A DNA stretch of 64,000 nt from contig JABFGG010000021.1 of assembly GCA_013112575.1 (NCBI GenBank), positions 1 through 64,000 of the forward strand. The letters run 5' to 3'. Position numbers and translations under genes: made by a program. The notes beneath the pieces were generated by a model that saw nothing but the letters and a program-made list of their open reading frames with translations, did not search any database and was not told where the DNA came from. This stretch comes from Chloroflexota bacterium (GTDB lineage: Bacteria; Chloroflexota; Anaerolineae; Anaerolineales; UBA11579). Below, in pieces: positions 1-64,000 of the stretch. How positions within the stretch are numbered: position 1 is the stretch's first letter; each line of letters opens with the position of its first letter.

Positions 1-1
1 A

Positions 2-475
2 TCACTCCCGGCCCCACAGTGCTCTGGGCTATCGTCCACCCGTCCCAGAGGCTTTTTTCCCACAATCCCCTATCCTTCAATCTATGAAAGTCTCATAATC
101 AGTGGTACATATATTGGGTGCAGGTCAGATCAGCGCTTCCCCGAGGAGGATTTCCCTGCTGGATATCTTGGCTACCTGCTTACTTTTGAGAATGCCGACC
201 GCAACCGCGATTTATATCGCTTGATGTTAGGCAGTCAGGGTTCAGCTTTATTGACCCAACGCGTGGCCCAGGTGTTGGCGCAACAAATTCAGAGTTCGAT
301 CGAGGTAGGGGAGTATTTGGGCGATGCCCCACAACCCCCAGATATTTTGGCCCAGTTCATTGTGGGGGCCTTGATACAGATGGTCTTATGGTGGCTGGAA
401 ACCCCCAATAAATTCACCAGTAGGCAAATGGCCGATATGATTTATAGCCGTGTGCATTGCCAGGATATGCCTTGA
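2..475 (+). CDS. TetR-family regulator, C-terminal part (cut by left edge)
   Basis: The reading frame is open from the left edge to the TGA at 473-475. Only the C-terminal half is recognisable. From about base 180 the translation has the ligand-binding-domain pattern of TetR/AcrR regulators, with ENADRNRDLYRLML followed by a long helix and then FIVGALIQMVLWWLE near the end. The DNA-binding helix-turn-helix is not visible: it would lie mostly left of the window, and the first 40 or so codons do not resemble it. The gene could therefore be intact but truncated here, or already degraded at its 5' end. A TTG at 221 is the first in-frame start inside the domain but is unlikely to be the true start. 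Family assignment is moderate; target and ligand are unknown. Confidence 0.5.
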   Translation, partial: SLPAPQCSGLSSTRPRGFFPTIPYPSIYESLIISGTYIGCRSDQRFPEEDFPAGYLGYLLTFENADRNRDLYRLMLGSQGSALLTQRVAQVLAQQIQSSIEVGEYLGDAPQPPDILAQFIVGALIQMVLWWLETPNKFTSRQMADMIYSRVHCQDMP

Positions 476-748
476 ACAGAGCCGACAAACCAGACCCACT
501 TAGGGGTATTGTTCCAAAATTCCTTAATCTTTTGAAAGCCGCAACTCATCCGGCTTGTGGTATAAAATTAATCCCCTGCTGTGCCCGTGATGTAGCTTTT
601 GCGTTTTGTACCAACACGAGATTTAAGGCACCCATATTCGCGAAAGGGATGTGATAGGCCTGAGCCAAGACTGAACTTTCGGAGCGGGAGCCACCTACGA
701 AAGTAGGTTCAAAACTTTGCTACACACGACACGGCGGGGACTTTTTAT
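476..748. other. Intergenic region with a small hairpin
   Basis: No convincing gene was found. An open frame at 457-654 lacks a ribosome-binding site and any recognisable domain. A perfect hairpin with 6-bp arms (ACCTAC/GTAGGT) and a GAAA loop lies at about 690-705. No T-run follows it, so it is not a clear terminator. Confidence 0.4.
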
Positions 749-1405
749 TTAACCTTCTGCATTATCTTTAGATAATCTATCTGGCACAATGTAGATCAGT
801 GGCAGGCTCAACAAGGTCACCCCATATTTCACCACCAAATTGAACCAGAATATCTCCCAAACTACAGCCCACGGCAGCATAAATCCAAAAGCGCCCACCG
901 CGAAAATAATGTTATCAATCGGTATGCTCACGCTATTGCTGCTGAGCACTCGCGCCCATTGATAATCTTTGGTGATGCGCGTCACAAACCAGTGGTAGAT
1001 TTCAGTATCGACCAATTCGCTGACGACTTCAGCGACGATCGAAGCGATCACGATGCGCCACACAGGAGCCAGGACACTCCGAAAAGCCTCATTTAATCCC
1101 CACGCTGGGTCACCGGGCACGCTGGCCGCCCACATCAGGTAACCTGCCATGAATAAGTTAATCGCTCCAGCCGCGATGATCAGTGCGCGCGCAGCTTGTT
1201 TCCCAACGGTCTTATGTACCAGGTCGCGTAACGTAAAAGTGATTGGATAGATGAAAGTACCCATATCGACTGCGAAACCTGCAACCACCCCAATTTTTAA
1301 GCTGGCGATGTCGGATAGCATTTGCGTGGCAGCATAGGCTGCTACCACAACGATTCCTAGCCGCGAAATGCTTTTCCCCACTTCTTTTACTTGTGTATTT
1401 GACAT
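749..1405 (-). CDS. yhhQ: Queuosine precursor transporter (VUT/YhhQ family)
   Basis: A 218-residue integral membrane protein with about six hydrophobic segments. It matches the YhhQ/VUT family, whose members take up queuosine precursors such as preQ0 or preQ1 across the cytoplasmic membrane. Family features include a charged segment between helices (ITFTLRDLVHKTVG), SIVAEVVSELVDTEIYHW and SSNSVSIPIDN. The ATG at 1405 was chosen over a longer frame starting at 1489. It has AAAGGA about 11 bases upstream, and the longer N-terminus would translate through the riboswitch. The gene is divergent from the pterin dehydratase gene. A preQ1-I riboswitch candidate overlaps its Shine-Dalgarno region, which independently supports the substrate call. 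No queuosine biosynthesis genes lie in this window. Confidence 0.85.
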   Translation of the reverse strand: MSNTQVKEVGKSISRLGIVVVAAYAATQMLSDIASLKIGVVAGFAVDMGTFIYPITFTLRDLVHKTVGKQAARALIIAAGAINLFMAGYLMWAASVPGDPAWGLNEAFRSVLAPVWRIVIASIVAEVVSELVDTEIYHWFVTRITKDYQWARVLSSNSVSIPIDNIIFAVGAFGFMLPWAVVWEIFWFNLVVKYGVTLLSLPLIYIVPDRLSKDNAEG

Positions 1406-1417
1406 GAAATAAAGACA

Positions 1418-1452
1418 TCCTTTGTTTTGATAAGGCGGGAACCTCGACCGCC
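1418..1452 (-). promoter_or_regulatory. preQ1-I riboswitch candidate (translational)
   Basis: On the minus strand, GGCGG (1452-1448) pairs with CCGCC (1438-1434) to form the 5-bp P1 stem. The loop ends in the C that precedes the 3' arm, the position that reads preQ1 in known class I aptamers. The A-rich tail TTATCAAAACAAAGGA follows immediately. The layout is close to that of the Thermoanaerobacter tengcongensis preQ1-I aptamer. The tail contains the AAAGGA Shine-Dalgarno of the yhhQ-type gene, so ligand binding should hide the ribosome site. The pseudoknot helix was not modelled. Confidence 0.75.
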
Positions 1453-1533
1453 GTCGACCAAACCATGGAACCAGCTTGATCCAACACATTATAATCTTTC
1501 CTAAATAATAACGATGATTCTTGGAGGTATTCT

Positions 1534-1875
1534 GTGACGAAATTAGTTGAGGTCCCTTTTGAAGTTATTGGCAAGGACAGTAAGTCTGTCACTATGGAGC
1601 AACGCCAGGAGTTTTTGCCCCAGATCACTGAATGGCAGGTAGTTACAGAAGATGACATTGAAAGGCTTGAGCGCGCCTACAAGCTCAAGAACTTTGTTGC
1701 TGCCCTGGAATTTGCCAATCGAGTAGGTGAACTCGCCGAAGAGGCCAACCATCACCCGGCTATTCTTGTAGAGTGGGGCAAAGTCACTGTTCAATGGTGG
1801 ACCCACGTGGTTGGCGGTTTGCATCCCAACGACTTCATTGCCGCCGCTCGCACGGATGTGCTGTATTCTCCATAG
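1534..1875 (+). CDS. 4a-hydroxytetrahydrobiopterin dehydratase (PCD/DCoH family)
   Basis: A 113-residue protein of the pterin-4a-carbinolamine dehydratase family, which dehydrates 4a-hydroxytetrahydrobiopterin during pterin cofactor recycling. The family signature is complete: FVAALEFANRVGELAEE, then HHP with His73-His74, then TH at 90-91 followed by GGLHPND with Asp100. The length is typical. The start is a GTG at 1534 preceded by GGAGG at 1523-1527. No aromatic amino acid hydroxylase gene is adjacent. In bacteria without such a hydroxylase, these proteins have been proposed to act on molybdopterin-type pterins or as general pterin recyclers, so the physiological substrate is uncertain. Confidence 0.9.
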   Translation: MTKLVEVPFEVIGKDSKSVTMEQRQEFLPQITEWQVVTEDDIERLERAYKLKNFVAALEFANRVGELAEEANHHPAILVEWGKVTVQWWTHVVGGLHPNDFIAAARTDVLYSP

Positions 1876-1955
1876 TTCTTGGCTTTGATTGTATCGACCC
1901 TATTGATTTTGCGGTAAACTTATTATCTAGATATTCTCATAGGAGGAGAATCCTT

Positions 1956-3098
1956 ATGCGAAGACTTTTGACAATTCTTGTTGCAGTATGGGTGATCGGC
2001 TCGATTATCCTGGCTGCCTGTGGTACGCCCGTTCCCGCTGTGCCGCAAGGGCCACCCGATGTGAGTGGTGGCGACGTTGACCTGCCGGATGTGGATGTAC
2101 CGGATGTAGAGGTTCCTGATGTTGAGGTTCCAGCAGTCGGGGATGGTGGTGATGACGGAGAGGGTGTTCCCAGCGTATGTGAGGTGACGGACGTCGGTGG
2201 TATCGACGACAAGTCCTTCAACGCCACCGCCTGGGCAGGCCTGCAACGTGCCGAAGCCGATTTTGATGTTACCGTGGCTTTTCTTGAATCCCAGCAACAG
2301 ACCGACTACGAGGTCAACATCAATGCTTTCATCGAAGAAGGCTGTGACCTGGTCGTAGGTGTGGGCTTCTTGATGGGTGATGCGGTGGCCGCAGCTGCCG
2401 AAGCCAATCCCGATCAGAACTTTGCCATCATCGACTTTGCTTACGATCCGGCCTACGACAACGTGGCCGGCATCGTCTTTGGTATCGACCAGGCTGGTTT
2501 CCTGGCAGGCTATGCAGCCGCTGCTGCTACCCAGACAGGCACAGTCGGTACCTTCGGTGGTATCAACATCCCGCCCGTGACGCAGTTCATGGATGGCTAT
2601 GTGTATGGCGTGCGCTACTACAACGACCAGAATGGCACTGACGTGTCTGTGCTGGGCTGGGATCCTGAGGCTCAGGATGGCCTGTTCACAGGCAACTTCG
2701 AGAGCCTGGATGATGGCCGCACATTGGGCGAGAGCTTGATGGACGAAGGCGCCGACGTGATCATGCCTGTGGCTGGCCCTGTTGGCTTGGGCACGGCAGC
2801 AGCTATCCAAGAACGTGGTAACGCCTGGATCATCGGTGTGGACACGGACTGGACAGTCTCGGCCTCTGAGTATGCTGACATTGTGTTGACCTCGGTATTG
2901 AAGCGCATGGACTCGGTTTTGTACCTGATGGCTCGAGACGTGGCCAACGGTACTTACGCGACTGAGTTGTTCGTAGGCACCTTGGACAACGAGGGAGTAG
3001 GCATTGCCCCTGTGACCAACTTTGATGGAGACATCAGCGCTGAGTTGGCCGCCATTGTGGACGGCATCATCGCTGGCGACATCCAGACCGCTCCGTAG
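1956..3098 (+). CDS. BMP-family substrate-binding lipoprotein (first of tandem pair)
   Basis: A 380-residue lipoprotein of the BMP/PnrA-like family, the substrate-binding proteins of ABC importers for nucleosides and related ligands. The signal peptide ends in a lipobox with Cys22 (IILAAC). A spacer at about residues 30-65 consists of repeated PDVxV units plus an Asp/Gly stretch. The binding domain opens with ICEVTDVGGIDDKSFNA-like sequence and continues through typical BMP segments such as LESQQQTDYE, FAIIDFAYDP and GTFGGI. The ATG at 1956 has AGGAGGAG just upstream. No permease or ATPase gene lies nearby, so the transporter partner is elsewhere or absent. The next gene is a close paralogue. 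Confidence 0.9.
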   Translation: MRRLLTILVAVWVIGSIILAACGTPVPAVPQGPPDVSGGDVDLPDVDVPDVEVPDVEVPAVGDGGDDGEGVPSVCEVTDVGGIDDKSFNATAWAGLQRAEADFDVTVAFLESQQQTDYEVNINAFIEEGCDLVVGVGFLMGDAVAAAAEANPDQNFAIIDFAYDPAYDNVAGIVFGIDQAGFLAGYAAAAATQTGTVGTFGGINIPPVTQFMDGYVYGVRYYNDQNGTDVSVLGWDPEAQDGLFTGNFESLDDGRTLGESLMDEGADVIMPVAGPVGLGTAAAIQERGNAWIIGVDTDWTVSASEYADIVLTSVLKRMDSVLYLMARDVANGTYATELFVGTLDNEGVGIAPVTNFDGDISAELAAIVDGIIAGDIQTAP

Positions 3099-3124
3099 TC
3101 TCGAACGACCCTTTAGCAGTACCA

Positions 3125-3149
3125 ACGGGAGCCGCAAGGCTCCCGTTTT
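3125..3149 (+). terminator. Rho-independent terminator after first BMP gene
   Basis: A perfect 9-bp stem (ACGGGAGCC / GGCTCCCGT) with a GCAA tetraloop, running into TTTT. Its stem is identical to that of the terminator after the second BMP gene, so the duplication probably included this element. Confidence 0.9.
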
Positions 3150-3205
3150 CTGTGCATTTTTTGGTAAACTTTGTGTGAAGCTTTACTATTTGTGAGGATG
3201 GAATT

Positions 3206-4258
3206 ATGTATAAAAAACGCCACCTGATTTTGTTTGTCTTGTTTTTTAGTACCATCTTTTTGGCTGCGTGTGGCTCATCTGTAGCCCCGGATGAGGTTAT
3301 CCCATCAAATGAAGAGGAGGGTGCCTCTGCCAAGATCTGTGAAGTAACAGATGTTGGTGGTATTGACGATAAGTCATTTAATGCAACGGCTTGGGCGGGA
3401 GTGCAACAGGCTGCTGCCGATCTGGGCGTCGAGGGCCAGTTTCTCGAATCCCAGCAGCAAACCGACTACGAGGCCAACATAACAGCTTTTATGGATGAAG
3501 GTTGTGACCTTATTATTTCTATTGGCTTTTTATTGGGTGATGCAACCGAAGAGGCCGCTGAGAATAACCCCGACCAGAATTTTGCCATTATCGACTTCGC
3601 CTATGACCCGGGTTATGACAACGTTTTGGGCATCGTCTTTGCCACAGACCAGGCTGCCTTTCTGGCCGGTTACGCTGCCGCGGCTACTACCCAGACAGGC
3701 ATTGTTGGCACCTTTGGTGGTATCAAGATCCCCAGCGTAACGGTCTTTATGGATGGCTATGTGTATGGGGTAGAGTACTACAATCAACAGAACGACGCGG
3801 ATGTTGAGGTTCTTGGTTGGGAGCCAGGAGTCGAAGATGGCTTATTTGCAGGCAACTTTGAGAGCCTGGACGATGGCCGTACACTTGCAATCAGCTTGAT
3901 GAACGAAGGTGCAGATGTCATCATGCCTGTGGCTGGCCCGGTTGGGCTTGGCGCTGCCGCTGCTGTGCAGGAAAGTGGCGAGGCCTGGATCATCGGCGTT
4001 GATAGTGATTGGACCCAATCCTCTCCCGAGTATGCTGATGTTATTTTAACTTCTGTGCTCAAACGCTCAGACTCGGCCATTTATCAAATTACGGAAGAGC
4101 TTTTGGCCGGCGACTTCTCTGGTGGCCTTTACCTGGGTACCCTGAAGAATGACGGTGTCGGCATTGCACCGCTCACTAATTTTGACGGCAATATCGATGA
4201 TGAGCTTGCAGCACTTGTGGAAGATATCATTGCAGGTGACCTTCAAACTGCCCCCTAA
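3206..4258 (+). CDS. BMP-family substrate-binding lipoprotein (second of tandem pair)
   Basis: A 350-residue paralogue of the preceding lipoprotein. The signal peptide ends at a lipobox with Cys22 (IFLAAC). The binding domain aligns with the upstream protein almost without gaps, sharing EVTDVGGIDDKSFNATAWAG, MDGYVYGV, NFESLDDGRTL and IMPVAGPVGLG. It lacks the PDVxV repeat spacer, having a short acidic linker instead. The ATG at 3206 has GAGGATGG upstream. Its own terminator follows, and the upstream gene has one too, so the two are probably separate transcription units. Ligand differences cannot be read from sequence; purine nucleosides are the best-known ligands of the family. Confidence 0.9.
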   Translation: MYKKRHLILFVLFFSTIFLAACGSSVAPDEVIPSNEEEGASAKICEVTDVGGIDDKSFNATAWAGVQQAAADLGVEGQFLESQQQTDYEANITAFMDEGCDLIISIGFLLGDATEEAAENNPDQNFAIIDFAYDPGYDNVLGIVFATDQAAFLAGYAAAATTQTGIVGTFGGIKIPSVTVFMDGYVYGVEYYNQQNDADVEVLGWEPGVEDGLFAGNFESLDDGRTLAISLMNEGADVIMPVAGPVGLGAAAAVQESGEAWIIGVDSDWTQSSPEYADVILTSVLKRSDSAIYQITEELLAGDFSGGLYLGTLKNDGVGIAPLTNFDGNIDDELAALVEDIIAGDLQTAP

Positions 4259-4279
4259 GCCTTTTTGCCATTTACATCA

Positions 4280-4304
4280 ACGGGAGCCATTGGCTCCCGT
4301 TTTC
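4280..4304 (+). terminator. Rho-independent terminator after second BMP gene
   Basis: A 9-bp stem (ACGGGAGCC / GGCTCCCGT) with an ATT loop and a following TTTT run. The arms are identical to those at 3125-3146. Confidence 0.9.
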
Positions 4305-4307
4305 TTT

Positions 4308-4316
4308 TGCTATAAT
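4308..4316 (+). promoter_or_regulatory. Extended -10 promoter candidate upstream of sigma-factor operon
   Basis: TGCTATAAT, a perfect -10 hexamer with the TGn extension, lies immediately after the BMP terminator. It would give an untranslated leader of about 130 bases before the GTG start at 4456. The same 9-mer recurs at 34374, 41015 and, on the minus strand, 51658. No good -35 box was found. Confidence 0.5.
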
Positions 4317-4455
4317 CATTACATTGCTATTGGCCAGCCAAGTAAAACTTCATTAGAACTTTCAGGGGGCAAGCGTCGAAGCCATGTTTTCTCCAAATCC
4401 AGAGGCTAAACCTGTAACAAATTGGACTGCTTTTGCGTTATTTAGGTGAAATAGA

Positions 4456-5859
4456 GTGAATACTACAACCCAGATCCCCAACGTTGAGTTGGCGCAGCAG
4501 GCTGCTAAAGGTGACCAGGTTGCCTACACTGAGCTGTTCCACCAATATTTTCAGGCGGTCTACAACTACGCTCTGTCTCTCACCAGCGACCCGGCTGGCG
4601 CAGAGGACCTGACGCAGGATGCTTTCATCAAGGCGTATAACAACATTCATCGCCTGGGTCATCCGTGGAACTTCCGTACCTGGATCTTCCGCATGACACG
4701 CAATCTCTTCGTAGACCAACTGCGGGGCCAGCGAACTATCACTGGTTTGGATGAAGCGCGCCAAATGGCCGAAAATGAGACCCCTTTGGAAAAACAAAGC
4801 ATACGCTCAGAAAATGCGGATAGTGTGCGCCAAACCCTTGAGTTTTTGCCCACACAACATCGTGAGGCTTTGATGCTGCGTGAGTTCTATGCCATGCCTT
4901 ATGCTGAAATTGCAAGTGTCATGGAGATCAGCCAGTCCAATGTAAAAGTAGTTTTGCACCGTGCCCGTGCCAAATTCCAGGAAGCCTTTGGCCTCAAATT
5001 ATTACTGGATGAACCCACAGAAGACTGTGCCAGCCTGCACGAATTACTTACCGTTGTGCACGATGGCGAAGCCCAGGAAAATCAGCTTTCTTTTGTACAG
5101 AAACACCTGACCGGTTGTGATGCTTGCAAAGAACGTCAGAAACGCCTTGTCAAACTCACCGCACTTATGGGCTTGTTCACGCCTATTATCCCGCCTGCTG
5201 GCCTGGCTGAAAGCATCCTGGGTAAGATCGAGAAACTTGCCCCCGGTCCCAGCGGTCCTTCTCCACAAAGTCTCCTCCGTTGGACTATTTTGGGAGCCGC
5301 TGGTTTGGCTGTCCTCGTTCTTGTTGGCCTAGGGCTTACCAATGGAAGTACTGATCCAATTCCCGCCGATCAGGACACCATGCCTTATTCTGGTCAAGGT
5401 GGCATCCAGTTCACAACGGAAACAGCCACAGCGGAAGTTCTTGCCGATTTCTTTCCAGGCTTTACTGAAACCCCCTCCGCTACCGCTTCTTGTGAATACA
5501 CAGCCAAAGTCCCCTTGTTCTGCCGTCTCGGGCCTGGCCCCATTTACCCCTGGCTCGACACCTTTGAAGAGGGGCAATCATCCACCGTCATTGGCCGCAA
5601 TGCGGATGGCAGTTATCTGTATGTCCTGGGACTTTCAGATGGACAGCAATGTACAGTCCCAAATAACGAAGAATTTGGCTCAACCTCTGGCCCTTGTGAT
5701 AATCTGCCGCCTTTCACCGACCCTCTCACCCCTACAATCACCCTCACCGTCACCCCGGTACCCACCAAGACTCCCAATGATGATCCTGGAACGGGTGGCG
5801 GCGATCCTAGCTGTACACCGCGAGTCACTTTCGCGGGTGTCCCTATCCCCTGCCCTTAG
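4456..5859 (+). CDS. Membrane-tethered ECF sigma factor with zinc finger, TM helix and SH3-like ectodomain
   Basis: A 467-residue protein combining parts that are usually separate. Residues 20-92 match sigma region 2 (GAEDLTQDAFIKAY, TWIFRMTRNLFVDQLR). Residues 122-176 match region 4 (LPTQHREALMLREFYAMPYAEI). Residues 190-235 resemble the anti-sigma zinc finger, with Cys191, His217, Cys221 and Cys224. A single TM helix spans about 274-296. The outside part has a Thr/Ser-rich linker and a Cys-bounded SH3-like domain at about 346-410, then a Pro/Thr-rich tail with a Cys-Pro end. The start is GTG with AGGTGA upstream. It heads a three-gene operon, and the lipoprotein downstream carries a homologous ectodomain. 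The sigma part is presumably held at the membrane and freed by proteolysis or signal; that is inference. Confidence 0.85.
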   Translation: MNTTTQIPNVELAQQAAKGDQVAYTELFHQYFQAVYNYALSLTSDPAGAEDLTQDAFIKAYNNIHRLGHPWNFRTWIFRMTRNLFVDQLRGQRTITGLDEARQMAENETPLEKQSIRSENADSVRQTLEFLPTQHREALMLREFYAMPYAEIASVMEISQSNVKVVLHRARAKFQEAFGLKLLLDEPTEDCASLHELLTVVHDGEAQENQLSFVQKHLTGCDACKERQKRLVKLTALMGLFTPIIPPAGLAESILGKIEKLAPGPSGPSPQSLLRWTILGAAGLAVLVLVGLGLTNGSTDPIPADQDTMPYSGQGGIQFTTETATAEVLADFFPGFTETPSATASCEYTAKVPLFCRLGPGPIYPWLDTFEEGQSSTVIGRNADGSYLYVLGLSDGQQCTVPNNEEFGSTSGPCDNLPPFTDPLTPTITLTVTPVPTKTPNDDPGTGGGDPSCTPRVTFAGVPIPCP

Positions 5860-5927
5860 CCCAGTACCAAACTACTAGTAACTTTTTCAACTGAATAAGC
5901 GTTGTTTTGCAGAAGGAGGCTCAACTT

Positions 5928-8543
5928 ATGAGCAATACATTTAAGCTATTCCTACTTTTTGCTTTCGGCATGGTCGGGGTTATCGTTATCGCTATGATTG
6001 GCTTTGGCGTGATCCGTTACCAACGTTTTCAAGCCACTGGGGACGATCTCCCCGCTCAAACCACACTTACTCAGGTCGCTATCTCTAATCTAAGCAATGG
6101 TGACGAAGCTCAGATTGGGCATCCCTTATTCATCGAAGGTTATGCTGCTGGGCCTACTGCTTTCTTATCCCTCGAACTGTGGATCGATGGTCAGCTTGCC
6201 ACTGTCCAGTCTGCTTATGCAGCGGGGAGCAGCCCCTTTGAAACCAGCTTCAGGTGGTTACCGGATACCCCCGGTGCGCATTCCCTTGTGCTGCGCGCCG
6301 TCGATGAATTGCAACAAACTACCAATTCAACTCCGGTAATAGTGGTGGTTCCCGAGCAGGCGGTTGGTGAAACCAATGACGTTGCTGGTTTTTCCGGTAG
6401 TGGAGAGGAAGATGTGCCTGTAGTATTTCCTGCTGGGGGCGGAGGCAGCAGCTACTCTATCCCTGCTCCTTCTGCGGATGATAGTCTTGGCGATGCTGCA
6501 GACTGGTCCCCGTCAGTTGGTGGCTGGGTTGACAACATCACCAATTCAGATCAACCCCCCACCGCTCCCGAGCTGGCTGCCACAGCCGGGCAGTGCAGCT
6601 CCAATCTTTCAATCCATGACCTCTCTGATAACGAACTTGGTTTCAAGGTTCTGCGCTACCTGCCCTCATTTGACCAATGGGTTGAAGTAGCTACGCTTGG
6701 TGCACAATCCCAAAATGATTGGCTGATATATACCGATGCTGGGATTTCCGGCGCTTTACAGTACCAGGTAGTGGCCTTTAACCAGGCAGGCAATTCTGCC
6801 AGCAATGTTGTACCGGTCAATGTGGATCCGGCCAATTGCCCGGATATTCAGGCAGAGTTGGGTGTGGTTGACTTAACACTACAGAGCCTGGGGACGCAGT
6901 TCCCCAGGGACATGGCCTATTGTTATCGTTCCTTTGACGGTGGGGTTGATTGGGAACGCTGGCCGGCCTCCGGCTTTTTCTACCCGAACGAAGATGGGGA
7001 ACTGGATGTAGTTGTTCAGAGCTCCTGGCTGTTTAACACGCTTGGCGAACGTGCCGTTGAAACCTTCGACCTTAAATTAGACTGCTGGGGCTGGAGTGGG
7101 AACCAATTGAGTAGCTTGGGCCAATATGAGATCACGGATGTTGATCCCTTGCAAGCCGGTCTCTATCCTCTGGGCTCGGGCGATTCCTCGATTACGCTTG
7201 GTGTGTGGCCTGGAAACCAATTGGAGCAGACTGTTTTCTATCCCCTTAACAACCATGAAGGGCAACTGCAATACGCAGAGAATCAGCCCGATGGTTTCAC
7301 CAGCGTCCTCTCTGCAATCCCCCCTGAAGAACGCGAGATGCCCGGCATTATTTTGAGCGCTACAGACAATGCCGATATTTGCGAAGATCATTTATCTCCC
7401 GAGAGTCGCAATCTTGTGGGTCGCATTCTATTCTGTTTCCCATATCAAGGGTTTGACTCTGAAGAGACTGGGGGGGAACAAGGTGTCAATACACAGCAAT
7501 ACCTGGTTTGGGACTTTGACCTCAACGGTTGCCGGGCTGCCATCTATGATCCTGGCGCATGCAAATCCTATGAGTACTATCTGGAGCAAGCCGAATTGAC
7601 CGAGGGCCAGGTCGGCTTTTGGATCAACGATTCCGCAAGCCAGAACCAACATGCCCAGAACGCACCCGGCTTTACACAGTTCGTCATTCCCCCGCTCAGT
7701 TGTGCTTCTCAACAGCGCACCTTTAGCGTGCAAATGTGGTATCAACCCGGCCCCAAATCCCTTGACCCTGAGTTCATCCAGGTTGGGGAAGCAGGCCCGG
7801 GCAATGTCTTTGGCCCGATCGATGAGGACAATCAGATCCTAACCGCGGGGTTAGGTCCTGAAGATTACATTATTTCTAAATTGTACTTTGTGGGCCCTCT
7901 CAGCAACGAAGTCACTATTCCCTGCCCAGAGCCGCTGGGTGACAATGTGAAAATTGAGATCACGTTCAACACTATGGAGCTAAGCAATATTGACGATGGG
8001 GAAGATGTGGATGAACTTGAAATCTACGGATATTTTTTGGCGGAGCCTCATTCTACACTCTCTGATGACCCTACCTACCTGAATATCGCTACCTGGCAGT
8101 CTCAGCACGAAGACTGCCCTGATGATACAGGACCGATAGGAGAATTTGAACAAGATCTCGCCGGCAATGCCGCGGATGGTTGTCCCCACGAAGTTTTTGG
8201 CGGCACCTACGGAATCTGGGAATTGTACGCCTGCGACTCTGCTTTTCATGACAAATGTGCCTCAAAAATTGGGCATTCACTGCAAAATCCCTCTCCTGGC
8301 TTTGTAATCGGTAATGACAACCTGGTCATCAACATCGGCGATGGCGACAGTATAGATCTCCATGTCGAGTTCTGGGACTATGACGAGGCCTCTGCTGATG
8401 ATCTGCTGTGTGTAGGGCATGTCAATTTTGAGGCCCGCAATATCTTCCAATGGGCTGTAGTGGATGAGACCAGTGCCTTTGTAGCGCCCACTCAGAGCAG
8501 TGGCAATTGTTCTATCAGTTTCACAGTTCAGGCAGTGCCCTGA
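5928..8543 (+). CDS. Large anchored surface protein with Ig/Fn3-like domains
   Basis: An 871-residue protein with one N-terminal hydrophobic helix (about residues 5-27) and the rest predicted outside the cell. The first outside segment (about 50-140) looks like an Ig-like repeat also present in the downstream lipoprotein. A region around 225-300 begins at a Cys and has the hydrophobic pattern of a fibronectin type III-like domain. The remainder is acidic, Cys-containing and not recognised. The ATG at 5928 has AGAAGGAGG at 5911-5919, so the longer frame from 5907 was not used. It lies between the tethered sigma factor and the lipoprotein, in the same direction. It may be a surface or envelope-stress component controlled by that sigma factor. 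Function is unknown. Confidence 0.75.
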   Translation: MSNTFKLFLLFAFGMVGVIVIAMIGFGVIRYQRFQATGDDLPAQTTLTQVAISNLSNGDEAQIGHPLFIEGYAAGPTAFLSLELWIDGQLATVQSAYAAGSSPFETSFRWLPDTPGAHSLVLRAVDELQQTTNSTPVIVVVPEQAVGETNDVAGFSGSGEEDVPVVFPAGGGGSSYSIPAPSADDSLGDAADWSPSVGGWVDNITNSDQPPTAPELAATAGQCSSNLSIHDLSDNELGFKVLRYLPSFDQWVEVATLGAQSQNDWLIYTDAGISGALQYQVVAFNQAGNSASNVVPVNVDPANCPDIQAELGVVDLTLQSLGTQFPRDMAYCYRSFDGGVDWERWPASGFFYPNEDGELDVVVQSSWLFNTLGERAVETFDLKLDCWGWSGNQLSSLGQYEITDVDPLQAGLYPLGSGDSSITLGVWPGNQLEQTVFYPLNNHEGQLQYAENQPDGFTSVLSAIPPEEREMPGIILSATDNADICEDHLSPESRNLVGRILFCFPYQGFDSEETGGEQGVNTQQYLVWDFDLNGCRAAIYDPGACKSYEYYLEQAELTEGQVGFWINDSASQNQHAQNAPGFTQFVIPPLSCASQQRTFSVQMWYQPGPKSLDPEFIQVGEAGPGNVFGPIDEDNQILTAGLGPEDYIISKLYFVGPLSNEVTIPCPEPLGDNVKIEITFNTMELSNIDDGEDVDELEIYGYFLAEPHSTLSDDPTYLNIATWQSQHEDCPDDTGPIGEFEQDLAGNAADGCPHEVFGGTYGIWELYACDSAFHDKCASKIGHSLQNPSPGFVIGNDNLVINIGDGDSIDLHVEFWDYDEASADDLLCVGHVNFEARNIFQWAVVDETSAFVAPTQSSGNCSISFTVQAVP

Positions 8544-8557
8544 TGTGGAGGTACATC

Positions 8558-9394
8558 ATGAAAACTAAAACAACATCCTTGATTACTTTGTTGCTCGGCC
8601 TGCTCATCTCGGCCTGCAATGGTGCAACCGCCACTCCCACGCCTGGCCCTCAGGTTCAGGCATGGATCGACGCGCCTTTGCCCAATTCAACCGTTCCTCT
8701 AGCGACCTATCAGCTTGTTTTTCACGGCACCAGTTTTAATGGTGTCGACGAATTCGAGGTCAGTGTCAACGGTCAGGTGGACGGTGCGGTTCCCCCCCTG
8801 GCCACAGGCTCTGGCGGCTCGCAGCAGGGCACTTTGTTTTATGGTGAATACCCCTGGATGCCCCCTGCTCCGGGTACCTACCTCATCTCGGTGCGTGCGA
8901 AAGACGGCCAGGAGCAATTTGGTCCGCCCGCTGAGGTGCAGGTGCAGGTTGGTGATGTGCTTGCTGAAGTAGGTGATGAACCCCCGCTCGTCCAACCGGG
9001 CCCCACCACGACTCCTGAGCTTGCCGCTTCTTGTACCTACACCGCCGTGGTCAACCTCTTCTGCCGCACAGGCCCCGGCCAGGTCTATCCCGAGCTGGAT
9101 AGCTTCGTGCCGGATGACATGGCTGATGTCATTGGTATCAGTCCCGATGGCAGCCACGTGCAGGTCTTGGGCCCCAACTTCGGAGAAGCTTGTTTCGTGC
9201 CAATCGAGGAACGTTTTGGCCTGTTGGATGGCACTTGCGATGACCTCGAAGTCGTCTCTATCCCGCCCACACCGACTCCGACCCTTACACCAACCCCGGA
9301 GCCCGCAGATCCTACCAGCACACCGCCTCCGCCGCAACCAACGCCCACAGCCACTTGTAATCCATTAAATATCCAGGGTGCTGGCTGTCCCTAA
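8558..9394 (+). CDS. Lipoprotein with Ig-like and Cys-bounded SH3-like domains
   Basis: A 278-residue lipoprotein with lipobox Cys20 (LLISAC). An Ig-like segment (about 30-125) is similar in layout to the start of the upstream large protein. After a Thr/Pro linker comes a domain clearly homologous to the ectodomain of the tethered sigma factor. Both share the pattern C-Y-TA-V-LFCR-GPG-YP-LD-F, then VIG, DGS, VLG, a Cys before VP, and G-x-C. Both proteins also end in a Thr/Pro tail capped by Cys, about 10-14 residues and a terminal Cys-Pro. The ATG at 8558 follows GGAGG. This is the last gene of the operon, followed by a strong terminator. The shared domain suggests common ligand binding or signalling to the sigma factor. 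Confidence 0.8.
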   Translation: MKTKTTSLITLLLGLLISACNGATATPTPGPQVQAWIDAPLPNSTVPLATYQLVFHGTSFNGVDEFEVSVNGQVDGAVPPLATGSGGSQQGTLFYGEYPWMPPAPGTYLISVRAKDGQEQFGPPAEVQVQVGDVLAEVGDEPPLVQPGPTTTPELAASCTYTAVVNLFCRTGPGQVYPELDSFVPDDMADVIGISPDGSHVQVLGPNFGEACFVPIEERFGLLDGTCDDLEVVSIPPTPTPTLTPTPEPADPTSTPPPPQPTPTATCNPLNIQGAGCP

Positions 9395-9420
9395 ATCACA
9401 CTCCGTATCATTGAAACTAT

Positions 9421-9449
9421 AAAGAGCCAGCAATTTGCTGGCTCTTTTA
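9421..9449. terminator. Bidirectional terminator
   Basis: A 12-bp perfect stem (AAAGAGCCAGCA / TGCTGGCTCTTT) with an ATT loop, flanked by A-run and T-run. It serves the converging lipoprotein operon on the plus strand and the DUF1566 gene on the minus strand. Confidence 0.9.
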
Positions 9450-9469
9450 CTTTACTTCGCACATCAAGC

Positions 9470-11032
9470 CTAAGGCCTGCCACCTCCCGCTGGTGGCTGT
9501 TGCCCGCCATTGGGCCTACCACCTTCAGGCACACATGCCAGTTCGCTTTGGATATTTGTGCAGGTCCCATCCAGCGTTCCGTTTGGCGTGTTTATAGTAC
9601 AGGCCGCACCTGTGCTTGATCCCACACAAGCATTGATCGCTTCTTGGGGTGGTTCGCCGCCGATACCGGCTTGTCTGTTATCTCCCACAGGTGGCAAAGT
9701 GCTGTCGTTTATGCTGGAGTCAATCTCGCCACTCACCACGACATCGCCACTCGTCCCACCCTGCACACAGCGTACGTAGTTTTCGATGCGGATGGCATCA
9801 CCTTGCGGGCCATGTCCGGTGGGGTAGTTGGCTGCGTCACCGCTCTTTGGGTCACTGCGTTGGGCTCCTGCCCCGTGCACGTCCATCCAGGTACCATTCA
9901 TGTAGCCCATTGACCGTCCAAAGTTTACGTAGGCTGCATTCATCCCTCCACGCCGATTAGCGTGCGTGGTGCTGCTCCAGTAGGCCGGATAATCCGTTTG
10001 TCCGGCTTCGTTGGTGATGCTGCTCACACCGAACAACGGGTCAATCGCCGCCGAGTTGCTCGTATCCGGCGAACGGCTGTAATCTACAATACTTTGTAAT
10101 TCTTTGGCATTGGGTAGTCGCCAGTCATCGTAGCCCGCATAGTCCAGGTTTTCGCAATAATTGAGTGCCTCTTCCCAGTCCATGCCGCTACCATTGTCAT
10201 CCTGCATCCAGGTCAGGCCTGTCGCCGCATCCGTGATCGTGCCGTTTCCATTGTTTATAAAGTCATTCTCACCATACTCGCTATTGCCTCGCACGTACAG
10301 TACGAAGAAGCCTTTTCCTTCGGACTGCCCCCGCATCGCTTCTGTGCCGTATCCCTTGATACGCCCATCGGCGAAGTTCACCCCGAATACAGTCCGCGCG
10401 CCGTTCATGGTTGTGCTTACGTATTCCGTGCTGGAAATGAATTGGGAGTCGATGATGCGCTCGCCATCGCTCTCATCACCATACTCAAAAACGAAATAAT
10501 CCGTATCAATGAAAGGCACCAGGCTCGAAGCATCCGGCCCACTGGGATCGTATCCGCTGAACAGGATCAGCGAATACAGTTCTTTGATGGTTGGTAAGCG
10601 CCAATCGTCATAGCCTGCCAGGCTGAAGTTGTCAGCTCCTGCCACGGCCTCTGAGTAGGTCATCTTCTCACCGGGGTCTTGCTGCCACATTAAACCGGTC
10701 ACCAGATCAGCTACGGTCCCATCGCCATTATCAACGTAGCTGGGCTGGTTGCCGCTGTATTGGGCATCCTGTCCAAAGAAACCTTCCCCCTCCGTTGGGC
10801 AGGCTACACTTGCTCCATCGTCGTAACAATATATCTGGCCGCTATCCACGATTGGATAAGCCAGGCCGGAACTTTGCATAGGTTTTGAGTTTGTAGTACC
10901 ACTCGTCTCTGATACCAATGCTTCCACCTGGACAGCTTCAAATGAACTCGCAGCCTCACTAGTGGCTGCGGTGGTGGTACAAGCCACCATCACAAAGACC
11001 AAAGCCCAAATAGCATTCTTGTAGTTTTTCAT
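9470..11032 (-). CDS. DUF1566 (Lcl-type) lipoprotein with two repeats
   Basis: A 520-residue secreted lipoprotein; Cys18 lies in a lipobox-like VMVAC. Two copies of the DUF1566/Lcl C-terminal domain are visible. Each begins with a NGxGT-D--TGL-W-Q motif and includes AGYDDWRLP followed by KEL. The domain occurs in surface and collagen-like proteins of diverse bacteria; its ligand is not known. The C-terminal 80 residues are Cys-containing and Gly/Pro-rich. The ATG at 11032 has AAAGGAAA upstream and was preferred to the longer frame from 11107, whose extra residues do not look like a signal peptide. It is a single-gene unit facing away from the Cys-rich mini-gene. Confidence 0.8.
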   Translation of the reverse strand: MKNYKNAIWALVFVMVACTTTAATSEAASSFEAVQVEALVSETSGTTNSKPMQSSGLAYPIVDSGQIYCYDDGASVACPTEGEGFFGQDAQYSGNQPSYVDNGDGTVADLVTGLMWQQDPGEKMTYSEAVAGADNFSLAGYDDWRLPTIKELYSLILFSGYDPSGPDASSLVPFIDTDYFVFEYGDESDGERIIDSQFISSTEYVSTTMNGARTVFGVNFADGRIKGYGTEAMRGQSEGKGFFVLYVRGNSEYGENDFINNGNGTITDAATGLTWMQDDNGSGMDWEEALNYCENLDYAGYDDWRLPNAKELQSIVDYSRSPDTSNSAAIDPLFGVSSITNEAGQTDYPAYWSSTTHANRRGGMNAAYVNFGRSMGYMNGTWMDVHGAGAQRSDPKSGDAANYPTGHGPQGDAIRIENYVRCVQGGTSGDVVVSGEIDSSINDSTLPPVGDNRQAGIGGEPPQEAINACVGSSTGAACTINTPNGTLDGTCTNIQSELACVPEGGRPNGGQQPPAGGGRP

Positions 11033-11152
11033 CGTATATTTCCTTTCACTTTCATTTGTAGCCATCCTACAAATGGGATGTGAAGAAAGTGTGTAGGAGA
11101 TATTCATGTTGGGTAACGGACAATTCAGACCTTACATATCGTCAAATCGACG

Positions 11153-11216
11153 ATCATCGATCCTTGACGTATCGATGATTATCTATTAGACTCAAAACAG
11201 ATTGATGTTCATCAAT
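11153..11216 (+). promoter_or_regulatory. Promoter with embedded inverted-repeat operator for the mini-gene
   Basis: TTGACG at 11164-11169, a 17-base spacer and TAGACT at 11187-11192 form a sigma-70-type promoter. Inverted 9-base arms ATCATCGAT (11153-11161) and ATCGATGAT (11171-11179) bracket the -35 box. A second inverted repeat, ATTGATG-TT-CATCAAT, lies at 11201-11216 just after the predicted start site. All three half-site groups share an ATYGATGA core, which suggests one dimeric regulator. Confidence 0.6.
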
Positions 11217-11276
11217 ATGAAATCTGCGCTCTGGTTGCCTGGCCCGTGGCCTATGCGTAGGAAAGGAGCTTTACCC

Positions 11277-11354
11277 ATGCGTATCATTTATTTGTCAGAT
11301 CCTGGTTGTTGCGAGGATGATAGTTTTTGCGGTGGTGGCGTTGGCTGCTGCTAG
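11277..11354 (+). CDS. 25-residue Cys/Gly-rich microprotein (candidate)
   Basis: An ATG at 11277 follows AAAGGAGC at good spacing and opens a 25-codon frame ending in TAG at 11352-11354. The peptide begins MRIIYLSDPG and then carries Cys at positions 11, 12, 18, 24 and 25, with five Gly residues between and around them; it ends in Cys-Cys. A consensus-like promoter with operator repeats stands upstream and a 10-bp GC hairpin follows at 11373. Those signals together argue for a real gene. No family was recognised. Metal binding, a redox peptide or a small ribosomal-peptide precursor are possible; no modification enzyme lies beside it. Confidence 0.55.
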   Translation: MRIIYLSDPGCCEDDSFCGGGVGCC

Positions 11355-11372
11355 TAGGATGTAATCTTGATT

Positions 11373-11406
11373 GGGCGGTGGGCCGGTCCCGCCGCCCGAT
11401 GCTTTT
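11373..11406 (+). terminator. Terminator-like hairpin after the mini-gene
   Basis: GGGCGGTGGG (11373-11382) pairs with CCCGCCGCCC (11388-11397), 10 bp with one G-T pair and a CCGGT loop. A short TTTT follows at 11403-11406 after a five-base gap. Confidence 0.6.
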
Positions 11407-11434
11407 ACTCTCTCATACATGTATCTTCCAGAGC

Positions 11435-11458
11435 GTAGGGGCGACCGGCTGGTCGCCC
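11435..11458. repeat. REP-like palindrome (GTAGGGGCGA family), copy 1
   Basis: GTAGGGGCGA, a variable GC-rich centre and TCGCCC. The same element occurs at 12919-12942 and 13427-13450, with looser relatives at 34329 and 35267. Confidence 0.7.
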
Positions 11459-11529
11459 GCAAATTGAGTTCTGTTGTTAGCAGGTAGAGTTTGCGCAGCA
11501 ATCTCTTAAACGAAACGACTTGTCGTTTC

Positions 11530-11603
11530 GTCCGTGTCATTCGTCTATTTGTGTAATTTGTGATTAAACTCCCCAAAGAATCTCGGTTTCTCCGTGGTTA
11601 TTA
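11530..11603. repeat. Intergenic repeat fragment shared with 35880-35985
   Basis: The phrases GTGTCATTCGT, GTGTAATT, GTGATTAA and CTCCGTGGTTA also occur in the gap at 35880-35985, in scattered order. This indicates a degenerate dispersed repeat rather than a gene. Confidence 0.5.
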
Positions 11604-12842
11604 TCAAACCACCGCTTTCAACCAATTCATCCCCTTCTTCCGCTTTAACTTCTCCCCCAGCTTGATCGCCTCTGCCCCCAAATATCTCCCAAAGGCCTCC
11701 ACACATTCCGTTAAAGCCGCTTCCACCGCATCATCCGGTTTCACACCTTTCTCCCACCACCAGTTGTTTAACCACAGTTCTCTAGTTTTCCTCTCGAATT
11801 TGGGATCGACCCGCGCCACGAAATTCTCGCCATACAACACCGGCAGCACGTAATAACCATACTCACGTATCTTGGCTGGTTTGTACACTTCCCAGGTGTA
11901 ATCAAAATCGTAGATCGAGCGCAACATGTCGCGGTCCCACATGGCATTATCCAATGGGGCGATGAACGCCGCCCGCGCCTTACTACGGCTTTTGCGTTTG
12001 ACTTTCTCCATTGTTGGTATATCAACTGCCCGCATGTAAAAAGTCTGCTTGGGCAAACCATCTACATTCACTGCCACTACCTTCTTGTTGGCCAGCAAAC
12101 GTCCGGTGGCGGCTTGCCTTTCTTTGCTTTTGCCGTTCAGTATGCCCAGCCATCTCTCTCCAGCACCGGGATGCGCCAATCCCAATCCACCGATGCGTCG
12201 CAATACGTGCCAATCGTGATAGGCTTCAATACTCTTGTGAGGGTCGGGGGCCGATAAGATCTTCTTTGGAACCAGCTTATCGATCAAATCATAGATTCGC
12301 CGCGTGTTCACCTTGCTGTGCACTCCCAGTACTCCTTGGCTATACAACACTTCCATGCTGGCCCGCACAGCCCGGGTCTCGGTTCCCCAGGTCCAATTCA
12401 ATTTCGTGTCGTCTTCAATATCTATGGAAGACAGCGGACCTCGCTCCTTGATCGCCTGTATCACGCGGGCAGCCATCTCCTCCGAACCTGCTTTTTCCAA
12501 TTCCTGCACCCTGAGATTCATCGCTTCTCGCCTTCGAGAAAAGTGCGGCCAATCCGTGGTCGCATAGATCGACTGCACTTTGTCAAAGCCATCCCACAAC
12601 AACCGGTCTTCGTACAACAGGCTTGCCAGCAACTCTGGTTTGTAGTTCTGCACTCGCGCGTTCAGCACCAGGTCGGCATTGCGTCCCACCACATTGATCG
12701 TATCGTACTGGATACAGCCCATCCGCTGAACATAATCCATAATCCCCTCTTTGCCCTTCAATTTCCGTGGCGGCAGCAGGGCATGATGTGTGAGGTGGAA
12801 ACGGCGCGCCTGTTCTTTTGTGATTGTCAGGGGAGTACTCAT
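11604..12842 (-). CDS. Winged-helix YcaQ/AlkX-like DNA glycosylase family protein
   Basis: A 412-residue protein of the HTH_42/YcaQ family. Characterised members unhook DNA interstrand crosslinks or remove bulky alkyl lesions. The N-terminal region has the family signature with Gln45-Tyr46-Asp47 in CIQYDTINVVGR; the QxD pair is the catalytic motif of the Escherichia coli enzyme. Further conserved segments are LWDGF, the long helical middle region, and LDNAMWDRDMLRSIYDFDYTWE with a following GYYVLPVLYGENFVARVDPK. The length matches the family. The ATG at 12842 opens the frame directly after TCAATGAG. It is monocistronic, between repeat-rich gaps. The exact lesion cannot be told from sequence. 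Confidence 0.8.
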   Translation of the reverse strand: MSTPLTITKEQARRFHLTHHALLPPRKLKGKEGIMDYVQRMGCIQYDTINVVGRNADLVLNARVQNYKPELLASLLYEDRLLWDGFDKVQSIYATTDWPHFSRRREAMNLRVQELEKAGSEEMAARVIQAIKERGPLSSIDIEDDTKLNWTWGTETRAVRASMEVLYSQGVLGVHSKVNTRRIYDLIDKLVPKKILSAPDPHKSIEAYHDWHVLRRIGGLGLAHPGAGERWLGILNGKSKERQAATGRLLANKKVVAVNVDGLPKQTFYMRAVDIPTMEKVKRKSRSKARAAFIAPLDNAMWDRDMLRSIYDFDYTWEVYKPAKIREYGYYVLPVLYGENFVARVDPKFERKTRELWLNNWWWEKGVKPDDAVEAALTECVEAFGRYLGAEAIKLGEKLKRKKGMNWLKAVV

Positions 12843-12918
12843 TGAGCTAGTTTACAGGAGAAATCCACTATAGTCAAACACTTGTTCTATGCACAGCAGG
12901 CCGCGAATCCCTCTTTGT

Positions 12919-12942
12919 GTAGGGGCGAGGCATGCCTCGCCC
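12919..12942. repeat. REP-like palindrome, copy 2
   Basis: GTAGGGGCGA, centre GGCATGCC, then TCGCCC; a near-perfect palindrome of the family at 11435. Confidence 0.7.
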
Positions 12943-12970
12943 ACTCACCGCCCTCAGCCGCATCCACTTG

Positions 12971-12998
12971 TTGACATCTTCTGAACTTCAACTACAAT
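12971..12998 (+). promoter_or_regulatory. Promoter of receiver-like gene, probably leaderless
   Basis: TTGACA (12971-12976), 16-base spacer and TACAAT (12993-12998). The ATG of the next gene begins only six bases after the -10 box, so the transcript should start at or very near the start codon. Confidence 0.7.
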
Positions 12999-13004
12999 CT
13001 TTCC

Positions 13005-13397
13005 ATGCCCACACCCCACATCCTCGCCCTCGTCAGCGACCTCTTCTTTATCCCCAACATCCAGACCGTTGCCCGCCACCTGGGTTACACCATCCACTTT
13101 GTCGAGCAACCCATTTCAAAAGATGAATTTGACACACTGCTTACAGAGCAACCTCCCGCCTTATTGATTGTAGATACCAACAACCATTTGGTACCCTGGG
13201 CCGACTGGGTCACTGATCTAAAAACCGATGATGCCACCCAACACATCCCCGTCCTAGCCTTCGGTTCGCACAAAGATGTCGATACAATGAAAAAAGCCAA
13301 ACAGGCCGGCGCTGATGTTGTTGTTGCTCGTTCGAAATTTACTGCTGAGTTACCCGATCTAATTCAAAAATATATAAACTCCGCCACGAATTCCTGA
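13005..13397 (+). CDS. Atypical receiver-like single-domain protein
   Basis: A 130-residue protein with the alternating hydrophobic pattern of a CheY-like receiver. A strand ending LLIVDTNN supplies an Asp at the phospho-acceptor position (about residue 57). The later strand PVLAFGSH and the AGADVVVARSKF segment match the end of the fold, including Lys near the conserved position. The acidic pair normally found after the first strand is absent (LALVSD instead), so metal binding and phosphorylation are doubtful. There is no output domain and no kinase gene beside it. It is predicted to be a pseudo-receiver. The ATG at 13005 sits six bases from the -10 box with no Shine-Dalgarno, consistent with leaderless translation. 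Confidence 0.65.
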   Translation: MPTPHILALVSDLFFIPNIQTVARHLGYTIHFVEQPISKDEFDTLLTEQPPALLIVDTNNHLVPWADWVTDLKTDDATQHIPVLAFGSHKDVDTMKKAKQAGADVVVARSKFTAELPDLIQKYINSATNS

Positions 13398-13426
13398 AAC
13401 CTCCACCCAAACAAACCTAACCCAAT

Positions 13427-13450
13427 GTAGGGGCGAACGGCCGGTCGCCC
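13427..13450. repeat. REP-like palindrome, copy 3
   Basis: GTAGGGGCGAACGGCCGG followed by TCGCCC. It is the third full member of the family in this window. Confidence 0.7.
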
Positions 13451-13504
13451 GCAAAAACAAAATCATTACCAATCTTTGATGTTTATCCCCAAATATCCTT
13501 TTTG

Positions 13505-13529
13505 TCATTCCGAACGAAGTGAGGAATCC
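13505..13529. repeat. Short imperfect palindromic repeat
   Basis: CATTCCGAACGAAGTGAGGA followed by ATC. This phrase is a familiar dispersed intergenic repeat in several bacterial phyla. The rest of 13398-13587 shows no gene. Confidence 0.45.
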
Positions 13530-13587
13530 ATCAACACACCATTAAGAACCCTCTTTGCTTCAAAGCAATCAGCAATCCTCTTTGTAT

Positions 13588-14505
13588 TTACGGTATGCCC
13601 AAATAACTCCCATCCGGCAATTCCGTCGGTAACCTGTACTGCCCATCTGTCAACAACGCATAAACCGCCACATCTCCATCCTGCAACTTCTCCGGCGTAT
13701 TGAGCCGCCATTCATGCTCGATCTCCTCCAGCCGTCCGGGGAAATCTTGTCCACCCAATAGCGAAGTCAAAGCCCAATAAATATATTCTGCTACCTGGCA
13801 ATCATATTCACAGGTTGGGTCGTCGTAGGTGTACCAGGCTTCTTCCGGGTAATTTGATGGAATACGAGTGAATTGTCCGCCCCGCGCCACGTCCATCGCA
13901 TCGGCCAGCTTGCTGCCGGGCTGCTCCCCAAATACTTCCGGGTAAGCGCTCGCATATCCCGCGTGTGTAATCAGGTGCAGCACTTCTTCCAATGCAGCAT
14001 CAAAGCGTCCTTCCTCTGCCCCGCCAGGATGCGTCTCTTCCGCATACAGGTCCTGCAAGATCATGCCTTCAGGCAGGTCGGCCTCAAACAACCCTGACCG
14101 CTCGATCTCTCCCTCATCCTCAAACATGATTAGCGTCGCTTGATTGGTCTGCATCGCCTCAACCACAAGTGGGTTAACCGGCATGCCGTCCTCATTATTG
14201 TCCAGATACTCAGCCATGACAGCCGCCGCGTGTAACAACTTGGCATCCGGCACATTTCCCGTGGCATAAATATGTACCCCAAACACATTTACGTATTTAT
14301 TGAATATGATGAAAGCAGAAGGGGCATTTTCTGGCAGGTTTGTCACTTGAATTCCTATAGTTTCTGCTGGCTCAGGGCCCTCTGCTTCAGCGGGGGTTTG
14401 CGACACTTCCACTTCGAGGCTAGGGCTGGTCTGGTTTTCTTCCAGCGGAGAGAAAAGATTGCACGCAGTGAGTATCAATGCGGCCATCAAAAGATATTTG
14501 TACAT
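13588..14505 (-). CDS. Lipoprotein with possible metal-binding His motif
   Basis: A 305-residue secreted lipoprotein with the lipobox LILTAC (Cys15). After an acidic linker the globular part includes YVNVFGVHIYATGNV and a short Asp/Asn loop, DNNEDGMP. It also has EEVLHLITHAGY, where His-x3-His beside Glu could bind a metal. The family was not recognised with certainty. The arrangement recalls putative zinc-dependent proteins but lacks a canonical HExxH motif. The ATG at 14505 has AAGGAAAT upstream. The gene is monocistronic and its downstream side is a repeat region. Confidence 0.6.
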   Translation of the reverse strand: MYKYLLMAALILTACNLFSPLEENQTSPSLEVEVSQTPAEAEGPEPAETIGIQVTNLPENAPSAFIIFNKYVNVFGVHIYATGNVPDAKLLHAAAVMAEYLDNNEDGMPVNPLVVEAMQTNQATLIMFEDEGEIERSGLFEADLPEGMILQDLYAEETHPGGAEEGRFDAALEEVLHLITHAGYASAYPEVFGEQPGSKLADAMDVARGGQFTRIPSNYPEEAWYTYDDPTCEYDCQVAEYIYWALTSLLGGQDFPGRLEEIEHEWRLNTPEKLQDGDVAVYALLTDGQYRLPTELPDGSYLGIP

Positions 14506-14639
14506 GCTATTTCCTTATAGACCTTTATTCATAGCATACATGCTGGCCGCTTATTTGCCTTCCTTCCCCGAATGTAAAATTACATACGACTTTTGATGGA
14601 GTATTGCTTGGTATTCCTATGCCGCGTCTCCTCTTGCGT

Positions 14640-14683
14640 GGAGATTGCACAGCAAACTCCCTAAGTTGCTGCCAGGCAGCAAC
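14640..14683. repeat. Double-hairpin repeat, copy A
   Basis: The first hairpin is GGAGATTGC-ACA-GCAAACTCC (14640-14660, one mismatch). After CTAA comes the second, GTTGCTGC-CAG-GCAGCAAC (14665-14683). The same two-hairpin plan recurs at 17281, 43413 and 44824. Confidence 0.65.
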
Positions 14684-14752
14684 GTCTGGCCCGCTCTAAA
14701 TTCACCCACGAATTGGGGGGAATTGATTCAGAAATATGCGAAAACAGAATAG

Positions 14753-14775
14753 TAGGGGGTGGTCCTAGTACTTGT
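14753..14775. repeat. Inverted flanking motif, left of retron
   Basis: TAGGGGGTGG followed by TCCTAGTACTTGT. Its reverse complement matches the motif at 17324-17344 on the other side of the retron, and another copy at 44723-44745. Confidence 0.65.
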
Positions 14776-14835
14776 TAGACAATTGGGTTTGGGGAAGAAA
14801 TGATGAGCTAAAATGGAATTTGATGTCTTTTATAG

Positions 14836-15807
14836 TTATGCGCTTATCTCAACATTCAATAATGAAACAGCTGAACTATTAAATTTCTTTTTTAGATCAA
14901 GAATATACTTTGCCAGTTTATTATACCTATTTGTATCAACGTCTTTCACATAACTTAACCAGCCAGCAATGTGATTTAGAAGGAATGAATCAATCTCATC
15001 AGAAGGAATAAAGCACATTTTATGGATTTTTGACCGCAAAATTCTGTATTGCTTTCTCCCAATACCAAATTGATTCTCATACAGAATTAGCCCAGTAACC
15101 CGCCTTTGTTTAGCTGGCCCCATGAATCGTGTCTTTGATTCATTCAGTGAAAAACCCTCATTTCTAACTATTGATTTAATTGTATGGAATGATTTAGACA
15201 GCACTTGATAAGAGGAAGCCGAAAAGGATAAATCATCTCCGTATCGAGTATAAGTAATCTCCCTTTTGCCCACAAAGGCGAGCATCCTTTTGTCTAAGCT
15301 CCAACATACCAAGTTCGACAGCCTTGGAGACGATGGAGCCCCTTGTGGTAAAAAGCTATTGTAAGTAGTTAAAGAAGTAAGAACTGCTGCTATCTGTGGG
15401 CTATACCCAGCAGTCCGGTAAACAAACCACACTCTATTTGCAGGAATACTTGGGTAAAAATTTTCAATATCAATCGCTAGAATTGCATTGGCTCCCACAT
15501 GTGGCTTCACATTGTCCTTTATACTTGATCCAATACTAAATCCTTTACTTGCACTAGAAATAGATAATCTTTCCAAAATATTACGCAATATCCATGCTTG
15601 AATCGCCTTAAGTTTGAATGAAGGTTGATATATTATTCGCTCCCCCCCTGACTTTTTAGGAATCCTGTAGGATTTATAAAACCAATCAGAGTATTTTGCA
15701 AACCTATATAGCTGCCCCTTCGATAAACGGCTTAGATAGGAAAGGTCTTCCAACGAGTCAATCTTTGGTAAATCGAACAATGATAAACGATATTTATCGG
15801 AAGACAT
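14836..15807 (-). CDS. Retron reverse transcriptase (Ec86-like)
   Basis: A 323-residue reverse transcriptase, the same size class as the Ec86 enzyme. It uses the adjacent msr-msd RNA as primer and template to make branched msDNA. Retron hallmarks are visible: SIKDNVKPH at 95-103 (the NAxxH-type motif), AIDIENFYPSI at 111-121 with the first catalytic Asp, PQGAPSSP at 154-161, YGDD at 189-192 and VTG at 237-239. No maturase or endonuclease domain is present, which excludes a group II intron. The ATG at 15807 lies 17 bases downstream of the a2 repeat. There is no Shine-Dalgarno. Base composition is clearly more AT-rich than the neighbours, as in horizontally acquired islands. Confidence 0.92.
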   Translation of the reverse strand: MSSDKYRLSLFDLPKIDSLEDLSYLSRLSKGQLYRFAKYSDWFYKSYRIPKKSGGERIIYQPSFKLKAIQAWILRNILERLSISSASKGFSIGSSIKDNVKPHVGANAILAIDIENFYPSIPANRVWFVYRTAGYSPQIAAVLTSLTTYNSFLPQGAPSSPRLSNLVCWSLDKRMLAFVGKREITYTRYGDDLSFSASSYQVLSKSFHTIKSIVRNEGFSLNESKTRFMGPAKQRRVTGLILYENQFGIGRKQYRILRSKIHKMCFIPSDEIDSFLLNHIAGWLSYVKDVDTNRYNKLAKYILDLKKKFNSSAVSLLNVEISA

Positions 15808-15824
15808 AACAAATGGAAAAAGTG

Positions 15825-15974
15825 TAGCACTACCCTTACTTCAACCACCAATGCAAGCGAACTTAATCCATGGCGGAGCCATGGTGGGTGTTCGCTTGCA
15901 AATAATGAACTGGTTTTAGCCTCGGGCGACGAATCATCACCCACTGATGCAAGCATCGTCTAAGGGTAGTGCTA
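15825..15974 (-). ncRNA. Retron msr-msd non-coding RNA
   Basis: Read on the minus strand, perfect 14-base inverted repeats bound the element: a1 TAGCACTACCCTTA (15974-15961) and a2 TAAGGGTAGTGCTA (15838-15825). The G directly after a1 (15960) is the expected branching guanosine. The msr part forms a stem, GACGA with TCGTC, and smaller hairpins. The msd part is a long hairpin: TGCAAGCGAAC (15900-15890) pairs with GTTCGCTTGCA (15862-15852), and an inner CCATGGC/GCCATGG stem has a three-base loop. The a1/a2 core CCCTTA/TAAGGG also occurs in Ec86. Position between effector and RT matches Ec86. Confidence 0.9.
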
Positions 15975-15993
15975 AATATAATTATTCATATTA

Positions 15994-16866
15994 TTATCGA
16001 GAATGCAAGGGCTTATCTCTCAGTTGCCAATTTAATATTCGCATACGTATTGAATCCATAGATTCCAAATCAAACGTATACCCCTTAGTCCCACTCGTTC
16101 CTAATTCATGAAATGTTTCTAGTCCAGAGGGAGTCAACTCGATACCATTGGGACTTATTGTTATATCTTTTCTTCTGGTTAAGACTGAAATTGCCGTTCG
16201 CGTTAAGGCTTCAGCAACTTTCTTTTCTTTATTTGATGCATGCATTACAAGGTCAATGAGGTCATCCATAATTATTGGTTCGAGCAAATATACGCATGAA
16301 AGTACATAAAGGTATGCATCCACAATATTTGAAACACCTGAAGGCTTTTCAGATTTTTGAGCAACTTGCTTTATTGCTTTGCGAATATTTGCCATTTCTG
16401 ATGCGATATCATCGAAATCGGCGAATACAACTTTTCCTTCTTTTGTATCTTTCATCAATCTTAATGGCCCGTAATTTATGAAGCTTTTGTCTTTCTTAAA
16501 CTCTCTATTCACAACACAAACTATTTTCTTACGTAACTCTTTGTGGCTTGAAAAAACCCCCAACTCAGCGACTGCCCCGTAGCTTTCAAGAGCTATTAAT
16601 ATAACATCAACACTTTCAGCTAATATACTCTCTAGTGAAATTAAGTCCTGTCTTGAATGCCCGAGAAGTAAGTTCTCAAAGATTTCTTCAGCAAAAACAA
16701 TTTGATAGGCATACCTATACCAAATTAACTCTGGCAAGTATTCTGCAATCTGTTGACGTATGCTACCTTCATCATTGTCACCAGCTCCACACAAAAATAT
16801 TGTTACTCGTGAGTCTTTATATCTTTTATAAGCCGCTTCGTGAATTTGATTTGCTAACTTCCTCAT
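15994..16866 (-). CDS. Retron effector, Ec86-type nucleoside deoxyribosyltransferase-like protein
   Basis: A protein of 290 residues (303 if a TTG at 16905 is used). Its N-terminal half is nucleoside deoxyribosyltransferase-like: VTIFLCGAGDND at 21-32, SLESILAESVDVIL, then ESYGAVAELGVF with the presumed catalytic Glu, and SFINYGPLRL at 128-137. These segments match the effector of retron Ec86 nearly word for word. The C-terminal half resembles its winged-helix DNA-binding part and ends with a similar RMRILNWQLRDKP tail. In Ec86 the msDNA-RT complex holds this toxin inactive until phage infection, when it degrades nucleotides. The ATG was chosen for start-codon strength; the ribosome site is weak for either start. 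Confidence 0.9.
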   Translation of the reverse strand: MRKLANQIHEAAYKRYKDSRVTIFLCGAGDNDEGSIRQQIAEYLPELIWYRYAYQIVFAEEIFENLLLGHSRQDLISLESILAESVDVILIALESYGAVAELGVFSSHKELRKKIVCVVNREFKKDKSFINYGPLRLMKDTKEGKVVFADFDDIASEMANIRKAIKQVAQKSEKPSGVSNIVDAYLYVLSCVYLLEPIIMDDLIDLVMHASNKEKKVAEALTRTAISVLTRRKDITISPNGIELTPSGLETFHELGTSGTKGYTFDLESMDSIRMRILNWQLRDKPLHSR

Positions 16867-16970
16867 AAAAAATGTCCAATATTTATAATCCTTGTGGTTC
16901 CCCAATATGACTATCTCATGATCGTTTATTCAAAATCATATTTGTGGGAGTTAAAAAAACATTAGTCTTC

Positions 16971-16999
16971 ATAATACGAGATTTGTTGTAATGTATCAA
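16971..16999 (-). promoter_or_regulatory. Retron operon promoter
   Basis: On the minus strand, TTGATA (16999-16994), a 17-base spacer and TATTAT (16976-16971). It stands about 100 bases upstream of the effector start and can drive effector, ncRNA and RT as one transcript. Confidence 0.65.
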
Positions 17000-17280
17000 T
17001 AGGAAAAGAAGTTAATAGTATGGAAACTCTGGCGGAAGTAAATAATATTTGTTATTGTATAAATATGGTATTTTTATCGTACTTCCCGAAACAACACGAA
17101 GTACATTAAGGGTACATACGGGTACATTAATTAGCCCCTTTTTCGCCCTTTCCACCACCAGTACCGCCACATCCTCCGCCCTCTCTTCCCTCACCCCCCA
17201 CATCTGTTATTCCGGCAAAAACCCGCCAGCCCAAATCATGCAACACCCTACATTAACTACATACGGTACATTAATTGGGT

Positions 17281-17323
17281 AGAGTTTCTGCAGGAAACTC
17301 TGAGGTCAAACCGAAGGTTTGAC
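17281..17323. repeat. Double-hairpin repeat, copy B
   Basis: AGAGTTTC-TGCAG-GAAACTCT (17281-17301) is followed after three bases by GTCAAAC-CGAAG-GTTTGAC (17305-17323). It directly abuts the flanking motif at 17324. Confidence 0.7.
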
Positions 17324-17344
17324 ACAAGTACTAGTCCCCCCCTA
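17324..17344. repeat. Inverted flanking motif, right of retron
   Basis: ACAAGTACTAG followed by TCCCCCCCTA. It is the reverse complement of the left motif at 14753-14775 apart from a short central difference. Confidence 0.65.
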
Positions 17345-17364
17345 CACATACAGCAACCAACTGG

Positions 17365-18360
17365 TTAGCTGTTTTCCAGGTCACGTATTGCAGGGATACC
17401 GCCAAGAGAAGTCGCCGCCCGCACTCCCCGCAAAATGGCCTCCGTCACCACCTGCGCCGCAAAAGCCCCCACAATATTGACATCCGCTTTTTTCTTACCC
17501 GTCGCCAGTGAAAAGATCGTATCCCCATCCATCATCGTGTTCGCCGGGCGGATGCTGCGCACCAACCCATTTTGCGCCATCTGCGCCATTTTAGTGGCCT
17601 GCTCCTTATTCAATTTCGCATTGGTTGCCACCACACCGATCACCGTATTCTGCCGTGACGCCAACCCCATGATCGTCCTGCCCACCAAGCCCCGCGTCAC
17701 CTCAAGCGTATCCGCAAATAACCCCTCCCCGATCTTCAGCGGGCCTTTCTTGATGCTGCGCGCCCCCGCAATGATCTCATTTTTTTCCGGGTTGATCACA
17801 TCCCCAAAGGCATTCACCGCCACAATGGCACCCACCACCACGCCCCCGCCGATCTCCATGCTGGCCGTACCAATGCCGCTTTTCACAGCTTGCCCGCCCC
17901 CCAGTATCTTCCCCACCGTTGCTCCTGTGCCGGCCCCCACGCTGCCCTCTGCTGGCGCATCACTGTTGGCGTTCAAGCAGGCCTGATAACCCATGTCAGC
18001 ATCGGGGCGCACGTCCGCGCTGCCAATGCCCAGGTCAAACAAGATGGCTGCTGGCACGATAGGCACGCGCGCCACACCCACATTGAATCCGATCTTCTTT
18101 TCTTCCAGGTATCGCACCGCACCGCCGGCTGAGTCAAGTCCAAAAGCCGAACCCCCGGAAAGCACAATGGCATGCGCCTTATCCACCAGATGCACGGGAT
18201 GCATGGCATCCACCTCGCGGGTACCGGGTGCCCCGCCGCGTTGGTCCACACCGCCCACGGCCCCATCGGGGCAGAGAATAACCGTACAACCTGTGATAGC
18301 CTCCAAGTCCTGCGCATGCCCTACTTGAATGCCTTTGATATCTGTAATTGAATTATTCAT
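17365..18360 (-). CDS. P1-family N-terminal nucleophile peptidase (DmpA/NylC-like)
   Basis: A 331-residue protein of the S58/P1 family, self-processing aminopeptidases and amide hydrolases such as DmpA and the nylon oligomer hydrolase NylC. Family features are RGGAPGTRE at 41-49, VLSGGSAFGLDSAGG at 66-80, GSVGAGTGATVGK at 139-151 and the cleavage region QNTVIGVVATNA. There, Asn238-Thr239 is the expected self-cleavage site, giving Thr239 as the new N-terminal nucleophile. The length is typical. It is the last gene of a co-directional group with the M24 peptidase (16-base gap), which suggests a shared role in peptide turnover. The natural substrate is unknown. Confidence 0.85.
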   Translation of the reverse strand: MNNSITDIKGIQVGHAQDLEAITGCTVILCPDGAVGGVDQRGGAPGTREVDAMHPVHLVDKAHAIVLSGGSAFGLDSAGGAVRYLEEKKIGFNVGVARVPIVPAAILFDLGIGSADVRPDADMGYQACLNANSDAPAEGSVGAGTGATVGKILGGGQAVKSGIGTASMEIGGGVVVGAIVAVNAFGDVINPEKNEIIAGARSIKKGPLKIGEGLFADTLEVTRGLVGRTIMGLASRQNTVIGVVATNAKLNKEQATKMAQMAQNGLVRSIRPANTMMDGDTIFSLATGKKKADVNIVGAFAAQVVTEAILRGVRAATSLGGIPAIRDLENS

Positions 18361-18376
18361 TGACTTTCCTCTACCT

Positions 18377-19561
18377 CTATTTCACGATCAACTCTGTCTG
18401 TGGCTCACTCAGGAACACGCAGCCATCATCGGTAACCAGCACATCTTCTTCCAGACCGATGTAGCCGTAGCCTTCGACCATCAGGCCCGGTTCAACTGTA
18501 AAAACCTGCCCGGCTTCGAGGGGCATGTCGGGTAAGTTGCCGTACTTCTCCCACTTGGGGCCCAATAGCGCGCCGCCATCGTGAGCTTCGCGGCCCAGTT
18601 GGTGACCGAGCGCATATTTGAATTCGGGGTAGCCCGCGTCTGTGACGATGTCGCGGGCGATGTCGTCAATACTTTTACCGGTGACACCGGGCCGCATGGC
18701 CTTGACGGCTTCCTGAACGGCCAGCACGATGGTATCGAAACCGCGCTGTACAGCTTCTGGAACCTGATCTTCGTCCTCTGCCTTTACATACATGACACGC
18801 TGGATGTCGGAACAGTATTCGTCCTGACGCACACCAAAATCAAAGTGCACAAGTTGGCCTGCTTTGACTTCGAGCTCTGTAGGGCCGACGTGACCAATGG
18901 GACTGTCTGCCCCGGCGTTGACGGTGGGGCAGTGGTTCAACTCCCAGGCAGGTTCAACACCGTATTCTTGCAGCTTGCCGTGCATAAAAGCACTGATATC
19001 CAATTCACTGCGACCCGGCTGCGTATAGCCAAAGGCTTCCTGGTAGATAGCTTCGGTGGTGTGAATGGCTTGTTTGACGCGTTCAATCTCGCTGGGAGTT
19101 TTGCGGCCGCGCAGTGCGCCGATCACATCTGCGGCTGAGACAAGCCGGCTTGCATAGGGCGTACCCTCAAAATGTTCGAGCAAGGTCAGGTACATACCGT
19201 GGCTGAGGCCGTCGGCATGCACGTTGTCGGTAGAATAATTGATGGCAATCTGAGCCGGGTCGAGCCGCGTGATGGTTTCCAACAATAGCTCGCGGATGCC
19301 TTCATCATAGGTCAGGATAGTGTTGTAGGCTCCCAGGCGCTGCACTGTGTCCTCTTCCAGCCGCCCGGCGATGGCGATGCTCTCACCCGTTTTGGTGATG
19401 ATCAGGGCACTGGGCCAGGTCAGATTGTGACCATAGATCAAAGGCAGAATGGGGTCTTCGCCCGCACTGGTCTCGCGCACGAAAGTCATCCAGAGGTCGA
19501 CGTCCAGTTCCTGGAGGATGCCAATAGCCTGCTTTACTTTTTCCTGTACGATGCTGGTCAT
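18377..19561 (-). CDS. M24-family metallopeptidase (Xaa-Pro peptidase-like)
   Basis: A 394-residue protein with the creatinase-like N-domain and the pita-bread C-domain of M24 peptidases. Metal ligands are visible in order: Asp in HFDFGVRQDEYCSDIQR (two Asp), His in LGHQLGREAHDGG, Glu in FTVEPGLM and Glu in GLEEDVLV. It probably removes N-terminal residues before proline from peptides, using two divalent metal ions. Its start overlaps the stop of the upstream transporter-sulfurtransferase gene by four bases (ATGA), so translation is likely coupled. The P1 peptidase follows. Specificity between prolidase, aminopeptidase P and other M24 subtypes cannot be assigned. Confidence 0.85.
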   Translation of the reverse strand: MTSIVQEKVKQAIGILQELDVDLWMTFVRETSAGEDPILPLIYGHNLTWPSALIITKTGESIAIAGRLEEDTVQRLGAYNTILTYDEGIRELLLETITRLDPAQIAINYSTDNVHADGLSHGMYLTLLEHFEGTPYASRLVSAADVIGALRGRKTPSEIERVKQAIHTTEAIYQEAFGYTQPGRSELDISAFMHGKLQEYGVEPAWELNHCPTVNAGADSPIGHVGPTELEVKAGQLVHFDFGVRQDEYCSDIQRVMYVKAEDEDQVPEAVQRGFDTIVLAVQEAVKAMRPGVTGKSIDDIARDIVTDAGYPEFKYALGHQLGREAHDGGALLGPKWEKYGNLPDMPLEAGQVFTVEPGLMVEGYGYIGLEEDVLVTDDGCVFLSEPQTELIVK

Positions 19562-21750
19562 GCGTCTTCCTCACCTGTTTTTATTGGTCGACTATCATCC
19601 GTGATCCACTCGCTCCATGAACCGGGATATATTTTGGCCTCGCCCAATCCGGCATGCAATACTGCGAGGGCGTTGTGTGCGGCGGTTACACCGGAACCGC
19701 AATAGAAGATCAGATTCTCGGCAGCATGTTTCTCTAGGAGGGATGCAAATCGGCCACGTAATTCATCAGGGGTCTTAAAGCCAGTTTCGTTTACGTTGCC
19801 AGCGTAGGGGAGGTTGACTGCCCCGGGGATGTGCCCGGCAACGGGATCGATGGGTTCCTCATCACCGCGGTAACGCTCCGGCCCGCGCGAATCGACCACA
19901 ACGTAATTGGGGTCAAGTAAGACACCTAAGACCTTATCTGCATCTGCTGCCAGCTCATCTTGCAGGGATGGGCTAAATGTCCGGGGTTGATTTCCTTCTT
20001 CCCCGGAAACCGTATCAAATTTAGCAGCCTGCCAGGCGGCCCAGCCCCCATCGAGCACGGCCACGGCATTATGCCCCAGCCAGCGCAGCATCCACCATAA
20101 GCGAGCTGCATAGGCGCCACTCAGGTCGTCGTAAACCACCACCTGCACATTTTCATCAATGCCCCAGTTTGACAGTTTGTCGACGAATTCATCGATGGAT
20201 GGCAGGGGGTGGCGGCTGGTCTTTCCTGGGATGATTTGGCCGGACAGGTCTTCGTCCAGGTGAGCGTAGACCGCGCCCGGGATGTGGGCCTGCAAGTAGG
20301 CCTTTCTTCCATATTCCGTATCGTCTAGAGAAAAGCGGCAATCTACGATCACCCATTCCTTATTTCCTGATTGGGTTTGAAGCTCATTTACAGAAATCAG
20401 GGTTTCAAACTTCATCTTGCACCTTTGCAGTAAACGGCGGTTGCTTATAAAGAGGGTCAGTGCATCCGCACCCATCGAGAGGGTCACGGCCAGCACGGCC
20501 ATGGTGATGCCCGGCATCTGGATGCTGACCCCAATCGTCAGCACGGTGATGAGGACGATCAGATCAACGATCATGCCTAATGTAACAGGTAACGTATTTC
20601 CTTTAGCCGTCAGCGTACCGCGATAATAGCTCATCCAGGCCATGAAAATGGGTAAGAGAATGCCCAATTGCGCACCCGTTTTTGCCAGGCCCGCCAGGGT
20701 GTCATTGACCCCGATCATATCCTTGAAGTAGAAATCGGACAGTGGCGTAAAGACAACCAGCAACAAGAGGCCGATGACCACCAGGCTCATACGCAGGCTG
20801 AAGGTCCACAGAGCATTGCGGCTATCCTTCTCTTCATGTAAGGCAATGACGACTTCAGGCAAGGCCATGCCGGGCGCTCGCGAATAAAACAACAGACCGT
20901 TGAGCACTGGCCAGGCAGCCAGGTTGATCTCCGGGTTGGGGCTGCGCGCAAGGGCTGCCCCGATCAGCGGGTAGGTGAAGAGGAAGAGGGTGCTGGTGGC
21001 TGCCAGGGGGGTGTGAAACCTGACCAGCCCGTTATAGCTTAAATCGGGCAAATCACGTTGTTCAGCTTGTGGGCCAAAATGCTCTTTGAGCGTGGCACGG
21101 GAGACCCAATGGGCGTAGACCGCTTCGAAGATGACGCCCACGCTGAGAGCTAAGGTTCCGACCTCCACACCGGAAAACAGACCAGAAAAGGCAGCGAGTG
21201 TCGCCACGCCCACTGAGCCGACCAGGCGTACAATTGTGCCCTGGCCGACGTAACGCGTTTTTCCATAACGAATGAGGATGCCCTGAATGAAACGTCGCCA
21301 GGCGATGGCCGCGCTCCATGGAATCATCAATTGCAAGCCCAGGCGAATGGGTTCGATCAGGGTTTCCGGGACGCGCATCAATTGCACGATGACCAGGTCG
21401 AAGAGGGGTGTAAACCCCATGAGGATGTGCACGATGGTGGTCAGGATCATTAGATGGATCGTGAAACGCCTAAGCACCAGATAATGCTGGCGGTTGCGCG
21501 CCTTGGCCGTACTGGTGGAGAGCAGATTGATGACGGGGCTTTCAATAGTGATGCTGATAGCGGCCACCACACCAAAGGCGGCGATCATACGCTCGGCTTC
21601 TGAGATGCGCGCCAGCATAGCGTTGACGTAGGGCATCTCACTGGCCATCAAGAGCCAACTGGCTGCCAGGGGTAACCAGTACAGGAAAATGCGACGCTGG
21701 CTGAGCGAAGGCGCTGGTGTTGTGTTGAGGGCTTCAACGTTTTGTGCCAT
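19558..21750 (-). CDS. Multi-helix ANKH/MATE-like transporter fused to sulfurtransferase
   Basis: A 730-residue two-part protein. Residues 1-445 hold about 12 hydrophobic helices and resemble the ANKH-like/MATE-type polytopic family, with WLLMASEMPYVNAMLAR and RRFIQGILIRYGKTR as distinctive segments. Residues 446-730 form a full-length tandem rhodanese protein of the thiosulfate/3-mercaptopyruvate sulfurtransferase type; the second domain has the active loop CGSGVTA with Cys684. Tandem rhodaneses are normally separate proteins of about 280 residues. At the junction an internal ATG (20415) has AAAGGTG six bases upstream, so a free 285-residue sulfurtransferase may also be made. The fusion could reflect loss of a stop codon. 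It heads the group with the M24 and P1 peptidases. Confidence 0.75.
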   Translation of the reverse strand: MAQNVEALNTTPAPSLSQRRIFLYWLPLAASWLLMASEMPYVNAMLARISEAERMIAAFGVVAAISITIESPVINLLSTSTAKARNRQHYLVLRRFTIHLMILTTIVHILMGFTPLFDLVIVQLMRVPETLIEPIRLGLQLMIPWSAAIAWRRFIQGILIRYGKTRYVGQGTIVRLVGSVGVATLAAFSGLFSGVEVGTLALSVGVIFEAVYAHWVSRATLKEHFGPQAEQRDLPDLSYNGLVRFHTPLAATSTLFLFTYPLIGAALARSPNPEINLAAWPVLNGLLFYSRAPGMALPEVVIALHEEKDSRNALWTFSLRMSLVVIGLLLLVVFTPLSDFYFKDMIGVNDTLAGLAKTGAQLGILLPIFMAWMSYYRGTLTAKGNTLPVTLGMIVDLIVLITVLTIGVSIQMPGITMAVLAVTLSMGADALTLFISNRRLLQRCKMKFETLISVNELQTQSGNKEWVIVDCRFSLDDTEYGRKAYLQAHIPGAVYAHLDEDLSGQIIPGKTSRHPLPSIDEFVDKLSNWGIDENVQVVVYDDLSGAYAARLWWMLRWLGHNAVAVLDGGWAAWQAAKFDTVSGEEGNQPRTFSPSLQDELAADADKVLGVLLDPNYVVVDSRGPERYRGDEEPIDPVAGHIPGAVNLPYAGNVNETGFKTPDELRGRFASLLEKHAAENLIFYCGSGVTAAHNALAVLHAGLGEAKIYPGSWSEWITDDSRPIKTGEEDA

Positions 21751-21796
21751 GGCGTCAGTTTACCATTGCCATAGTCACGGTACAATGTGAGGGAAA

Positions 21797-21888
21797 GTGA
21801 ATAGTTATTTGTTATCAGTTATTAGGGATATGTATGTTTTGAAATTTGGAGTTTTGCACTTACCCATAACCAATAATCAATAACTCAC
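21797..21888. repeat. AT-rich imperfect inverted repeat
   Basis: AGTTATTTGTTATCAGTTAT at the left resembles the reverse complement of the right arm (ATAACCAATAATCAATAACT). This forms a small MITE-like palindrome between divergent genes. Confidence 0.45.
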
Positions 21889-21889
21889 A

Positions 21890-24800
21890 ATGCACTTACA
21901 ACTCTCTAACCTTCCTTTTCCCGGCAACTACGAATTCCATATCTCGCGACGAGCGCGTGACCGCTACGCTTTTGATGCAACGATATTCCAATTGAACGGC
22001 AATGTGCTTTTCGCTGATTTCCGCGCTGCCCGCGAATTCACCCAACGCATGAATCTGGAACGCGATGTGGTTGCCGACCCACAATTGGCCGTGCGCGCCG
22101 GGGACATCAATGCCCTGGGCCTGATCGATGAGATCCTGCATTACGTGGCAGGTCTGTATAAGCAGCAGGAAAACATAAAAGTTTTTGAGGAAGGACTGTC
22201 CTACCTTTACGCGCGCCTGGGGCCGGAGATGGTGGACGCCGCACTGATGAGTTTCACCGGGCAATTCCCTGCAGTAGCCGTGTATCAAGGGGAGCTATCG
22301 CCTTCCGAGTATCTGGAAGGTCAAAGTGGTGGGGTACCGAATCGTTTGATCGTGCTAGAGGAAATGCTGCTGTTGTGGCTGGCGAATGCCAACCCGGCCT
22401 TCGAACCATTCAGTGAACTATTTGATGATAAAGACCTGCGTATGCATTCGGTCTATGCCCAGATGATCGATGGCCTGCAGGATTTCTTTGATGAACAGCC
22501 ACCCTTTGGGCCTGAACATCAAAACCTGGTGAGCATGTTGCGCACACCAGCAGTCATGGTGCCTAACTCACTTTCAGGGCAATTAGAGTACATCCGGGCG
22601 CATTGGGCTGACCTACTGGGTGATTATCTGTTGCGTTTGTTGACCAGCCTGGATCTGATTGCCGAGGAAAGCCGACTACCTTTTACAGGCTTTGGCCCGC
22701 CTGATGTATACGATTTCAGCGCCTGGGGGATGAGCATTGATGAAGAGCCGGAGCGTTTCAGCCCCGATAAAGATTGGATGCCCAGCCTGGTGCTTATGGC
22801 CAAGAACGCTTACGTGTGGCTCGACCAGCTTTCCAAAACTTATGGGCGCGAGATCAAACAGCTCGACCAGATACCGGATGAAGAACTGGATAAACTGGCA
22901 GACTGGGGTTTTAACGGCTTGTGGTTGATCGGTTTGTGGGAGCGTAGCACGGCCTCCAAAAAGATCAAGCAGATGCGTGGCAATGAGGATGCCATCGCCT
23001 CGGCTTATTCACTCTACGATTACACTATCGCCCATGACCTGGGGGGCGAGGAGGCGGTAAACAACTTGCGAGAACGCGCTTGGCAGCGCGGTATGCGCCT
23101 GGCCAGCGACATGGTGCCCAACCACATGGGCATTGATTCGCGTTGGGTCTTGGAACACCCTGACTGGTTCCTGAGCCTGCCACAGAGTCCCTATCCCTCT
23201 TATTCCTTCAATGGCGTTGACCTGACAGACAATGACAATGTAGGCATCTATCTGGAAGACCATTACTATGACGACAGCGATGCCGCCGTGGTCTTCAAGC
23301 GCGTCGATGCTTTAGGGGAAGCGCGCTACATTTATCATGGCAACGACGGCACGGGCCTGCCGTGGAATGACACCGCCCAACTGGATTTCCTCAAAGCCGA
23401 AGTGCGTGAGGGTGTTATACAGACTATCTTACACGTGGCGCGCCAGTTCCCAGTGATCCGCTTCGACGCTGCCATGACCCTGGCAAAAAAACATATCCAA
23501 CGTTTATGGTTCCCCAAGCCCGGGGAAGGAGGGGCGGTGCCCTCACGCGCGGAACATGCCATGAGCCAGGCCGCCTTTGATGCTGCTATCCCGGAGGAGT
23601 TCTGGCGCGAGGTGGTGGACCGCATAGCCCAGGAAGTGCCCGACACGCTCTTGCTGGCCGAGGCTTTCTGGATGATGGAAGGCTATTTTGTGCGTACGCT
23701 GGGTATGCATCGTGTATATAACAGTGCCTTCATGCACATGCTGCGCGATGAAGACAATGCTAAATACCGCGCTGTGATGAAGAACACGCTTGAGTTCAAC
23801 CCACAGATCCTCAAACGCTTTGTCAACTTCATGAATAACCCGGATGAGGATACTGCTGAGGCCCAGTTCGGCAAGGGCGACAAATACTTTGGGGTGGCCG
23901 TGATGATGGCGACCTTACCCGGCCTGCCCATGTTCGGCCATGGGCAAATCGAAGGCTTTACCGAAAAATATGGCATGGAATACCAGCGCGCTTATTATGA
24001 TGAACAACCCGATGAAGGGCTGGTAAACCATCACCAACGCGTGATCTTCCCACTGTTGCGCCGCCGCCGCTTATTCGCCGAAGTAGATGATTTTCTGCTC
24101 TACGATTTCTTTTCACCACATAGTTTGGTCAATGAGGACGTGTTCGCTTATTCCAACCGTTTGGGCGATCAACGCGCATTGGTGGTGTATCACAATAAGT
24201 TCGGGGAGGCACAGGGCTGGATGCGCACTTCGGCAGCTTACGCGCAAACAGATGGTGAGGAAAGTGCCCTGGTGCAGCGCAAGCTAGGGGAGGGGCTGGG
24301 GTTGGATGGGGGGCATAACGTGTTCTGGGTCTTCCGCGACTATGTTAGCGGCTTACAATATATCCGCAATGCTAGAGATCTTTCAGAGGGTGGCCTGTAT
24401 CTGGAATTAGGTGCTTACCAGGCGCAAGTCTTCCTGGATTTTGATAAGGTCTACGATAGTCCTGAGACCCCATATGCCCAACTGAATGCTGAGCTGGATG
24501 GCAAAGGCGTCCCTAATATCTATCAGGCTTTGAGGGAACTCGAATTGCGCCCGGTGCTGCAGCCTTTCCGGGAGTTGGTCAACGCTGGCATGATGAACTA
24601 CCTGATCGATAACCGTGCCCAAAAACCAAGGGCCAGGCTGCCCAAAGCATTGCTTGACGAAACCCGGCAGAAGACGGGGAATCTACTACAGGCTACCAAA
24701 GCCTTTTCCAATGGGGCAGGGGACCCAACCAAACTGGAAAAGAAGATATTGACAGACCTTAAAGCTGTGCTGGCCTTGCCCGTATTGTATGAAAAATATC

Positions 24801-25393
24801 CTCTGCCGCGCTCGCGTAAATATAAGATTGTGGTCAACATGCTGTTAGAGGGCCTGGATGAGAACAAAGGTGCCTGGGCCACGTTACTTAGCTGGGTATT
24901 GGTTTCAAAGTTAGGCGCTGTCGCTGATCCGGAAAATGCCTTACAAACCAGCCGCGCCTGGTTGGATGAATGGTTGCTGGACCGACAGATCGCGGCAATG
25001 CTTCAAGAAACTGGCGTGGATGAAGGGGCAGCCTGGCAGCGTGTGGCCCTATTGAGGGCAATAATCGGTCAAAGGCATTGGTACCGAGATGATGGCAGCC
25101 TGCGACGGAAAGCCTACCGTATCATGCGCAGGTTGTTGGAAGATGTAGAAGTCCGCCAATACCTCAATATCAACGAACACGAAAGTGTGGTGTGGTTCAA
25201 CAAAGAAGCCATGGAGGATTTATTGTGGTGGCTGCTGGCCATTGGCGTTGGTGACATTACAGCTAACCCTAAGATCAAAAAAGCCGACAAGCCAGAACGA
25301 ATCGTGGCCGTGTACGACATCATAAAGAAGGTGCTACAATCTTTGGAGGCCTCGGCTTACCAGGTCGAAAAACTCCTTGAGGAGCTTGCCTGA
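21890..25393 (+). CDS. Large GH13 alpha-amylase-family protein
   Basis: An 1167-residue protein with a GH13 catalytic barrel in the middle. Conserved regions are DMVPNHMG (about 405-412), the nucleophile Asp525 in IRFDAAMTL, the acid/base Glu590 in LLAEAFWMM and a third acidic site in FMNNPDED (about 647-654). An N-terminal domain of roughly 330 residues and a C-terminal helical extension of 300 residues are not recognised. It is expected to hydrolyse or transfer alpha-glucan chains. It overlaps the ribosome-binding site of glgA and is followed by malQ, so it belongs to a glycogen/maltodextrin unit. No signal peptide is visible, so it acts inside the cell. The ATG at 21890 has no clear Shine-Dalgarno. 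Confidence 0.8.
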   Translation: MHLQLSNLPFPGNYEFHISRRARDRYAFDATIFQLNGNVLFADFRAAREFTQRMNLERDVVADPQLAVRAGDINALGLIDEILHYVAGLYKQQENIKVFEEGLSYLYARLGPEMVDAALMSFTGQFPAVAVYQGELSPSEYLEGQSGGVPNRLIVLEEMLLLWLANANPAFEPFSELFDDKDLRMHSVYAQMIDGLQDFFDEQPPFGPEHQNLVSMLRTPAVMVPNSLSGQLEYIRAHWADLLGDYLLRLLTSLDLIAEESRLPFTGFGPPDVYDFSAWGMSIDEEPERFSPDKDWMPSLVLMAKNAYVWLDQLSKTYGREIKQLDQIPDEELDKLADWGFNGLWLIGLWERSTASKKIKQMRGNEDAIASAYSLYDYTIAHDLGGEEAVNNLRERAWQRGMRLASDMVPNHMGIDSRWVLEHPDWFLSLPQSPYPSYSFNGVDLTDNDNVGIYLEDHYYDDSDAAVVFKRVDALGEARYIYHGNDGTGLPWNDTAQLDFLKAEVREGVIQTILHVARQFPVIRFDAAMTLAKKHIQRLWFPKPGEGGAVPSRAEHAMSQAAFDAAIPEEFWREVVDRIAQEVPDTLLLAEAFWMMEGYFVRTLGMHRVYNSAFMHMLRDEDNAKYRAVMKNTLEFNPQILKRFVNFMNNPDEDTAEAQFGKGDKYFGVAVMMATLPGLPMFGHGQIEGFTEKYGMEYQRAYYDEQPDEGLVNHHQRVIFPLLRRRRLFAEVDDFLLYDFFSPHSLVNEDVFAYSNRLGDQRALVVYHNKFGEAQGWMRTSAAYAQTDGEESALVQRKLGEGLGLDGGHNVFWVFRDYVSGLQYIRNARDLSEGGLYLELGAYQAQVFLDFDKVYDSPETPYAQLNAELDGKGVPNIYQALRELELRPVLQPFRELVNAGMMNYLIDNRAQKPRARLPKALLDETRQKTGNLLQATKAFSNGAGDPTKLEKKILTDLKAVLALPVLYEKYPLPRSRKYKIVVNMLLEGLDENKGAWATLLSWVLVSKLGAVADPENALQTSRAWLDEWLLDRQIAAMLQETGVDEGAAWQRVALLRAIIGQRHWYRDDGSLRRKAYRIMRRLLEDVEVRQYLNINEHESVVWFNKEAMEDLLWWLLAIGVGDITANPKIKKADKPERIVAVYDIIKKVLQSLEASAYQVEKLLEELA

Positions 25394-25394
25394 C

Positions 25395-26846
25395 ATGGAT
25401 CCCTTGCGGGTGCTATTCATCTCTGCTGAAGCTGTCCCTTTTGTTAAAGTGGGCGGTCTTGCTGACGTAGCCGGTTCATTACCCAAAGCCCTACGTGCTT
25501 TGCAAGAAGCCCCCGATGTGCGTCTGGCAGTGCCCTTATACGGGCAGATCAACCGCAAAGGCCTCGACCTGGAGCTAGTCGCCGATTTCACCATCCCACA
25601 TGACTACGGCCCCATGCCGACGCGCGTGTACCTGACGCAGGTGGATGACTTGCCCGTTTATCTGATGGAAGGGCCACCCATCAACCCCCGCGACCCGATC
25701 TACTCCCATGATGCCCGTGAGAACGGCGCCAAGTTCACTTTTTTCTCGCTCGCTGCATTGGAACTGCCGCGTTACATCGATTGGCAACCACATGTCCTGC
25801 ATGCCCATGACTGGCACACGGCTCCGGCAGTGTATTGCGTGGCTTCTAACCGTAAGGGTGAAGATGACTATTACGATCAATTAGCGACCTTGCTTACGGT
25901 CCACAACTTGCCATTCCTGGGTGTGGGCGCGGGACCATCAATGGGGGCCTTTGGTTTAGAGGCTGCCAGCGGCTCGCCATTACCGGATTGGGCAGAGCAC
26001 ATGCCTCTACCTTTGGGATTATTGACGGCAGATCACATCAATGCTGTGTCTCCAGGTTATGCTGCCGAGATGCTCACCCCTGAATTTAGTTCTAACCTGC
26101 ACGATTTCCTGGCCTCTCGGAAAGACACGCTTTCCGGCATCCTCAATGGTCTGGACGTCGAGCGCTGGGACCCGGCAATAGATGCTGCATTGCATAAGAA
26201 CTTTGATGAAGACAGCCTCAACGACCGTACAGAAAATAAACTGAGTTTGCAAAGCGAACTTTCCTTTGGGGCCAATACGCGTATTCCTTTGCTTGCCATC
26301 ATCTCCCGTATGGACCATCAAAAGGGCATCGACATTGCCCTGCAGGGACTAAAGCAGATCGCGGATAAGCCCTGGCGTGCTGTCATCCTGGGGACTGGGG
26401 CCCCTCATATTGAAGATGAAGCTAGGCAATTGAGCCGGGACTTTCCCGACAAAGTGCGCGTGATCGTCGATTTTGACCGTGCCCTGGCGCGGCGAATCTA
26501 TGCCGGTTCCGATGCTCTGTTAATCCCCTCGCGTTATGAGCCTTGCGGTCTTACCCAAATGATCGCCATGCGCTACGGTAGTGTGCCGATCGCACGAGCC
26601 ACGGGTGGCCTCAAGGACACGATCATCGATCATGATGCCGATGAAGTTGAGGGCAATGGTTTCTTGTTTGACGAAGCCACGCCGGAAGCTTTGGTGGACG
26701 CAATCGGTCGGGCCATGGACGTTTTCCATGACCAGAGACGGTGGCGGGCCATTCAGCGGCACGGCATGAAACGCGATTTTTCCTGGGGCAAATCTGCAGG
26801 GGAGTATTACAATTTGTATAAATCTTTGGTAGAGAGGAAAAAATAG
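25395..26846 (+). CDS. glgA: Glycogen synthase (GT5)
   Basis: A 483-residue glycosyltransferase of family GT5, which extends alpha-1,4-glucan chains from ADP-glucose. The N-terminal KVGGLADVAGSLPKAL motif binds the sugar nucleotide, and HAHDWHTAPAV follows. The C-terminal domain has ISRMDHQKGID and the SRYEPCGLTQMIAMRYGS segment with the conserved Glu and Cys-Gly. Length is that of bacterial GlgA. The ATG at 25395 was chosen because GAGGAG lies ten bases upstream, inside the end of the GH13 gene. A TTG at 25377 is an inferior alternative. Coupling with the GH13 gene is likely. No glgC was seen in this window. Confidence 0.92.
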   Translation: MDPLRVLFISAEAVPFVKVGGLADVAGSLPKALRALQEAPDVRLAVPLYGQINRKGLDLELVADFTIPHDYGPMPTRVYLTQVDDLPVYLMEGPPINPRDPIYSHDARENGAKFTFFSLAALELPRYIDWQPHVLHAHDWHTAPAVYCVASNRKGEDDYYDQLATLLTVHNLPFLGVGAGPSMGAFGLEAASGSPLPDWAEHMPLPLGLLTADHINAVSPGYAAEMLTPEFSSNLHDFLASRKDTLSGILNGLDVERWDPAIDAALHKNFDEDSLNDRTENKLSLQSELSFGANTRIPLLAIISRMDHQKGIDIALQGLKQIADKPWRAVILGTGAPHIEDEARQLSRDFPDKVRVIVDFDRALARRIYAGSDALLIPSRYEPCGLTQMIAMRYGSVPIARATGGLKDTIIDHDADEVEGNGFLFDEATPEALVDAIGRAMDVFHDQRRWRAIQRHGMKRDFSWGKSAGEYYNLYKSLVERKK

Positions 26847-26927
26847 AAGTCCCAAGTCTGTAGTTTAATTTTGGCTATCCCAACATGCTACTTATGACTT
26901 CGGACTTTAGCCCCCGGACTTATTTCT
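26847..26927. repeat. Short palindrome-rich spacer
   Basis: AAGTCCCAAGTC at the left faces repeated GGACTT units at the right, in inverted relation. It looks like a small dispersed palindrome separating glgA and malQ. Confidence 0.4.
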
Positions 26928-28418
26928 ATGCAATATTCACGTTCCTCTGGCATCCTTTTGCATCCCACCAGCCTGGCCAGTGCTTATGGTATCGGTGACC
27001 TGGGCCCCGAAGCTTATCGCTTTGTTGATTTCTTGAAACGAAGCGGTACGGGTTTGTGGCAAATGCTGCCGCTTAATCCCACCGGCTACGGAGATTCCCC
27101 CTACCAGTCCTTTTCGGCTTTTGCTGGCAACCACTACCTCATCAGCCCGGAATTATTGATCGAAGATGGTTTGCTGGTACAGGAGGACTTGGCCGATTTG
27201 CCCAACTATCCTCCTGACCGTATATCTTTTGGCGATCTGATCCCCTGGAAAATGAAGATTTTGAAAGCGGCCAACCAACGCTTCTTAGACTCCAGTATCT
27301 TTCAAAGAGAAGTTGAGACTTTCAAGCAAGGAAATGAAGGGTGGCTTAGTGATTACGCCCTCTTCATGGCACTCAAAGATGCACATGGTGGTATACCTTG
27401 GACGGACTGGGAGCAGCCTTTACGCGAGAGGGAAAGCACAGCTCTGGAAGAAGCCAGAGCCACCCATGCGGAAACGATTGCTGCGCATGAATTCTGGCAG
27501 TTCATCTTTTTCCGCCAATGGGAACAGTTGCACCAGTACGCCAAAGACAACGATGTCAAAATGATCGGTGACATTCCCATCTACGTGGCGCACGACAGCG
27601 CCGATGTATGGGCCCACCCCGATATGTACTACCTTGATGAGGCAGGGCAACCAACAATGGTTGCCGGTGTGCCGCCGGATTATTTTTCGCCCACAGGACA
27701 GTTGTGGGGCAACCCCATCTATCGTTGGGATAAACATGCCGAAACAGGTTATGCCTGGTGGATCAAGCGTTTCCGTGCTTCATTGGAACTGGTTGAAATT
27801 GTGCGTCTCGACCACTTTCGCGGTTTTGCAGGGTATTGGGCCGTGCCCGGTGAAGCTGAAACTGCAGAAGGTGGGGAATGGATTCCCGGTCCTGGAGCGC
27901 ATTTTTTTGAGGCTATCAAAGAAGCCTTGGGTGGCCTGCCGATCATTGCCGAAGACCTGGGCGAGATCACGCCTGATGTGATCGAATTGCGCGACCAGTT
28001 CGACCTTCCTGGGATGAAAATCTTGCAGTTTGCCTTCGATGGTGCCGCGGACCACCCCTTTTTACCGCATACCTATCCTGAGAACAGCACGGCATATACC
28101 GGCGTGCACGATAATGAAACGATACGCGGCTGGTATTTGGGAGCGAACGAACATAATAAAGATATTGCTCGAAGATACCTTAGTGTCGATGGCAGTGACA
28201 TCGCCTGGGATATGATCCGCTCTGCCTGGAACTCGCCAGCGGTTTATGCACTGGCCCAGATGCAGGACTTGCTCGACCTCGACAATTATGCGCGTATGAA
28301 CTACCCTAGTACCCTCGGCGGTAACTGGCAGTGGCGCATGATGCCCGGTGTGCTGACCCCTGAACTGGAAAACAAATTGAGGGAGTTGAACCAGGTCACC
28401 AACCGGTTTAGCTCTTGA
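26928..28418 (+). CDS. malQ: 4-alpha-glucanotransferase (GH77)
   Basis: A 496-residue amylomaltase that transfers alpha-1,4-glucan segments between chains. The N-terminus shows SGILLHPTSLASAYGIGDLG, typical of GH77. Catalytic regions are RLDHFRGF near residue 293 (nucleophile Asp), AEDLGEITPDV near 341 (acid/base Glu) and HDNET near 394. The length is standard for the short bacterial form. The ATG at 26928 follows a palindromic spacer after glgA and lacks a strong ribosome site. Together with GH13 and GlgA it suggests intracellular glycogen or maltodextrin turnover. A strong terminator follows. Confidence 0.93.
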   Translation: MQYSRSSGILLHPTSLASAYGIGDLGPEAYRFVDFLKRSGTGLWQMLPLNPTGYGDSPYQSFSAFAGNHYLISPELLIEDGLLVQEDLADLPNYPPDRISFGDLIPWKMKILKAANQRFLDSSIFQREVETFKQGNEGWLSDYALFMALKDAHGGIPWTDWEQPLRERESTALEEARATHAETIAAHEFWQFIFFRQWEQLHQYAKDNDVKMIGDIPIYVAHDSADVWAHPDMYYLDEAGQPTMVAGVPPDYFSPTGQLWGNPIYRWDKHAETGYAWWIKRFRASLELVEIVRLDHFRGFAGYWAVPGEAETAEGGEWIPGPGAHFFEAIKEALGGLPIIAEDLGEITPDVIELRDQFDLPGMKILQFAFDGAADHPFLPHTYPENSTAYTGVHDNETIRGWYLGANEHNKDIARRYLSVDGSDIAWDMIRSAWNSPAVYALAQMQDLLDLDNYARMNYPSTLGGNWQWRMMPGVLTPELENKLRELNQVTNRFSS

Positions 28419-28431
28419 GTGCTTAAATGAA

Positions 28432-28459
28432 AAACGGACGGCCATTTGGCCGCCCGTTT
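28432..28459. terminator. Bidirectional terminator after malQ
   Basis: AAACGGACGGCC (28432-28443) pairs with GGCCGCCCGTTT (28448-28459), 12 bp with one mismatch. It lies between malQ and the converging zinc-ribbon gene. Confidence 0.85.
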
Positions 28460-28466
28460 GCATTTA

Positions 28467-28676
28467 CTACTTTTTCTCTTCCGCCTTTTCACCCGGTTTC
28501 CAGGTGGGCGCCCAGCGCTTGATCTGCTTTTGCGAAACTTTATTAGTCTTGCGGCAGCGTGGGCAATGTAAGTTGTAGTGATTGTGACCTTCATCGTGCA
28601 TCTCATCCAGCGCAGCGTGGACGATTTCACGGTTCAGGTTGATGGGGGTGTTGCAGAAGGTGCAACGAATATTCAT
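28467..28676 (-). CDS. Small zinc-ribbon protein
   Basis: A 69-residue protein with two Cys pairs, CTFC near residue 5 and CPRC near 38, that together should hold one zinc ion. Basic and Lys-rich residues follow at the C-terminus. The ATG at 28676 has a strong AAAAGGAGTA upstream, which supports it as a real gene. No catalytic domain is visible. Small zinc ribbons of this kind often bind nucleic acid or act as adaptors, but a specific role cannot be given. It is monocistronic. Confidence 0.75.
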   Translation of the reverse strand: MNIRCTFCNTPINLNREIVHAALDEMHDEGHNHYNLHCPRCRKTNKVSQKQIKRWAPTWKPGEKAEEKK

Positions 28677-28849
28677 GATGTACTCCTTTTGAAGCGGCCA
28701 ATTGCTGCTGTTTCATGATTACAATAAGCTTTGGCCGTGAGCATTGTACTCAAAACAGGTTGAGTATAGCATGCTTCAAATTACTGATGCGCTTTCCAAT
28801 GTTATTCTTATGAGGTGAAAGCAAAAACTTCAAAAACCAGGAAGTGCCC

Positions 28850-29872
28850 ATGAACTGGACCTCACCCGACCACTGGACCAAGATCACAGCCATAGATGCC
28901 CACACGGCGGGCGAACCCTTGCGCATCATCACCAGCGGTTTCCCTGAGTTGCCTGGTGATACTATCCTTGCCAAACGCCAATATGCCAAGGAACATCACG
29001 ATGGTCTACGACGGGCCTTGATGTGGGAACCGCGCGGACATGCAGATATGTATGGTTGCATCTTCACCGAGCCAGTCACTGAGGATGGGGATATGGGAGT
29101 ACTCTTCCTGCACAATGAAGGCTTCAGTACCATGTGCGGACACGGCATCATCGGCATGGTCAAGGTGGGTGTGGAAACTGGCCTGCTACCCAAGCGCGGG
29201 CCGTTAACGGAAATCAAGATCGATACCCCCGCCGGACGCGTCACAGCCACGGCGCATATGCAGGGGGAGATTGTTGAGAAGGTTTCCTTCCTGAATGTGC
29301 CTTCGTTCGTGCTGGAAAAGGGCCTCAGTGTGGAGGTGGAAGGCTTGGGAGAAGTGCGTTACTCGATTGCCTTTGGTGGCGCTTTTTATGCCTTTGTGGA
29401 TGCTGACGCTGTGGCTGTAGATGTCTACTCTCAAAAACAGGCTCCCATAGCGGAAGTGGGTATGCGTATAAAACGCGCCGTGATGGATTCCTACGTCATT
29501 CAGCACCCCCATGGCGACCCGGACCTGAATTTCCTCTACGGCACTATCTTCGTGAAGATGCTGGGGGATGGCGTACATTCACGCAACGTCTGCATCTTTG
29601 CAGAGGGTGAGGTTGACCGCTGCCCTACGGGTACCGGGGTGAGTGCCCGCGCCGCTATCCATCATGCTGCGGGAGAACTGGGCCTGAATGAACGCGTCAC
29701 CATCGAAAGCCTGATCGGGACGGCTTTTGACGTTCAGGTGGTTGAAGAAACTATGGTTGGAAACCTGCCTGCGGTCATTCCCGAGGTGACCGGCACGGCG
29801 TACATCACAGGCATAAACACGCTTTTGATAGATCCCGACGACCCCTTGCGGGACGGGTTTATACTGCGCTAA
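28850..29872 (+). CDS. Proline racemase-family protein, likely trans-3-hydroxy-L-proline dehydratase
   Basis: A 340-residue member of the proline racemase fold. The first catalytic Cys is Cys96 in FSTMCGHG. At the second site, racemases have Cys in SPCGTG, whereas this protein has RCPTGTG, so Thr (about residue 260) takes the position of the catalytic Cys. That Cys/Thr pair is the hallmark of trans-3-hydroxy-L-proline dehydratase, which yields pyrroline-2-carboxylate. The neighbouring Cys two residues earlier is a possible confounder for an epimerase. The ATG at 28850 has AGGAAG six bases upstream; GTG at 28844 is less likely. No proline-pathway neighbours are present. Confidence 0.75.
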   Translation: MNWTSPDHWTKITAIDAHTAGEPLRIITSGFPELPGDTILAKRQYAKEHHDGLRRALMWEPRGHADMYGCIFTEPVTEDGDMGVLFLHNEGFSTMCGHGIIGMVKVGVETGLLPKRGPLTEIKIDTPAGRVTATAHMQGEIVEKVSFLNVPSFVLEKGLSVEVEGLGEVRYSIAFGGAFYAFVDADAVAVDVYSQKQAPIAEVGMRIKRAVMDSYVIQHPHGDPDLNFLYGTIFVKMLGDGVHSRNVCIFAEGEVDRCPTGTGVSARAAIHHAAGELGLNERVTIESLIGTAFDVQVVEETMVGNLPAVIPEVTGTAYITGINTLLIDPDDPLRDGFILR

Positions 29873-29905
29873 GTATGTGTTTTTTGCGGGTGATTTGTGC
29901 ATTTC

Positions 29906-29934
29906 TTGACAAAGCCCAACTGCCCGACTACAAT
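29906..29934 (+). promoter_or_regulatory. Promoter of superoxide dismutase gene
   Basis: Consensus TTGACA (29906-29911), 17-base spacer and TACAAT (29929-29934), giving a leader of about 70 bases. It is one of the strongest promoter matches in the window. Confidence 0.75.
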
Positions 29935-30009
29935 CAAACCCGCACAACTAATTTCGTCTTTTTGCGTCCCAGACGCATTTTCACCAACCAACTTAGATAG
30001 GAGACCATA

Positions 30010-30618
30010 ATGGCATTTGAACTACCTGCCCTGCCGTATGCCCATGATGCATTAGAACCACATATCGATGCCCGCACCATGGAGATCCATCATGGCAAAC
30101 ACCACCAGGCTTATACCAACAACCTCAACGCGGCCATCGAGAAACACCCCGAGCTGGCCGATAAGTCTGCCGACGACCTTGTCAAAGACCTGAGCAGCCT
30201 TCCCGAAGATATCCGCACCGCTGTGCGCAACAATGGCGGCGGCTTTGTGAACCATCGCGATTTCTGGACAGCCATGTCACCCGATGGCGGCGGCGAACCC
30301 AGCGGCGCGCTGGCCGATGCCATCAATGCTGCCTTTGGCGATTTTGCCAGTTTCAAAGATGCTTTCAGCAAAGCCGGTGGCGGCCAATTTGGCAGCGGCT
30401 GGGGCTGGCTGGTCAAAAAGAGCGACGGCAGTGTGGCTGTGACTGGGACCGCCAACCAGGATAACCCCATGTCGGATGGCGATACACCTTTACTGGGTGT
30501 GGATGTGTGGGAACACGCCTATTATTTGAACTACCAGAACCGCCGCCCCGACTACATTGCAGCCTTCTTCAACGTGGTTAACTGGGATGAAGTTGGCCGC
30601 CGATTTGATGCCAGTTAG
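30010..30618 (+). CDS. Superoxide dismutase (Mn/Fe family)
   Basis: A 202-residue superoxide dismutase converting superoxide to oxygen and hydrogen peroxide in the cytoplasm. The four metal ligands are His27 (EIHHGKHH), His82 (FVNHRDFW), Asp165 and His169 (DVWEHAYY). The GGGFVNH sequence and Gln150 in TANQDNP are the pattern of Mn-type enzymes; Fe-type enzymes carry the Gln earlier. Cambialistic use of iron cannot be excluded. GATAGGAGACC precedes the ATG. A strong promoter lies upstream and a ferredoxin gene begins 35 bases downstream in the same direction. This implies that the organism meets oxygen at least occasionally. Confidence 0.95.
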
Positions 30619-30653
30619 CGTATAATACGCACAAATCACGGAGGATTTGATAC

Positions 30654-31085
30654 ATGACTCACATCATCACAAGTTTGTGTTTGCGCGACGGTGGTTGCGT
30701 GGACGTCTGCCCGGTAGAGTGTATCGTTCCGGGTAAACCCCAGGAGCAATGGCCCTGGTACTACATTGACCCCGATACCTGCATTGATTGCGGCGCATGC
30801 ATCCCCGAATGCCCCTACGAGGCCATCTTCACAGAAGATGAAACCCCGGATGCATATGAAGCCACTGGTGGCGAATATCAGAGCATGCCTGCTGGTACTG
30901 CTGGTTTTGAGACTGCTTACGCAGGCGAAGACCATCACGGTCGTGAAGTCCAGTTGGCCTCCACCAAGGTTTTGGAAGCCGGCGAAGTTGTTGACTTGAC
31001 TGCTGATATCAAGCCCAACTACGACTTCTTCGAAGGTGATGCCCCTGGTTATTGGGACGGCTGGACGGATTTCGTCAATCCCTAG
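30654..31085 (+). CDS. 7Fe-type ferredoxin
   Basis: A 143-residue ferredoxin with two cluster motifs near the N-terminus. Cys9, Cys15, Cys19-Pro and Cys23 form the first group and Cys43, Cys46, Cys49 and Cys53-Pro the second. The first motif lacks one Cys of the usual CxxCxxC run, the arrangement found in seven-iron ferredoxins with one 3Fe-4S and one 4Fe-4S cluster. A C-terminal tail of about 80 residues is acidic and not recognised. GGAGG precedes the ATG. It follows the superoxide dismutase gene closely and ends at a terminator, so the two may be co-transcribed. Its redox partners are unknown. Confidence 0.9.
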   Translation: MTHIITSLCLRDGGCVDVCPVECIVPGKPQEQWPWYYIDPDTCIDCGACIPECPYEAIFTEDETPDAYEATGGEYQSMPAGTAGFETAYAGEDHHGREVQLASTKVLEAGEVVDLTADIKPNYDFFEGDAPGYWDGWTDFVNP

Positions 31086-31106
31086 CCTATAGACACTATA
31101 CTGAAG

Positions 31107-31138
31107 AAAAGAGGAAGCCATTTAGCTTCCTCTTTTTG
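31107..31138 (+). terminator. Terminator after ferredoxin gene
   Basis: AAAAGAGGAAGC (31107-31118) pairs with GCTTCCTCTTTT (31125-31136), 12 bp with a 6-base loop and further T bases. Confidence 0.9.
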
Positions 31139-31262
31139 TTGTCTCATGGACAATCATCCAGGGATATTGAGGACATCTGCACCTTTTATTACCTTGATAA
31201 ATCCGCTATCTTCAATATATAAGCAGTTTTGCCTGGATGGATTTTAGCGTTTAGGAGTTCTC

Positions 31263-32135
31263 ATGCAAGACCTTACCCAACAATTTCTTGAGCTAGTGCG
31301 TTTGGCAGCTACCAGCTTGCCCCCCGATGTTGAAAAAGCTCTGGGGGAAGCCGTGGAGCGCGAGGAAGAAGGTTCCGCTGCCAAAGGCGCTCTGGACACG
31401 ATCCTGACCAATGTTGAGATGGCGCGCGAGAATGCCACCCCCATTTGCCAGGATACCGGCACACCCATCTTTTACGTGCATTATCCTGAAGGCTGGAGCA
31501 CACGCAAGCTCAAGCAACAGATTCGTGATGCGGTGGTCGAAGCGACTAAAAAATCTTATCTGCGGCCCAATGCAGTTGATTCAATTACCGGGACGAACAC
31601 AGGCGATAACCTCGGGGATGAACACTATCCCACTATCCATTTTGAAGAGGTGGATGGCGATACGTTGACCGTTGAGTTGATGCTCAAAGGGGGCGGCTGT
31701 GAGAATGTGGGCGCGCAGTACAAATTGCCAGATGCAAAATTGGGCGCAGGGCGTGACCTGGAAGGTGTTCGCAGGGCGGCGCTGGATGCCGTGTACCAGG
31801 CACAGGGTAAAGGCTGCGCACCGGGCATCCTGGGTATTGCTGTAGGCGGTGACCGTGGCTCTTCTTTCCTGGCATCCAAAGAGGCTTTGCTGCGTACGAT
31901 TGACGACAACAACCCTAATCCCCAATTGGATGAGCTGGAAAAGACCATCACCAAGGAAGCCAACCAATTGGGCATCGGGCCGATGGGCTTTGGCGGCCAG
32001 ACAACCGTGATCGATACCAAGATCAAAGCCGCACACCGTTTACCGGCCAGTTATTTTGTGTCGGTGTCTTACATGTGTTGGGCTTATCGCCGCCGCAAGA
32101 TGACTATTAACGGTGATGAAGTCATTTACGCTTGA
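31263..32135 (+). CDS. Class I fumarate hydratase, alpha subunit
   Basis: A 290-residue alpha subunit of the two-subunit, iron-sulfur fumarase/tartrate dehydratase family. Cluster ligands are visible as Cys in PICQDTGTP (near residue 62), GGGCENVG and GKGCAPGILG. The protein aligns with the N-terminal part of single-chain class I fumarases. With the next gene it should interconvert fumarate and malate in the citric acid cycle. A tartrate dehydratase role is the main alternative. The beta-subunit gene starts 10 bases after the stop, so the two form an operon. The 4Fe-4S cluster makes the enzyme sensitive to oxygen. Confidence 0.9.
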   Translation: MQDLTQQFLELVRLAATSLPPDVEKALGEAVEREEEGSAAKGALDTILTNVEMARENATPICQDTGTPIFYVHYPEGWSTRKLKQQIRDAVVEATKKSYLRPNAVDSITGTNTGDNLGDEHYPTIHFEEVDGDTLTVELMLKGGGCENVGAQYKLPDAKLGAGRDLEGVRRAALDAVYQAQGKGCAPGILGIAVGGDRGSSFLASKEALLRTIDDNNPNPQLDELEKTITKEANQLGIGPMGFGGQTTVIDTKIKAAHRLPASYFVSVSYMCWAYRRRKMTINGDEVIYA

Positions 32136-32145
32136 GGAGGATAAG

Positions 32146-32769
32146 ATGATTAAATTAACTACCCCTATTGCAGACGATCAAATCCGCGCCCTCAAGGTCG
32201 GTGATACGGTTTCTCTGAATGGCACCATTCTGACTGGCCGCGATGCGGTGCACAAATGGATGATCGACATCTTTATTGAAAAGAACTATGCTCCAGAGGG
32301 GGATGACCAGGAAGTTTATGAGTCCATCAAGCCCATGCTGGAGGGTGGCGTGATCTATCATTGCGGGCCGGTAGTATCAGGTTTAGATACAGGTGATTAC
32401 AAGTTCGTGGCCGCCGGACCGACCACCAGTATCCGCGAAGAACCCTACCAGGGCCGTGTGATGGAGCACTTCAACATCAAGGGCGTGATCGGCAAAGGTG
32501 GCATGGGACCCAAGACGCTGGCGGCCTGCCAGGAAAACCCCGGTGTGTATCTGCATGCCATTGGTGGGGCAGCTTCGCTGATCGCTCAATCGGTCAAACA
32601 GGTTACTGGCGTGTACAAGTTGGACTTTGGTGTGCCTGAGGCTATCTGGGTCCTGGAGGTTGAGGACTTTCCGGTGGTCGTGACGATGGACAGTCACGGT
32701 AACAGCCTGCATGATGAGATCGAAAGCCGTTCACAGGAAGTCTTGGAAGAATTGCTCGCCAAAGCTTGA
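32146..32769 (+). CDS. Class I fumarate hydratase, beta subunit
   Basis: A 207-residue beta subunit matching the C-terminal domain of class I fumarases. Typical segments are VGDTVSLNGTILTGRDAVH, YHCGPVV, AGPTTSIRE and IKGVIGKGGMGPKTL. It completes the active site of the alpha subunit encoded just upstream. The ATG at 32146 has GAGGAGG at 32134-32140, overlapping the alpha-subunit stop region. The longer frame from 32113 lies within the alpha gene and was discarded. A terminator follows, separating the pair from the class II fumarase gene. Confidence 0.9.
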   Translation: MIKLTTPIADDQIRALKVGDTVSLNGTILTGRDAVHKWMIDIFIEKNYAPEGDDQEVYESIKPMLEGGVIYHCGPVVSGLDTGDYKFVAAGPTTSIREEPYQGRVMEHFNIKGVIGKGGMGPKTLAACQENPGVYLHAIGGAASLIAQSVKQVTGVYKLDFGVPEAIWVLEVEDFPVVVTMDSHGNSLHDEIESRSQEVLEELLAKA

Positions 32770-32795
32770 CCCATACCAATACACCGCGATAACAT

Positions 32796-32824
32796 AGCCG
32801 CTGGATTAGCCAGCGGCTTTTCCT
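32796..32824 (+). terminator. Terminator after class I fumarase genes
   Basis: AGCCGCTGG (32796-32804) pairs with CCAGCGGCT (32810-32818), loop ATTAG, then TTTTCC. Confidence 0.85.
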
Positions 32825-32869
32825 TATTAAATCGAACCCATTAGAAGGAAATTATTGGAGGCCCCTCCC

Positions 32870-34309
32870 GTGACCAACCCTGCAACCCGCACAGAAAAAG
32901 ATTCCCTCGGTGATGTCCAGGTCCCTGCCGACGCCCTTTATGGCGCGCAAACCCAGCGTGCTGTGCTCAATTTCCCTGTTTCCGGCCTTAAACCCTGGCG
33001 CGCCTTCATTTGGAGCATAGCCGCCATCAAACGCGCTGCTGCCGATGTCAATGGTGGGCTGGGCTTGCTTGATGCAGATAAGGCGGAAGCGATTGCTAAA
33101 GCGGGGGAAGAGGTAATGGAGGGTAAATGGGATGAAAACTTTGTGGTTGATCCCTTCCAGGCCGGGGCAGGCACCAGCCATAACATGAACACCAACGAGG
33201 TCATGGCCAACCGCGCAACCCAGATCCTTGGCGGTGAGATTGGCAATTACATCGCTCACCCCAACGACCATGTCAACATGGCCCAGTCCACAAATGACAC
33301 CATTCCCACAGCTATTCGTTTGGGCTGCTTGTGGCGGCTGGATGAGTTGCTGGGAGTAGTCACTGGTCTGGCAGATGCCCTGGATGATAAAGCCAAAGAG
33401 TTTGATGATGTCGTCAAATCGGGTCGTACCCATTTGCAGGATGCTGTCCCTGTGCGATTGGGGCAGGAGTTTGGTGGTTACGCTAAAGCGGTGCGCCGCG
33501 ATGGTGAGCGTATCCAGCGCGCCGCTGAGGGTTTGCGCCGTTTAGGCATCGGTGGCACGGCCACCGGTACGGGCTTGAACGCCCATCCTGAATATCACGA
33601 GCGCATGGTCAAGCGACTCGGTGAGATCACGGGCCTGGAACTGCAAACTTCGGATAACTTATTTGAAAGCATGCAATCATTGGCAGACGCGGCTGATTTC
33701 TCAGCATCCATCCGCACGTTGGCGATTACAGTAACGCGCATCGCCAACGACATTCGTCTATTGTCTTCTGGGCCATCCACCGGCCTGGCTGAGATCCAGT
33801 TGCCTGCCGTGCAGCCGGGTTCCAGCATAATGCCCGGCAAGGTCAACCCCGTGCTGGCCGAGATGACCAATCAGGCCATGTTCCACGTGCAGGGTTGTGA
33901 TTTAGCTGTATCCTTGTCGGCGCAGGCGGGACAGCTTGAACTTAATGTGATGATGCCTGTCATCGCCCACAACCTTTTTGAGATGATGCAGGTCATGATT
34001 GGCACTTTGCGGGCCTTTACGGAAAAATGCATTGTGGGTATCACCGCCAACAAAGACAAGGCGGAGGGCTGGCTATCCAGGAACGCCATTGTCGTGACGG
34101 CCCTCAACCCGGTGATCGGTTACCAGGCTGGCGCTGAGATGGTCAAACAGGCCATCAAGGAAGACCGCACGGTTGGCGAAGTTACTGTGGAAAAAGCACA
34201 GGCCGGTGAACTAAAGCACGTTAGCGAAGACCGCCAGGTAAGCCCTGAAGAGATCGAAGCGGCCCTCAGCGACCTGCGTAAACTGACCGAGGGTGGCATC
34301 ATTAAATAA
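32870..34309 (+). CDS. fumC: Class II fumarate hydratase
   Basis: A 479-residue class II fumarase, the cluster-free and oxygen-stable type. The superfamily signature GSSIMPGKVNP is present, along with TSHNMNTNEV, the FumC-specific HPNDHVNMAQSTNDT segment and SGRTHLQDA. It converts fumarate to L-malate in the citric acid cycle. The GTG at 32870 was chosen because GGAGG lies eight bases upstream; a TTG at 32855 is the first codon of the frame. It follows the class I pair directly but has its own transcription signals, since a terminator lies between. Aspartase is excluded by the closer match to fumarase residues. Confidence 0.92.
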   Translation: MTNPATRTEKDSLGDVQVPADALYGAQTQRAVLNFPVSGLKPWRAFIWSIAAIKRAAADVNGGLGLLDADKAEAIAKAGEEVMEGKWDENFVVDPFQAGAGTSHNMNTNEVMANRATQILGGEIGNYIAHPNDHVNMAQSTNDTIPTAIRLGCLWRLDELLGVVTGLADALDDKAKEFDDVVKSGRTHLQDAVPVRLGQEFGGYAKAVRRDGERIQRAAEGLRRLGIGGTATGTGLNAHPEYHERMVKRLGEITGLELQTSDNLFESMQSLADAADFSASIRTLAITVTRIANDIRLLSSGPSTGLAEIQLPAVQPGSSIMPGKVNPVLAEMTNQAMFHVQGCDLAVSLSAQAGQLELNVMMPVIAHNLFEMMQVMIGTLRAFTEKCIVGITANKDKAEGWLSRNAIVVTALNPVIGYQAGAEMVKQAIKEDRTVGEVTVEKAQAGELKHVSEDRQVSPEEIEAALSDLRKLTEGGIIK

Positions 34310-34330
34310 AACCCATTCTTACACCTTTGT

Positions 34331-34370
34331 AGGGCGAATGTCTGAAGCTGTTACGACATTCGCCCTTTTC
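34331..34370 (+). terminator. Terminator after fumC, related to REP palindromes
   Basis: AGGGCGAATGTC (34331-34342) pairs perfectly with GACATTCGCCCT (34355-34366), 12-base loop, followed by TTTTC. Its GTAGGGCGA start resembles the REP-like palindromes at 11435, 12919 and 13427. Confidence 0.85.
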
Positions 34371-34373
34371 TTT

Positions 34374-34382
34374 TGCTATAAT
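34374..34382 (+). promoter_or_regulatory. Extended -10 promoter, near-leaderless
   Basis: TGCTATAAT, with the ATG of the next gene nine bases after the box (34391). The transcript would start at or within a few bases of the start codon. Confidence 0.6.
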
Positions 34383-34390
34383 TCTAGCTA

Positions 34391-35008
34391 ATGAGCGACG
34401 AATTCTTTTATCCAAACGTGTGGGGCCTCAGCATTTTGTTGGCGCTTGAAGAGATCCTCGGCAAGAATGGCGTGTCTGCCGCCCTGAACCTGGCCGGCTT
34501 AACGCATTACGTAAACAACTACCCCCCGGATAACATCAAAAAAGAATTTCCTTTTGAGGCTGTGTCCAAGCTGCAACAGGCCTTGTGGGATATGAACGGC
34601 TCGCGCGGCGCGCAGGTCTTAGCCGTGCGCAGCGGCGAATCGACCTTTACCTATTCTCTTGAGAAGTTTGGCAAGGTGCAACAGGCTGCGGCCGCAGCTA
34701 TGAAAGTCGGCACCAAGCACATGCGTATCAAGGCGGGTTTGCTTTTCTTTGCCAAATTCTTCAACGCCGTCAGCGACCAGCAGGTGCGCGTGGATGAGGA
34801 TGACACCCACTGGCTGTGGGTCATCGAACGCTGCCCTATGTGCTGGCAGCGCACAACGGATGAACCGGTTTGCCTGCTGGGCGTGGGTGTGCTTAATGCT
34901 GCTACCAAATGGGCCACCAGTGGCGACCAGTTCCGCATCAAGGCTGTACAGTGTATCGGCATGGGGGCTGAAGAAGGCATCATCAAGATCGAAAAGCCGA
35001 GTGGCTGA
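34391..35008 (+). CDS. V4R-like domain protein
   Basis: A 205-residue protein resembling the V4R (4-vinyl reductase-like) ligand-binding domain. The C-terminal half carries ERCPMCWQ and a downstream Cys, then WATSGDQFRIKAVQCIGMG, like the Cys-containing end of V4R proteins. The N-terminal half is helical and includes GLSILLALEEILGKNG and GLTHYVNNYPPDN. Such domains bind small hydrophobic ligands or metals. It has no DNA-binding part, so it is not an obvious regulator. The next gene overlaps its stop by eight bases. No chlorophyll genes lie nearby, so a pigment role is unlikely. Confidence 0.6.
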   Translation: MSDEFFYPNVWGLSILLALEEILGKNGVSAALNLAGLTHYVNNYPPDNIKKEFPFEAVSKLQQALWDMNGSRGAQVLAVRSGESTFTYSLEKFGKVQQAAAAAMKVGTKHMRIKAGLLFFAKFFNAVSDQQVRVDEDDTHWLWVIERCPMCWQRTTDEPVCLLGVGVLNAATKWATSGDQFRIKAVQCIGMGAEEGIIKIEKPSG

Positions 35009-35270
35009 TCCCACCCCGATAAAACAAGTACGTAACATAGGTCCTAAAACCGCCGAATGGCTTGAAGCCATTGGTATATTTACTTTCGAAGACCTCGAAC
35101 GCCTGGGTGCCATTGAGGCTTATAAACTTTTGGTAGAACGTTACCCACACAAAGTTTCGATGAACGCCTTATGGGGTTTGCAAGGAGCGTTGATAGGTAT
35201 ACCCTGGAACGAAATCTCTCCTGTGGTGAAAGATAAATTGAAGGCTGAGTTAGAAGAATCCGGTTCGTAG
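35001..35270 (+). CDS. TfoX C-terminal-domain protein
   Basis: An 89-residue protein consisting of the TfoX/Sxy C-terminal domain, a helix-hairpin-helix-like fold: IKQVRNIGPKTAEWLEAIGI followed by TFEDLERLGAIEAY and MNALWGLQGALIG. Stand-alone versions are common and their role is not defined. The start is a GTG at 35001 inside the end of the V4R-like gene, in a different frame, so translation is probably coupled. A separate TfoX N-terminal-like protein is encoded at 43046, so both halves exist in the region as distinct genes. Confidence 0.75.
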   Translation: MADPTPIKQVRNIGPKTAEWLEAIGIFTFEDLERLGAIEAYKLLVERYPHKVSMNALWGLQGALIGIPWNEISPVVKDKLKAELEESGS

Positions 35271-35294
35271 AGGCAACGCATGCGTTGCTCCTAC
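35267..35294. repeat. Palindromic repeat, relative of the REP family
   Basis: GTAGAGGCAACGCA is followed by TGCGTTGCTCCTAC, a 28-base near-perfect palindrome overlapping the stop codon of the preceding gene. Confidence 0.6.
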
Positions 35295-35316
35295 TGTGTA
35301 CGATGAAAGGTTTAAT

Positions 35317-35826
35317 ATGATCTCAGAAGTTGAACAATATCTAACCATGATCGAAGACCTGCGCGCCCAGATCGCAGATCAGGTGCGTGACATGTCTGCC
35401 GAAGCCCTAAATTGGAAACCCATCGAAGGAGAAGGCGAGCGTGCAACTAATTCGTTGGCAGTGCTGGCTGTGCACGTAGCAGGCGCAGAGCATTTCTGGA
35501 TCGGTGAGTTCGTAGGCAAACTGCCGCCCACCCGCGACCGTGATGCGGAATTCAGGACGGTGGTGGATTCGCCCCAGCCGTGCCTGGATGCTTTGGAGGC
35601 TGTGGGCATCGAGACACGCGAAATCCTGAGCAAGCTCACTCCAGAAGAACTGGATGAAGTACGGGAAGTGAGAGGCAAGCAAGTGGCAGTGCGCTGGGGC
35701 ATCCTGCACGTTATCGACCATACGGCCTTGCATTTAGGGCATATGCAAATCACTTATCAACTGTGGAATGAAGGTAAGGCCAATCCCATGCCACGCTGGT
35801 TCGAGCGGGTGGGGGCTGGTAAATAG
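35317..35826 (+). CDS. DinB-family protein
   Basis: A 169-residue four-helix protein of the DinB/YfiT-like superfamily. The metal-binding histidines are visible as VHVAGAEHFWIGE near residues 45-57 and HVIDHTALHLGHMQI near 130-144. Some members are thiol-dependent transferases using mycothiol or bacillithiol; others have no known activity. Length is typical. The ATG at 35317 has GAAAGG upstream and was preferred to a GTG at 35296. It is monocistronic and follows a palindromic repeat. No thiol biosynthesis genes are nearby. Confidence 0.8.
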   Translation: MISEVEQYLTMIEDLRAQIADQVRDMSAEALNWKPIEGEGERATNSLAVLAVHVAGAEHFWIGEFVGKLPPTRDRDAEFRTVVDSPQPCLDALEAVGIETREILSKLTPEELDEVREVRGKQVAVRWGILHVIDHTALHLGHMQITYQLWNEGKANPMPRWFERVGAGK

Positions 35827-36037
35827 TAATTACTCACGCTAAGAACGCCAAGTTCGCAAAGCTATTCCGGATTCCCTAATCTCGAATCTCTATTCTTATT
35901 TTCCTCTGTGTCTCTGTGGTTAAATCTTTTTCACAAAAATTCGTGTAATTAATCCATTGGTGTCATTCGTGATTAACTCCTCACCTCAGTAATAAAGCTC
36001 CTTGACGCAAACGCATTTCCCCTTTAGGCTTTAGTCC
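35827..36037. repeat. Intergenic dispersed repeat cluster
   Basis: There is no gene. Phrases such as ACGCTAAGAACGCCAAGTT, CTCTGTGTCTCTGTGGTTAA and GTGTCATTCGTGATTAACTC are familiar dispersed intergenic repeats. The last also resembles sequence at 11536-11570. Confidence 0.5.
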
Positions 36038-37786
36038 ATGCCCATACAAATCCTGCCGGATGAAGTTGCCTCCCAGATCGCTGCCGGGGAAGTGGTTGAA
36101 CGCCCTGCCTCTGTGGTCAAAGAACTGGTCGAGAACAGCCTGGATGCTGGGGCCAGCTATATTTCTATCACGATTGAAGGGGCCGGCCAAAAGCTCATTG
36201 AGGTGGCCGACGACGGCGTTGGCATCTCCCCTGACCAGTTGGAGCTGGCCCTCTCCCGGCATGCCACCAGCAAACTACACAATGCCGCTGACTTGCAGCA
36301 TATCGCCACACTCGGTTTTCGCGGCGAAGCTTTGGCTTCAATAGCTTCCGTTTCGCGTTTCAGCATTGTTTCGCGCCCCAAAGATTCGGAAGCCGGTGCC
36401 CAGTTGCAAGTGGATGGTGGCGAGGCGGGAACTTTAGAGCCAATCGGTGCTCCTGCGGGTACTGTCGTGCGCGTCGAAGACCTTTTCTACAATGTGCCTG
36501 CTCGCCGTAAGTTCCTCAAAAAAGATGCCACCGAACGCCGCCAGATTGATGCATTGGTGACACGTTATGCCCTAGCCTATCCCAATGTGCGTTTCCAATT
36601 GCGCCAGGAAAACCGCAGTAGTTTACAGACCAGCGGCAACGGCGATGCCCGTGAAGTGCTGGCCGCTCTTTACGGGGCTGATATCGCCCGCCAGATGCTG
36701 GAAGTCAACGCGGATTACGATGAAGTCAAGCTCACTGGTTTTATAAGTCCCACGGGTGTGACGCGCGGCAACCGCCGTGAGATCACCTTTTTTGTTAATG
36801 GCCGCTGGGTACAGGACTATACATTGACTGCGGCCCTAGTGCAGGCCTACCACACCATGCTGATGGTCGGGCGTTATCCTGTGGCTGTAGTCTTCTTGCA
36901 GGTTGACCCCGAATTGGTAGATGTCAACGTGCATCCGGCCAAATCAGAGGTGCGTTTCCAGCAGCGCGACCAGATCTTCAGCAGCGTGCAGCGTGCTACC
37001 CGGCGTGCTTTGCTGGCTTACACGCCAGTGCCCACCATGGACTTTAACGCCCAAACACGCTGGACACCTGCCGAGCCTCAAACCTACCAGCAACGCACTG
37101 TTGGCCCCGCCTGGGATATGGCAGGTGAGGCATCTGGTGAAGAACAGGACCAAGAAGAAACGACTGAAACCCAAACACCTCTGCCGCGCAGTGATGTACC
37201 TTTATTACGATTGGTGGGGCAGGTGGGCAGTGCTTATCTGGTGGCGGAAGGACCTGACGGCTTGTACCTGATCGACCAGCATGCCGCTCACGAACGTGTG
37301 CTCTTCGAGCGTTTCATGCAGCAGCTTAAAGAACAGGTCAACGCCATCCCCTCACAGGCATTGCTGGAGCCGGTGACTGTAGAACTATCCTCTCAGGAAA
37401 CACGCTTGCTTGAAGACCAACTCAGTGTGATGCAATCTCTGGGCTTTGGGGTTGAACCATTTGGGCCTGACACCTTCATCTTGCGGGCTATGCCTGCCTT
37501 GTTATTAGGCAGCGATCCAATGGAAGCTTTGCGTGTGGTGATCGAGGATTTTGAAGAAGATGAAACTCCTCTGCAAGATCAAATAGAAGCAAAAGTCATC
37601 GCGCGTGTATGCAAACGTGCTGCCGTCAAAGCCGGTCAAAATCTTTCCCAAGAAGAACAGCGCGCCTTGCTGCGCGACCTGGAAAACAGCAAGTCGCCGC
37701 GTACCTGCCCACATGGCAGACCGACCATGATCCACTTGTCTATTGATTTACTAGAAGGGCAATTTGGGCGGAAGGGTGCGCGTTAG
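36038..37786 (+). CDS. mutL: DNA mismatch repair protein MutL
   Basis: A 582-residue MutL. The N-terminal GHKL ATPase is complete: VERPASVVKELVENSLDAGA with the catalytic Glu, DDGVGI, ATSKL and GFRGEALASI. The C-terminal dimerisation domain carries DQHAAHERVLFE, matching the DQHAx2Ex4E endonuclease motif, and a later CPHGRPT, so it should be a nicking MutL. It couples MutS mismatch recognition to strand removal. No mutS lies in this window. The gene is alone and overlaps the converging kinase gene by four bases at their 3' ends. The ATG at 36038 lacks a clear ribosome site. Confidence 0.95.
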   Translation: MPIQILPDEVASQIAAGEVVERPASVVKELVENSLDAGASYISITIEGAGQKLIEVADDGVGISPDQLELALSRHATSKLHNAADLQHIATLGFRGEALASIASVSRFSIVSRPKDSEAGAQLQVDGGEAGTLEPIGAPAGTVVRVEDLFYNVPARRKFLKKDATERRQIDALVTRYALAYPNVRFQLRQENRSSLQTSGNGDAREVLAALYGADIARQMLEVNADYDEVKLTGFISPTGVTRGNRREITFFVNGRWVQDYTLTAALVQAYHTMLMVGRYPVAVVFLQVDPELVDVNVHPAKSEVRFQQRDQIFSSVQRATRRALLAYTPVPTMDFNAQTRWTPAEPQTYQQRTVGPAWDMAGEASGEEQDQEETTETQTPLPRSDVPLLRLVGQVGSAYLVAEGPDGLYLIDQHAAHERVLFERFMQQLKEQVNAIPSQALLEPVTVELSSQETRLLEDQLSVMQSLGFGVEPFGPDTFILRAMPALLLGSDPMEALRVVIEDFEEDETPLQDQIEAKVIARVCKRAAVKAGQNLSQEEQRALLRDLENSKSPRTCPHGRPTMIHLSIDLLEGQFGRKGAR

Positions 37787-38973
37787 CCACTGACCGGTAG
37801 GCTGACTGTCACTAGCGTACCTACGCTGACTTCGCTGTCCAGTTCGATCTGGCCCCCGTGAGCTTCCACGATCTTTTTACAGATAGATAGACCGAGGCCC
37901 GTACCTGTGGCATGTTGGTCGGAACCCGGCACACGATAGAACTTCTGAAAGAGCTCGCGGCGGTGTTCGGGCAATATGCCATGCCCAGTGTCTCGTATCT
38001 GGATGTTGATCGTCTTACCGTCAACCTGTGAACTGATGTGGATCGTCCCGCTGGGGCGGTTGTATTTAATGGCATTGCTGATCAGGTTCAGCAGGACTTG
38101 CTTGAGTTTGTCATAGTCCCCCTGCACCTTCGGCAGGCTGTCAGGCAGGTCTAGACCGACTTGTATGTTGCGTTCTTCAAGGCGGCTTTGCATCGTGTTG
38201 ACGGCTTCTTTGAGCAGCACAACCAGATCTATTTCCTCAACCCGGAATTGGTAACGCCCCGATTCCAGACGGGCGATATCCAGGAAGGCCGTGGTCATCT
38301 CAGATAAGCGCTGTGTTTCTTTGAAGATGGTTTCAGCCATCTGCATGCGTTGCTCTTCGGAGATCTCCGGGCGCATGGACAGGTGGGCAGCAGTATTTAA
38401 TGATGCCAACGGTGTGCGCAATTCATGTACCAGCTCGGCAATCAGGTCGGATTGCTGGAAGAGGCGTGCATTAACAATCGCAATGGCTGCCTGGGAACCC
38501 AATGCGCTGAGTACTTCCTGGTCTTCCTGGGTGAACTCGCCGACCTGTTTGTTGATCGCTTCTAGCACACCAATGACCTTGTCCTGCGTGATCATAGGGA
38601 TACCCAGTAAGGAGATCGTCTTCACCTCTGTAGTTTCCCCGACCTCCCCAAAATGTTGCGGTTCATCACTGACATTGGAGATGCGTTCTGCGCGCCGCTC
38701 ACGTACGATCTTTCCGGCGATGCTGCCGTCTACCGGCACGATCAAGCCACGCATCAAGCCGCTGTCCATATTGGTGGCTGCCTGGAAATACAGTTCTTCG
38801 TTGTTCTCGTCGTAGAGCAAGATCGAGGCTTCCTGCGCCCCGGTCAAGTCTGCAGCAGTGTGCACAATGCGGTTAAGCAACACGTCCAGGTCAAGGGTCG
38901 AAGAGAGGTTCCCGGCGACTTCGATCAGGCGCAGGAAACGCGCCGGGCGAGTGATTGGGTCGAGGTTAGACAT
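37783..38973 (-). CDS. GAF-domain sensor histidine kinase
   Basis: A 396-residue soluble histidine kinase. A GAF domain covers about residues 15-165. The dimerisation domain follows with the phospho-acceptor His in LVHELRTPLASL, then the ATPase domain with its N-box (NLISNAIKYNRPSG), G1 (DTGHGILPE) and G2 (GTGLGLSICKKIVEAHGG). No membrane segment is present, so it senses a cytoplasmic signal. The ATG at 38973 lies inside the end of the sirtuin gene (8-base overlap); a longer frame from 39045 was rejected because it runs through that gene. The operon order is response regulator-ParA fusion, sirtuin, kinase, so it may phosphorylate the receiver of that fusion. Confidence 0.88.
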   Translation of the reverse strand: MSNLDPITRPARFLRLIEVAGNLSSTLDLDVLLNRIVHTAADLTGAQEASILLYDENNEELYFQAATNMDSGLMRGLIVPVDGSIAGKIVRERRAERISNVSDEPQHFGEVGETTEVKTISLLGIPMITQDKVIGVLEAINKQVGEFTQEDQEVLSALGSQAAIAIVNARLFQQSDLIAELVHELRTPLASLNTAAHLSMRPEISEEQRMQMAETIFKETQRLSEMTTAFLDIARLESGRYQFRVEEIDLVVLLKEAVNTMQSRLEERNIQVGLDLPDSLPKVQGDYDKLKQVLLNLISNAIKYNRPSGTIHISSQVDGKTINIQIRDTGHGILPEHRRELFQKFYRVPGSDQHATGTGLGLSICKKIVEAHGGQIELDSEVSVGTLVTVSLPVSG

Positions 38974-39742
38974 TTGCAACGCTTTCCAGAATAGCAGGGA
39001 GAACTTCGGCAACGTCGGTGCGTAGTACTGCATCTGCACGCTCATCGAGGTAAGTAGCTGCGTTGTTTATGATGATCAAACTTGCTCCATTCTCCAGGCT
39101 GCGCATGGGTAAACCTGCAACAGGCATAACTTCCAATGATGAACCAACTACTAATATTACATCAGCTTTGCGGGCGTGTGCCTCTGCCTTTTGAAACGTT
39201 TTTACGGGCAATTGTTCTCCCAATAAAATGGCATCCGGTTTGAGTACGTGCCCACAATCCCGGCAATGAGGGATTTCTCCATCTCGCACGTAGCTCTCCA
39301 AAAATTCGTTTACATTATAGGTTACATAACAACTCACGCAGGTTAGCGTGGATACAGTCCCATGCACTTCGTGGACACGTTTGGAGCCAGCTTTTTGATG
39401 CAAGCCATCGATGTTTTGGGTGATGATGGCTTTGATGGAGCCAGAGCTTTCCAGCTTCGCCAGGGTGATGTGAGCTGCATTGGGTTCCGCCTGTGTGATA
39501 CGTTCTGCCATCGGCTGAAACCAATTGTAAAAGCCTTCCGGCGAATGGCGGAAACTGATTAATGAAGCCACTTCCCAGGGGTCATGATGGTGCCAAAGAC
39601 CATCATCTTCTGAGCGGAAATCAGGGATGCCGGAAGGGGTTGAAATGCCTGCGCCGGATAGCACGATTGCATGTTTCCCTTGCTGGATGATCTCGGCAGC
39701 CAGATTGATATTTTCTTGTTCGGTAATTGCCTGGGATGTCAC
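38966..39742 (-). CDS. NAD-dependent protein deacylase (sirtuin)
   Basis: A 258-residue Sir2-family enzyme that removes acyl groups from lysine using NAD. Motifs are complete: GAGISTPSGIPDFRS, TQNIDGLH, the catalytic His in VHEVHGT, two zinc Cys pairs (CVSC, CRDC) and VVGSSLEVMPVAGL. The size is that of bacterial CobB. The ATG at 39742 overlaps the stop of the response regulator-ParA gene by four bases and its 3' end overlaps the kinase start. It is thus embedded in a signalling operon, an unusual place for a sirtuin. The arrangement suggests acetylation control of a partner, which is inference. Confidence 0.92.
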   Translation of the reverse strand: MTSQAITEQENINLAAEIIQQGKHAIVLSGAGISTPSGIPDFRSEDDGLWHHHDPWEVASLISFRHSPEGFYNWFQPMAERITQAEPNAAHITLAKLESSGSIKAIITQNIDGLHQKAGSKRVHEVHGTVSTLTCVSCYVTYNVNEFLESYVRDGEIPHCRDCGHVLKPDAILLGEQLPVKTFQKAEAHARKADVILVVGSSLEVMPVAGLPMRSLENGASLIIINNAATYLDERADAVLRTDVAEVLPAILESVANV

Positions 39743-40908
39743 GATGGCGTGGCTTCAGCCTCACGCGCGAAAGTATCCGCTAATTTGTTGAATTGCTGAG
39801 CAGTGAGACTATCGGCCTGTTGGTTGATCATGGCCACGTGCCGCGCTGCAGCCTGGTATGCCAATTCGGGGGCTGGCGTGAAAACTCCCGCCAGGGGGAT
39901 ACGTACAGCTTCTTCCACCTTGGCGCTGGGTAGGGTGATCTCCAAACGGCTGCGGTTGATAAGGACGGGCCTGATCTTGTCTTTTTCAACCCCTAAGGTT
40001 TCCAGACCTTCCAGTAGTAACTGTGTCTTTTGCAAAGTTAAACGACGGGGGTCAACCACTACGATGATCTCATCGCACATAGGGATCAACTTGCGGTTGC
40101 TCAGTGTTAATCCGGTACCCATATCCAATATCGTGTAAGGGGCTAGCCGTGACAGATGGCCTGCCATGGCTTGTAACTGTTCCCAGGAATTGCTTAAATC
40201 TTCATCCATAGGCAATGCAGAGGAAACCATCAGCAGGATGCCTGATCCGTGGGCGATCAGTTCGTCCTCTACGTCTTTCAGGCCGATCTCCTGAGGGGGA
40301 CGTTTCAGCAAATTAATCTGTCCGTCCGACTCGGAGTATCCTAAGTAGAAGCCAATGTCCCCTTTGCCAGGGCGTGTCTCTGCCACGATCACATATTCAT
40401 CGGTGCGCTGGTGAAGACTAATGCCGAGGTTGATAGCCAGGGTAGAAACACCAAGGCCGCCTTTAGCGGAGAGGATGCCGATTACGTGACCCGGCTTGAG
40501 ATGTTCGGCTGTATCTTCGAGGTTCAGCGAACCCGTCTTGGGACGGTTGAGGATCGTTTTGACACGGGCAATCAATTCGGCAGGATGTGTGGGTTTTGTC
40601 AAGTAGTCATCTGCCCCAGCTTCAAAGCCTTCGACTTTATCATCCACCTGGGCCTTAGCTGTGAACAAGACGATTGGGATAAAGGCCGTATTGTCCATCA
40701 TACGCAGGCGGCGCGTGACTTCATAGCCATCCATACCCGGCATCATTACGTCGAGCAGGATCAGGTCTGGCGTTTCGTTTTGGGCGATTTCCAGGGCTTT
40801 AACGCCGTTGTTGGCGGCCAAGATCTGAAAACCCTGGCGTTCCAGCATCGTACCAACGAGTTGTAGGGTGTCGATATCGTCATCTACAATGAGGATTTTG
40901 CCGGACAT
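39739..40908 (-). CDS. Response regulator fused to ParA/CpaE-like ATPase
   Basis: A 389-residue protein. Residues 1-125 form a canonical receiver: VDDDID, phospho-acceptor Asp in LILLDVMMPGMDGYE, Thr in LFTAKAQ and Lys in YLTKPTHP. Residues 140-375 form a MinD/ParA-type ATPase with the deviant P-loop SAKGGLGVSTLA. The ATPase part resembles CpaE, a localisation factor in Tad pilus systems. A second such fusion is at 53345. It is the first gene of the operon with the sirtuin and kinase and has a strong promoter at 40949-40977. The partner could be pilus assembly or another polar complex; no pilus genes are adjacent. Confidence 0.85.
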   Translation of the reverse strand: MSGKILIVDDDIDTLQLVGTMLERQGFQILAANNGVKALEIAQNETPDLILLDVMMPGMDGYEVTRRLRMMDNTAFIPIVLFTAKAQVDDKVEGFEAGADDYLTKPTHPAELIARVKTILNRPKTGSLNLEDTAEHLKPGHVIGILSAKGGLGVSTLAINLGISLHQRTDEYVIVAETRPGKGDIGFYLGYSESDGQINLLKRPPQEIGLKDVEDELIAHGSGILLMVSSALPMDEDLSNSWEQLQAMAGHLSRLAPYTILDMGTGLTLSNRKLIPMCDEIIVVVDPRRLTLQKTQLLLEGLETLGVEKDKIRPVLINRSRLEITLPSAKVEEAVRIPLAGVFTPAPELAYQAAARHVAMINQQADSLTAQQFNKLADTFAREAEATPS

Positions 40909-40948
40909 TGAGGGGCTCCTGATGGATACAGCATTGTCTAATTAATCC

Positions 40949-40977
40949 AGTCTAGCATAAAGCCAATAATGCGACAA
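40949..40977 (-). promoter_or_regulatory. Promoter of response regulator/sirtuin/kinase operon
   Basis: On the minus strand, TTGTCG (40977-40972), 17-base spacer and extended TGC-TAGACT (-10 at 40954-40949). The -10 hexamer is identical to that of the mini-gene promoter at 11187. Confidence 0.65.
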
Positions 40978-41014
40978 GGGCGGCCCTCTTAGAGCGAATT
41001 CCTTGCGGTCAGAA

Positions 41015-41023
41015 TGCTATAAT
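41015..41023 (+). promoter_or_regulatory. Extended -10 promoter of tilS, near-leaderless
   Basis: TGCTATAAT lies with the ATG nine bases after the box, exactly the spacing seen at 34374-34391. Confidence 0.6.
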
Positions 41024-41031
41024 CGCCGTAA

Positions 41032-42471
41032 ATGCTGGAAAATCTGAGCCAAATCCTTGAACATGAGTGTGAATTGGATGCAACAAGCCCCATGGTTGTT
41101 GGGGTTTCGGGCGGCCCAGATAGTTTGTGTTTGTTGCATGCCATGCACACTTTGGGATATGAGCTTGTCGTAGCGCACTTTGACCACGCTTTACGCTCAG
41201 AATCAGCCGCCGATGCCGAAAAGGTAGAGCAGTTTTGCAAAGAAATGGGTTTGACCATTGAAATTGAGCGGGAAGATACTGGTGTTTATGCTAAAGAAAA
41301 CGCACTGTCTATCGAAGAAGCAGCCCGTGAATGTCGCTATACCTTTCTATATAAATTAGCTGAACGTCACAACGCTCAGGCCGTGGCTGTAGGGCACAAT
41401 GCCGACGACCAGGTTGAAACTGTTCTGATGCACTTGTTGCGCGGCGCGGGACTGGATGGGCTTAGGGGTATGCAAATGCACAGTGTGGGCACAGGCTGGA
41501 GTCAAACCATTCCTCTTGTGCGGCCGCTGCTTTCAACCTGGCGCGACGATATCCTGGCCTATTGTGAGCAAAATGACCTTGAGCCTCTTTTTGACCGCAG
41601 CAATCTGGATACCACCTACTTCCGTAACCGCCTGCGCCACGAACTCCTCCCAGACCTGGAAAGTTACAATCCACAAGTCAGGGCGCAATTATGGCGTATG
41701 GCGGAAACCCTCGGGGGCGATCAGCAGATTGTTGAACAGCATATCGATATTGTTTGGAATAGCATTCTAGTAGAAGAAAACATAACTCATTTGGCTGTAA
41801 ATCGTGAAATTTTTTTGAAAGAGAACTCTGGGGTGCAACGCAGGCTTTTGAGACGTGCCCTGACTCAGCTTCGCCCAGGTTTGCGCGACCTGGATTTTGC
41901 CTCAATCCAGAGAGCCATTGATGCGATCAAAGACCCGCCCGCCAGCGGCCAATGTGACCTTATGGCTGGCTTACGCTTATTGGTTGAAAATGATCAGTTT
42001 TGGCTGGCTGGCTGGGAAGCGGAAATACCAGTGTCCGCAGATTGGCCGCAAATCCCTGAAGGTGAACCTTGTCGCGTTGACATCCCTGGAGAAATTACCG
42101 TGGGTGAAGGCTGGCGTTTGAAGGTTGAAGGGATTGCAGAAGCTGAAACAGATTTAGATACTGGGGACCCATTTCAAACTCTCCTGTCAGCCGACAACCT
42201 GGAAGATTCTCTGCTTATCAGAGGTAGGCAGTGGGGGGATCGCTTTGCACCTTTGGGGATGGATGGACATTCCCTCAAACTAAGTGATTTCTTTATCAAT
42301 GAGAAGCTACCCAAACGGGCGCGCGACGGCTGGCCTCTGCTGTGCGCTGGAGATGAGATTATTTGGGTTTCCGGCTTTCGTCCTTCTCACCGTTTTCGTG
42401 TGACAGAGGCGACGGAGAAAATGATTCATCTGCATCTGTATCGTCAAAAAGATGACAAATTGACAAATTAA
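41032..42471 (+). CDS. tilS: tRNA(Ile)-lysidine synthase
   Basis: A 479-residue TilS, which attaches lysine to C34 of the CAU-anticodon isoleucine tRNA so that it reads AUA codons. The ATP-pyrophosphatase P-loop VSGGPDS is at 24-30, followed by HFDHALR and the GHNADDQVETVLMHLLRG segment. The linker and C-terminal tRNA-binding domains are present, ending with RFAPLGM and ISGF-like sequence. Length matches the long TilS form. The ATG at 41032 has no Shine-Dalgarno and lies nine bases after a TATAAT, so the mRNA is probably leaderless. No hpt or ftsH gene follows, unlike in Firmicutes. Confidence 0.93.
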   Translation: MLENLSQILEHECELDATSPMVVGVSGGPDSLCLLHAMHTLGYELVVAHFDHALRSESAADAEKVEQFCKEMGLTIEIEREDTGVYAKENALSIEEAARECRYTFLYKLAERHNAQAVAVGHNADDQVETVLMHLLRGAGLDGLRGMQMHSVGTGWSQTIPLVRPLLSTWRDDILAYCEQNDLEPLFDRSNLDTTYFRNRLRHELLPDLESYNPQVRAQLWRMAETLGGDQQIVEQHIDIVWNSILVEENITHLAVNREIFLKENSGVQRRLLRRALTQLRPGLRDLDFASIQRAIDAIKDPPASGQCDLMAGLRLLVENDQFWLAGWEAEIPVSADWPQIPEGEPCRVDIPGEITVGEGWRLKVEGIAEAETDLDTGDPFQTLLSADNLEDSLLIRGRQWGDRFAPLGMDGHSLKLSDFFINEKLPKRARDGWPLLCAGDEIIWVSGFRPSHRFRVTEATEKMIHLHLYRQKDDKLTN

Positions 42472-43045
42472 AGCAATTTGTTCCTTTGAATGGAAACGGT
42501 GAATGCTCAATTATCTTTAGAGGAATTTCTCACAAGCTTGAAAAGACAAAAGTTGTCATCAGTATGATGAATAAAGAAAGGACAGGAAGATGGACTGTAA
42601 ATAGGTTCACAGAGACCGTCTTAGAGTGTGGATCGCTGTGTCCATCCAAAACCAGCCTGAACAGGTCAGGGGTGTATGAGCGCGTAATGGCTAGTGTGGC
42701 CTCACTAGATTATTCCGAGGAAGGCCAATGAAGACGCAAGCCGCCTATGCAGGTATCGAGGTCAGTAAAGCCAGCCTGAAGCTAGTTAGGTGTGGCCAGA
42801 CCGGCACAGAGCAATTCCAGCTGGTTACATATCATCCTGATAACCAGGACAGCATCTCGCGACATCTGGCCTACATGCAAGCTGAACGGCACCAGCTCGA
42901 ACAAGATGTCCGCAGCCCTGGCCAGTGTTGTCCCTTTGGTGATCGTAATTTCGTGCGCAGTGTCCTGTACAAGTCCGGCTTTTCCGCCCGCGGTTACAAT
43001 AGGTTAACAATAGTTTTGGTTTTAGATTGGAGAAGGAGAAAAAAC
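42472..43045. other. Region between tilS and TfoX-like gene with transposase remnant
   Basis: Apart from the IS110 remnant listed separately, no gene was recognised. Clear insertion-sequence ends were not found. Confidence 0.5.
42728..42940 (+). pseudogene. IS110-family transposase remnant
   Basis: The ATG at 42728 opens YAGIEVSKASLKLV, the first strand of the IS110 DEDD transposase domain, followed by FQLVTYHPDNQDSI and a helix. Active enzymes have GIDVSK; here Glu replaces the first catalytic Asp. After about 60 residues similarity ends, and the frame runs on into the start of the next gene. All remaining catalytic residues and the Ser-containing C-terminal domain are absent. It is an inactive fragment. 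Confidence 0.65.
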
Positions 43046-43369
43046 ATGTGGGAAGAAAAATTAGCATTCTACGATGAGTTGGTCGAAAAATGCCCCCGCT
43101 TTGAAAGAAAGGGAAAAACCGGGCCCTATACCTCTGCCAACGGGCACATGTTCTCCTTCCTCAACAAAGATGCTGAATTCGGTATCCGCTTTTCCAAAGA
43201 AGTCCAGGAAAAGTACATCGAGGAATTTGATACCACTCTCTTTAAATCCCACGGCGCCGTCATGCGCGGCTATATTCTCATCCCCGATCACATGTTTGAA
43301 GACCTGGATAAATTGGCCGAATTACTTGACGAGAGCTACGACTACGTCATGTCGCTCAAACCAAAATAA
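43046..43369 (+). CDS. TfoX N-terminal-like / YjbR-type small protein
   Basis: A 107-residue protein, MWEEKLAFYDELVEKCPRFE onward, resembling the TfoX N-terminal/MmcQ-YjbR type of small alpha-beta fold. Features are the ERKGKTGPYTSANGHMFSFL core and a C-terminal YDYVMSLKPK tail. The ATG at 43046 has AGAAGGAG upstream, so the longer frame from 42728, which joins the transposase remnant, is an accident of read-through. Function is not known; homologues are widespread single-domain proteins. The companion TfoX C-terminal-type gene is 8 kb away. Confidence 0.7.
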   Translation: MWEEKLAFYDELVEKCPRFERKGKTGPYTSANGHMFSFLNKDAEFGIRFSKEVQEKYIEEFDTTLFKSHGAVMRGYILIPDHMFEDLDKLAELLDESYDYVMSLKPK

Positions 43370-43412
43370 CCACCGCCTCTCACCACCCAACAAACCGCCA
43401 ATTTGCACCAGT

Positions 43413-43456
43413 GGGGTTTGCTTAGCAAACTCCATATGTAGATGCAAAGCATCTAC
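43413..43456. repeat. Double-hairpin repeat, copy C
   Basis: GGGGTTTGC-TTA-GCAAACTCC (43413-43433) and, after ATAT, GTAGATGC-AAA-GCATCTAC (43438-43456). It lies between converging genes and may also terminate transcription. Confidence 0.65.
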
Positions 43457-43457
43457 G

Positions 43458-44549
43458 TCAGTTACTATGTGTAAAGATATCGATCAGGTGCCGTCGAACC
43501 TCATCTGCGTCCGGCTCCAGGCACACAGAGATATTCGGTCTGGCATTTGGAATAACGTAAGTTTGGCCGGAGTGCGCCGATATGGTCCCATCTTCAGTCA
43601 CTACACCCAGGCGCAGCGGCACAAAATCGCATAGTTCGGGTTCCATCATCAGGATAGCCGCCGTGGCATCCCACATCACGCCCTCACCGCCCCAGGCAGC
43701 CAGCATCGAATCCCACAGGTCCGCCGCCAGGTCGCCTATCTGTCCTCCCTGTCGCCAATGGTGGGTATCCCAACCATCCACACGCACCAGGTTAGTTGCA
43801 TCCAGTGGCACCAGGTAGAGTTCCATGCCAGAATTAAAGACTTCCTCAGCAGCTACAGGGTCCGCGTAGATATTCCATTCAGCCCACACATTGTGCGAAT
43901 TGGGGATCAGTTCACGTATATTCCCGGGCACATACACTGCCCCACCCATCAAATAAACGGCTTCGATATTTTCACGGATGCTCGGGTCATCTCGCAAAGC
44001 CTGTGCCAGGCTGGTGTAGGCCCCTGCGAAAAACAACGTTATCGGTTCAGGCGAGCTATGCACTGTTGAGATGATCAGGTCGGCTGCCGGCGTGCTGGTG
44101 TAGCTGTGCCCCAGGTCTGGGATAAAGTTTAAGTCATACATATTCCAGAAGTTGTCAGCCATTTCGGTGATCCAGACGGGGAAACTGTTGTTGCCTGCCA
44201 GGGGGGCATTGTCTCCGTTCCCCAGATCGATGCCTTTTATCCCGAAAACCTCCAGCATGTTGCCAATATGCTGAATATAGGTCGAGGGGGTGGCCTCGCC
44301 GTACGAAATGCTGATGACCTTCAGGTCTGCTTCCGGGTTGGCCAATAAATAAAGGTTGGCCAAAGTGCCATCCGGGCTGCCGTCATCATCGTAGATGATT
44401 GCAACCCGCTCTAGCCGCTTGCTGGGTTGTGGGTGGTAAGCACTGCTGGGTGACCCACGTGTGTCTCCCTGGGCTTCTGGATTGTTCCATCCGCCAATTA
44501 ATAATGACGAAAGTATGATGAGTGGGATCAGACCGAATAGCCGTTTCAT
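43458..44549 (-). CDS. Secreted nucleoside hydrolase
   Basis: A 363-residue inosine/uridine-preferring nucleoside hydrolase-family protein with an N-terminal signal-like hydrophobic segment (residues 4-22). The calcium-binding N-terminus is IIYDDDGSPDGTLAN, equivalent to the family's DTDPGxDD but altered. The later motif NIYADPVAAEEVF and the MWDATAAI site with Asp match the family. It would split nucleosides into base and ribose outside the membrane. The ATG at 44549 has GAGGAGG upstream and was preferred to a start at 44576. It is monocistronic. It could feed the BMP-type binding proteins, but they are 40 kb away. Confidence 0.8.
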   Translation of the reverse strand: MKRLFGLIPLIILSSLLIGGWNNPEAQGDTRGSPSSAYHPQPSKRLERVAIIYDDDGSPDGTLANLYLLANPEADLKVISISYGEATPSTYIQHIGNMLEVFGIKGIDLGNGDNAPLAGNNSFPVWITEMADNFWNMYDLNFIPDLGHSYTSTPAADLIISTVHSSPEPITLFFAGAYTSLAQALRDDPSIRENIEAVYLMGGAVYVPGNIRELIPNSHNVWAEWNIYADPVAAEEVFNSGMELYLVPLDATNLVRVDGWDTHHWRQGGQIGDLAADLWDSMLAAWGGEGVMWDATAAILMMEPELCDFVPLRLGVVTEDGTISAHSGQTYVIPNARPNISVCLEPDADEVRRHLIDIFTHSN

Positions 44550-44722
44550 TTCATCCTCCTCATTGCACAAAGCCAAAATTAAATTGTACAGACTATTTCA
44601 CCCTTATTCAAATCCATAATAGATAAGCATTGTCCTAATCAATTATCCCTGCACACTGCAAGCTAACCCACCTTAGAAGCGCTCCCCGCTTTTGGCTATT
44701 CACCTCAAATTGCGTTTGTCAG

Positions 44723-44745
44723 ACAAGTACTAGGACCACCCCCTT
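44723..44745. repeat. Third copy of the retron-flank motif
   Basis: ACAAGTACTAGGACCACCCC followed by CTT. It matches the reverse complement of 14753-14775 almost exactly. TTGTCAGACAA, an 11-base palindrome, overlaps its start. Confidence 0.65.
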
Positions 44746-44761
44746 ATACATCTACATGAAC

Positions 44762-44785
44762 GACGCAATAGTGCTATTGCGTCGT
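44762..44785. terminator. Hairpin, possible terminator for DUF3105 operon
   Basis: CGACGCAATAG pairs with CTATTGCGTCG around a TG loop. No clear T-run follows on the minus strand, so termination is uncertain. Confidence 0.4.
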
Positions 44786-44823
44786 TATCTATTCTGCTTG
44801 GAGTTTGTTAACTATAATCTGGT

Positions 44824-44867
44824 AGAGTTTGGCATAGCCAAACTCTTAAAGCCAATCAAAGATTGGC
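44824..44867. repeat. Double-hairpin repeat, copy D
   Basis: AGAGTTTGGC-ATA-GCCAAACTCT (44824-44846), TAAA, then GCCAATC-AAA-GATTGGC (44851-44867). It reaches the stop codon of the DUF3105 gene. Confidence 0.7.
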
Positions 44868-45481
44868 TAGGGGGCTTGTGCCTCTGGCGATTTATTCTGG
44901 TTAAAGGTCACAAAATCACGCGCCGCTACATGGTCAAAGCTTTCAAAAGGTTGGATCTGACCCCAGGAGGTCATCACTAACGGCACGTCAATCGAATTCC
45001 AGGGGAAGGCGATCACTTCCAGGAAATTGAAATCGCTCATCACACTCTGGATGCCCTCTTTTAGATCTGTACATTCATTTTCACTAATGATCTCGCAGTT
45101 GTACCAGAAGATCACATAGCCATGCTCCATGCTATGTACGATGTGTGCCTGGGGCTGTCCAGCATCATAACCTGCCGGTGTATCTTCAAAAAAACCGGCA
45201 GGCAAAGGGCGGGCATAATGTTCCCCCGAGGTTGGTGGATCGGTGTTGTAATCGACTGGCGTCCCCTCATCTACATGCAGGATGCTCTCCATCAATTCGG
45301 CAGTTTCCCCAGTCGTGGATTGAGATGAGCGCCACAGCGCAAAACCGACCTGCCATGCCGCATAGCCAACGAAAGCCAGCGCGCCAATAATAAAAGCACC
45401 CCAGATGAATTGCGATCTGCGTTTCTGGCTCTGACGCTTTTGGCGGGAGCGCTCACGTCGGCTTTGCGGTTTGTTGGCCAT
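44867..45481 (-). CDS. DUF3105 membrane-anchored protein
   Basis: A 204-residue protein with a very basic N-terminus, one TM helix (about residues 26-50) and an outside domain of the DUF3105 family. The family signature is present: DPPTSGEHYARP, then AHIVHSMEHGYVIFWYNC. The conserved His residues and Cys could bind a metal or heme. The start codon overlaps the stop of the DsbA-like gene (TAATG), so the two are translationally coupled. The partnership with a thiol-disulfide protein suggests a joint role in extracytoplasmic protein maturation or redox; this is inference. Domain function is not established. Confidence 0.85.
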   Translation of the reverse strand: MANKPQSRRERSRQKRQSQKRRSQFIWGAFIIGALAFVGYAAWQVGFALWRSSQSTTGETAELMESILHVDEGTPVDYNTDPPTSGEHYARPLPAGFFEDTPAGYDAGQPQAHIVHSMEHGYVIFWYNCEIISENECTDLKEGIQSVMSDFNFLEVIAFPWNSIDVPLVMTSWGQIQPFESFDHVAARDFVTFNQNKSPEAQAP

Positions 45482-46167
45482 TAATTAGAGGAAGCCAGCA
45501 AGCTGTCGATCGTCTGTTGGAATGTGGAGAACGGCTGTGCACCGGAGATCTCAAGCCGTCCGTTGATCACGAAGGCTGGCGTACCTGTCACGCCCAGCCC
45601 GGAGGCATATTCCACGTTTCCCTGAACCAGTTCTGTTTTGGCACCAGAGTCCATACACTCATTAAATGTATTTACATCCAGGCCAAGGTCCCGGGCGTGG
45701 TTGGTCATCGCCAGATTGTTCGGAGCCAGATTGAACTCATTGTATAGTTCGTCGTGGAAATCCCAAAAGCGGCCCTGGTCCCCAGCACAATAACTGGCCT
45801 CGGCCGTAATTTGTGAGCCAAGCCCTTGATATGGCAGCGCGTGAAAGATGTAGTAAACATCCCCAGTTGCCACGTATTGTTCAATGACTGCTTCGGATGT
45901 TTCCATGTAATAATCCTGGCAGTGACCGCAGAGAAAATCCCCAAATTCTTCGAGCACTACGGGAGCATCAGGGTTGCCCAGCCGGAAGCCATCTTCCATG
46001 GGGTGATTGCGCGGGGGAATTTCGGGGCCGGGCCGGAAGTTGGTCCAGGCGATCCAGCCGACAATGGCAACTGCGGCGACCCCAATAAGGGCCATATTGC
46101 GCATCTGACCCTGGCGTTCTTTCTGACGACGAGCTTGCAAGCGTTCCTGACGTTTGTTTTGAGCCAT
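45481..46167 (-). CDS. DsbA-like membrane-anchored thioredoxin-fold protein
   Basis: A 228-residue protein with a basic N-terminus, one TM helix (about 26-44) and a DsbA/thioredoxin-4-type domain facing outside. The active site is CGHC in EFGDFLCGHCQDYY. The helical insert and the cis-Pro loop (VTGTPAFVINGR) are typical. It should catalyse disulfide exchange in secreted proteins, fitting the many Cys-rich surface proteins in this window. It is the first gene of a two-gene operon with the DUF3105 protein. No VKOR or DsbB-type recycling gene is adjacent. Confidence 0.9.
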   Translation of the reverse strand: MAQNKRQERLQARRQKERQGQMRNMALIGVAAVAIVGWIAWTNFRPGPEIPPRNHPMEDGFRLGNPDAPVVLEEFGDFLCGHCQDYYMETSEAVIEQYVATGDVYYIFHALPYQGLGSQITAEASYCAGDQGRFWDFHDELYNEFNLAPNNLAMTNHARDLGLDVNTFNECMDSGAKTELVQGNVEYASGLGVTGTPAFVINGRLEISGAQPFSTFQQTIDSLLASSN

Positions 46168-46287
46168 ACTTAAATTTCCTCAATGAAATAATGATTTTTT
46201 TCCAGACGTTTTATTCTGCCATGAGTGACAAACTTTGTCTAGAAGATAGAGGATATTCTTAGCGAGTTTTAAGCTGGGAAAGGGTGA

Positions 46288-47148
46288 TCAGGATATCTCA
46301 AACTGGTATACGGGATACTCATCACCAGTGGCTTGAAACCCCGCTTTTTCGTAGAGCGACAGAGATACTTGATTATCGTTTTGGGTGTTCACGGAGATGC
46401 GCCGGTGGTGTGTATCCTTATATTCCAATAACAAATTACGCACCAGGGCATAGCCAACCCCTTGCCCTTGTGTTTCAGGATGCACGGCCAAACGTGCCAG
46501 GTGGGCCCCGGTAGGGCTGGGTGTACTAATTTGATAGCCGGAGATTTCCCCGTTCTCGTTTTCGGCAACAGTAGCAATCGCGGCTTGTGAAAAGGCCAGT
46601 TCAATGGATTGCAGCGAGTTGCGCCACAAGGTGCCAAAGGCCGCTTCATCAACGACAAGCACCTTTTCGAGGTCTTCCTCAGTCATGGAACGGACGGAAG
46701 TATTTTTTTTAGCGGGCGGCAGGGTGTGCCCTGAATTTTCCCAGGCAAGCACGATAACGTTGTGCGTATGTGTAAAACCGTTATCTTGTAGTAAATCTCG
46801 GAACCAACCATGCAAAGGAATGGCCGCGGCATGCACAGAAGGGTGTTTGCGAAGCTGCTCATGAGCCATGGGCCACAGTTTCTCCCAGGCCGCTTCAGGG
46901 GTGGTTTTGACTGTAGCTGCAAACATACGGATCCAGGCGATGCCGGGAGGGTCTGGTGGGCAAGCCAGGGCAGCTACGAGCCGTTCTGCTTTTTCAGCCA
47001 CCAGATAAGGTTCATGGCCCAGCCAATCTAATGGCGGACGCCAGTCCAGGTGACGATGTACATAAGTTTCAAATTGAATAAGGCTGGCAAGGTTGCGCCG
47101 GTCCTCTACTTCAGCAGGACGACAAAGTACCTTGGTAATTGGCATCAT
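46288..47148 (-). CDS. GNAT-family N-acetyltransferase
   Basis: A 286-residue acetyltransferase. The C-terminal half is a canonical GNAT domain: ARLAVHPETQGQGVGYALVR is the acetyl-CoA-binding motif (R/QxxGxG/A type), followed by VNTQNDNQVSLSLYEKAGFQ. The N-terminal half may be a degenerate second GNAT fold, as in tandem GNATs. The ATG at 47148 was preferred to a TTG at 47181; neither has a strong ribosome site. The acceptor substrate cannot be inferred. The gene lies close to the HD-GYP gene in the same direction (44-base gap), so co-transcription is possible. Confidence 0.8.
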   Translation of the reverse strand: MMPITKVLCRPAEVEDRRNLASLIQFETYVHRHLDWRPPLDWLGHEPYLVAEKAERLVAALACPPDPPGIAWIRMFAATVKTTPEAAWEKLWPMAHEQLRKHPSVHAAAIPLHGWFRDLLQDNGFTHTHNVIVLAWENSGHTLPPAKKNTSVRSMTEEDLEKVLVVDEAAFGTLWRNSLQSIELAFSQAAIATVAENENGEISGYQISTPSPTGAHLARLAVHPETQGQGVGYALVRNLLLEYKDTHHRRISVNTQNDNQVSLSLYEKAGFQATGDEYPVYQFEIS

Positions 47149-47225
47149 ATCAAGGTGAGCCTTGGCGATGTCATTATGCAATTCTACCAGAGCATCAAAG
47201 ATGTATTGTGACGCTTGACTCTAGC

Positions 47226-50219
47226 TTACTGGCTGTTATGGAGGTGTGTCAGGAAGGCTTCCACAACCTTAGGGTCGAAGTGTTCCCCTGATTGCTCCCG
47301 AATGTATTCCAGCACCTTGTCTTCTGGCCAGGCTTTGCGGTACGGCCGGTCAGAGCGTAAGGCATCCCATACATCAACAATAGCGAAAATGCGGGCTGCC
47401 AATGGGATTTGTTCTCCCTTTAGGCCGGTTGGATAGCCACTACCATCCCATTTCTCGTGATGGCAATAAGGAATATCAATGGCAGCTTCGAGGTAAGCAA
47501 TGGGTTTGATCAACTCATAAGCATACACAGGATGCATGCGCATAAGTTCCCATTCTTTATCGGTGAGTTTGCCAGGTTTGCGCAGGATCTCATCCGGGAT
47601 GGCCATTTTGCCGATGTCGTGTAACAAAGCCCCGCGACTGATATGTGTCATCTCTTCGGGGGAAACTTTCATGACATTAGCCAGGCGTAGGGTCATTTCG
47701 GTCACGCGTTGAGTGTGTCCCTCGGTTTCATGGTCGCGCATGTCCAGGGCGCGTACCCAGCCTTCCAGGGTGGCCCCATAAGCCACTTCCAGTTCCAGTT
47801 TGGCTGATTGCAGGTTGTCGAACAAGTCGGCGTTATAAATTGCTGTGGCAGCCTGACTGGCAAGCGTCTCAAGGAAGCCGAGCCATTCGACATCTGCTTG
47901 GAGATGGCCGCGATGGAAGATTTCCAAAACACCCATAACCTGCCCCTTGGCAATCAGGGGGATGGCGAAGTAGGTTTCAAAACCCTCCTCGCTCAGTAGC
48001 CGGGGACGCATGAACTCTGCACCGGTTTCCTGCAAGTTGGGCACGTGGATCAGTCTGCGTTCAAGGGCTGCGCGACCTGCATGATTGTTTCCGATGGGAA
48101 TGTTGGTTTCTTCAATGGCACGTGATTGGAAACCGCGGCCAGCCGAGTAGCGCAGCATCTGCGATTCGTCGTTGAGCAAAACTGCCGCAGCATGAGCCTT
48201 GAGTTGTGATGTGGCCTGGTTGAGCAACATATTGAGGATCAGGCGCAGGTCCAAACTGGCATTGATCGCCATACCGAGGTCGCGTTGGCCTTGCAATTGA
48301 TCTAAGCGCCGGTGAGCTTCACCAAAAAGACGTGCATTCTCAATGGCGAGCGCAGCGCGTTCTGCGAAGAGCGACATAAGGCGCTGGTCTTCCTGGGAAA
48401 ATGCATTGACTTCTGCGCTTTGCACATCGATCGCCCCGATGACGGTGGAACCCAATTTTAGGGGGATAGCCATCTCAGAACGGGCAGCCTCCCAGTTGGG
48501 GACATAATTACTATCGAGGGTCACATTGGGAACGTTGACGATTTCCCCTGTACGAATAGCCCTGGGAACGATGCCGGCGCCATCAATATATAATTTGCCC
48601 TGGCTGACTTCTTCGCTATAAGGTCCGGATGCGGCAATACGTTGCAACTTTGATTGGCTTGGGTCGATCATGATCAAACTGCAATTTGACTGACCGAACT
48701 CCTGCAATACGGTTTCTACGATGTTTTGGGCCAGGCTGTTTAGCTGTGGTGTGGCTGTGGAAACGAGGTTGCCAAAAGCGCGATATAGACGGGCCAGTTC
48801 CAGGTTGCGGCTGGCAATGGCCTCTTTGGCTTCTTCAAGCTCGGCCAGTTTTTCTTCTAATTCTTTGGCGTAGGTCTGGCTTTCAGTAAATAGAGCACGG
48901 GTCTTTTCGTGTAGGGTTGTACGTTGCAAGGCAGTCGCAGCAATATTACTAATTACTTTCAGGTATTGCAGGTTTTCTTCAGTAAAGGCATTATCTCGAC
49001 CAACCCACAAAGTTCCCAAAATCTCACCCTGCGCGCTTAGCGGAGCACAAGCAACTGCATTGGCGCGTTGCAAAGTTTCGGCGTTCATGAATCTTTGCTC
49101 TTTATTGTCCTGCACATCGTTATTTACATAAGTCTCCCCGCTTGAAAGAACGTAATCGACAATTTCGTTGGAGGCAGGGACTGTTAGCTTGACCTGATCT
49201 TCCCAAATCAAGTTAGCGAATTCGACCACAAAATGAGCTTCGGAAGGATGTAAGGTGTTTATGGTTGTGCCTGTGACATTGATCAGGGTTTCAAGTTGCT
49301 GGGCGATGACCGGGAACATAGCTGCGCGTGTTGTAGCTTGTCGCAATGCATTGCTGACCGAAGCGATCACTTCAAGTTCATTATATTTTTTATAACGTTC
49401 AGAGATATTGGTGATGCTGGCGCGGATCAACTTATTATCCGTATCGGGTAACGGCACTAAACGAATTTCGCAGGGGATGTTCTCGCCTTCTGCGTTACGA
49501 TGGGTCCACTCAAAGGTGATTGGCCCCTCTTCGCGGGCTGCTTTTATCCGTTTTACGGCAGCAGTATTTGAGTCTTCACCATCAGGCTGTTGCCTGGGTC
49601 CCAGGGTCCCAGGGTGCACCCCGACAAGGTCTTCGGCAGCAACCCCAAAAAGATTTCCAGCGTTACCACTAGCGCTTGTGATCACACCACTCTCGGCATC
49701 CAGAACAACAATGGCTTCAGGGGCATGTTCGATCAATGCGCGTAATTGAGCCTCGCTGTTGCGCAGGGCCTCTTCAGCAGCCATTTTTTCCGTGATGTCA
49801 AACGCTGTCCCTAGCACTCCAGGTGACCCACGAAATTCGATGACTGTGGCTGTATAGTCCATCCAGCGTGTCTCTCCACCAGCCGTCAGAATCTTCACCT
49901 GATAACGGTTGGGGATATCTTCTCCCTGTTGGCGTGCCAGCCCTCTCTCTTTCACCATCTCGCGATGATCCGGATGAATGACTTCCCAGAAATCCATATC
50001 AAGCAGTTCTTCGCGTGAAAACCCCGTCATCTTTTCGGCATAAGCATTGATGAAGTACATGCGTGAACCTTGCATGATGAACACCGATGCGGCAGTCGAA
50101 TCCGCTAAGATACGAAATAGTTCATTTTCGGCTGCCAGGTCGGAAAAAGAACTGGTAGGCAGCGAGAAAAGGTCTATTGCGTTTTCCTGATCGGATGGGG
50201 TCTTACTGTCTTTAGCCAT
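47226..50219 (-). CDS. PAS-PAS-GAF-GAF-GAF-HD-GYP sensor phosphodiesterase
   Basis: A 997-residue cytoplasmic sensor. Two PAS domains lie at about 30-275, the first with GFSREELLDMDFWEVIHPDH and the second with VVLDAESGVITSASGNA. Three GAF-type domains follow to about residue 800. The C-terminus is an HD-GYP phosphodiesterase: HTQRVTEMTLRLA, LLHDIGKMAIPDEIL, then HHEKWDGSGYPTGLKGEQIP. HD-GYP domains degrade cyclic di-GMP, so it should lower this messenger in response to several inputs. The ATG at 50219 was taken over 50246; both lack a clear ribosome site. A perfect palindrome lies upstream at 50343. Confidence 0.9.
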   Translation of the reverse strand: MAKDSKTPSDQENAIDLFSLPTSSFSDLAAENELFRILADSTAASVFIMQGSRMYFINAYAEKMTGFSREELLDMDFWEVIHPDHREMVKERGLARQQGEDIPNRYQVKILTAGGETRWMDYTATVIEFRGSPGVLGTAFDITEKMAAEEALRNSEAQLRALIEHAPEAIVVLDAESGVITSASGNAGNLFGVAAEDLVGVHPGTLGPRQQPDGEDSNTAAVKRIKAAREEGPITFEWTHRNAEGENIPCEIRLVPLPDTDNKLIRASITNISERYKKYNELEVIASVSNALRQATTRAAMFPVIAQQLETLINVTGTTINTLHPSEAHFVVEFANLIWEDQVKLTVPASNEIVDYVLSSGETYVNNDVQDNKEQRFMNAETLQRANAVACAPLSAQGEILGTLWVGRDNAFTEENLQYLKVISNIAATALQRTTLHEKTRALFTESQTYAKELEEKLAELEEAKEAIASRNLELARLYRAFGNLVSTATPQLNSLAQNIVETVLQEFGQSNCSLIMIDPSQSKLQRIAASGPYSEEVSQGKLYIDGAGIVPRAIRTGEIVNVPNVTLDSNYVPNWEAARSEMAIPLKLGSTVIGAIDVQSAEVNAFSQEDQRLMSLFAERAALAIENARLFGEAHRRLDQLQGQRDLGMAINASLDLRLILNMLLNQATSQLKAHAAAVLLNDESQMLRYSAGRGFQSRAIEETNIPIGNNHAGRAALERRLIHVPNLQETGAEFMRPRLLSEEGFETYFAIPLIAKGQVMGVLEIFHRGHLQADVEWLGFLETLASQAATAIYNADLFDNLQSAKLELEVAYGATLEGWVRALDMRDHETEGHTQRVTEMTLRLANVMKVSPEEMTHISRGALLHDIGKMAIPDEILRKPGKLTDKEWELMRMHPVYAYELIKPIAYLEAAIDIPYCHHEKWDGSGYPTGLKGEQIPLAARIFAIVDVWDALRSDRPYRKAWPEDKVLEYIREQSGEHFDPKVVEAFLTHLHNSQ

Positions 50220-50342
50220 ATATGCCGCGGTTCCCGCAGTCAACAAATCCCCATCTGGTATTGGGGATGGTGTTTAGATTATATGGGATTGCCCTTATAC
50301 TAAGATTATCGCTTTTGTTAGATTTTAAGAATAACCACTCAA

Positions 50343-50356
50343 TTACAGTACTGTAA
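50343..50356. promoter_or_regulatory. Perfect 14-bp palindrome, operator candidate
   Basis: TTACAGTACTGTAA, a perfect palindrome in the 156-base gap between the HD-GYP gene and the XRE-TPR pair. A minus-strand TATAAT (50283-50278) lies 60 bases nearer the HD-GYP start. The regulator is unknown; the adjacent XRE protein is a candidate. Confidence 0.45.
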
Positions 50357-50402
50357 GTGTTATTCGTACCCTAATTGGAGGGCATTTGTCATATTTCCCC
50401 GT

Positions 50403-50942
50403 CTAACGGTTCAGTAATCGCATCGGAATCTGCAATAGTCTTTTAAGAAAACGTTGCCATAGGCTGGGTTTCTTTGCATTGTCCACTCCGGCCTGCATGC
50501 TGGCCAATGCTTCTATTTGACGACCGGTGCGCATTTGAATCGCCGAAATTGATTGCATAACAGTAGCATAAAGTTCATCTTCCCCCACTGCCTTGAGTAG
50601 TTCGGCAGAATGTTGGTAGCCTTGCTCTGCCTCTTGAACCCGTTCTAAGGCTTCCAGGGCTGCCGCCTGGTTACCCAATGCCATGGCCTGCCTTTTTGTG
50701 TCTCCAAGTTCTTCAAAAACTTTGTCCGTGTTCAGGGTTGCTGCCAGGGCTGCCTCTGCGTCGCCTGATTGCAGCAAGGCCACACTCTGATTGTTGGACA
50801 TTTCTGCTACAGAACCAGCATCGTCCTGTGCCTTAAACCCACTGGCGGCGGCTTCAAAGAGATCGGCCGCTTTTTTAAATTCACCGCCTTGATAGGCGCT
50901 TTTGGCTTGTTCTGCTAACTGATTGGGGTTGTGTGCTTCCAC
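50403..50942 (-). CDS. TPR-repeat protein
   Basis: A 179-residue protein made of about four tetratricopeptide-like helical pairs. Examples are AYQGGEFKKAADLFEAAASG and MALGNQAAALEALERVQEAE. A basic, hydrophobic C-terminus (FLKRLLQIPMRLLNR) may contact membrane or nucleic acid. The start is GTG at 50942, three bases after the stop of the XRE-type regulator, so the two are one unit. TPR proteins act as scaffolds; here it may modulate the regulator or the nearby secretion ATPase. Its partner is not evident from sequence. Confidence 0.75.
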   Translation of the reverse strand: MEAHNPNQLAEQAKSAYQGGEFKKAADLFEAAASGFKAQDDAGSVAEMSNNQSVALLQSGDAEAALAATLNTDKVFEELGDTKRQAMALGNQAAALEALERVQEAEQGYQHSAELLKAVGEDELYATVMQSISAIQMRTGRQIEALASMQAGVDNAKKPSLWQRFLKRLLQIPMRLLNR

Positions 50943-50945
50943 GAC

Positions 50946-51623
50946 TTACAAGGAAATTTCCAGCAGATTCTCGGCCACTTCGCGTAGTTTATCTGCTGAC
51001 ATATGGCTGAGGCGCTCGGCTAATTCAACGTAAGGGCGGTTGATGGGTTTACTGAGAAAATCCTGTAACTCTTTCGGCAGGTCCAGAAAATCCTGCACGG
51101 CACTCTGCTCGACGATCCATTCACCTACCTGACTTTGTTGGTCGAGGAAATCGTAAGTAGAACGGTCCAGTGTGCGGCTGATGACCTCCAATTCCGGTAA
51201 GGGAATGGCGTTTTTGCCGTCTTCATAGCGGCTGATGCGGCTTGAAGGGACGTCCGTGCGTTCACTGAGTTCTTTCAGGGAGTAGCCTTTTTCATTTCTT
51301 GCATTGCGTAACAAAACACCAATAATGCGGTTGCGCTTATCAAGAAAGCTCTCCATTTCGATTTCTTCAGTAGGGTGGGGTGCCTCGGAGATGACTTGGT
51401 TGGCCCAGAAGTGTTTGATAGGAATGTCCAGATAGTAAGCTAAGATCTCAAGTTCTGGCAAAGACGGGGATTTTTCCCCGCGTTCAAAGGCGCCAAACAT
51501 GTAGTTGGAAACTTCAAGAGCTTCGGCGCACTCCTTGATTTGTTTACCAGCAGCCTGACGCGCGTCACGGATCAATACCCCCAGCTTTTTGGCGCGTAAG
51601 ATCAGAACTTGTTCGTTATCCAT
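50946..51623 (-). CDS. XRE-family regulator with two helix-turn-helix domains
   Basis: A 225-residue protein with two XRE-type DNA-binding domains. The first (about 10-65) contains IRDARQAAGKQIKECAEALEV and FGAFERGEKSPSLPELE. The second (about 85-140) contains LLRNARNEKGYSLKELSERT and ISRYEDGKNAIPLPELE. Tandem XRE domains are unusual and let one chain contact two half-sites. The C-terminal helical part has no recognised ligand domain. The ATG at 51623 has AGGAG upstream and a TGCTATAAT promoter at 51658. It is followed directly by the TPR gene. It could regulate the CpaF operon just upstream or itself. Confidence 0.85.
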   Translation of the reverse strand: MDNEQVLILRAKKLGVLIRDARQAAGKQIKECAEALEVSNYMFGAFERGEKSPSLPELEILAYYLDIPIKHFWANQVISEAPHPTEEIEMESFLDKRNRIIGVLLRNARNEKGYSLKELSERTDVPSSRISRYEDGKNAIPLPELEVISRTLDRSTYDFLDQQSQVGEWIVEQSAVQDFLDLPKELQDFLSKPINRPYVELAERLSHMSADKLREVAENLLEISL

Positions 51624-51657
51624 AGCAAATAGCTCCTACCAACAATAACTGGGGCTC

Positions 51658-51666
51658 ATTATAGCA
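51658..51666 (-). promoter_or_regulatory. Extended -10 promoter of XRE-TPR unit
   Basis: TGCTATAAT on the minus strand, 34 bases before the XRE start, identical to the sites at 4308, 34374 and 41015. It separates this unit from the CpaF operon. Confidence 0.55.
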
Positions 51667-51714
51667 AAAGGGCTTTATTCAGATACTTGTTTTCCCCCAT
51701 CTATTTTTCCTAAA

Positions 51715-53043
51715 TTAGCGTCTTCTACGGCGCTCTACAAGGGGTTGGTTGTCAGTAGCAGGTAAAAAGATCTGTGCGCCTAACTTAAACCCGGCGGCCT
51801 CCAGGCGATGCATGAACATGGGGCGTATGCCTGTTGGGCGCAATTCGCCCAGGGCGTTGCCTTCTGCATCGGTACCGGTTTGTTCAAACTTGAAGACATC
51901 CGTCATCACAACCGTGTCGCCTTCCATGCCGCCAACTTCTGTGATGTAGGTGACTTTGCGGGCCCCATCCGGCAGCCGCGATTGCTGCACGATAACGTCG
52001 ACAGCAGAGGCGATCTGTTCACGCACGATACGTAAGGGTAGTTCCATACCGGCCATCAGGGTAAGGGTCTCCAGCCGTGAGCTGGCATCACGCGGCGTGT
52101 TGGCGTGCACAGTAGTTAACGAGCCATCGTGACCAGTGTTCATAGCTTGCAGCATGTCAAGGGCTTCGCCGCCGCGCACTTCCCCCACCACAATGCGGTC
52201 AGGCCGCATACGCAGTGAGTTGCGCACTAACTGGCGAATGGTCATTTCACCCATGCCATCCAGGTTGGCGGCTTTGGTCTCCAGGCGCACAACGTGGTCC
52301 TGTTGCAGTTGCAACTCAGCCGCGTCCTCAATAGTGACGATGCGCTCTTCTTCGGGGATGAAGCCCGAGAGGATATTGAGTAATGTGGTTTTGCCGGAGC
52401 CGGTGCCCCCAGAGATGACAATGTTGAGGTGTGCTTTTACACAGGCTTCCAGAAATTCAGCCATAGGCTCAGTGATCGAGCCGAAATTGATCAAATCCTG
52501 GATGCCCAGGCGTTCCTTCGAGAATTTGCGGATGGTTAGTGACGGACCGTCGATGGCTACCGGCGGCACGATAGCGTTCACGCGAGAACCATCTGGCAGC
52601 CGCGCGTCCACGGCCGGACTATCTGCGTCGATACGGCGACCTAATGGCAATACAATGCGTTCGATGACGCGCAACACATGAGCATCGTCGTCGAATTGCA
52701 CACCGGTTTTTTCGAGACGGCCATTGCGTTCTACGTACACGCTATTGTAGGCATTGACCATGACCTCGGTCACTTCGGGTTCGTCCAGCAGGGGTTGAAT
52801 GGGGCCATAGCCCATCAAGTTATCTGTGACATCGTGGAAGACCTGCTCGCGTAAAGTGGGTGAGAGTTGTAAGCGGGTGCGTTCGTAGGCTTTTTCAAGC
52901 AATTCACTGATCATGCCCCCGTTGCTTTGCAGTGCGGCTGGGTTGTTTTCGAGTTCACGATGAACTGCCTGCATAAGGTAATCACGCAGTTTGTTCATCT
53001 CTTCTTGTTTCAGAGAAGTTCTAGCTGGATTTGCGTCGGACAT
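51715..53043 (-). CDS. CpaF/TadA-type secretion ATPase
   Basis: A 442-residue ATPase of the type II/IV secretion family, CpaF/TadA branch. It powers Tad pilus assembly or related secretion at the inner membrane. Walker A is GGTGSGKTTLLN, followed by IVTIEDAAELQL (Asp box), the Walker B-like VVGEVRGGEALDM and the His box GHDGSLTTVHANTP. An N-terminal domain of about 100 residues precedes it. Its ATG overlaps the stop of the small gene upstream by one base (TAATG). No TadB, TadC, prepilin or peptidase genes are in this window, so the pilus parts must lie elsewhere. Confidence 0.9.
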   Translation of the reverse strand: MSDANPARTSLKQEEMNKLRDYLMQAVHRELENNPAALQSNGGMISELLEKAYERTRLQLSPTLREQVFHDVTDNLMGYGPIQPLLDEPEVTEVMVNAYNSVYVERNGRLEKTGVQFDDDAHVLRVIERIVLPLGRRIDADSPAVDARLPDGSRVNAIVPPVAIDGPSLTIRKFSKERLGIQDLINFGSITEPMAEFLEACVKAHLNIVISGGTGSGKTTLLNILSGFIPEEERIVTIEDAAELQLQQDHVVRLETKAANLDGMGEMTIRQLVRNSLRMRPDRIVVGEVRGGEALDMLQAMNTGHDGSLTTVHANTPRDASSRLETLTLMAGMELPLRIVREQIASAVDVIVQQSRLPDGARKVTYITEVGGMEGDTVVMTDVFKFEQTGTDAEGNALGELRPTGIRPMFMHRLEAAGFKLGAQIFLPATDNQPLVERRRRR

Positions 53044-53339
53044 TAATCTCCCGCATTTTCAGTGAGTTCATCTTCTGGAATCACCCAAATGATATGCGCC
53101 CGGTTGATGGCCATAAATTCACTTTCGTATTCCTGCTTCCCCTCCAGATTTGACACACTTACATCTGTCAGAGCCAAAAAGTCCTCCCTGGCATCCAATT
53201 CGTCTTTTAATCGCTGGTCGGGGCGTGTATGCAGGTAGCCTGAGACGCGATGGCTTGTCGTTTGCACAATGACAGCAACGCGCTCTTTGGAAACCACGTC
53301 AGTGAAGATTTTGCCTTTGTGATCGAAGTGTGTACTCAT
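53043..53339 (-). CDS. Small conserved protein between CpaE- and CpaF-like genes
   Basis: A 98-residue acidic protein not recognised with confidence. It reads as an all-beta or mixed fold: KIFTDVVSKERVAVIVQTTS, HRVSGYLHTRP, then a strand-rich end FMAINRAHIIWVIPEDEL. No catalytic motif, TM segment or Cys pair is visible. Its position between the CpaE-like and CpaF-like genes, with a 5-base gap and 1-base overlap, ties it to that machine. It may be a small regulator or assembly factor. Conservation of this gene order in related genomes would be informative. Confidence 0.7.
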   Translation of the reverse strand: MSTHFDHKGKIFTDVVSKERVAVIVQTTSHRVSGYLHTRPDQRLKDELDAREDFLALTDVSVSNLEGKQEYESEFMAINRAHIIWVIPEDELTENAGD

Positions 53340-53344
53340 AATGA

Positions 53345-54547
53345 TCAGATAGTTACTTTTTTATGGTCTGGTACTTCTATTTCCAGGCGTTGCGTAATGT
53401 TCCGGGCTATTTCGCGTAAGGAGATGGTGCCCACCTCATCCGGGAATTTGTCACTAAGGGGAACATTCATTGAGTTTGCAAAGCTGAGATTGTCATTCAT
53501 GTTGGGAACAGCACCTGCTACTTTGATACCGAGCATGTCCTCGATCTCGTTGGGGCTCAAGCCTTTGACCGCATGAGTGCGGTTGAGTATGGGCATCACT
53601 ATATCCAGGGAAACATCACTTATGTCCAGAAAATCCAGGACGTTTCGCGTTAGACGAGCCGCGGTTTCTTCGGGGCTGAGCGGGACTACGACCTGATTAG
53701 CTTCATGCAGAATGCTGAGGCTGATGTGGGAGAGGGTGCGGCCCAAGTCTATGAACACGAAATCGAAGGCTTGCCGCATCGCATTGAATAGCGTAGGAAG
53801 GCGGGCTGTTTCCAATTCTTTTGAAGCCTGGGGTGTAGGTGAGCCGGCCAGGAATTGGAAATTCCATAGGCCCATCTCAGGCAGATTTTTGTGCAGATAG
53901 GCCGGGCTGGCTTCCGATGTTGTCATGGCAGAGACTTCGATCACGTTGAGCGACCCTGTGTAACCAACAAGGTCAGCCAAAGAACCCATCGGCAGCACCA
54001 TATCAACAACCGCGATGCGTGCATCAGCATGTTCTTCTGCCATCAAGGTCGCTAGGTTGGCACATAACGAGGAAGTCCCGATACCGCCCTGGGCATTTAA
54101 AAAAGCAATGATCTTGCCGTCCGTTTTCTTTTGCACGTAAGGTGGTGCCGATACTTTGGGAAGTTCCAGCACCTGTGGCGGTTTTTCTCCTGCAAGCAGG
54201 CTGCGCAATTTATCGACCGCATCACCCTCTTTGAGTAAAACGTGGTCGAAGTTCATAGCTTTGACGGCCTCGAACTTTTCTTCTTTTGTCGTGGGAACCA
54301 GGGCAATCAGGATGGCTTGCTCCGTACGTTTATCTTTGCGGAGCTTCTCTACCAGTTCTTTGGCTGAAATATCTTCCAATTTGGGATCTATGATGATCAC
54401 ATGGGGGCGATCCCGCCAGGCAGAGATCAAGCCTTCCTTGCCTGTGCCGGCAGTGAAGATCTGGTGTCCAGCTTTTTTGAGTTTGTGCGCCAGGAACTTG
54501 AGGCTGGATGGCCCGGCGTCGATGATGAGAACTCTGCGTGATTCCAA
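53345..54547 (-). CDS. CpaE-like receiver/ParA-type ATPase
   Basis: A 400-residue protein. Residues 1-125 form a receiver-like domain in which the first acidic residues are altered (LIIDAGPSS) and the phospho-acceptor strand reads VIIIDPKLEDI. Residues 140-385 form a ParA/MinD-type ATPase with P-loop-like NAQGGIGTSSL, in which the usual signature Lys is replaced by Gln, and VFIDLGRTLSH. This degenerate layout is typical of CpaE/TadZ, which place Tad pilus machinery at the pole without full ATPase activity. It lies between the OmpR-type regulator and the CpaF-like genes. Compare the fuller fusion at 39739. Confidence 0.88.
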   Translation of the reverse strand: MESRRVLIIDAGPSSLKFLAHKLKKAGHQIFTAGTGKEGLISAWRDRPHVIIIDPKLEDISAKELVEKLRKDKRTEQAILIALVPTTKEEKFEAVKAMNFDHVLLKEGDAVDKLRSLLAGEKPPQVLELPKVSAPPYVQKKTDGKIIAFLNAQGGIGTSSLCANLATLMAEEHADARIAVVDMVLPMGSLADLVGYTGSLNVIEVSAMTTSEASPAYLHKNLPEMGLWNFQFLAGSPTPQASKELETARLPTLFNAMRQAFDFVFIDLGRTLSHISLSILHEANQVVVPLSPEETAARLTRNVLDFLDISDVSLDIVMPILNRTHAVKGLSPNEIEDMLGIKVAGAVPNMNDNLSFANSMNVPLSDKFPDEVGTISLREIARNITQRLEIEVPDHKKVTI

Positions 54548-54565
54548 ATTAGCTCCTTTGAAATC

Positions 54566-55255
54566 CTACTCTGCGGGCATGGTGTAGCCAGCACCCGATT
54601 TGGTGACAATGTGCTTGGGACTCTTGGGGTCTTCTTCTAGTTTTTGGCGCAAGCGCGAGATACAAACCCACAAGATCTCTTTGTCTTCACTGTATTCAGC
54701 GCCCCACACATTGGAGAGTAGCTCCTCGGCACTGAGGGTTTTGCCAATATTGTGTGCGAATTGCAGCAGCAATCGATACTCCGTAGCGGAAAGGAAAACA
54801 GTCTCTTCCCCACGTTTGACTTCAGCCTTGGCAAAATCGATGGTCAGGTCATCATGGGAGAATTGGCTTTGACGTGCCGTTTCTTCTGAAACCTGAGCCC
54901 TGCGCAAGACTGCCTCCACACGAGCGATCAACTCGCCTGCGGAGAAAGGTTTGACGACGTAGTCATCGGCCCCCAGGTTGAGGCCGCGCACACGGTGGAT
55001 CTCTTCGCCCTTGGCGGTCAGCATGATGATAGGCACATTCGAAAATTCGCGGATGCGCTCGCAAGCTTCAAAGCCATCCAGCACAGGCATCATTACGTCC
55101 AGAAGCACCAGGTCGGGCACTTCATTGGATACAAATTCAAGGGCCTCCTGTCCGTTGGAGGCAGTGGCAACTTCGTATCCCTCTGTGGATAGATTAGCAT
55201 CAACAAGGCGTACGAAACGCGGTTCATCGTCTACAACTAAGATGCGTCGGGTCAT
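54566..55255 (-). CDS. OmpR-family response regulator
   Basis: A 229-residue regulator. The receiver is complete: VVDDEP, phospho-acceptor Asp in LVLLDVMMPVLDGFE, Thr in IIMLTAKGEE and Lys in YVVKPFSAGEL. The C-terminal winged-helix domain has LSATEYRLLLQFAHN and VCISRLRQKLEEDPK. It binds DNA when phosphorylated. Its start overlaps the stop of the upstream kinase by four bases (ATGA), so that kinase is the probable partner. Targets may include the operon itself. It lies between two histidine kinases and the CpaE-like gene. Confidence 0.93.
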   Translation of the reverse strand: MTRRILVVDDEPRFVRLVDANLSTEGYEVATASNGQEALEFVSNEVPDLVLLDVMMPVLDGFEACERIREFSNVPIIMLTAKGEEIHRVRGLNLGADDYVVKPFSAGELIARVEAVLRRAQVSEETARQSQFSHDDLTIDFAKAEVKRGEETVFLSATEYRLLLQFAHNIGKTLSAEELLSNVWGAEYSEDKEILWVCISRLRQKLEEDPKSPKHIVTKSGAGYTMPAE

Positions 55256-56529
55256 GATTCGGTCTCCTCTTTGGGGGTTTTCAATGGGAGTAACGGTATT
55301 TCCACATGGAAGGTTGTACCCTCACCTAATTTTGATTCGGCGTAGATCTTGCCGTCATGTTCCTGCACGATCTGTTCACAGATGAATAATCCGAGGCCGC
55401 TGCCACGCACACCGGTGCTGTTTTCCGGCACCCGGTAAAAACGCTTAAAAATACTGTCCAGGTGTTCGTCGGAGATGCCCGGACCTTCATCTTCGATGGA
55501 GATACGCAAGCGCTTTTTGTTGGCTTTGAATTGAATGCGCGGCTTGCTTTGCGGCGCATATTTGGCAGCATTATTGATCAGATTGTCCAATACCTGGTTC
55601 AGACGCTTGGTGTCTGCTTTCAGGCGTTCCTCAGGGTTCGGGGCTTTTACGGTGATGTCCAATTTTTCATAATGTGAGCGTAAACGGTTGACCACGCTAC
55701 CCAGGAAGGAGCGAATATCCTGCTCCTGGATGTCCATGTGAAGATTGCCGGATTGCAAGCGGGATGAATCCAGTAGATTGCCGATCAATTCGCTGAGCCG
55801 GTCAGATTCTTCGTCGATGATCTGTAAGAACTCGTTGCGTGTTTTATCATCCCACTTGGTGTCGTCACGTAATAGGGTGGTTGTATAGCCTTTGATAAAA
55901 CCAAGGGGCGTATTTAATTCGTGGGAGACCGCGGCGATGAAGTCGTCTTGCAGCTTCACCAGACGACGTTCAGCTTCCAAGTTGGCAATGCGCTCTACCA
56001 GTTGTTTATGGCTCAAAAGCTGGGAGACGTGGGCGGCAATGAACTCTGCCAGATTGATCTGGTCTTTGTCAAAATTAGGACCACCGAAACGGATAAAGAT
56101 CAATGCCCCAATGATCTCTCCGCTGACCAGCATGGGCAAACCTAGATAGAAATGCTGGCTCAAGCGATCCTCATCATCATTGATCGAGTCAGCTTCTTTG
56201 ATGAAAATGCGCCCTGATTCATAGACTTCGAAGGCGGCTTTTTCACCCCACACCATTTCTTCTACCGAGGAACGGCCGCGGCCCACGGCGCGTGCAAAAG
56301 TGGGCTCAAGAGTGTCTTTTGGGTCAGAACTATGTTCGCTCTGGAGATACAGCACCACGTTATCAAAGATCAGGACGGTGCGCGCTAGCCGGATAATGCG
56401 GTCGAGGCTTTCTTCAATGTCGATAGTTTCGGCCACCATACGACTGATGGCATATACGACCTCAAGCTCTGCCGGGCGCAGTGAACCGGTATCGGTGGTC
56501 GTTTGGAGTAAACGTTGGTTGTTATCCAT
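55252..56529 (-). CDS. GAF-domain sensor histidine kinase
   Basis: A 425-residue soluble histidine kinase with a GAF domain at about 30-185. The phospho-acceptor His is in AAVSHELNTPLGFIKGY, with Asn in place of the usual Arg. The ATPase domain has NLINNAAKYAPQSK, EDEGPGISDEHLD and GSGLGLFICEQIVQEHDG. It has no membrane segment. Translation is coupled to the OmpR-type regulator downstream, and its start overlaps the end of the upstream kinase by eight bases. The two adjacent kinases may both act on one regulator. Confidence 0.9.
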   Translation of the reverse strand: MDNNQRLLQTTTDTGSLRPAELEVVYAISRMVAETIDIEESLDRIIRLARTVLIFDNVVLYLQSEHSSDPKDTLEPTFARAVGRGRSSVEEMVWGEKAAFEVYESGRIFIKEADSINDDEDRLSQHFYLGLPMLVSGEIIGALIFIRFGGPNFDKDQINLAEFIAAHVSQLLSHKQLVERIANLEAERRLVKLQDDFIAAVSHELNTPLGFIKGYTTTLLRDDTKWDDKTRNEFLQIIDEESDRLSELIGNLLDSSRLQSGNLHMDIQEQDIRSFLGSVVNRLRSHYEKLDITVKAPNPEERLKADTKRLNQVLDNLINNAAKYAPQSKPRIQFKANKKRLRISIEDEGPGISDEHLDSIFKRFYRVPENSTGVRGSGLGLFICEQIVQEHDGKIYAESKLGEGTTFHVEIPLLPLKTPKEETES

Positions 56530-57670
56530 ATAGAGGCAGAGTGAAAGCGAAAATGGAACCCTGGTTTAGTTTTGATTGTACTTTAACCTCTGAGCCATGC
56601 ATCTCTACGATGCGTTTAACCATAGTCAGACCCAACCCCGTCCCGCCATAGCGACGCGTGGATGAGCTATCTAATTGGTGAAAAGATTCGAAGATGTCTT
56701 CCAATTTCTCATTGGGAATGCCAATACCACTATCCTTGACAAAGAGAGTAACATGCTGACCCTCACGGCGGGCTTCAAGCTGGACCTTCCCACCATCCTG
56801 ATTAAATTTGATGGCATTGTCAAGTAATTGTTCGAGGACCCAGGCGATCTTTTCTGCATCAGCATTGATCACCATGGATTCTTGCGGTGCTTTGTGTCGG
56901 AGCTTGATCTGACGTTCGTCTGCGCGGCTTTGGGTCTTGGATAGAGCTACTTCAAGCATTTCACGCACGCTCACAGGATGCATGCGTAACGAAGCCTGCC
57001 CTTGTGAGAGCATGGAGAATTCCAATAGATTATCGATCAATTTCTGGAGACGTTTATAGGCTTCCTGGAGGGTAGTAATGGCTTCGTTCTGTTCATTGTT
57101 GAGCGGCCCAAAAGCTTCCGCAGCGAAAAGGTCAATGTACCCGATCAAATGAGCCAGGGGGGTGCGTAGCTCGTGGGAGATGTTGGACACAAAATTGGAT
57201 TTTAGTTGGTTCAGTTCGGTGAGTTTGTTGAGCGCTTCCTGCAACTCGGCTGTGCGTTCATCGACCCGGTGTTCCAATTCGGCGTTGCTCTGAGTAAGTG
57301 CTGCTTGCAATTGGGCGATCTGGTGGGTTACTGCTTCATCAAGAATTTCTTGCGGGATCAAATCCAGCTGCACAAGGGCCTGCCCCAATAAAACTGGGCG
57401 TTGTTTCGCTAAACGCGTCTTTTGGTATTCGAGGGCACGGTCCAGATCACCTTGCGTGAGTAATTTCTCTTCGATCAGGTAGTCGCCCAGGCGAGGGACC
57501 AGAACCTCGGGCGCCACGGGCGCGTCCTCCAGGCTTAACTCTGTGGTTACCAACTCCTGCTCGGCCAGAACGGCAGCATGGCCCAGGGGCGCCTTGCAAT
57601 GCAGGCATACCTGGGCTTCGGCATCCGTCTCTAATAGACAATTGGGACAGGTAATCGTTGTTGCAAGCAT
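56522..57670 (-). CDS. Histidine kinase with zinc ribbon and MshEN-like domain
   Basis: A 382-residue soluble kinase with an unusual sensor part. Residues 8-25 form a zinc ribbon (Cys8, Cys11, Cys22, Cys25). Residues 59-125 contain two tandem motifs, RLGDYLIEEKLLTQGDLDRA and LGQALVQLDLIPQEILDEAV, the repeated pattern of the MshEN/T2SSE-N domain that binds cyclic di-GMP in secretion ATPases. A coiled coil follows, then the His in SNISHELRTPLAHL and a complete ATPase domain (GTGLGLTMVKRIVEMHG). It heads the operon with the second kinase, OmpR-type regulator, CpaE-like and CpaF-like genes. A c-di-GMP input to pilus or secretion control is a reasonable hypothesis. Confidence 0.85.
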   Translation of the reverse strand: MLATTITCPNCLLETDAEAQVCLHCKAPLGHAAVLAEQELVTTELSLEDAPVAPEVLVPRLGDYLIEEKLLTQGDLDRALEYQKTRLAKQRPVLLGQALVQLDLIPQEILDEAVTHQIAQLQAALTQSNAELEHRVDERTAELQEALNKLTELNQLKSNFVSNISHELRTPLAHLIGYIDLFAAEAFGPLNNEQNEAITTLQEAYKRLQKLIDNLLEFSMLSQGQASLRMHPVSVREMLEVALSKTQSRADERQIKLRHKAPQESMVINADAEKIAWVLEQLLDNAIKFNQDGGKVQLEARREGQHVTLFVKDSGIGIPNEKLEDIFESFHQLDSSSTRRYGGTGLGLTMVKRIVEMHGSEVKVQSKLNQGSIFAFTLPLYG

Positions 57671-57965
57671 GTAATATGAAGGGCAGACAACCGCAAATCG
57701 CGGCCTTCTACCATCTTATGGGAAAATCCTCCACAAATGCGTATGAATTCTTTATATTTTATATAACAATACACCTTTTTGGGGGCTTTTGATTGCTTAC
57801 TAACAAAAGAGCAAGGCAAACTGCCTTTTTGAAGACAGGTTTTGTACAGGCATATTAAAGAAAAAGAGTGTGCTTTTCAAGGGGCTGCGGTATAATTAAC
57901 CTGTGTGTGCCCTTTACGGCGCACACCCTTATTTTTAGCCAATATACCGGTTTTGAAAGGACCCT
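57671..57965. promoter_or_regulatory. Divergent intergenic region with gyrA promoter
   Basis: A TATAAT at 57891-57896 stands about 70 bases before gyrA; no good -35 was found. GAAAGGA precedes the gyrA ATG. The rest is AT-rich and gene-free, presumably also holding the minus-strand operon promoter. Confidence 0.5.
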
Positions 57966-60449
57966 ATGGAGATCGGTACAGTTCAAAATGTAGACATCAA
58001 CGACGAAATGCGGTCGGCTTATCTTGATTACGCTATGAGTGTAATCGTGTCACGTGCTCTGCCGGACGCACGTGATGGTCTCAAACCCGTTCATCGCCGT
58101 ATTCTATATGCCATGCAGGATATGGGTATCCGTGCTGGCACTCCTTACAAGAAATCAGCCCGCATCGTTGGCGAGGTCTTGGGTAAATACCATCCTCATA
58201 GTGATACCGCTGTATACGAATCCATGGCCCGCATGGCCCAGGAGTTCTCGCTGCGTTATCCCCTGGTTGATGGACAGGGCAACTTCGGTTCCATTGGTGG
58301 CGATCCCCCGGCCGCCATGCGCTACACAGAAGCACGCATGGGACGTCTGGCCGGCGAAATGCTGGTGGACATTCAGAAGGATACGGTTGACTTCGCGGAG
58401 AATTTTGATGCTTCCCTCGAAGAACCCACCGTTTTACCCAGCCGCATCCCCAATCTGTTGCTCAACGGTTCCTCCGGCATTGCCGTGGGCATGGCCAGCA
58501 ACATCCCCCCGCACAATCTCAACGAATTGACTTCGGCCATTTCTTACATGATCGACAACTTCAGTGACCTGGACAATATCACTGTTGAAGATCTCTTAGA
58601 GCACGTTACGGGTCCTGATTTTCCCACAGGTGGCATCATTGTGGGTACAGAGGGCCTGCGCCAGGTATACAGCTCCGGGCGCGGCAAGATCATTGTTCGC
58701 GGCCGTGCGGAGATCGAAGAAGTAAAGGGACGTTTCCGTATTGTTATTAGCGAGATTCCTTACCAGCTCAATCTGACTACATTGATTGAGCGTATTGCTG
58801 ATCTGGTACGCAATGGCCGTTTAGACGGTATCTCTGACCTGCGTGATGAATCAGATCGCAATGGTATGTCCATAATTCTTGAATTGAAACGTGGGGCGCA
58901 GCCCAATACGGTGCTGAACCGTTTGTACAAATACACGCCTCTGCAGTCGACATTTGCTGCTCAGGTTTTGGCGCTGGTTGATAACGAGCCGCGCCTGCTC
59001 TCCCTCAAACGTGCCTTACAACTCTTCATTGAACACCGGCAGGTAGTCATCACCCGTCGTTCGCAGTTCGATCTTGACAAAGCCAAAGCGCGTGCCCATA
59101 TCCTTGAAGGTTTGCTGCTGGCACTGGCTGATATAGACGAGGTCATTAAGACCATTCGCGAATCGAGTGATGTCGATCAGGCTAAAGAGCGCTTGATTTC
59201 ACGCTTCAAACTCAGCGCTATTCAGGCCCAGGCCATTCTCGACATGCAGTTGCGCCGTTTGGCCGCCCTGGAACGCCAGAAAATCGAAGATGAGCATAAA
59301 GAAGTATTGGCCGAAATCGATTATCTCGAAGACCTTTTGGCTAACCCCGAGAAGATTCTGGCATTGATCAAGGACGATATGGCTGAGCTGGTCGAGACCT
59401 ACGGTGATGAGCGTCGTACGTCTATTGACCCGATGGGTTCCAGCGACCTCAATGAAGAAGACCTCGTCAAAGATGAAGCCGTGCTCATCAGTATTACGGA
59501 GCGCGGATATGTCAAGCGTGTCTCTGCCAAGACATTCCGTGCCCAGGGGCGTGGCGGACGGGGTGTTAAGGGGCACGAAACCAAAGACGAAGACGAAGTG
59601 CTTTTGATGTTGCCGGCGCGTACATTGGATACGGTCTTGTTCTTCTCAGACCGTGGCAAGGTCTATTCCCAGAAAGCGTACCGCCTGCCGGACGCGGGCC
59701 GTACGGCCTCAGGGACACCTATCGTCAATATCCTGGCCTTAGGCCCCACAGAAACCATCACGGCTGCGGTCACAGTGCCCGACTTCAAAGCCGCCGACTT
59801 CTGTACGATGGCGACGCGTACAGGCCGCATCAAGCGTGTATCGCTAGCTGAATTCGAGTCAGTACGACCTTCGGGCCTGATTGCTATTAATCTGGCTGAA
59901 GATGATGAGTTAGGCTGGGTGCGTCTGACCAACGGCGAGAACGAGATCGTTTTCGTGACAGAGAAAGGCCAGGCCTTGCGTTATTCTGAACAACAGGTAC
60001 GCTCAATGGGGCGCACGGCTGCCGGTGTTATTGGTATCCGCATCAAAGGTGACGACCGTGTAGCCAGCATGGAAGTGGTTGAACCCGGTGGCGATTTGTT
60101 AGTGGTCAGCACCAGGGGGATTGGAAAACGCTCCCCGCTAGAGGAATATACACCTAAGGGACGTGGCACGATGGGTGTCAAGACCACTGACCACAAAGCC
60201 CTGGATACCATCGGGCGCATTGCCTCTGCACGCGTTGTGCAGGAAGCTGATGACCTGACTATCATTTCTTCGCATGGTGTCGTCATTCGTACGAAAGTCA
60301 AAGACATCAAACGTGCCGGGCGTGCTACACGCGGGGTGCATATCATGAATCTAGATGAAGGCGATACAGTGGCAACGCTGGCGCGTATGGCTGCGGCTGA
60401 CCTGAAGCAGGTAGGCGCCTCCACCCAGGATAATGGAGCCAGCGAATAA
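57966..60449 (+). CDS. gyrA: DNA gyrase subunit A
   Basis: An 827-residue GyrA. The breakage-reunion domain shows [20 protein letters not shown], the quinolone region with [17 protein letters not shown], and RYTEARM with the catalytic Tyr. The C-terminal beta-pinwheel carries the GyrA box QGRGGRGV near residue 525, which distinguishes GyrA from ParC and allows negative supercoiling. With GyrB it cuts and passes DNA using ATP; gyrB is not in this window. In the quinolone region the residue after Asp in GDPPAAMR-like sequence looks standard. An upstream GAAAGGA and a strong terminator frame a single-gene unit. Confidence 0.96.
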
Positions 60450-60465
60450 ATTAACCCAAGAATCG

Positions 60466-60498
60466 AAAGACCCCATGACAACCCACGGGGTCTTTTTT
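60466..60498 (+). terminator. Terminator after gyrA
   Basis: AAAGACCCC (60466-60474) pairs with GGGGTCTTT (60487-60495), followed by further T bases. Confidence 0.9.
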
Positions 60499-60516
60499 AT
60501 TTAATGATTGTTTGAA

Positions 60517-60756
60517 TCAAAAAGGCAAACTGATCCTGTTAAATATCACCAGGCACATGGTGCTAGCGATGCAGGCCCAAAAGAAGAAGAGCAAAGAAAG
60601 TATCGCCCGTTGACGGGGCGTCATCCCCAGGAAATTTCCCCGCGATCGCGATGAAGATGCCGCGGAGGAACTGCTCTGACTTTCATCAAAGCCTTCTTCT
60701 TCCAGTTCATCCAGGAAGTTTGTAGAGTCGCCGTCGTCTAAAAAATCATCGAGCAT
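60517..60756 (-). CDS. Small single-TM membrane protein
   Basis: A 79-residue protein with an acidic N-terminus (MLDDFLDDGDSTNFLDELEE), a Ser-rich linker and one C-terminal TM helix (LSLLFFFWACIASTMCLVIF). The ATG at 60756 has GAGGAGTA upstream on the minus strand. No family was recognised. Tail-anchored topology with the acidic part inside is likely. It lies between gyrA and birA, in the same direction as birA. Confidence 0.65.
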   Translation of the reverse strand: MLDDFLDDGDSTNFLDELEEEGFDESQSSSSAASSSRSRGNFLGMTPRQRAILSLLFFFWACIASTMCLVIFNRISLPF

Positions 60757-60789
60757 GTAGTACTCCTCGCCGCAATGCTTTAGTTTAGC

Positions 60790-61590
60790 TTAATTCGCCT
60801 GACTGTCAACGCGAGGGCGCAGGTGGATTTCGCTGGCCTCGAAGCTTTTTTCTTCGCTTGTTGACAGCCTCAGCCGGAGATAACCATGTTCATCGAGACC
60901 GATGAGTTGGCCGGAAATAGCTTTTATGCTTTCGCCGGTTGACCTGATTTCCACATCTTCGCCTTTATAGGCCAGGTGGTTTTCCCAGGCATTGATAAAG
61001 CCTGAGGTTTTCAGTTTTGGCCACCAATCTAATAATCTCGCCAATACCTCACGGATTAATGTTTCGCGTTGCACTTTGTGCCCGAGTATCTCTTCGACAG
61101 ACGTTGCCGGAAAGTTCAGGCTCTCGGCAGGCGGCACAGATTGGGTTGCAACATTGATGCCCATTCCAATTAAGACGTGTTCAAGCTCGTCACCACGCCA
61201 ATGGGCTTCGGCCAGAACCCCGCACGCCTTTTTCCCAGCTAACAGCACATCATTGGGCCATTTGATCTGCGCAGCTGATTGATACCCCAGCAGAGCTTTG
61301 CACACCGCTAGTGCACCCAAACCGGTGATCTTGGGGATATCGGTGGCCGAAATGCGATTTGTGGGCAGTAACAGACTCATGGCTATCGCAGCCCCGGGTG
61401 GCGTATGCCAGCTACGCCCGGAGCGTCCGCGACCTTTAGTTTGCTCGTCGGCCACCACCAGGCTGAAGGGCTGTGCCCCACCTTGCGCCTGTTTGGTCAC
61501 TTCATCATTGGTAGAACCCACCGTCGGTAGATAAAGGATGTCATTGATAGGGAGGTCTTGCAGGGCTTGGGCCAGGGAGTTTTGATCCAT
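60790..61590 (-). CDS. birA: Biotin-[acetyl-CoA-carboxylase] ligase
   Basis: A 266-residue biotin protein ligase that attaches biotin to the carrier protein of acetyl-CoA carboxylase using ATP. The catalytic signature [14 protein letters not shown] is present, along with [29 protein letters not shown] and IGMGINV. There is no N-terminal helix-turn-helix, so it is the monofunctional type and does not repress biotin genes as E. coli BirA does. A short C-terminal SH3-like domain follows. The ATG at 61590 has no strong ribosome site. It is upstream of the small membrane protein gene in the same direction. Confidence 0.92.
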
Positions 61591-61657
61591 ACCTGGATTC
61601 TACTCGGCTAACCCCGCTTTTGAACACACTGGGATTTGGCTTATTGTTTGACTCATC

Positions 61658-61686
61658 TGGACGGCATATGGCCCCTATGATATACT
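61658..61686 (+). promoter_or_regulatory. Promoter of rpsB-tsf, with long leader
   Basis: TGGACG (61658-61663), 17-base spacer and TATACT (61681-61686). The leader of about 115 bases before rpsB could hold an autoregulatory S2-binding structure; none was folded. Confidence 0.5.
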
Positions 61687-61805
61687 CCCGCCCGGCCTGC
61701 TACAGGCCAAAATCTCACACGCAGCCCGACTCAAACAGGTGTGCTGGTCAACCCAGTCCTGCTAGAGAAAGAAGGCTGCGGAGGAAAAAAACAAGGAGTT
61801 ACCCT

Positions 61806-62873
61806 ATGGCCGACATTACCATGAAGGCCCTGTTGGAAAGCGGCGTCCACTTTGGTCATCGAACCCATCGTTGGAACCCACACATGAGGCCGTACATCTT
61901 TACGGAACGTAACGGCATTCACATCATTGACCTCCAACAGACCGTCAAATATCTCGATGATGCATATAAATTAGTGCGTGACCTGGTCGCTGATGGCGGC
62001 ACCATGTTATTCGTGGGCACCAAACGCCAGGCGCAAGAAACCATTGAGACCGAAGCCCAACGGGCTGGTATGCCGTACGTCACAGTACGCTGGCTGGGCG
62101 GCATGCTCACCAACTGGAAAACCATGCGCGAACGCATCCAGGAATTGGATCGTCTTGAGCGCATGCGTGAGCGCGGCGACTTTGACCGCCTCACTAAAAA
62201 AGAAGGCTTGATGTTGAGCCGCAAGATCGAGAAGCTGGAAACACGCTTTGGCGGTATTCGCCACATGCACAAGCTCCCCGACTTGATCTTCGTGGTGGAC
62301 GTACGCCGCGAGGAGACCGCTGTCAAAGAGGCTAACGTCCTCGACATTCCTTTGCTGGCCCTGGTCGACACCAATTGTGATCCACGCGATATCGACCACG
62401 TCATACCTTCCAACGACGATGCCATTCGCGCCATCAAATTGATGGTCACCCATATGGCGGATGCTGTTGAAGAAGGCCGCGCTATGCGCAAGGACGACTC
62501 CGAAGCTGCACCAGTCGCTGATTCTGTCCCCACTCAGGCCGATGTAGAAGGTGGTGAGATGGAAGAAGATCCCCTCACCGATGAAGAACTGTTGGGTACA
62601 GCTACTCTGGCAAAGATGGCTGAAGCAGCCGAGGCCGAAGAAGCCGCTGCCGCCGAGAAAGCTGCTGAAGAAGCCGCCGCAGCAGAAGAAGTTGCTGCCT
62701 CTGAAGAAGGGGCAGAGGGCACTGAAGAGACAGCAGAGGGCGAAGAAGTTGCAGAAAGTGAAGCAACTGAAGCAACCGAAGCTGCGGCTGAAGAGGCCGA
62801 GGCTCCTTCTGAAGAAGCAAGTGCAGATGAAGAAAAAAGTGAAGAAGAAGTAAAAGCGGGCGAGGAAGAATAG
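61806..62873 (+). CDS. rpsB: 30S ribosomal protein S2 with long acidic tail
   Basis: A 355-residue S2, an essential small-subunit protein. The core matches S2: [52 protein letters not shown] and LVDTNCDP. After about residue 235 comes an extension of some 115 residues, rich in Ala and Glu with almost no basic residues. E. coli S2 ends near residue 241. The ATG at 61806 has AAGGAG upstream; a longer frame from 61620 lacks a ribosome site and is not S2-like. tsf follows three bases after the stop, the usual rpsB-tsf order. Confidence 0.95.
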
Positions 62874-62876
62874 AAC

Positions 62877-63500
62877 ATGGCCATCACCACAGAACAGATC
62901 AAAGAACTGCGTAAAGCCACAGGCGCAGGCATTATGGACTGTCGCGAAGCCCTGGAAGATGCGGGTGGCGACTTTGACAAAGCTGTAGATTACTTACGCC
63001 AGAAGGGCCTTTCCAAAGCTGCCAAACGCGCCGGGCGCGAGGCTTCTGAAGGTGTCGTTGAACTCTACTCGCATGGCAATGGACGCGTGGGTGTTATGGT
63101 TGAAGTCAATTGCGAGACCGATTTTGTGGCCCGCTCGGACTCGTTCCGAGAATTTGCTCACGAGATCGCCTTGCAGATCGCGGCCAATTCACCCGAGTTC
63201 GTCAGCGACGAGGATGTTCCGGAAGAAGTGCTGGAGCGTGAACGTCAGGTTGCTCGCAAGAGCGCGGAAGAAGAAGGCAAACCCGCCGATGTTATCGAGC
63301 GCATCGTTGACGGGCGTATCGACAAATATCGCCAGGAAGTGGTGCTGCTGCGCCAGGCTTACATCCGTGACGAAGACACCACTATTCAAGACCTGCTGAA
63401 TGAAAAGGTCGGTAGTATTGGTGAAAACATCCTCGTGCGGCGCTTCGAGCGCTGGGAACTCGGCGAACGCGTCGAGTCGGATGATGAGGAAGAAGAATAG
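62877..63500 (+). CDS. tsf: Elongation factor Ts
   Basis: A 207-residue EF-Ts, the nucleotide exchange factor for EF-Tu. The N-terminal UBA-like segment and family signature are clear: LRKATGAGIMDCREALEDAG, followed by the core VMVEVNCETDFVARSDSF. The C-terminal part is shorter than in E. coli (283 residues), as in many bacteria with a single core subdomain, and ends in an acidic tail. It overlaps no gene but starts three bases after rpsB. A terminator follows, so pyrH has its own or read-through expression. Confidence 0.95.
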   Translation: MAITTEQIKELRKATGAGIMDCREALEDAGGDFDKAVDYLRQKGLSKAAKRAGREASEGVVELYSHGNGRVGVMVEVNCETDFVARSDSFREFAHEIALQIAANSPEFVSDEDVPEEVLERERQVARKSAEEEGKPADVIERIVDGRIDKYRQEVVLLRQAYIRDEDTTIQDLLNEKVGSIGENILVRRFERWELGERVESDDEEEE

Positions 63501-63506
63501 TTTTTC

Positions 63507-63534
63507 AAGGCCAACCCCAGGGTTGGCCTTTTTT
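63507..63534 (+). terminator. Terminator after tsf
   Basis: AAGGCCAACC (63507-63516) pairs with GGTTGGCCTT (63521-63530), loop CCAG, followed by a T-run. Confidence 0.9.
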
Positions 63535-63547
63535 CTAGCATGAGTAA

Positions 63548-64000
<453 letters not shown>

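Follow-up and report, generated by a model that had tools for sequence, protein, structure and literature searches.

A Chloroflexota family of single-chain ECF sigma/anti-sigma proteins with exchangeable outside domains often mirrored by neighboring exported proteins

Introduction

Membrane proteins in which an ECF sigma factor, a zinc finger, a transmembrane (TM) helix, a Pro-rich stretch, and an outside domain form one chain are known from Actinobacteria as ECF52 (SCO4117), ECF53, and ECF48, and their release by proteolysis has been proposed; ECF52 is described as exclusive to Actinobacteria, with a carbohydrate-binding module in its outside part (PMC5826349, PMC8999054). In IutY of Pseudomonas putida (ECF243), a sigma factor fused to a membrane anti-sigma part, cleavage by Prc and RseP has been shown to activate the protein (PMC8999054), which provides a precedent for proteolytic release. 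A precedent for a sensor that resembles the regulated enzymes comes from Clostridium thermocellum, in which RsgI6 has a GH10 domain and sigmaI6 drives GH10 xylanases (PMC4711584); SigI/RsgI signaling includes RseP and ClpXP steps (PMC12203970).

We analyzed a 64-kb stretch of DNA (hereafter, the window) from a Chloroflexota genome of 5.1 Mb in 44 contigs, and found a protein that shares the single-chain architecture of ECF52, ECF53, and ECF48. We rejected membership in ECF52 since, despite the similar architecture, both the taxon (Chloroflexota) and the sensor domain (SH3-like) differ, and the family to which the window protein belongs carries SH3, NBR1-Ig, SdrD_B, and other sensors instead of a carbohydrate-binding module. 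The fusion of a sigma factor to a membrane anti-sigma part is common to IutY, but IutY serves iron-starvation signaling with an outer-membrane receptor and has no mirrored surface protein next door; the ORFs and Pfam hits beside the window sigma gene include neither a TonB-type receptor nor a siderophore gene, and thus the context is not that of IutY. As in SigI/RsgI, there are several paralogs with different sensors, and the outside sensor resembles exported proteins under actual or predicted control. However, SigI and RsgI are two separate proteins, sigmaI is not an ECF sigma factor, the anti-sigma domain is of another kind, and the regulated genes are not shown to adjoin, whereas the mirrored partners of the fused family do. 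The window protein also has an ordinary region 4, not a SigI-C domain, and hence does not belong to SigI/RsgI. The architecture is already known (ECF52/53, IutY), and what is new is the phylum, the exchangeable sensors mirrored by neighbors, and the predicted regulon. A mirrored neighbor, exchangeable sensors, and a sensor-like regulon are not described for ECF52, ECF53, or ECF48 in PMC5826349 and PMC8999054, and we found no description of a Chloroflexota fused-sigma family or of ECF neighbor mirroring in the open-licence literature.

Results and discussion

The fused protein (467 aa, GTG start) is encoded at window positions 4456..5859 on the + strand, as are all features given below unless stated otherwise. 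Sigma region 2 (residues 27-93, 4534..4734; PF04542 (Sigma70_r2), 2e-16) and region 4 (residues 123-173, 4822..4974; PF08281 (Sigma70_r4_2), 1e-13) were both above the Pfam cut-off and region 3 is absent, which identifies an ECF sigma factor; the superfamily model TIGR02937 (NCBIfam) was also above cut-off. These regions are followed by an HC2 zinc anti-sigma domain (zf-HC2 match, residues 191-224, 5026..5127), a TM helix (residues about 277-295, 5284..5340; 19 residues averaging 2.23 on the Kyte-Doolittle scale), a Thr/Pro linker, a Cys-rich SH3-like ectodomain (residues 334-417, 5455..5706; recognized by its likeness to a lipoprotein domain and by its SH3 fold), and a C-terminal Cys...Cys-Pro tail. 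The zf-HC2 match was under the Pfam cut-off in the window protein (0.0015) and well over it in relatives. Its ligands, Cys191...His217-x3-Cys221-x2-Cys224, are invariant among 10 aligned family members, and the class I (ASDI/ZAS) motif Hx3Cx2C, HLTGCDAC in the window protein, is present in all 28 fused proteins. The coordinates and the single-chain architecture (ECF sigma, zinc finger, TM, and SH3-like outside domain) given in an earlier note on this DNA are confirmed.

An AlphaFold2 model of residues 2-299 (18 alignment rows; pLDDT 79, pTM 0.64) was nearest in Foldseek to SigW/RsiW and CnrH/CnrY, in which an anti-sigma factor keeps the sigma factor folded up, and less near to extended RNAP-bound shapes; it fits sequestration in cis, for which it is weak evidence, as AlphaFold2 tends towards compact forms. 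In these closest solved structures, the anti-sigma factor is a protein of its own, and it has no large outside domain of which a neighbor carries a copy. The ectodomain was modeled as an SH3-type barrel (pLDDT 91) matching SH3 structures and, among bacterial SH3b ones, 4krt and 3pvq (query TM 0.62-0.64), with lysostaphin and endolysin SH3b among the fold matches. PF08239 (SH3_3) matched 17 of the 28 family members (best 2e-13), but not the window ectodomain itself in the Pfam profile search. The matches in relatives and the predicted fold support the SH3-like outside domain that the earlier note had proposed.

The same ectodomain recurs at the locus. The last gene (8558..9394) encodes a lipoprotein with the lipobox LISAC, an Ig-like domain, an SH3-like domain, and a Cys...Cys-Pro tail like that of the sigma protein, and its C-terminal domain (8996..9247) is 52% identical to the sigma ectodomain (E=2e-21), confirming the homologous outside domain and the similar Cys-capped tail reported earlier. 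The source genome contains about 23 copies of the SH3-like domain, and the lipoprotein, 3.5 kb off, was the top match to the sigma ectodomain; this genome-wide rank, together with the random-window control below, led us to reject the possibility that two SH3 domains of a common kind look alike by chance. At least six SH3-like lipoprotein genes (~250-313 aa) stand in tandem without the promoter element described below (L220, G000 contig C5, 118-132 kb).

Between the sigma and lipoprotein genes lies a gene for a membrane-anchored exported protein with Ig-like parts (5928..8543, about 871 aa), which has homologs in L067, G006, G010, and L181 and matched no Pfam or NCBIfam family. Judging from ribosome-binding sites, the likely start codons of this gene and of the lipoprotein gene are ATG 5928 and ATG 8558, respectively. 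Because a promoter-like element (5877-5905) separates the sigma gene from the other two, these may be two transcription units. The co-conserved three-gene operon of the earlier note is not obligate, and we rejected a strictly conserved one: the downstream pair occurs without the sigma gene in G006, G010, and a paralogous module on contig C3 of the source genome (L067), and fused sigma factors at other loci are paired with other partners. Directly upstream of the sigma locus are tandem genes for Bmp/PnrA-type substrate-binding lipoproteins (1953-3098 and 3206-4258), each followed by a terminator-like hairpin (near 3121 and 4276, mutually similar). The product of a convergent gene (9470-11107, - strand) contains two stretches that match Lcl_C (PF07603).

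Profile searches of whole genomes showed how such proteins are distributed: hits came from 13 of 396 genomes in the class, 10 of 48 in one order, and 14 of 300 in a second order. We read 28 fused sigma proteins in Chloroflexota, two further ones being in the source genome (contigs C6 and C3). These two paralogs are full length and share 41-42% identity with the window protein from the sigma regions through the zinc domain and TM helix; their ectodomains differ from that of the window protein, and each is matched by a neighbor. The C6 ectodomain (residue 343 on) matches a neighboring 1155-aa secreted protein (1e-12), and only three other copies of its domain exist in the source genome, one of them in this neighbor. 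The C3 ectodomain matches two neighboring lipoproteins, one of 736 aa (4e-15) and one of 718 aa (2e-12), the former of which is its best non-self match genome-wide.

When mirroring was defined as a match of the ectodomain to an exported neighbor at its own locus (E<0.01, low complexity masked), 12 of the 17 testable loci showed it: the window, C6, C3, G116, G160, G027, G1010, G909, G871, G831, G912, and G844. The remaining five (G426, G779, G866, G832, and G882) had no mirrored neighbor. Most of the relatives' genomes are fragmented assemblies, and the count covers neither the ten loci that a contig end truncates on the side in question (G005, G049, G421, G406, G287, G326, G819, G801, G856, and G782) nor G223, which has no folded ectodomain. 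Among 340 ORFs from 20 random 20-kb windows of the source genome, its three ectodomains had zero matches, and all ectodomains together had one weak match (G844, 0.002); drawn from one genome, this control is exact for the three ectodomains of that genome and approximate for the others. The earlier note had pointed to the shared ectodomain and had suggested that signal capture and transcription may be joined in one chain. The single chain is supported by the architecture, and a meaning of the shared ectodomain by the recurrence of the same pairing with different domains in these 12 loci.

The ectodomains belong to at least six types (SH3, NBR1-Ig (PF16158), SdrD_B (PF17210), Ig/FN3, C6 type, and Cys-rich). 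On the sigma tree, which has three well-supported clades, they require at least seven changes, indicating repeated exchange of sensors. G426 presents a mismatched pair: its sigma factor has an Ig/FN3 sensor, but the lipoproteins encoded downstream (L100:4079-6964 (-)) bear the NBR1-type domains of the G116 and G160 sigma factors, which looks like an exchange of sensor and partner in separate events.

Mirroring could also result if the ectodomain were a common wall- or surface-binding module that passively co-locates the sigma protein and its partner; the signal would then enter via the TM helix, the linker, or the zinc site, and the likeness to neighbors would reflect local duplication. SH3b domains commonly bind cell walls, and the abundance of SH3-like domains in the genome and the lysostaphin and endolysin fold matches are in line with such an anchor. 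However, several unrelated ectodomains, with NBR1-Ig, SdrD_B, and the rare C6 type among them, have mirrored copies or replace one another at the same position, and the partner genes carry the sigma-type promoter element, and we consider this reading unlikely, though it is the strongest competitor. A little less likely still is that the ectodomain mimics the partner and competes for an envelope assembly factor, a protease, or a binding partner, so that an unassembled or missing partner, rather than an outside ligand, is the signal. The high identity of some copies (92% over 105 aa between the G116 ectodomain and its neighbor) would suit such mimicry, as would the Cys...Cys-Pro tails, which match within the window pair and within the C3 pair and suggest handling by the same machinery; conversely, copies are only about 30% identical in several mirrored pairs, and no candidate assembly factor is conserved alongside.

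An ECF-type promoter element, TGTAAC-N17-CGTTAT, lies 5' of the sigma gene (4413..4441), predicting autoregulation; it is the single match to TGTAAC-N15-18-CGTTA in the 64 kb, against 0.05 expected. NNTAAC or TGTCAC followed by N17-CGTT was found directly upstream of 22 of 27 fused sigma genes, mostly ending 10-18 nt short of the start codon. With the -10 so near the start codon, as in the window (4413-4441), the predicted transcripts would be almost leaderless. Upstream of the C6 sigma gene, such an element was sought and not found. Together, the intact sigma domains and the conserved autoregulatory-type promoter argue for the window protein being a working sigma factor.

The predicted sigma-4 recognition helix of the window protein (EIASVMEISQSNVKVVLHRARAKF, 4906-4977) is of a class that agrees with its -35 class, as is the case over 22 genes, which are related by descent and hence do not represent 22 independent events. 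The helix NV[KR]V pairs with the -35 xGTAAC (12 genes, the window included), YVK with GATAAC (C3 and G005), and ARQ or NVRQ with TGTCAC (8 genes). The window and C3 paralogs, in one genome, differ in both helix and -35 class. In G1010, the helix PYVKT predicts GATAAC, and GATTAC-N17-CGTT, with one mismatch, was observed before the partner-sigma operon. Many ECF promoters resemble the NNTAAC-N17-CGTT element, and the helix/-35 agreement therefore outweighs the motif itself as evidence that fused sigma factors read their own promoters. That the fusion is a functionless assembly error or decayed sigma gene, two neighboring genes read as one, is very improbable, since it is kept in three supported clades with conserved zinc ligands and a conserved promoter whose -35 tracks the helix. 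In its favor, an anti-sigma gene usually comes right after its ECF gene, making read-through easy, and the two are separate, closely spaced ORFs in two of the 13 class genomes (G103 and G114).

The same element precedes partner genes. In the window, AGTAAC-N17-CGTTGT is located at 5877-5905, and the element was also found 5' of the L067 module (C3), the C6 partner, both C3 partners, the G116 and G160 partners, and neighbors in G831 and G866, as well as in stretches just before the contig end in G049, G421, and G782. It was not found upstream of the pairs that G006 and G010 carry without a sigma gene. In the source genome, KRTAAC-N17-CGTTAT occurs at 16 sites, compared with 2 for the reversed control; two of the 16 lie in front of fused sigma genes, and most of the remainder in front of genes for lipoproteins or secreted proteins. 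The sites include two more pairs of lipoprotein and large membrane-protein genes (L170 on C1 and L181 on C15), which lie behind GATAAC-N17-CGTTAT and are loosely homologous to the window partner genes. In nine relatives, this pattern was not enriched, being near or under the control level; the sole copy in G005 lies at the fused sigma gene of that genome.

The element preceded 0 of 340 random genes and 8 of 33 SH3-type genes, the latter proportion being inflated because some loci were fetched via the element; at least five genes found by the SH3-like domain alone have it directly in front. A regulon of all SH3 lipoproteins is not supported, as most of those in the source genome lack the element. 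The source genome has about 30 sigma-70-type regions, and since the element resembles generic ECF promoters, other sigma factors of this genome may use it.

We consider the window protein to be best explained as a single-chain ECF sigma/anti-sigma signaling protein that controls its partners and is released by proteolysis, with a probability of roughly 0.6. At the membrane, the zinc anti-sigma domain would keep the sigma domains inactive in cis, and the SH3-like ectodomain would sample the outside; the signal would most likely arise when a cell-surface ligand, one shared with the partner proteins, is bound or lost. It would trigger a first cut outside and a second one inside the membrane, for which an RseP-like M50 protease is the candidate, freeing the sigma part. 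M50 (site-2) proteases are encoded in the source genome, but also in 14 of 14 control genomes, and such near-universal presence says little about proteolytic release. The freed sigma part would transcribe its own gene from TGTAAC-N17-CGTT, and the partner operon from AGTAAC-N17-CGTTGT together with a dispersed set of surface-lipoprotein genes. Because the sensor and the products carry the same domain, the products could compete for the sensor's ligand and thereby close a feedback loop; the earlier note had suggested that the lipoprotein may compete or present ligand. Such shared binding could produce either induction by the ligand or negative feedback by the products. We are quite confident that the protein works as a membrane sigma switch that regulates its own gene and controls its partners, and somewhat less so, while still leaning towards it, once proteolytic release is added; the shared-ligand feedback step is put forward tentatively.

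If the mechanism is right, surface proteins under such control could be recognized from sequence alone, by proceeding from the ectodomain to its likeness and then to a promoter check, and functions could be assigned to many lipoproteins of uncultured Chloroflexota. It would also offer a supply of one-protein switches from outside to transcription with exchangeable sensors, and extend the sensor/regulon matching of cellulosomal SigI/RsgI to single-chain ECF sigma factors. The fused family is in itself a natural collection in which recognition helices can be compared with the -35 elements that go with them.

A wider rule, that Chloroflexota membrane sigma factors take as sensor a domain copy of the exported proteins they switch on, is conceivable, although we would not yet bet on it. 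If true, each switch would use the shared ligand to gauge how far its own products are occupied or how much of them is present. The rule may reach beyond the sigma/zinc/TM chassis, as a further case suggests: an ECF-TM-DUF5667 sigma factor without a zinc domain (L029:2303-3748 (-); G000 contig C7, about 21.0-23.7 kb) and its downstream neighbor (L029:1033-2061 (-)) both end in Asn/Gly-rich tails, as did 0 of 304 random ORFs.
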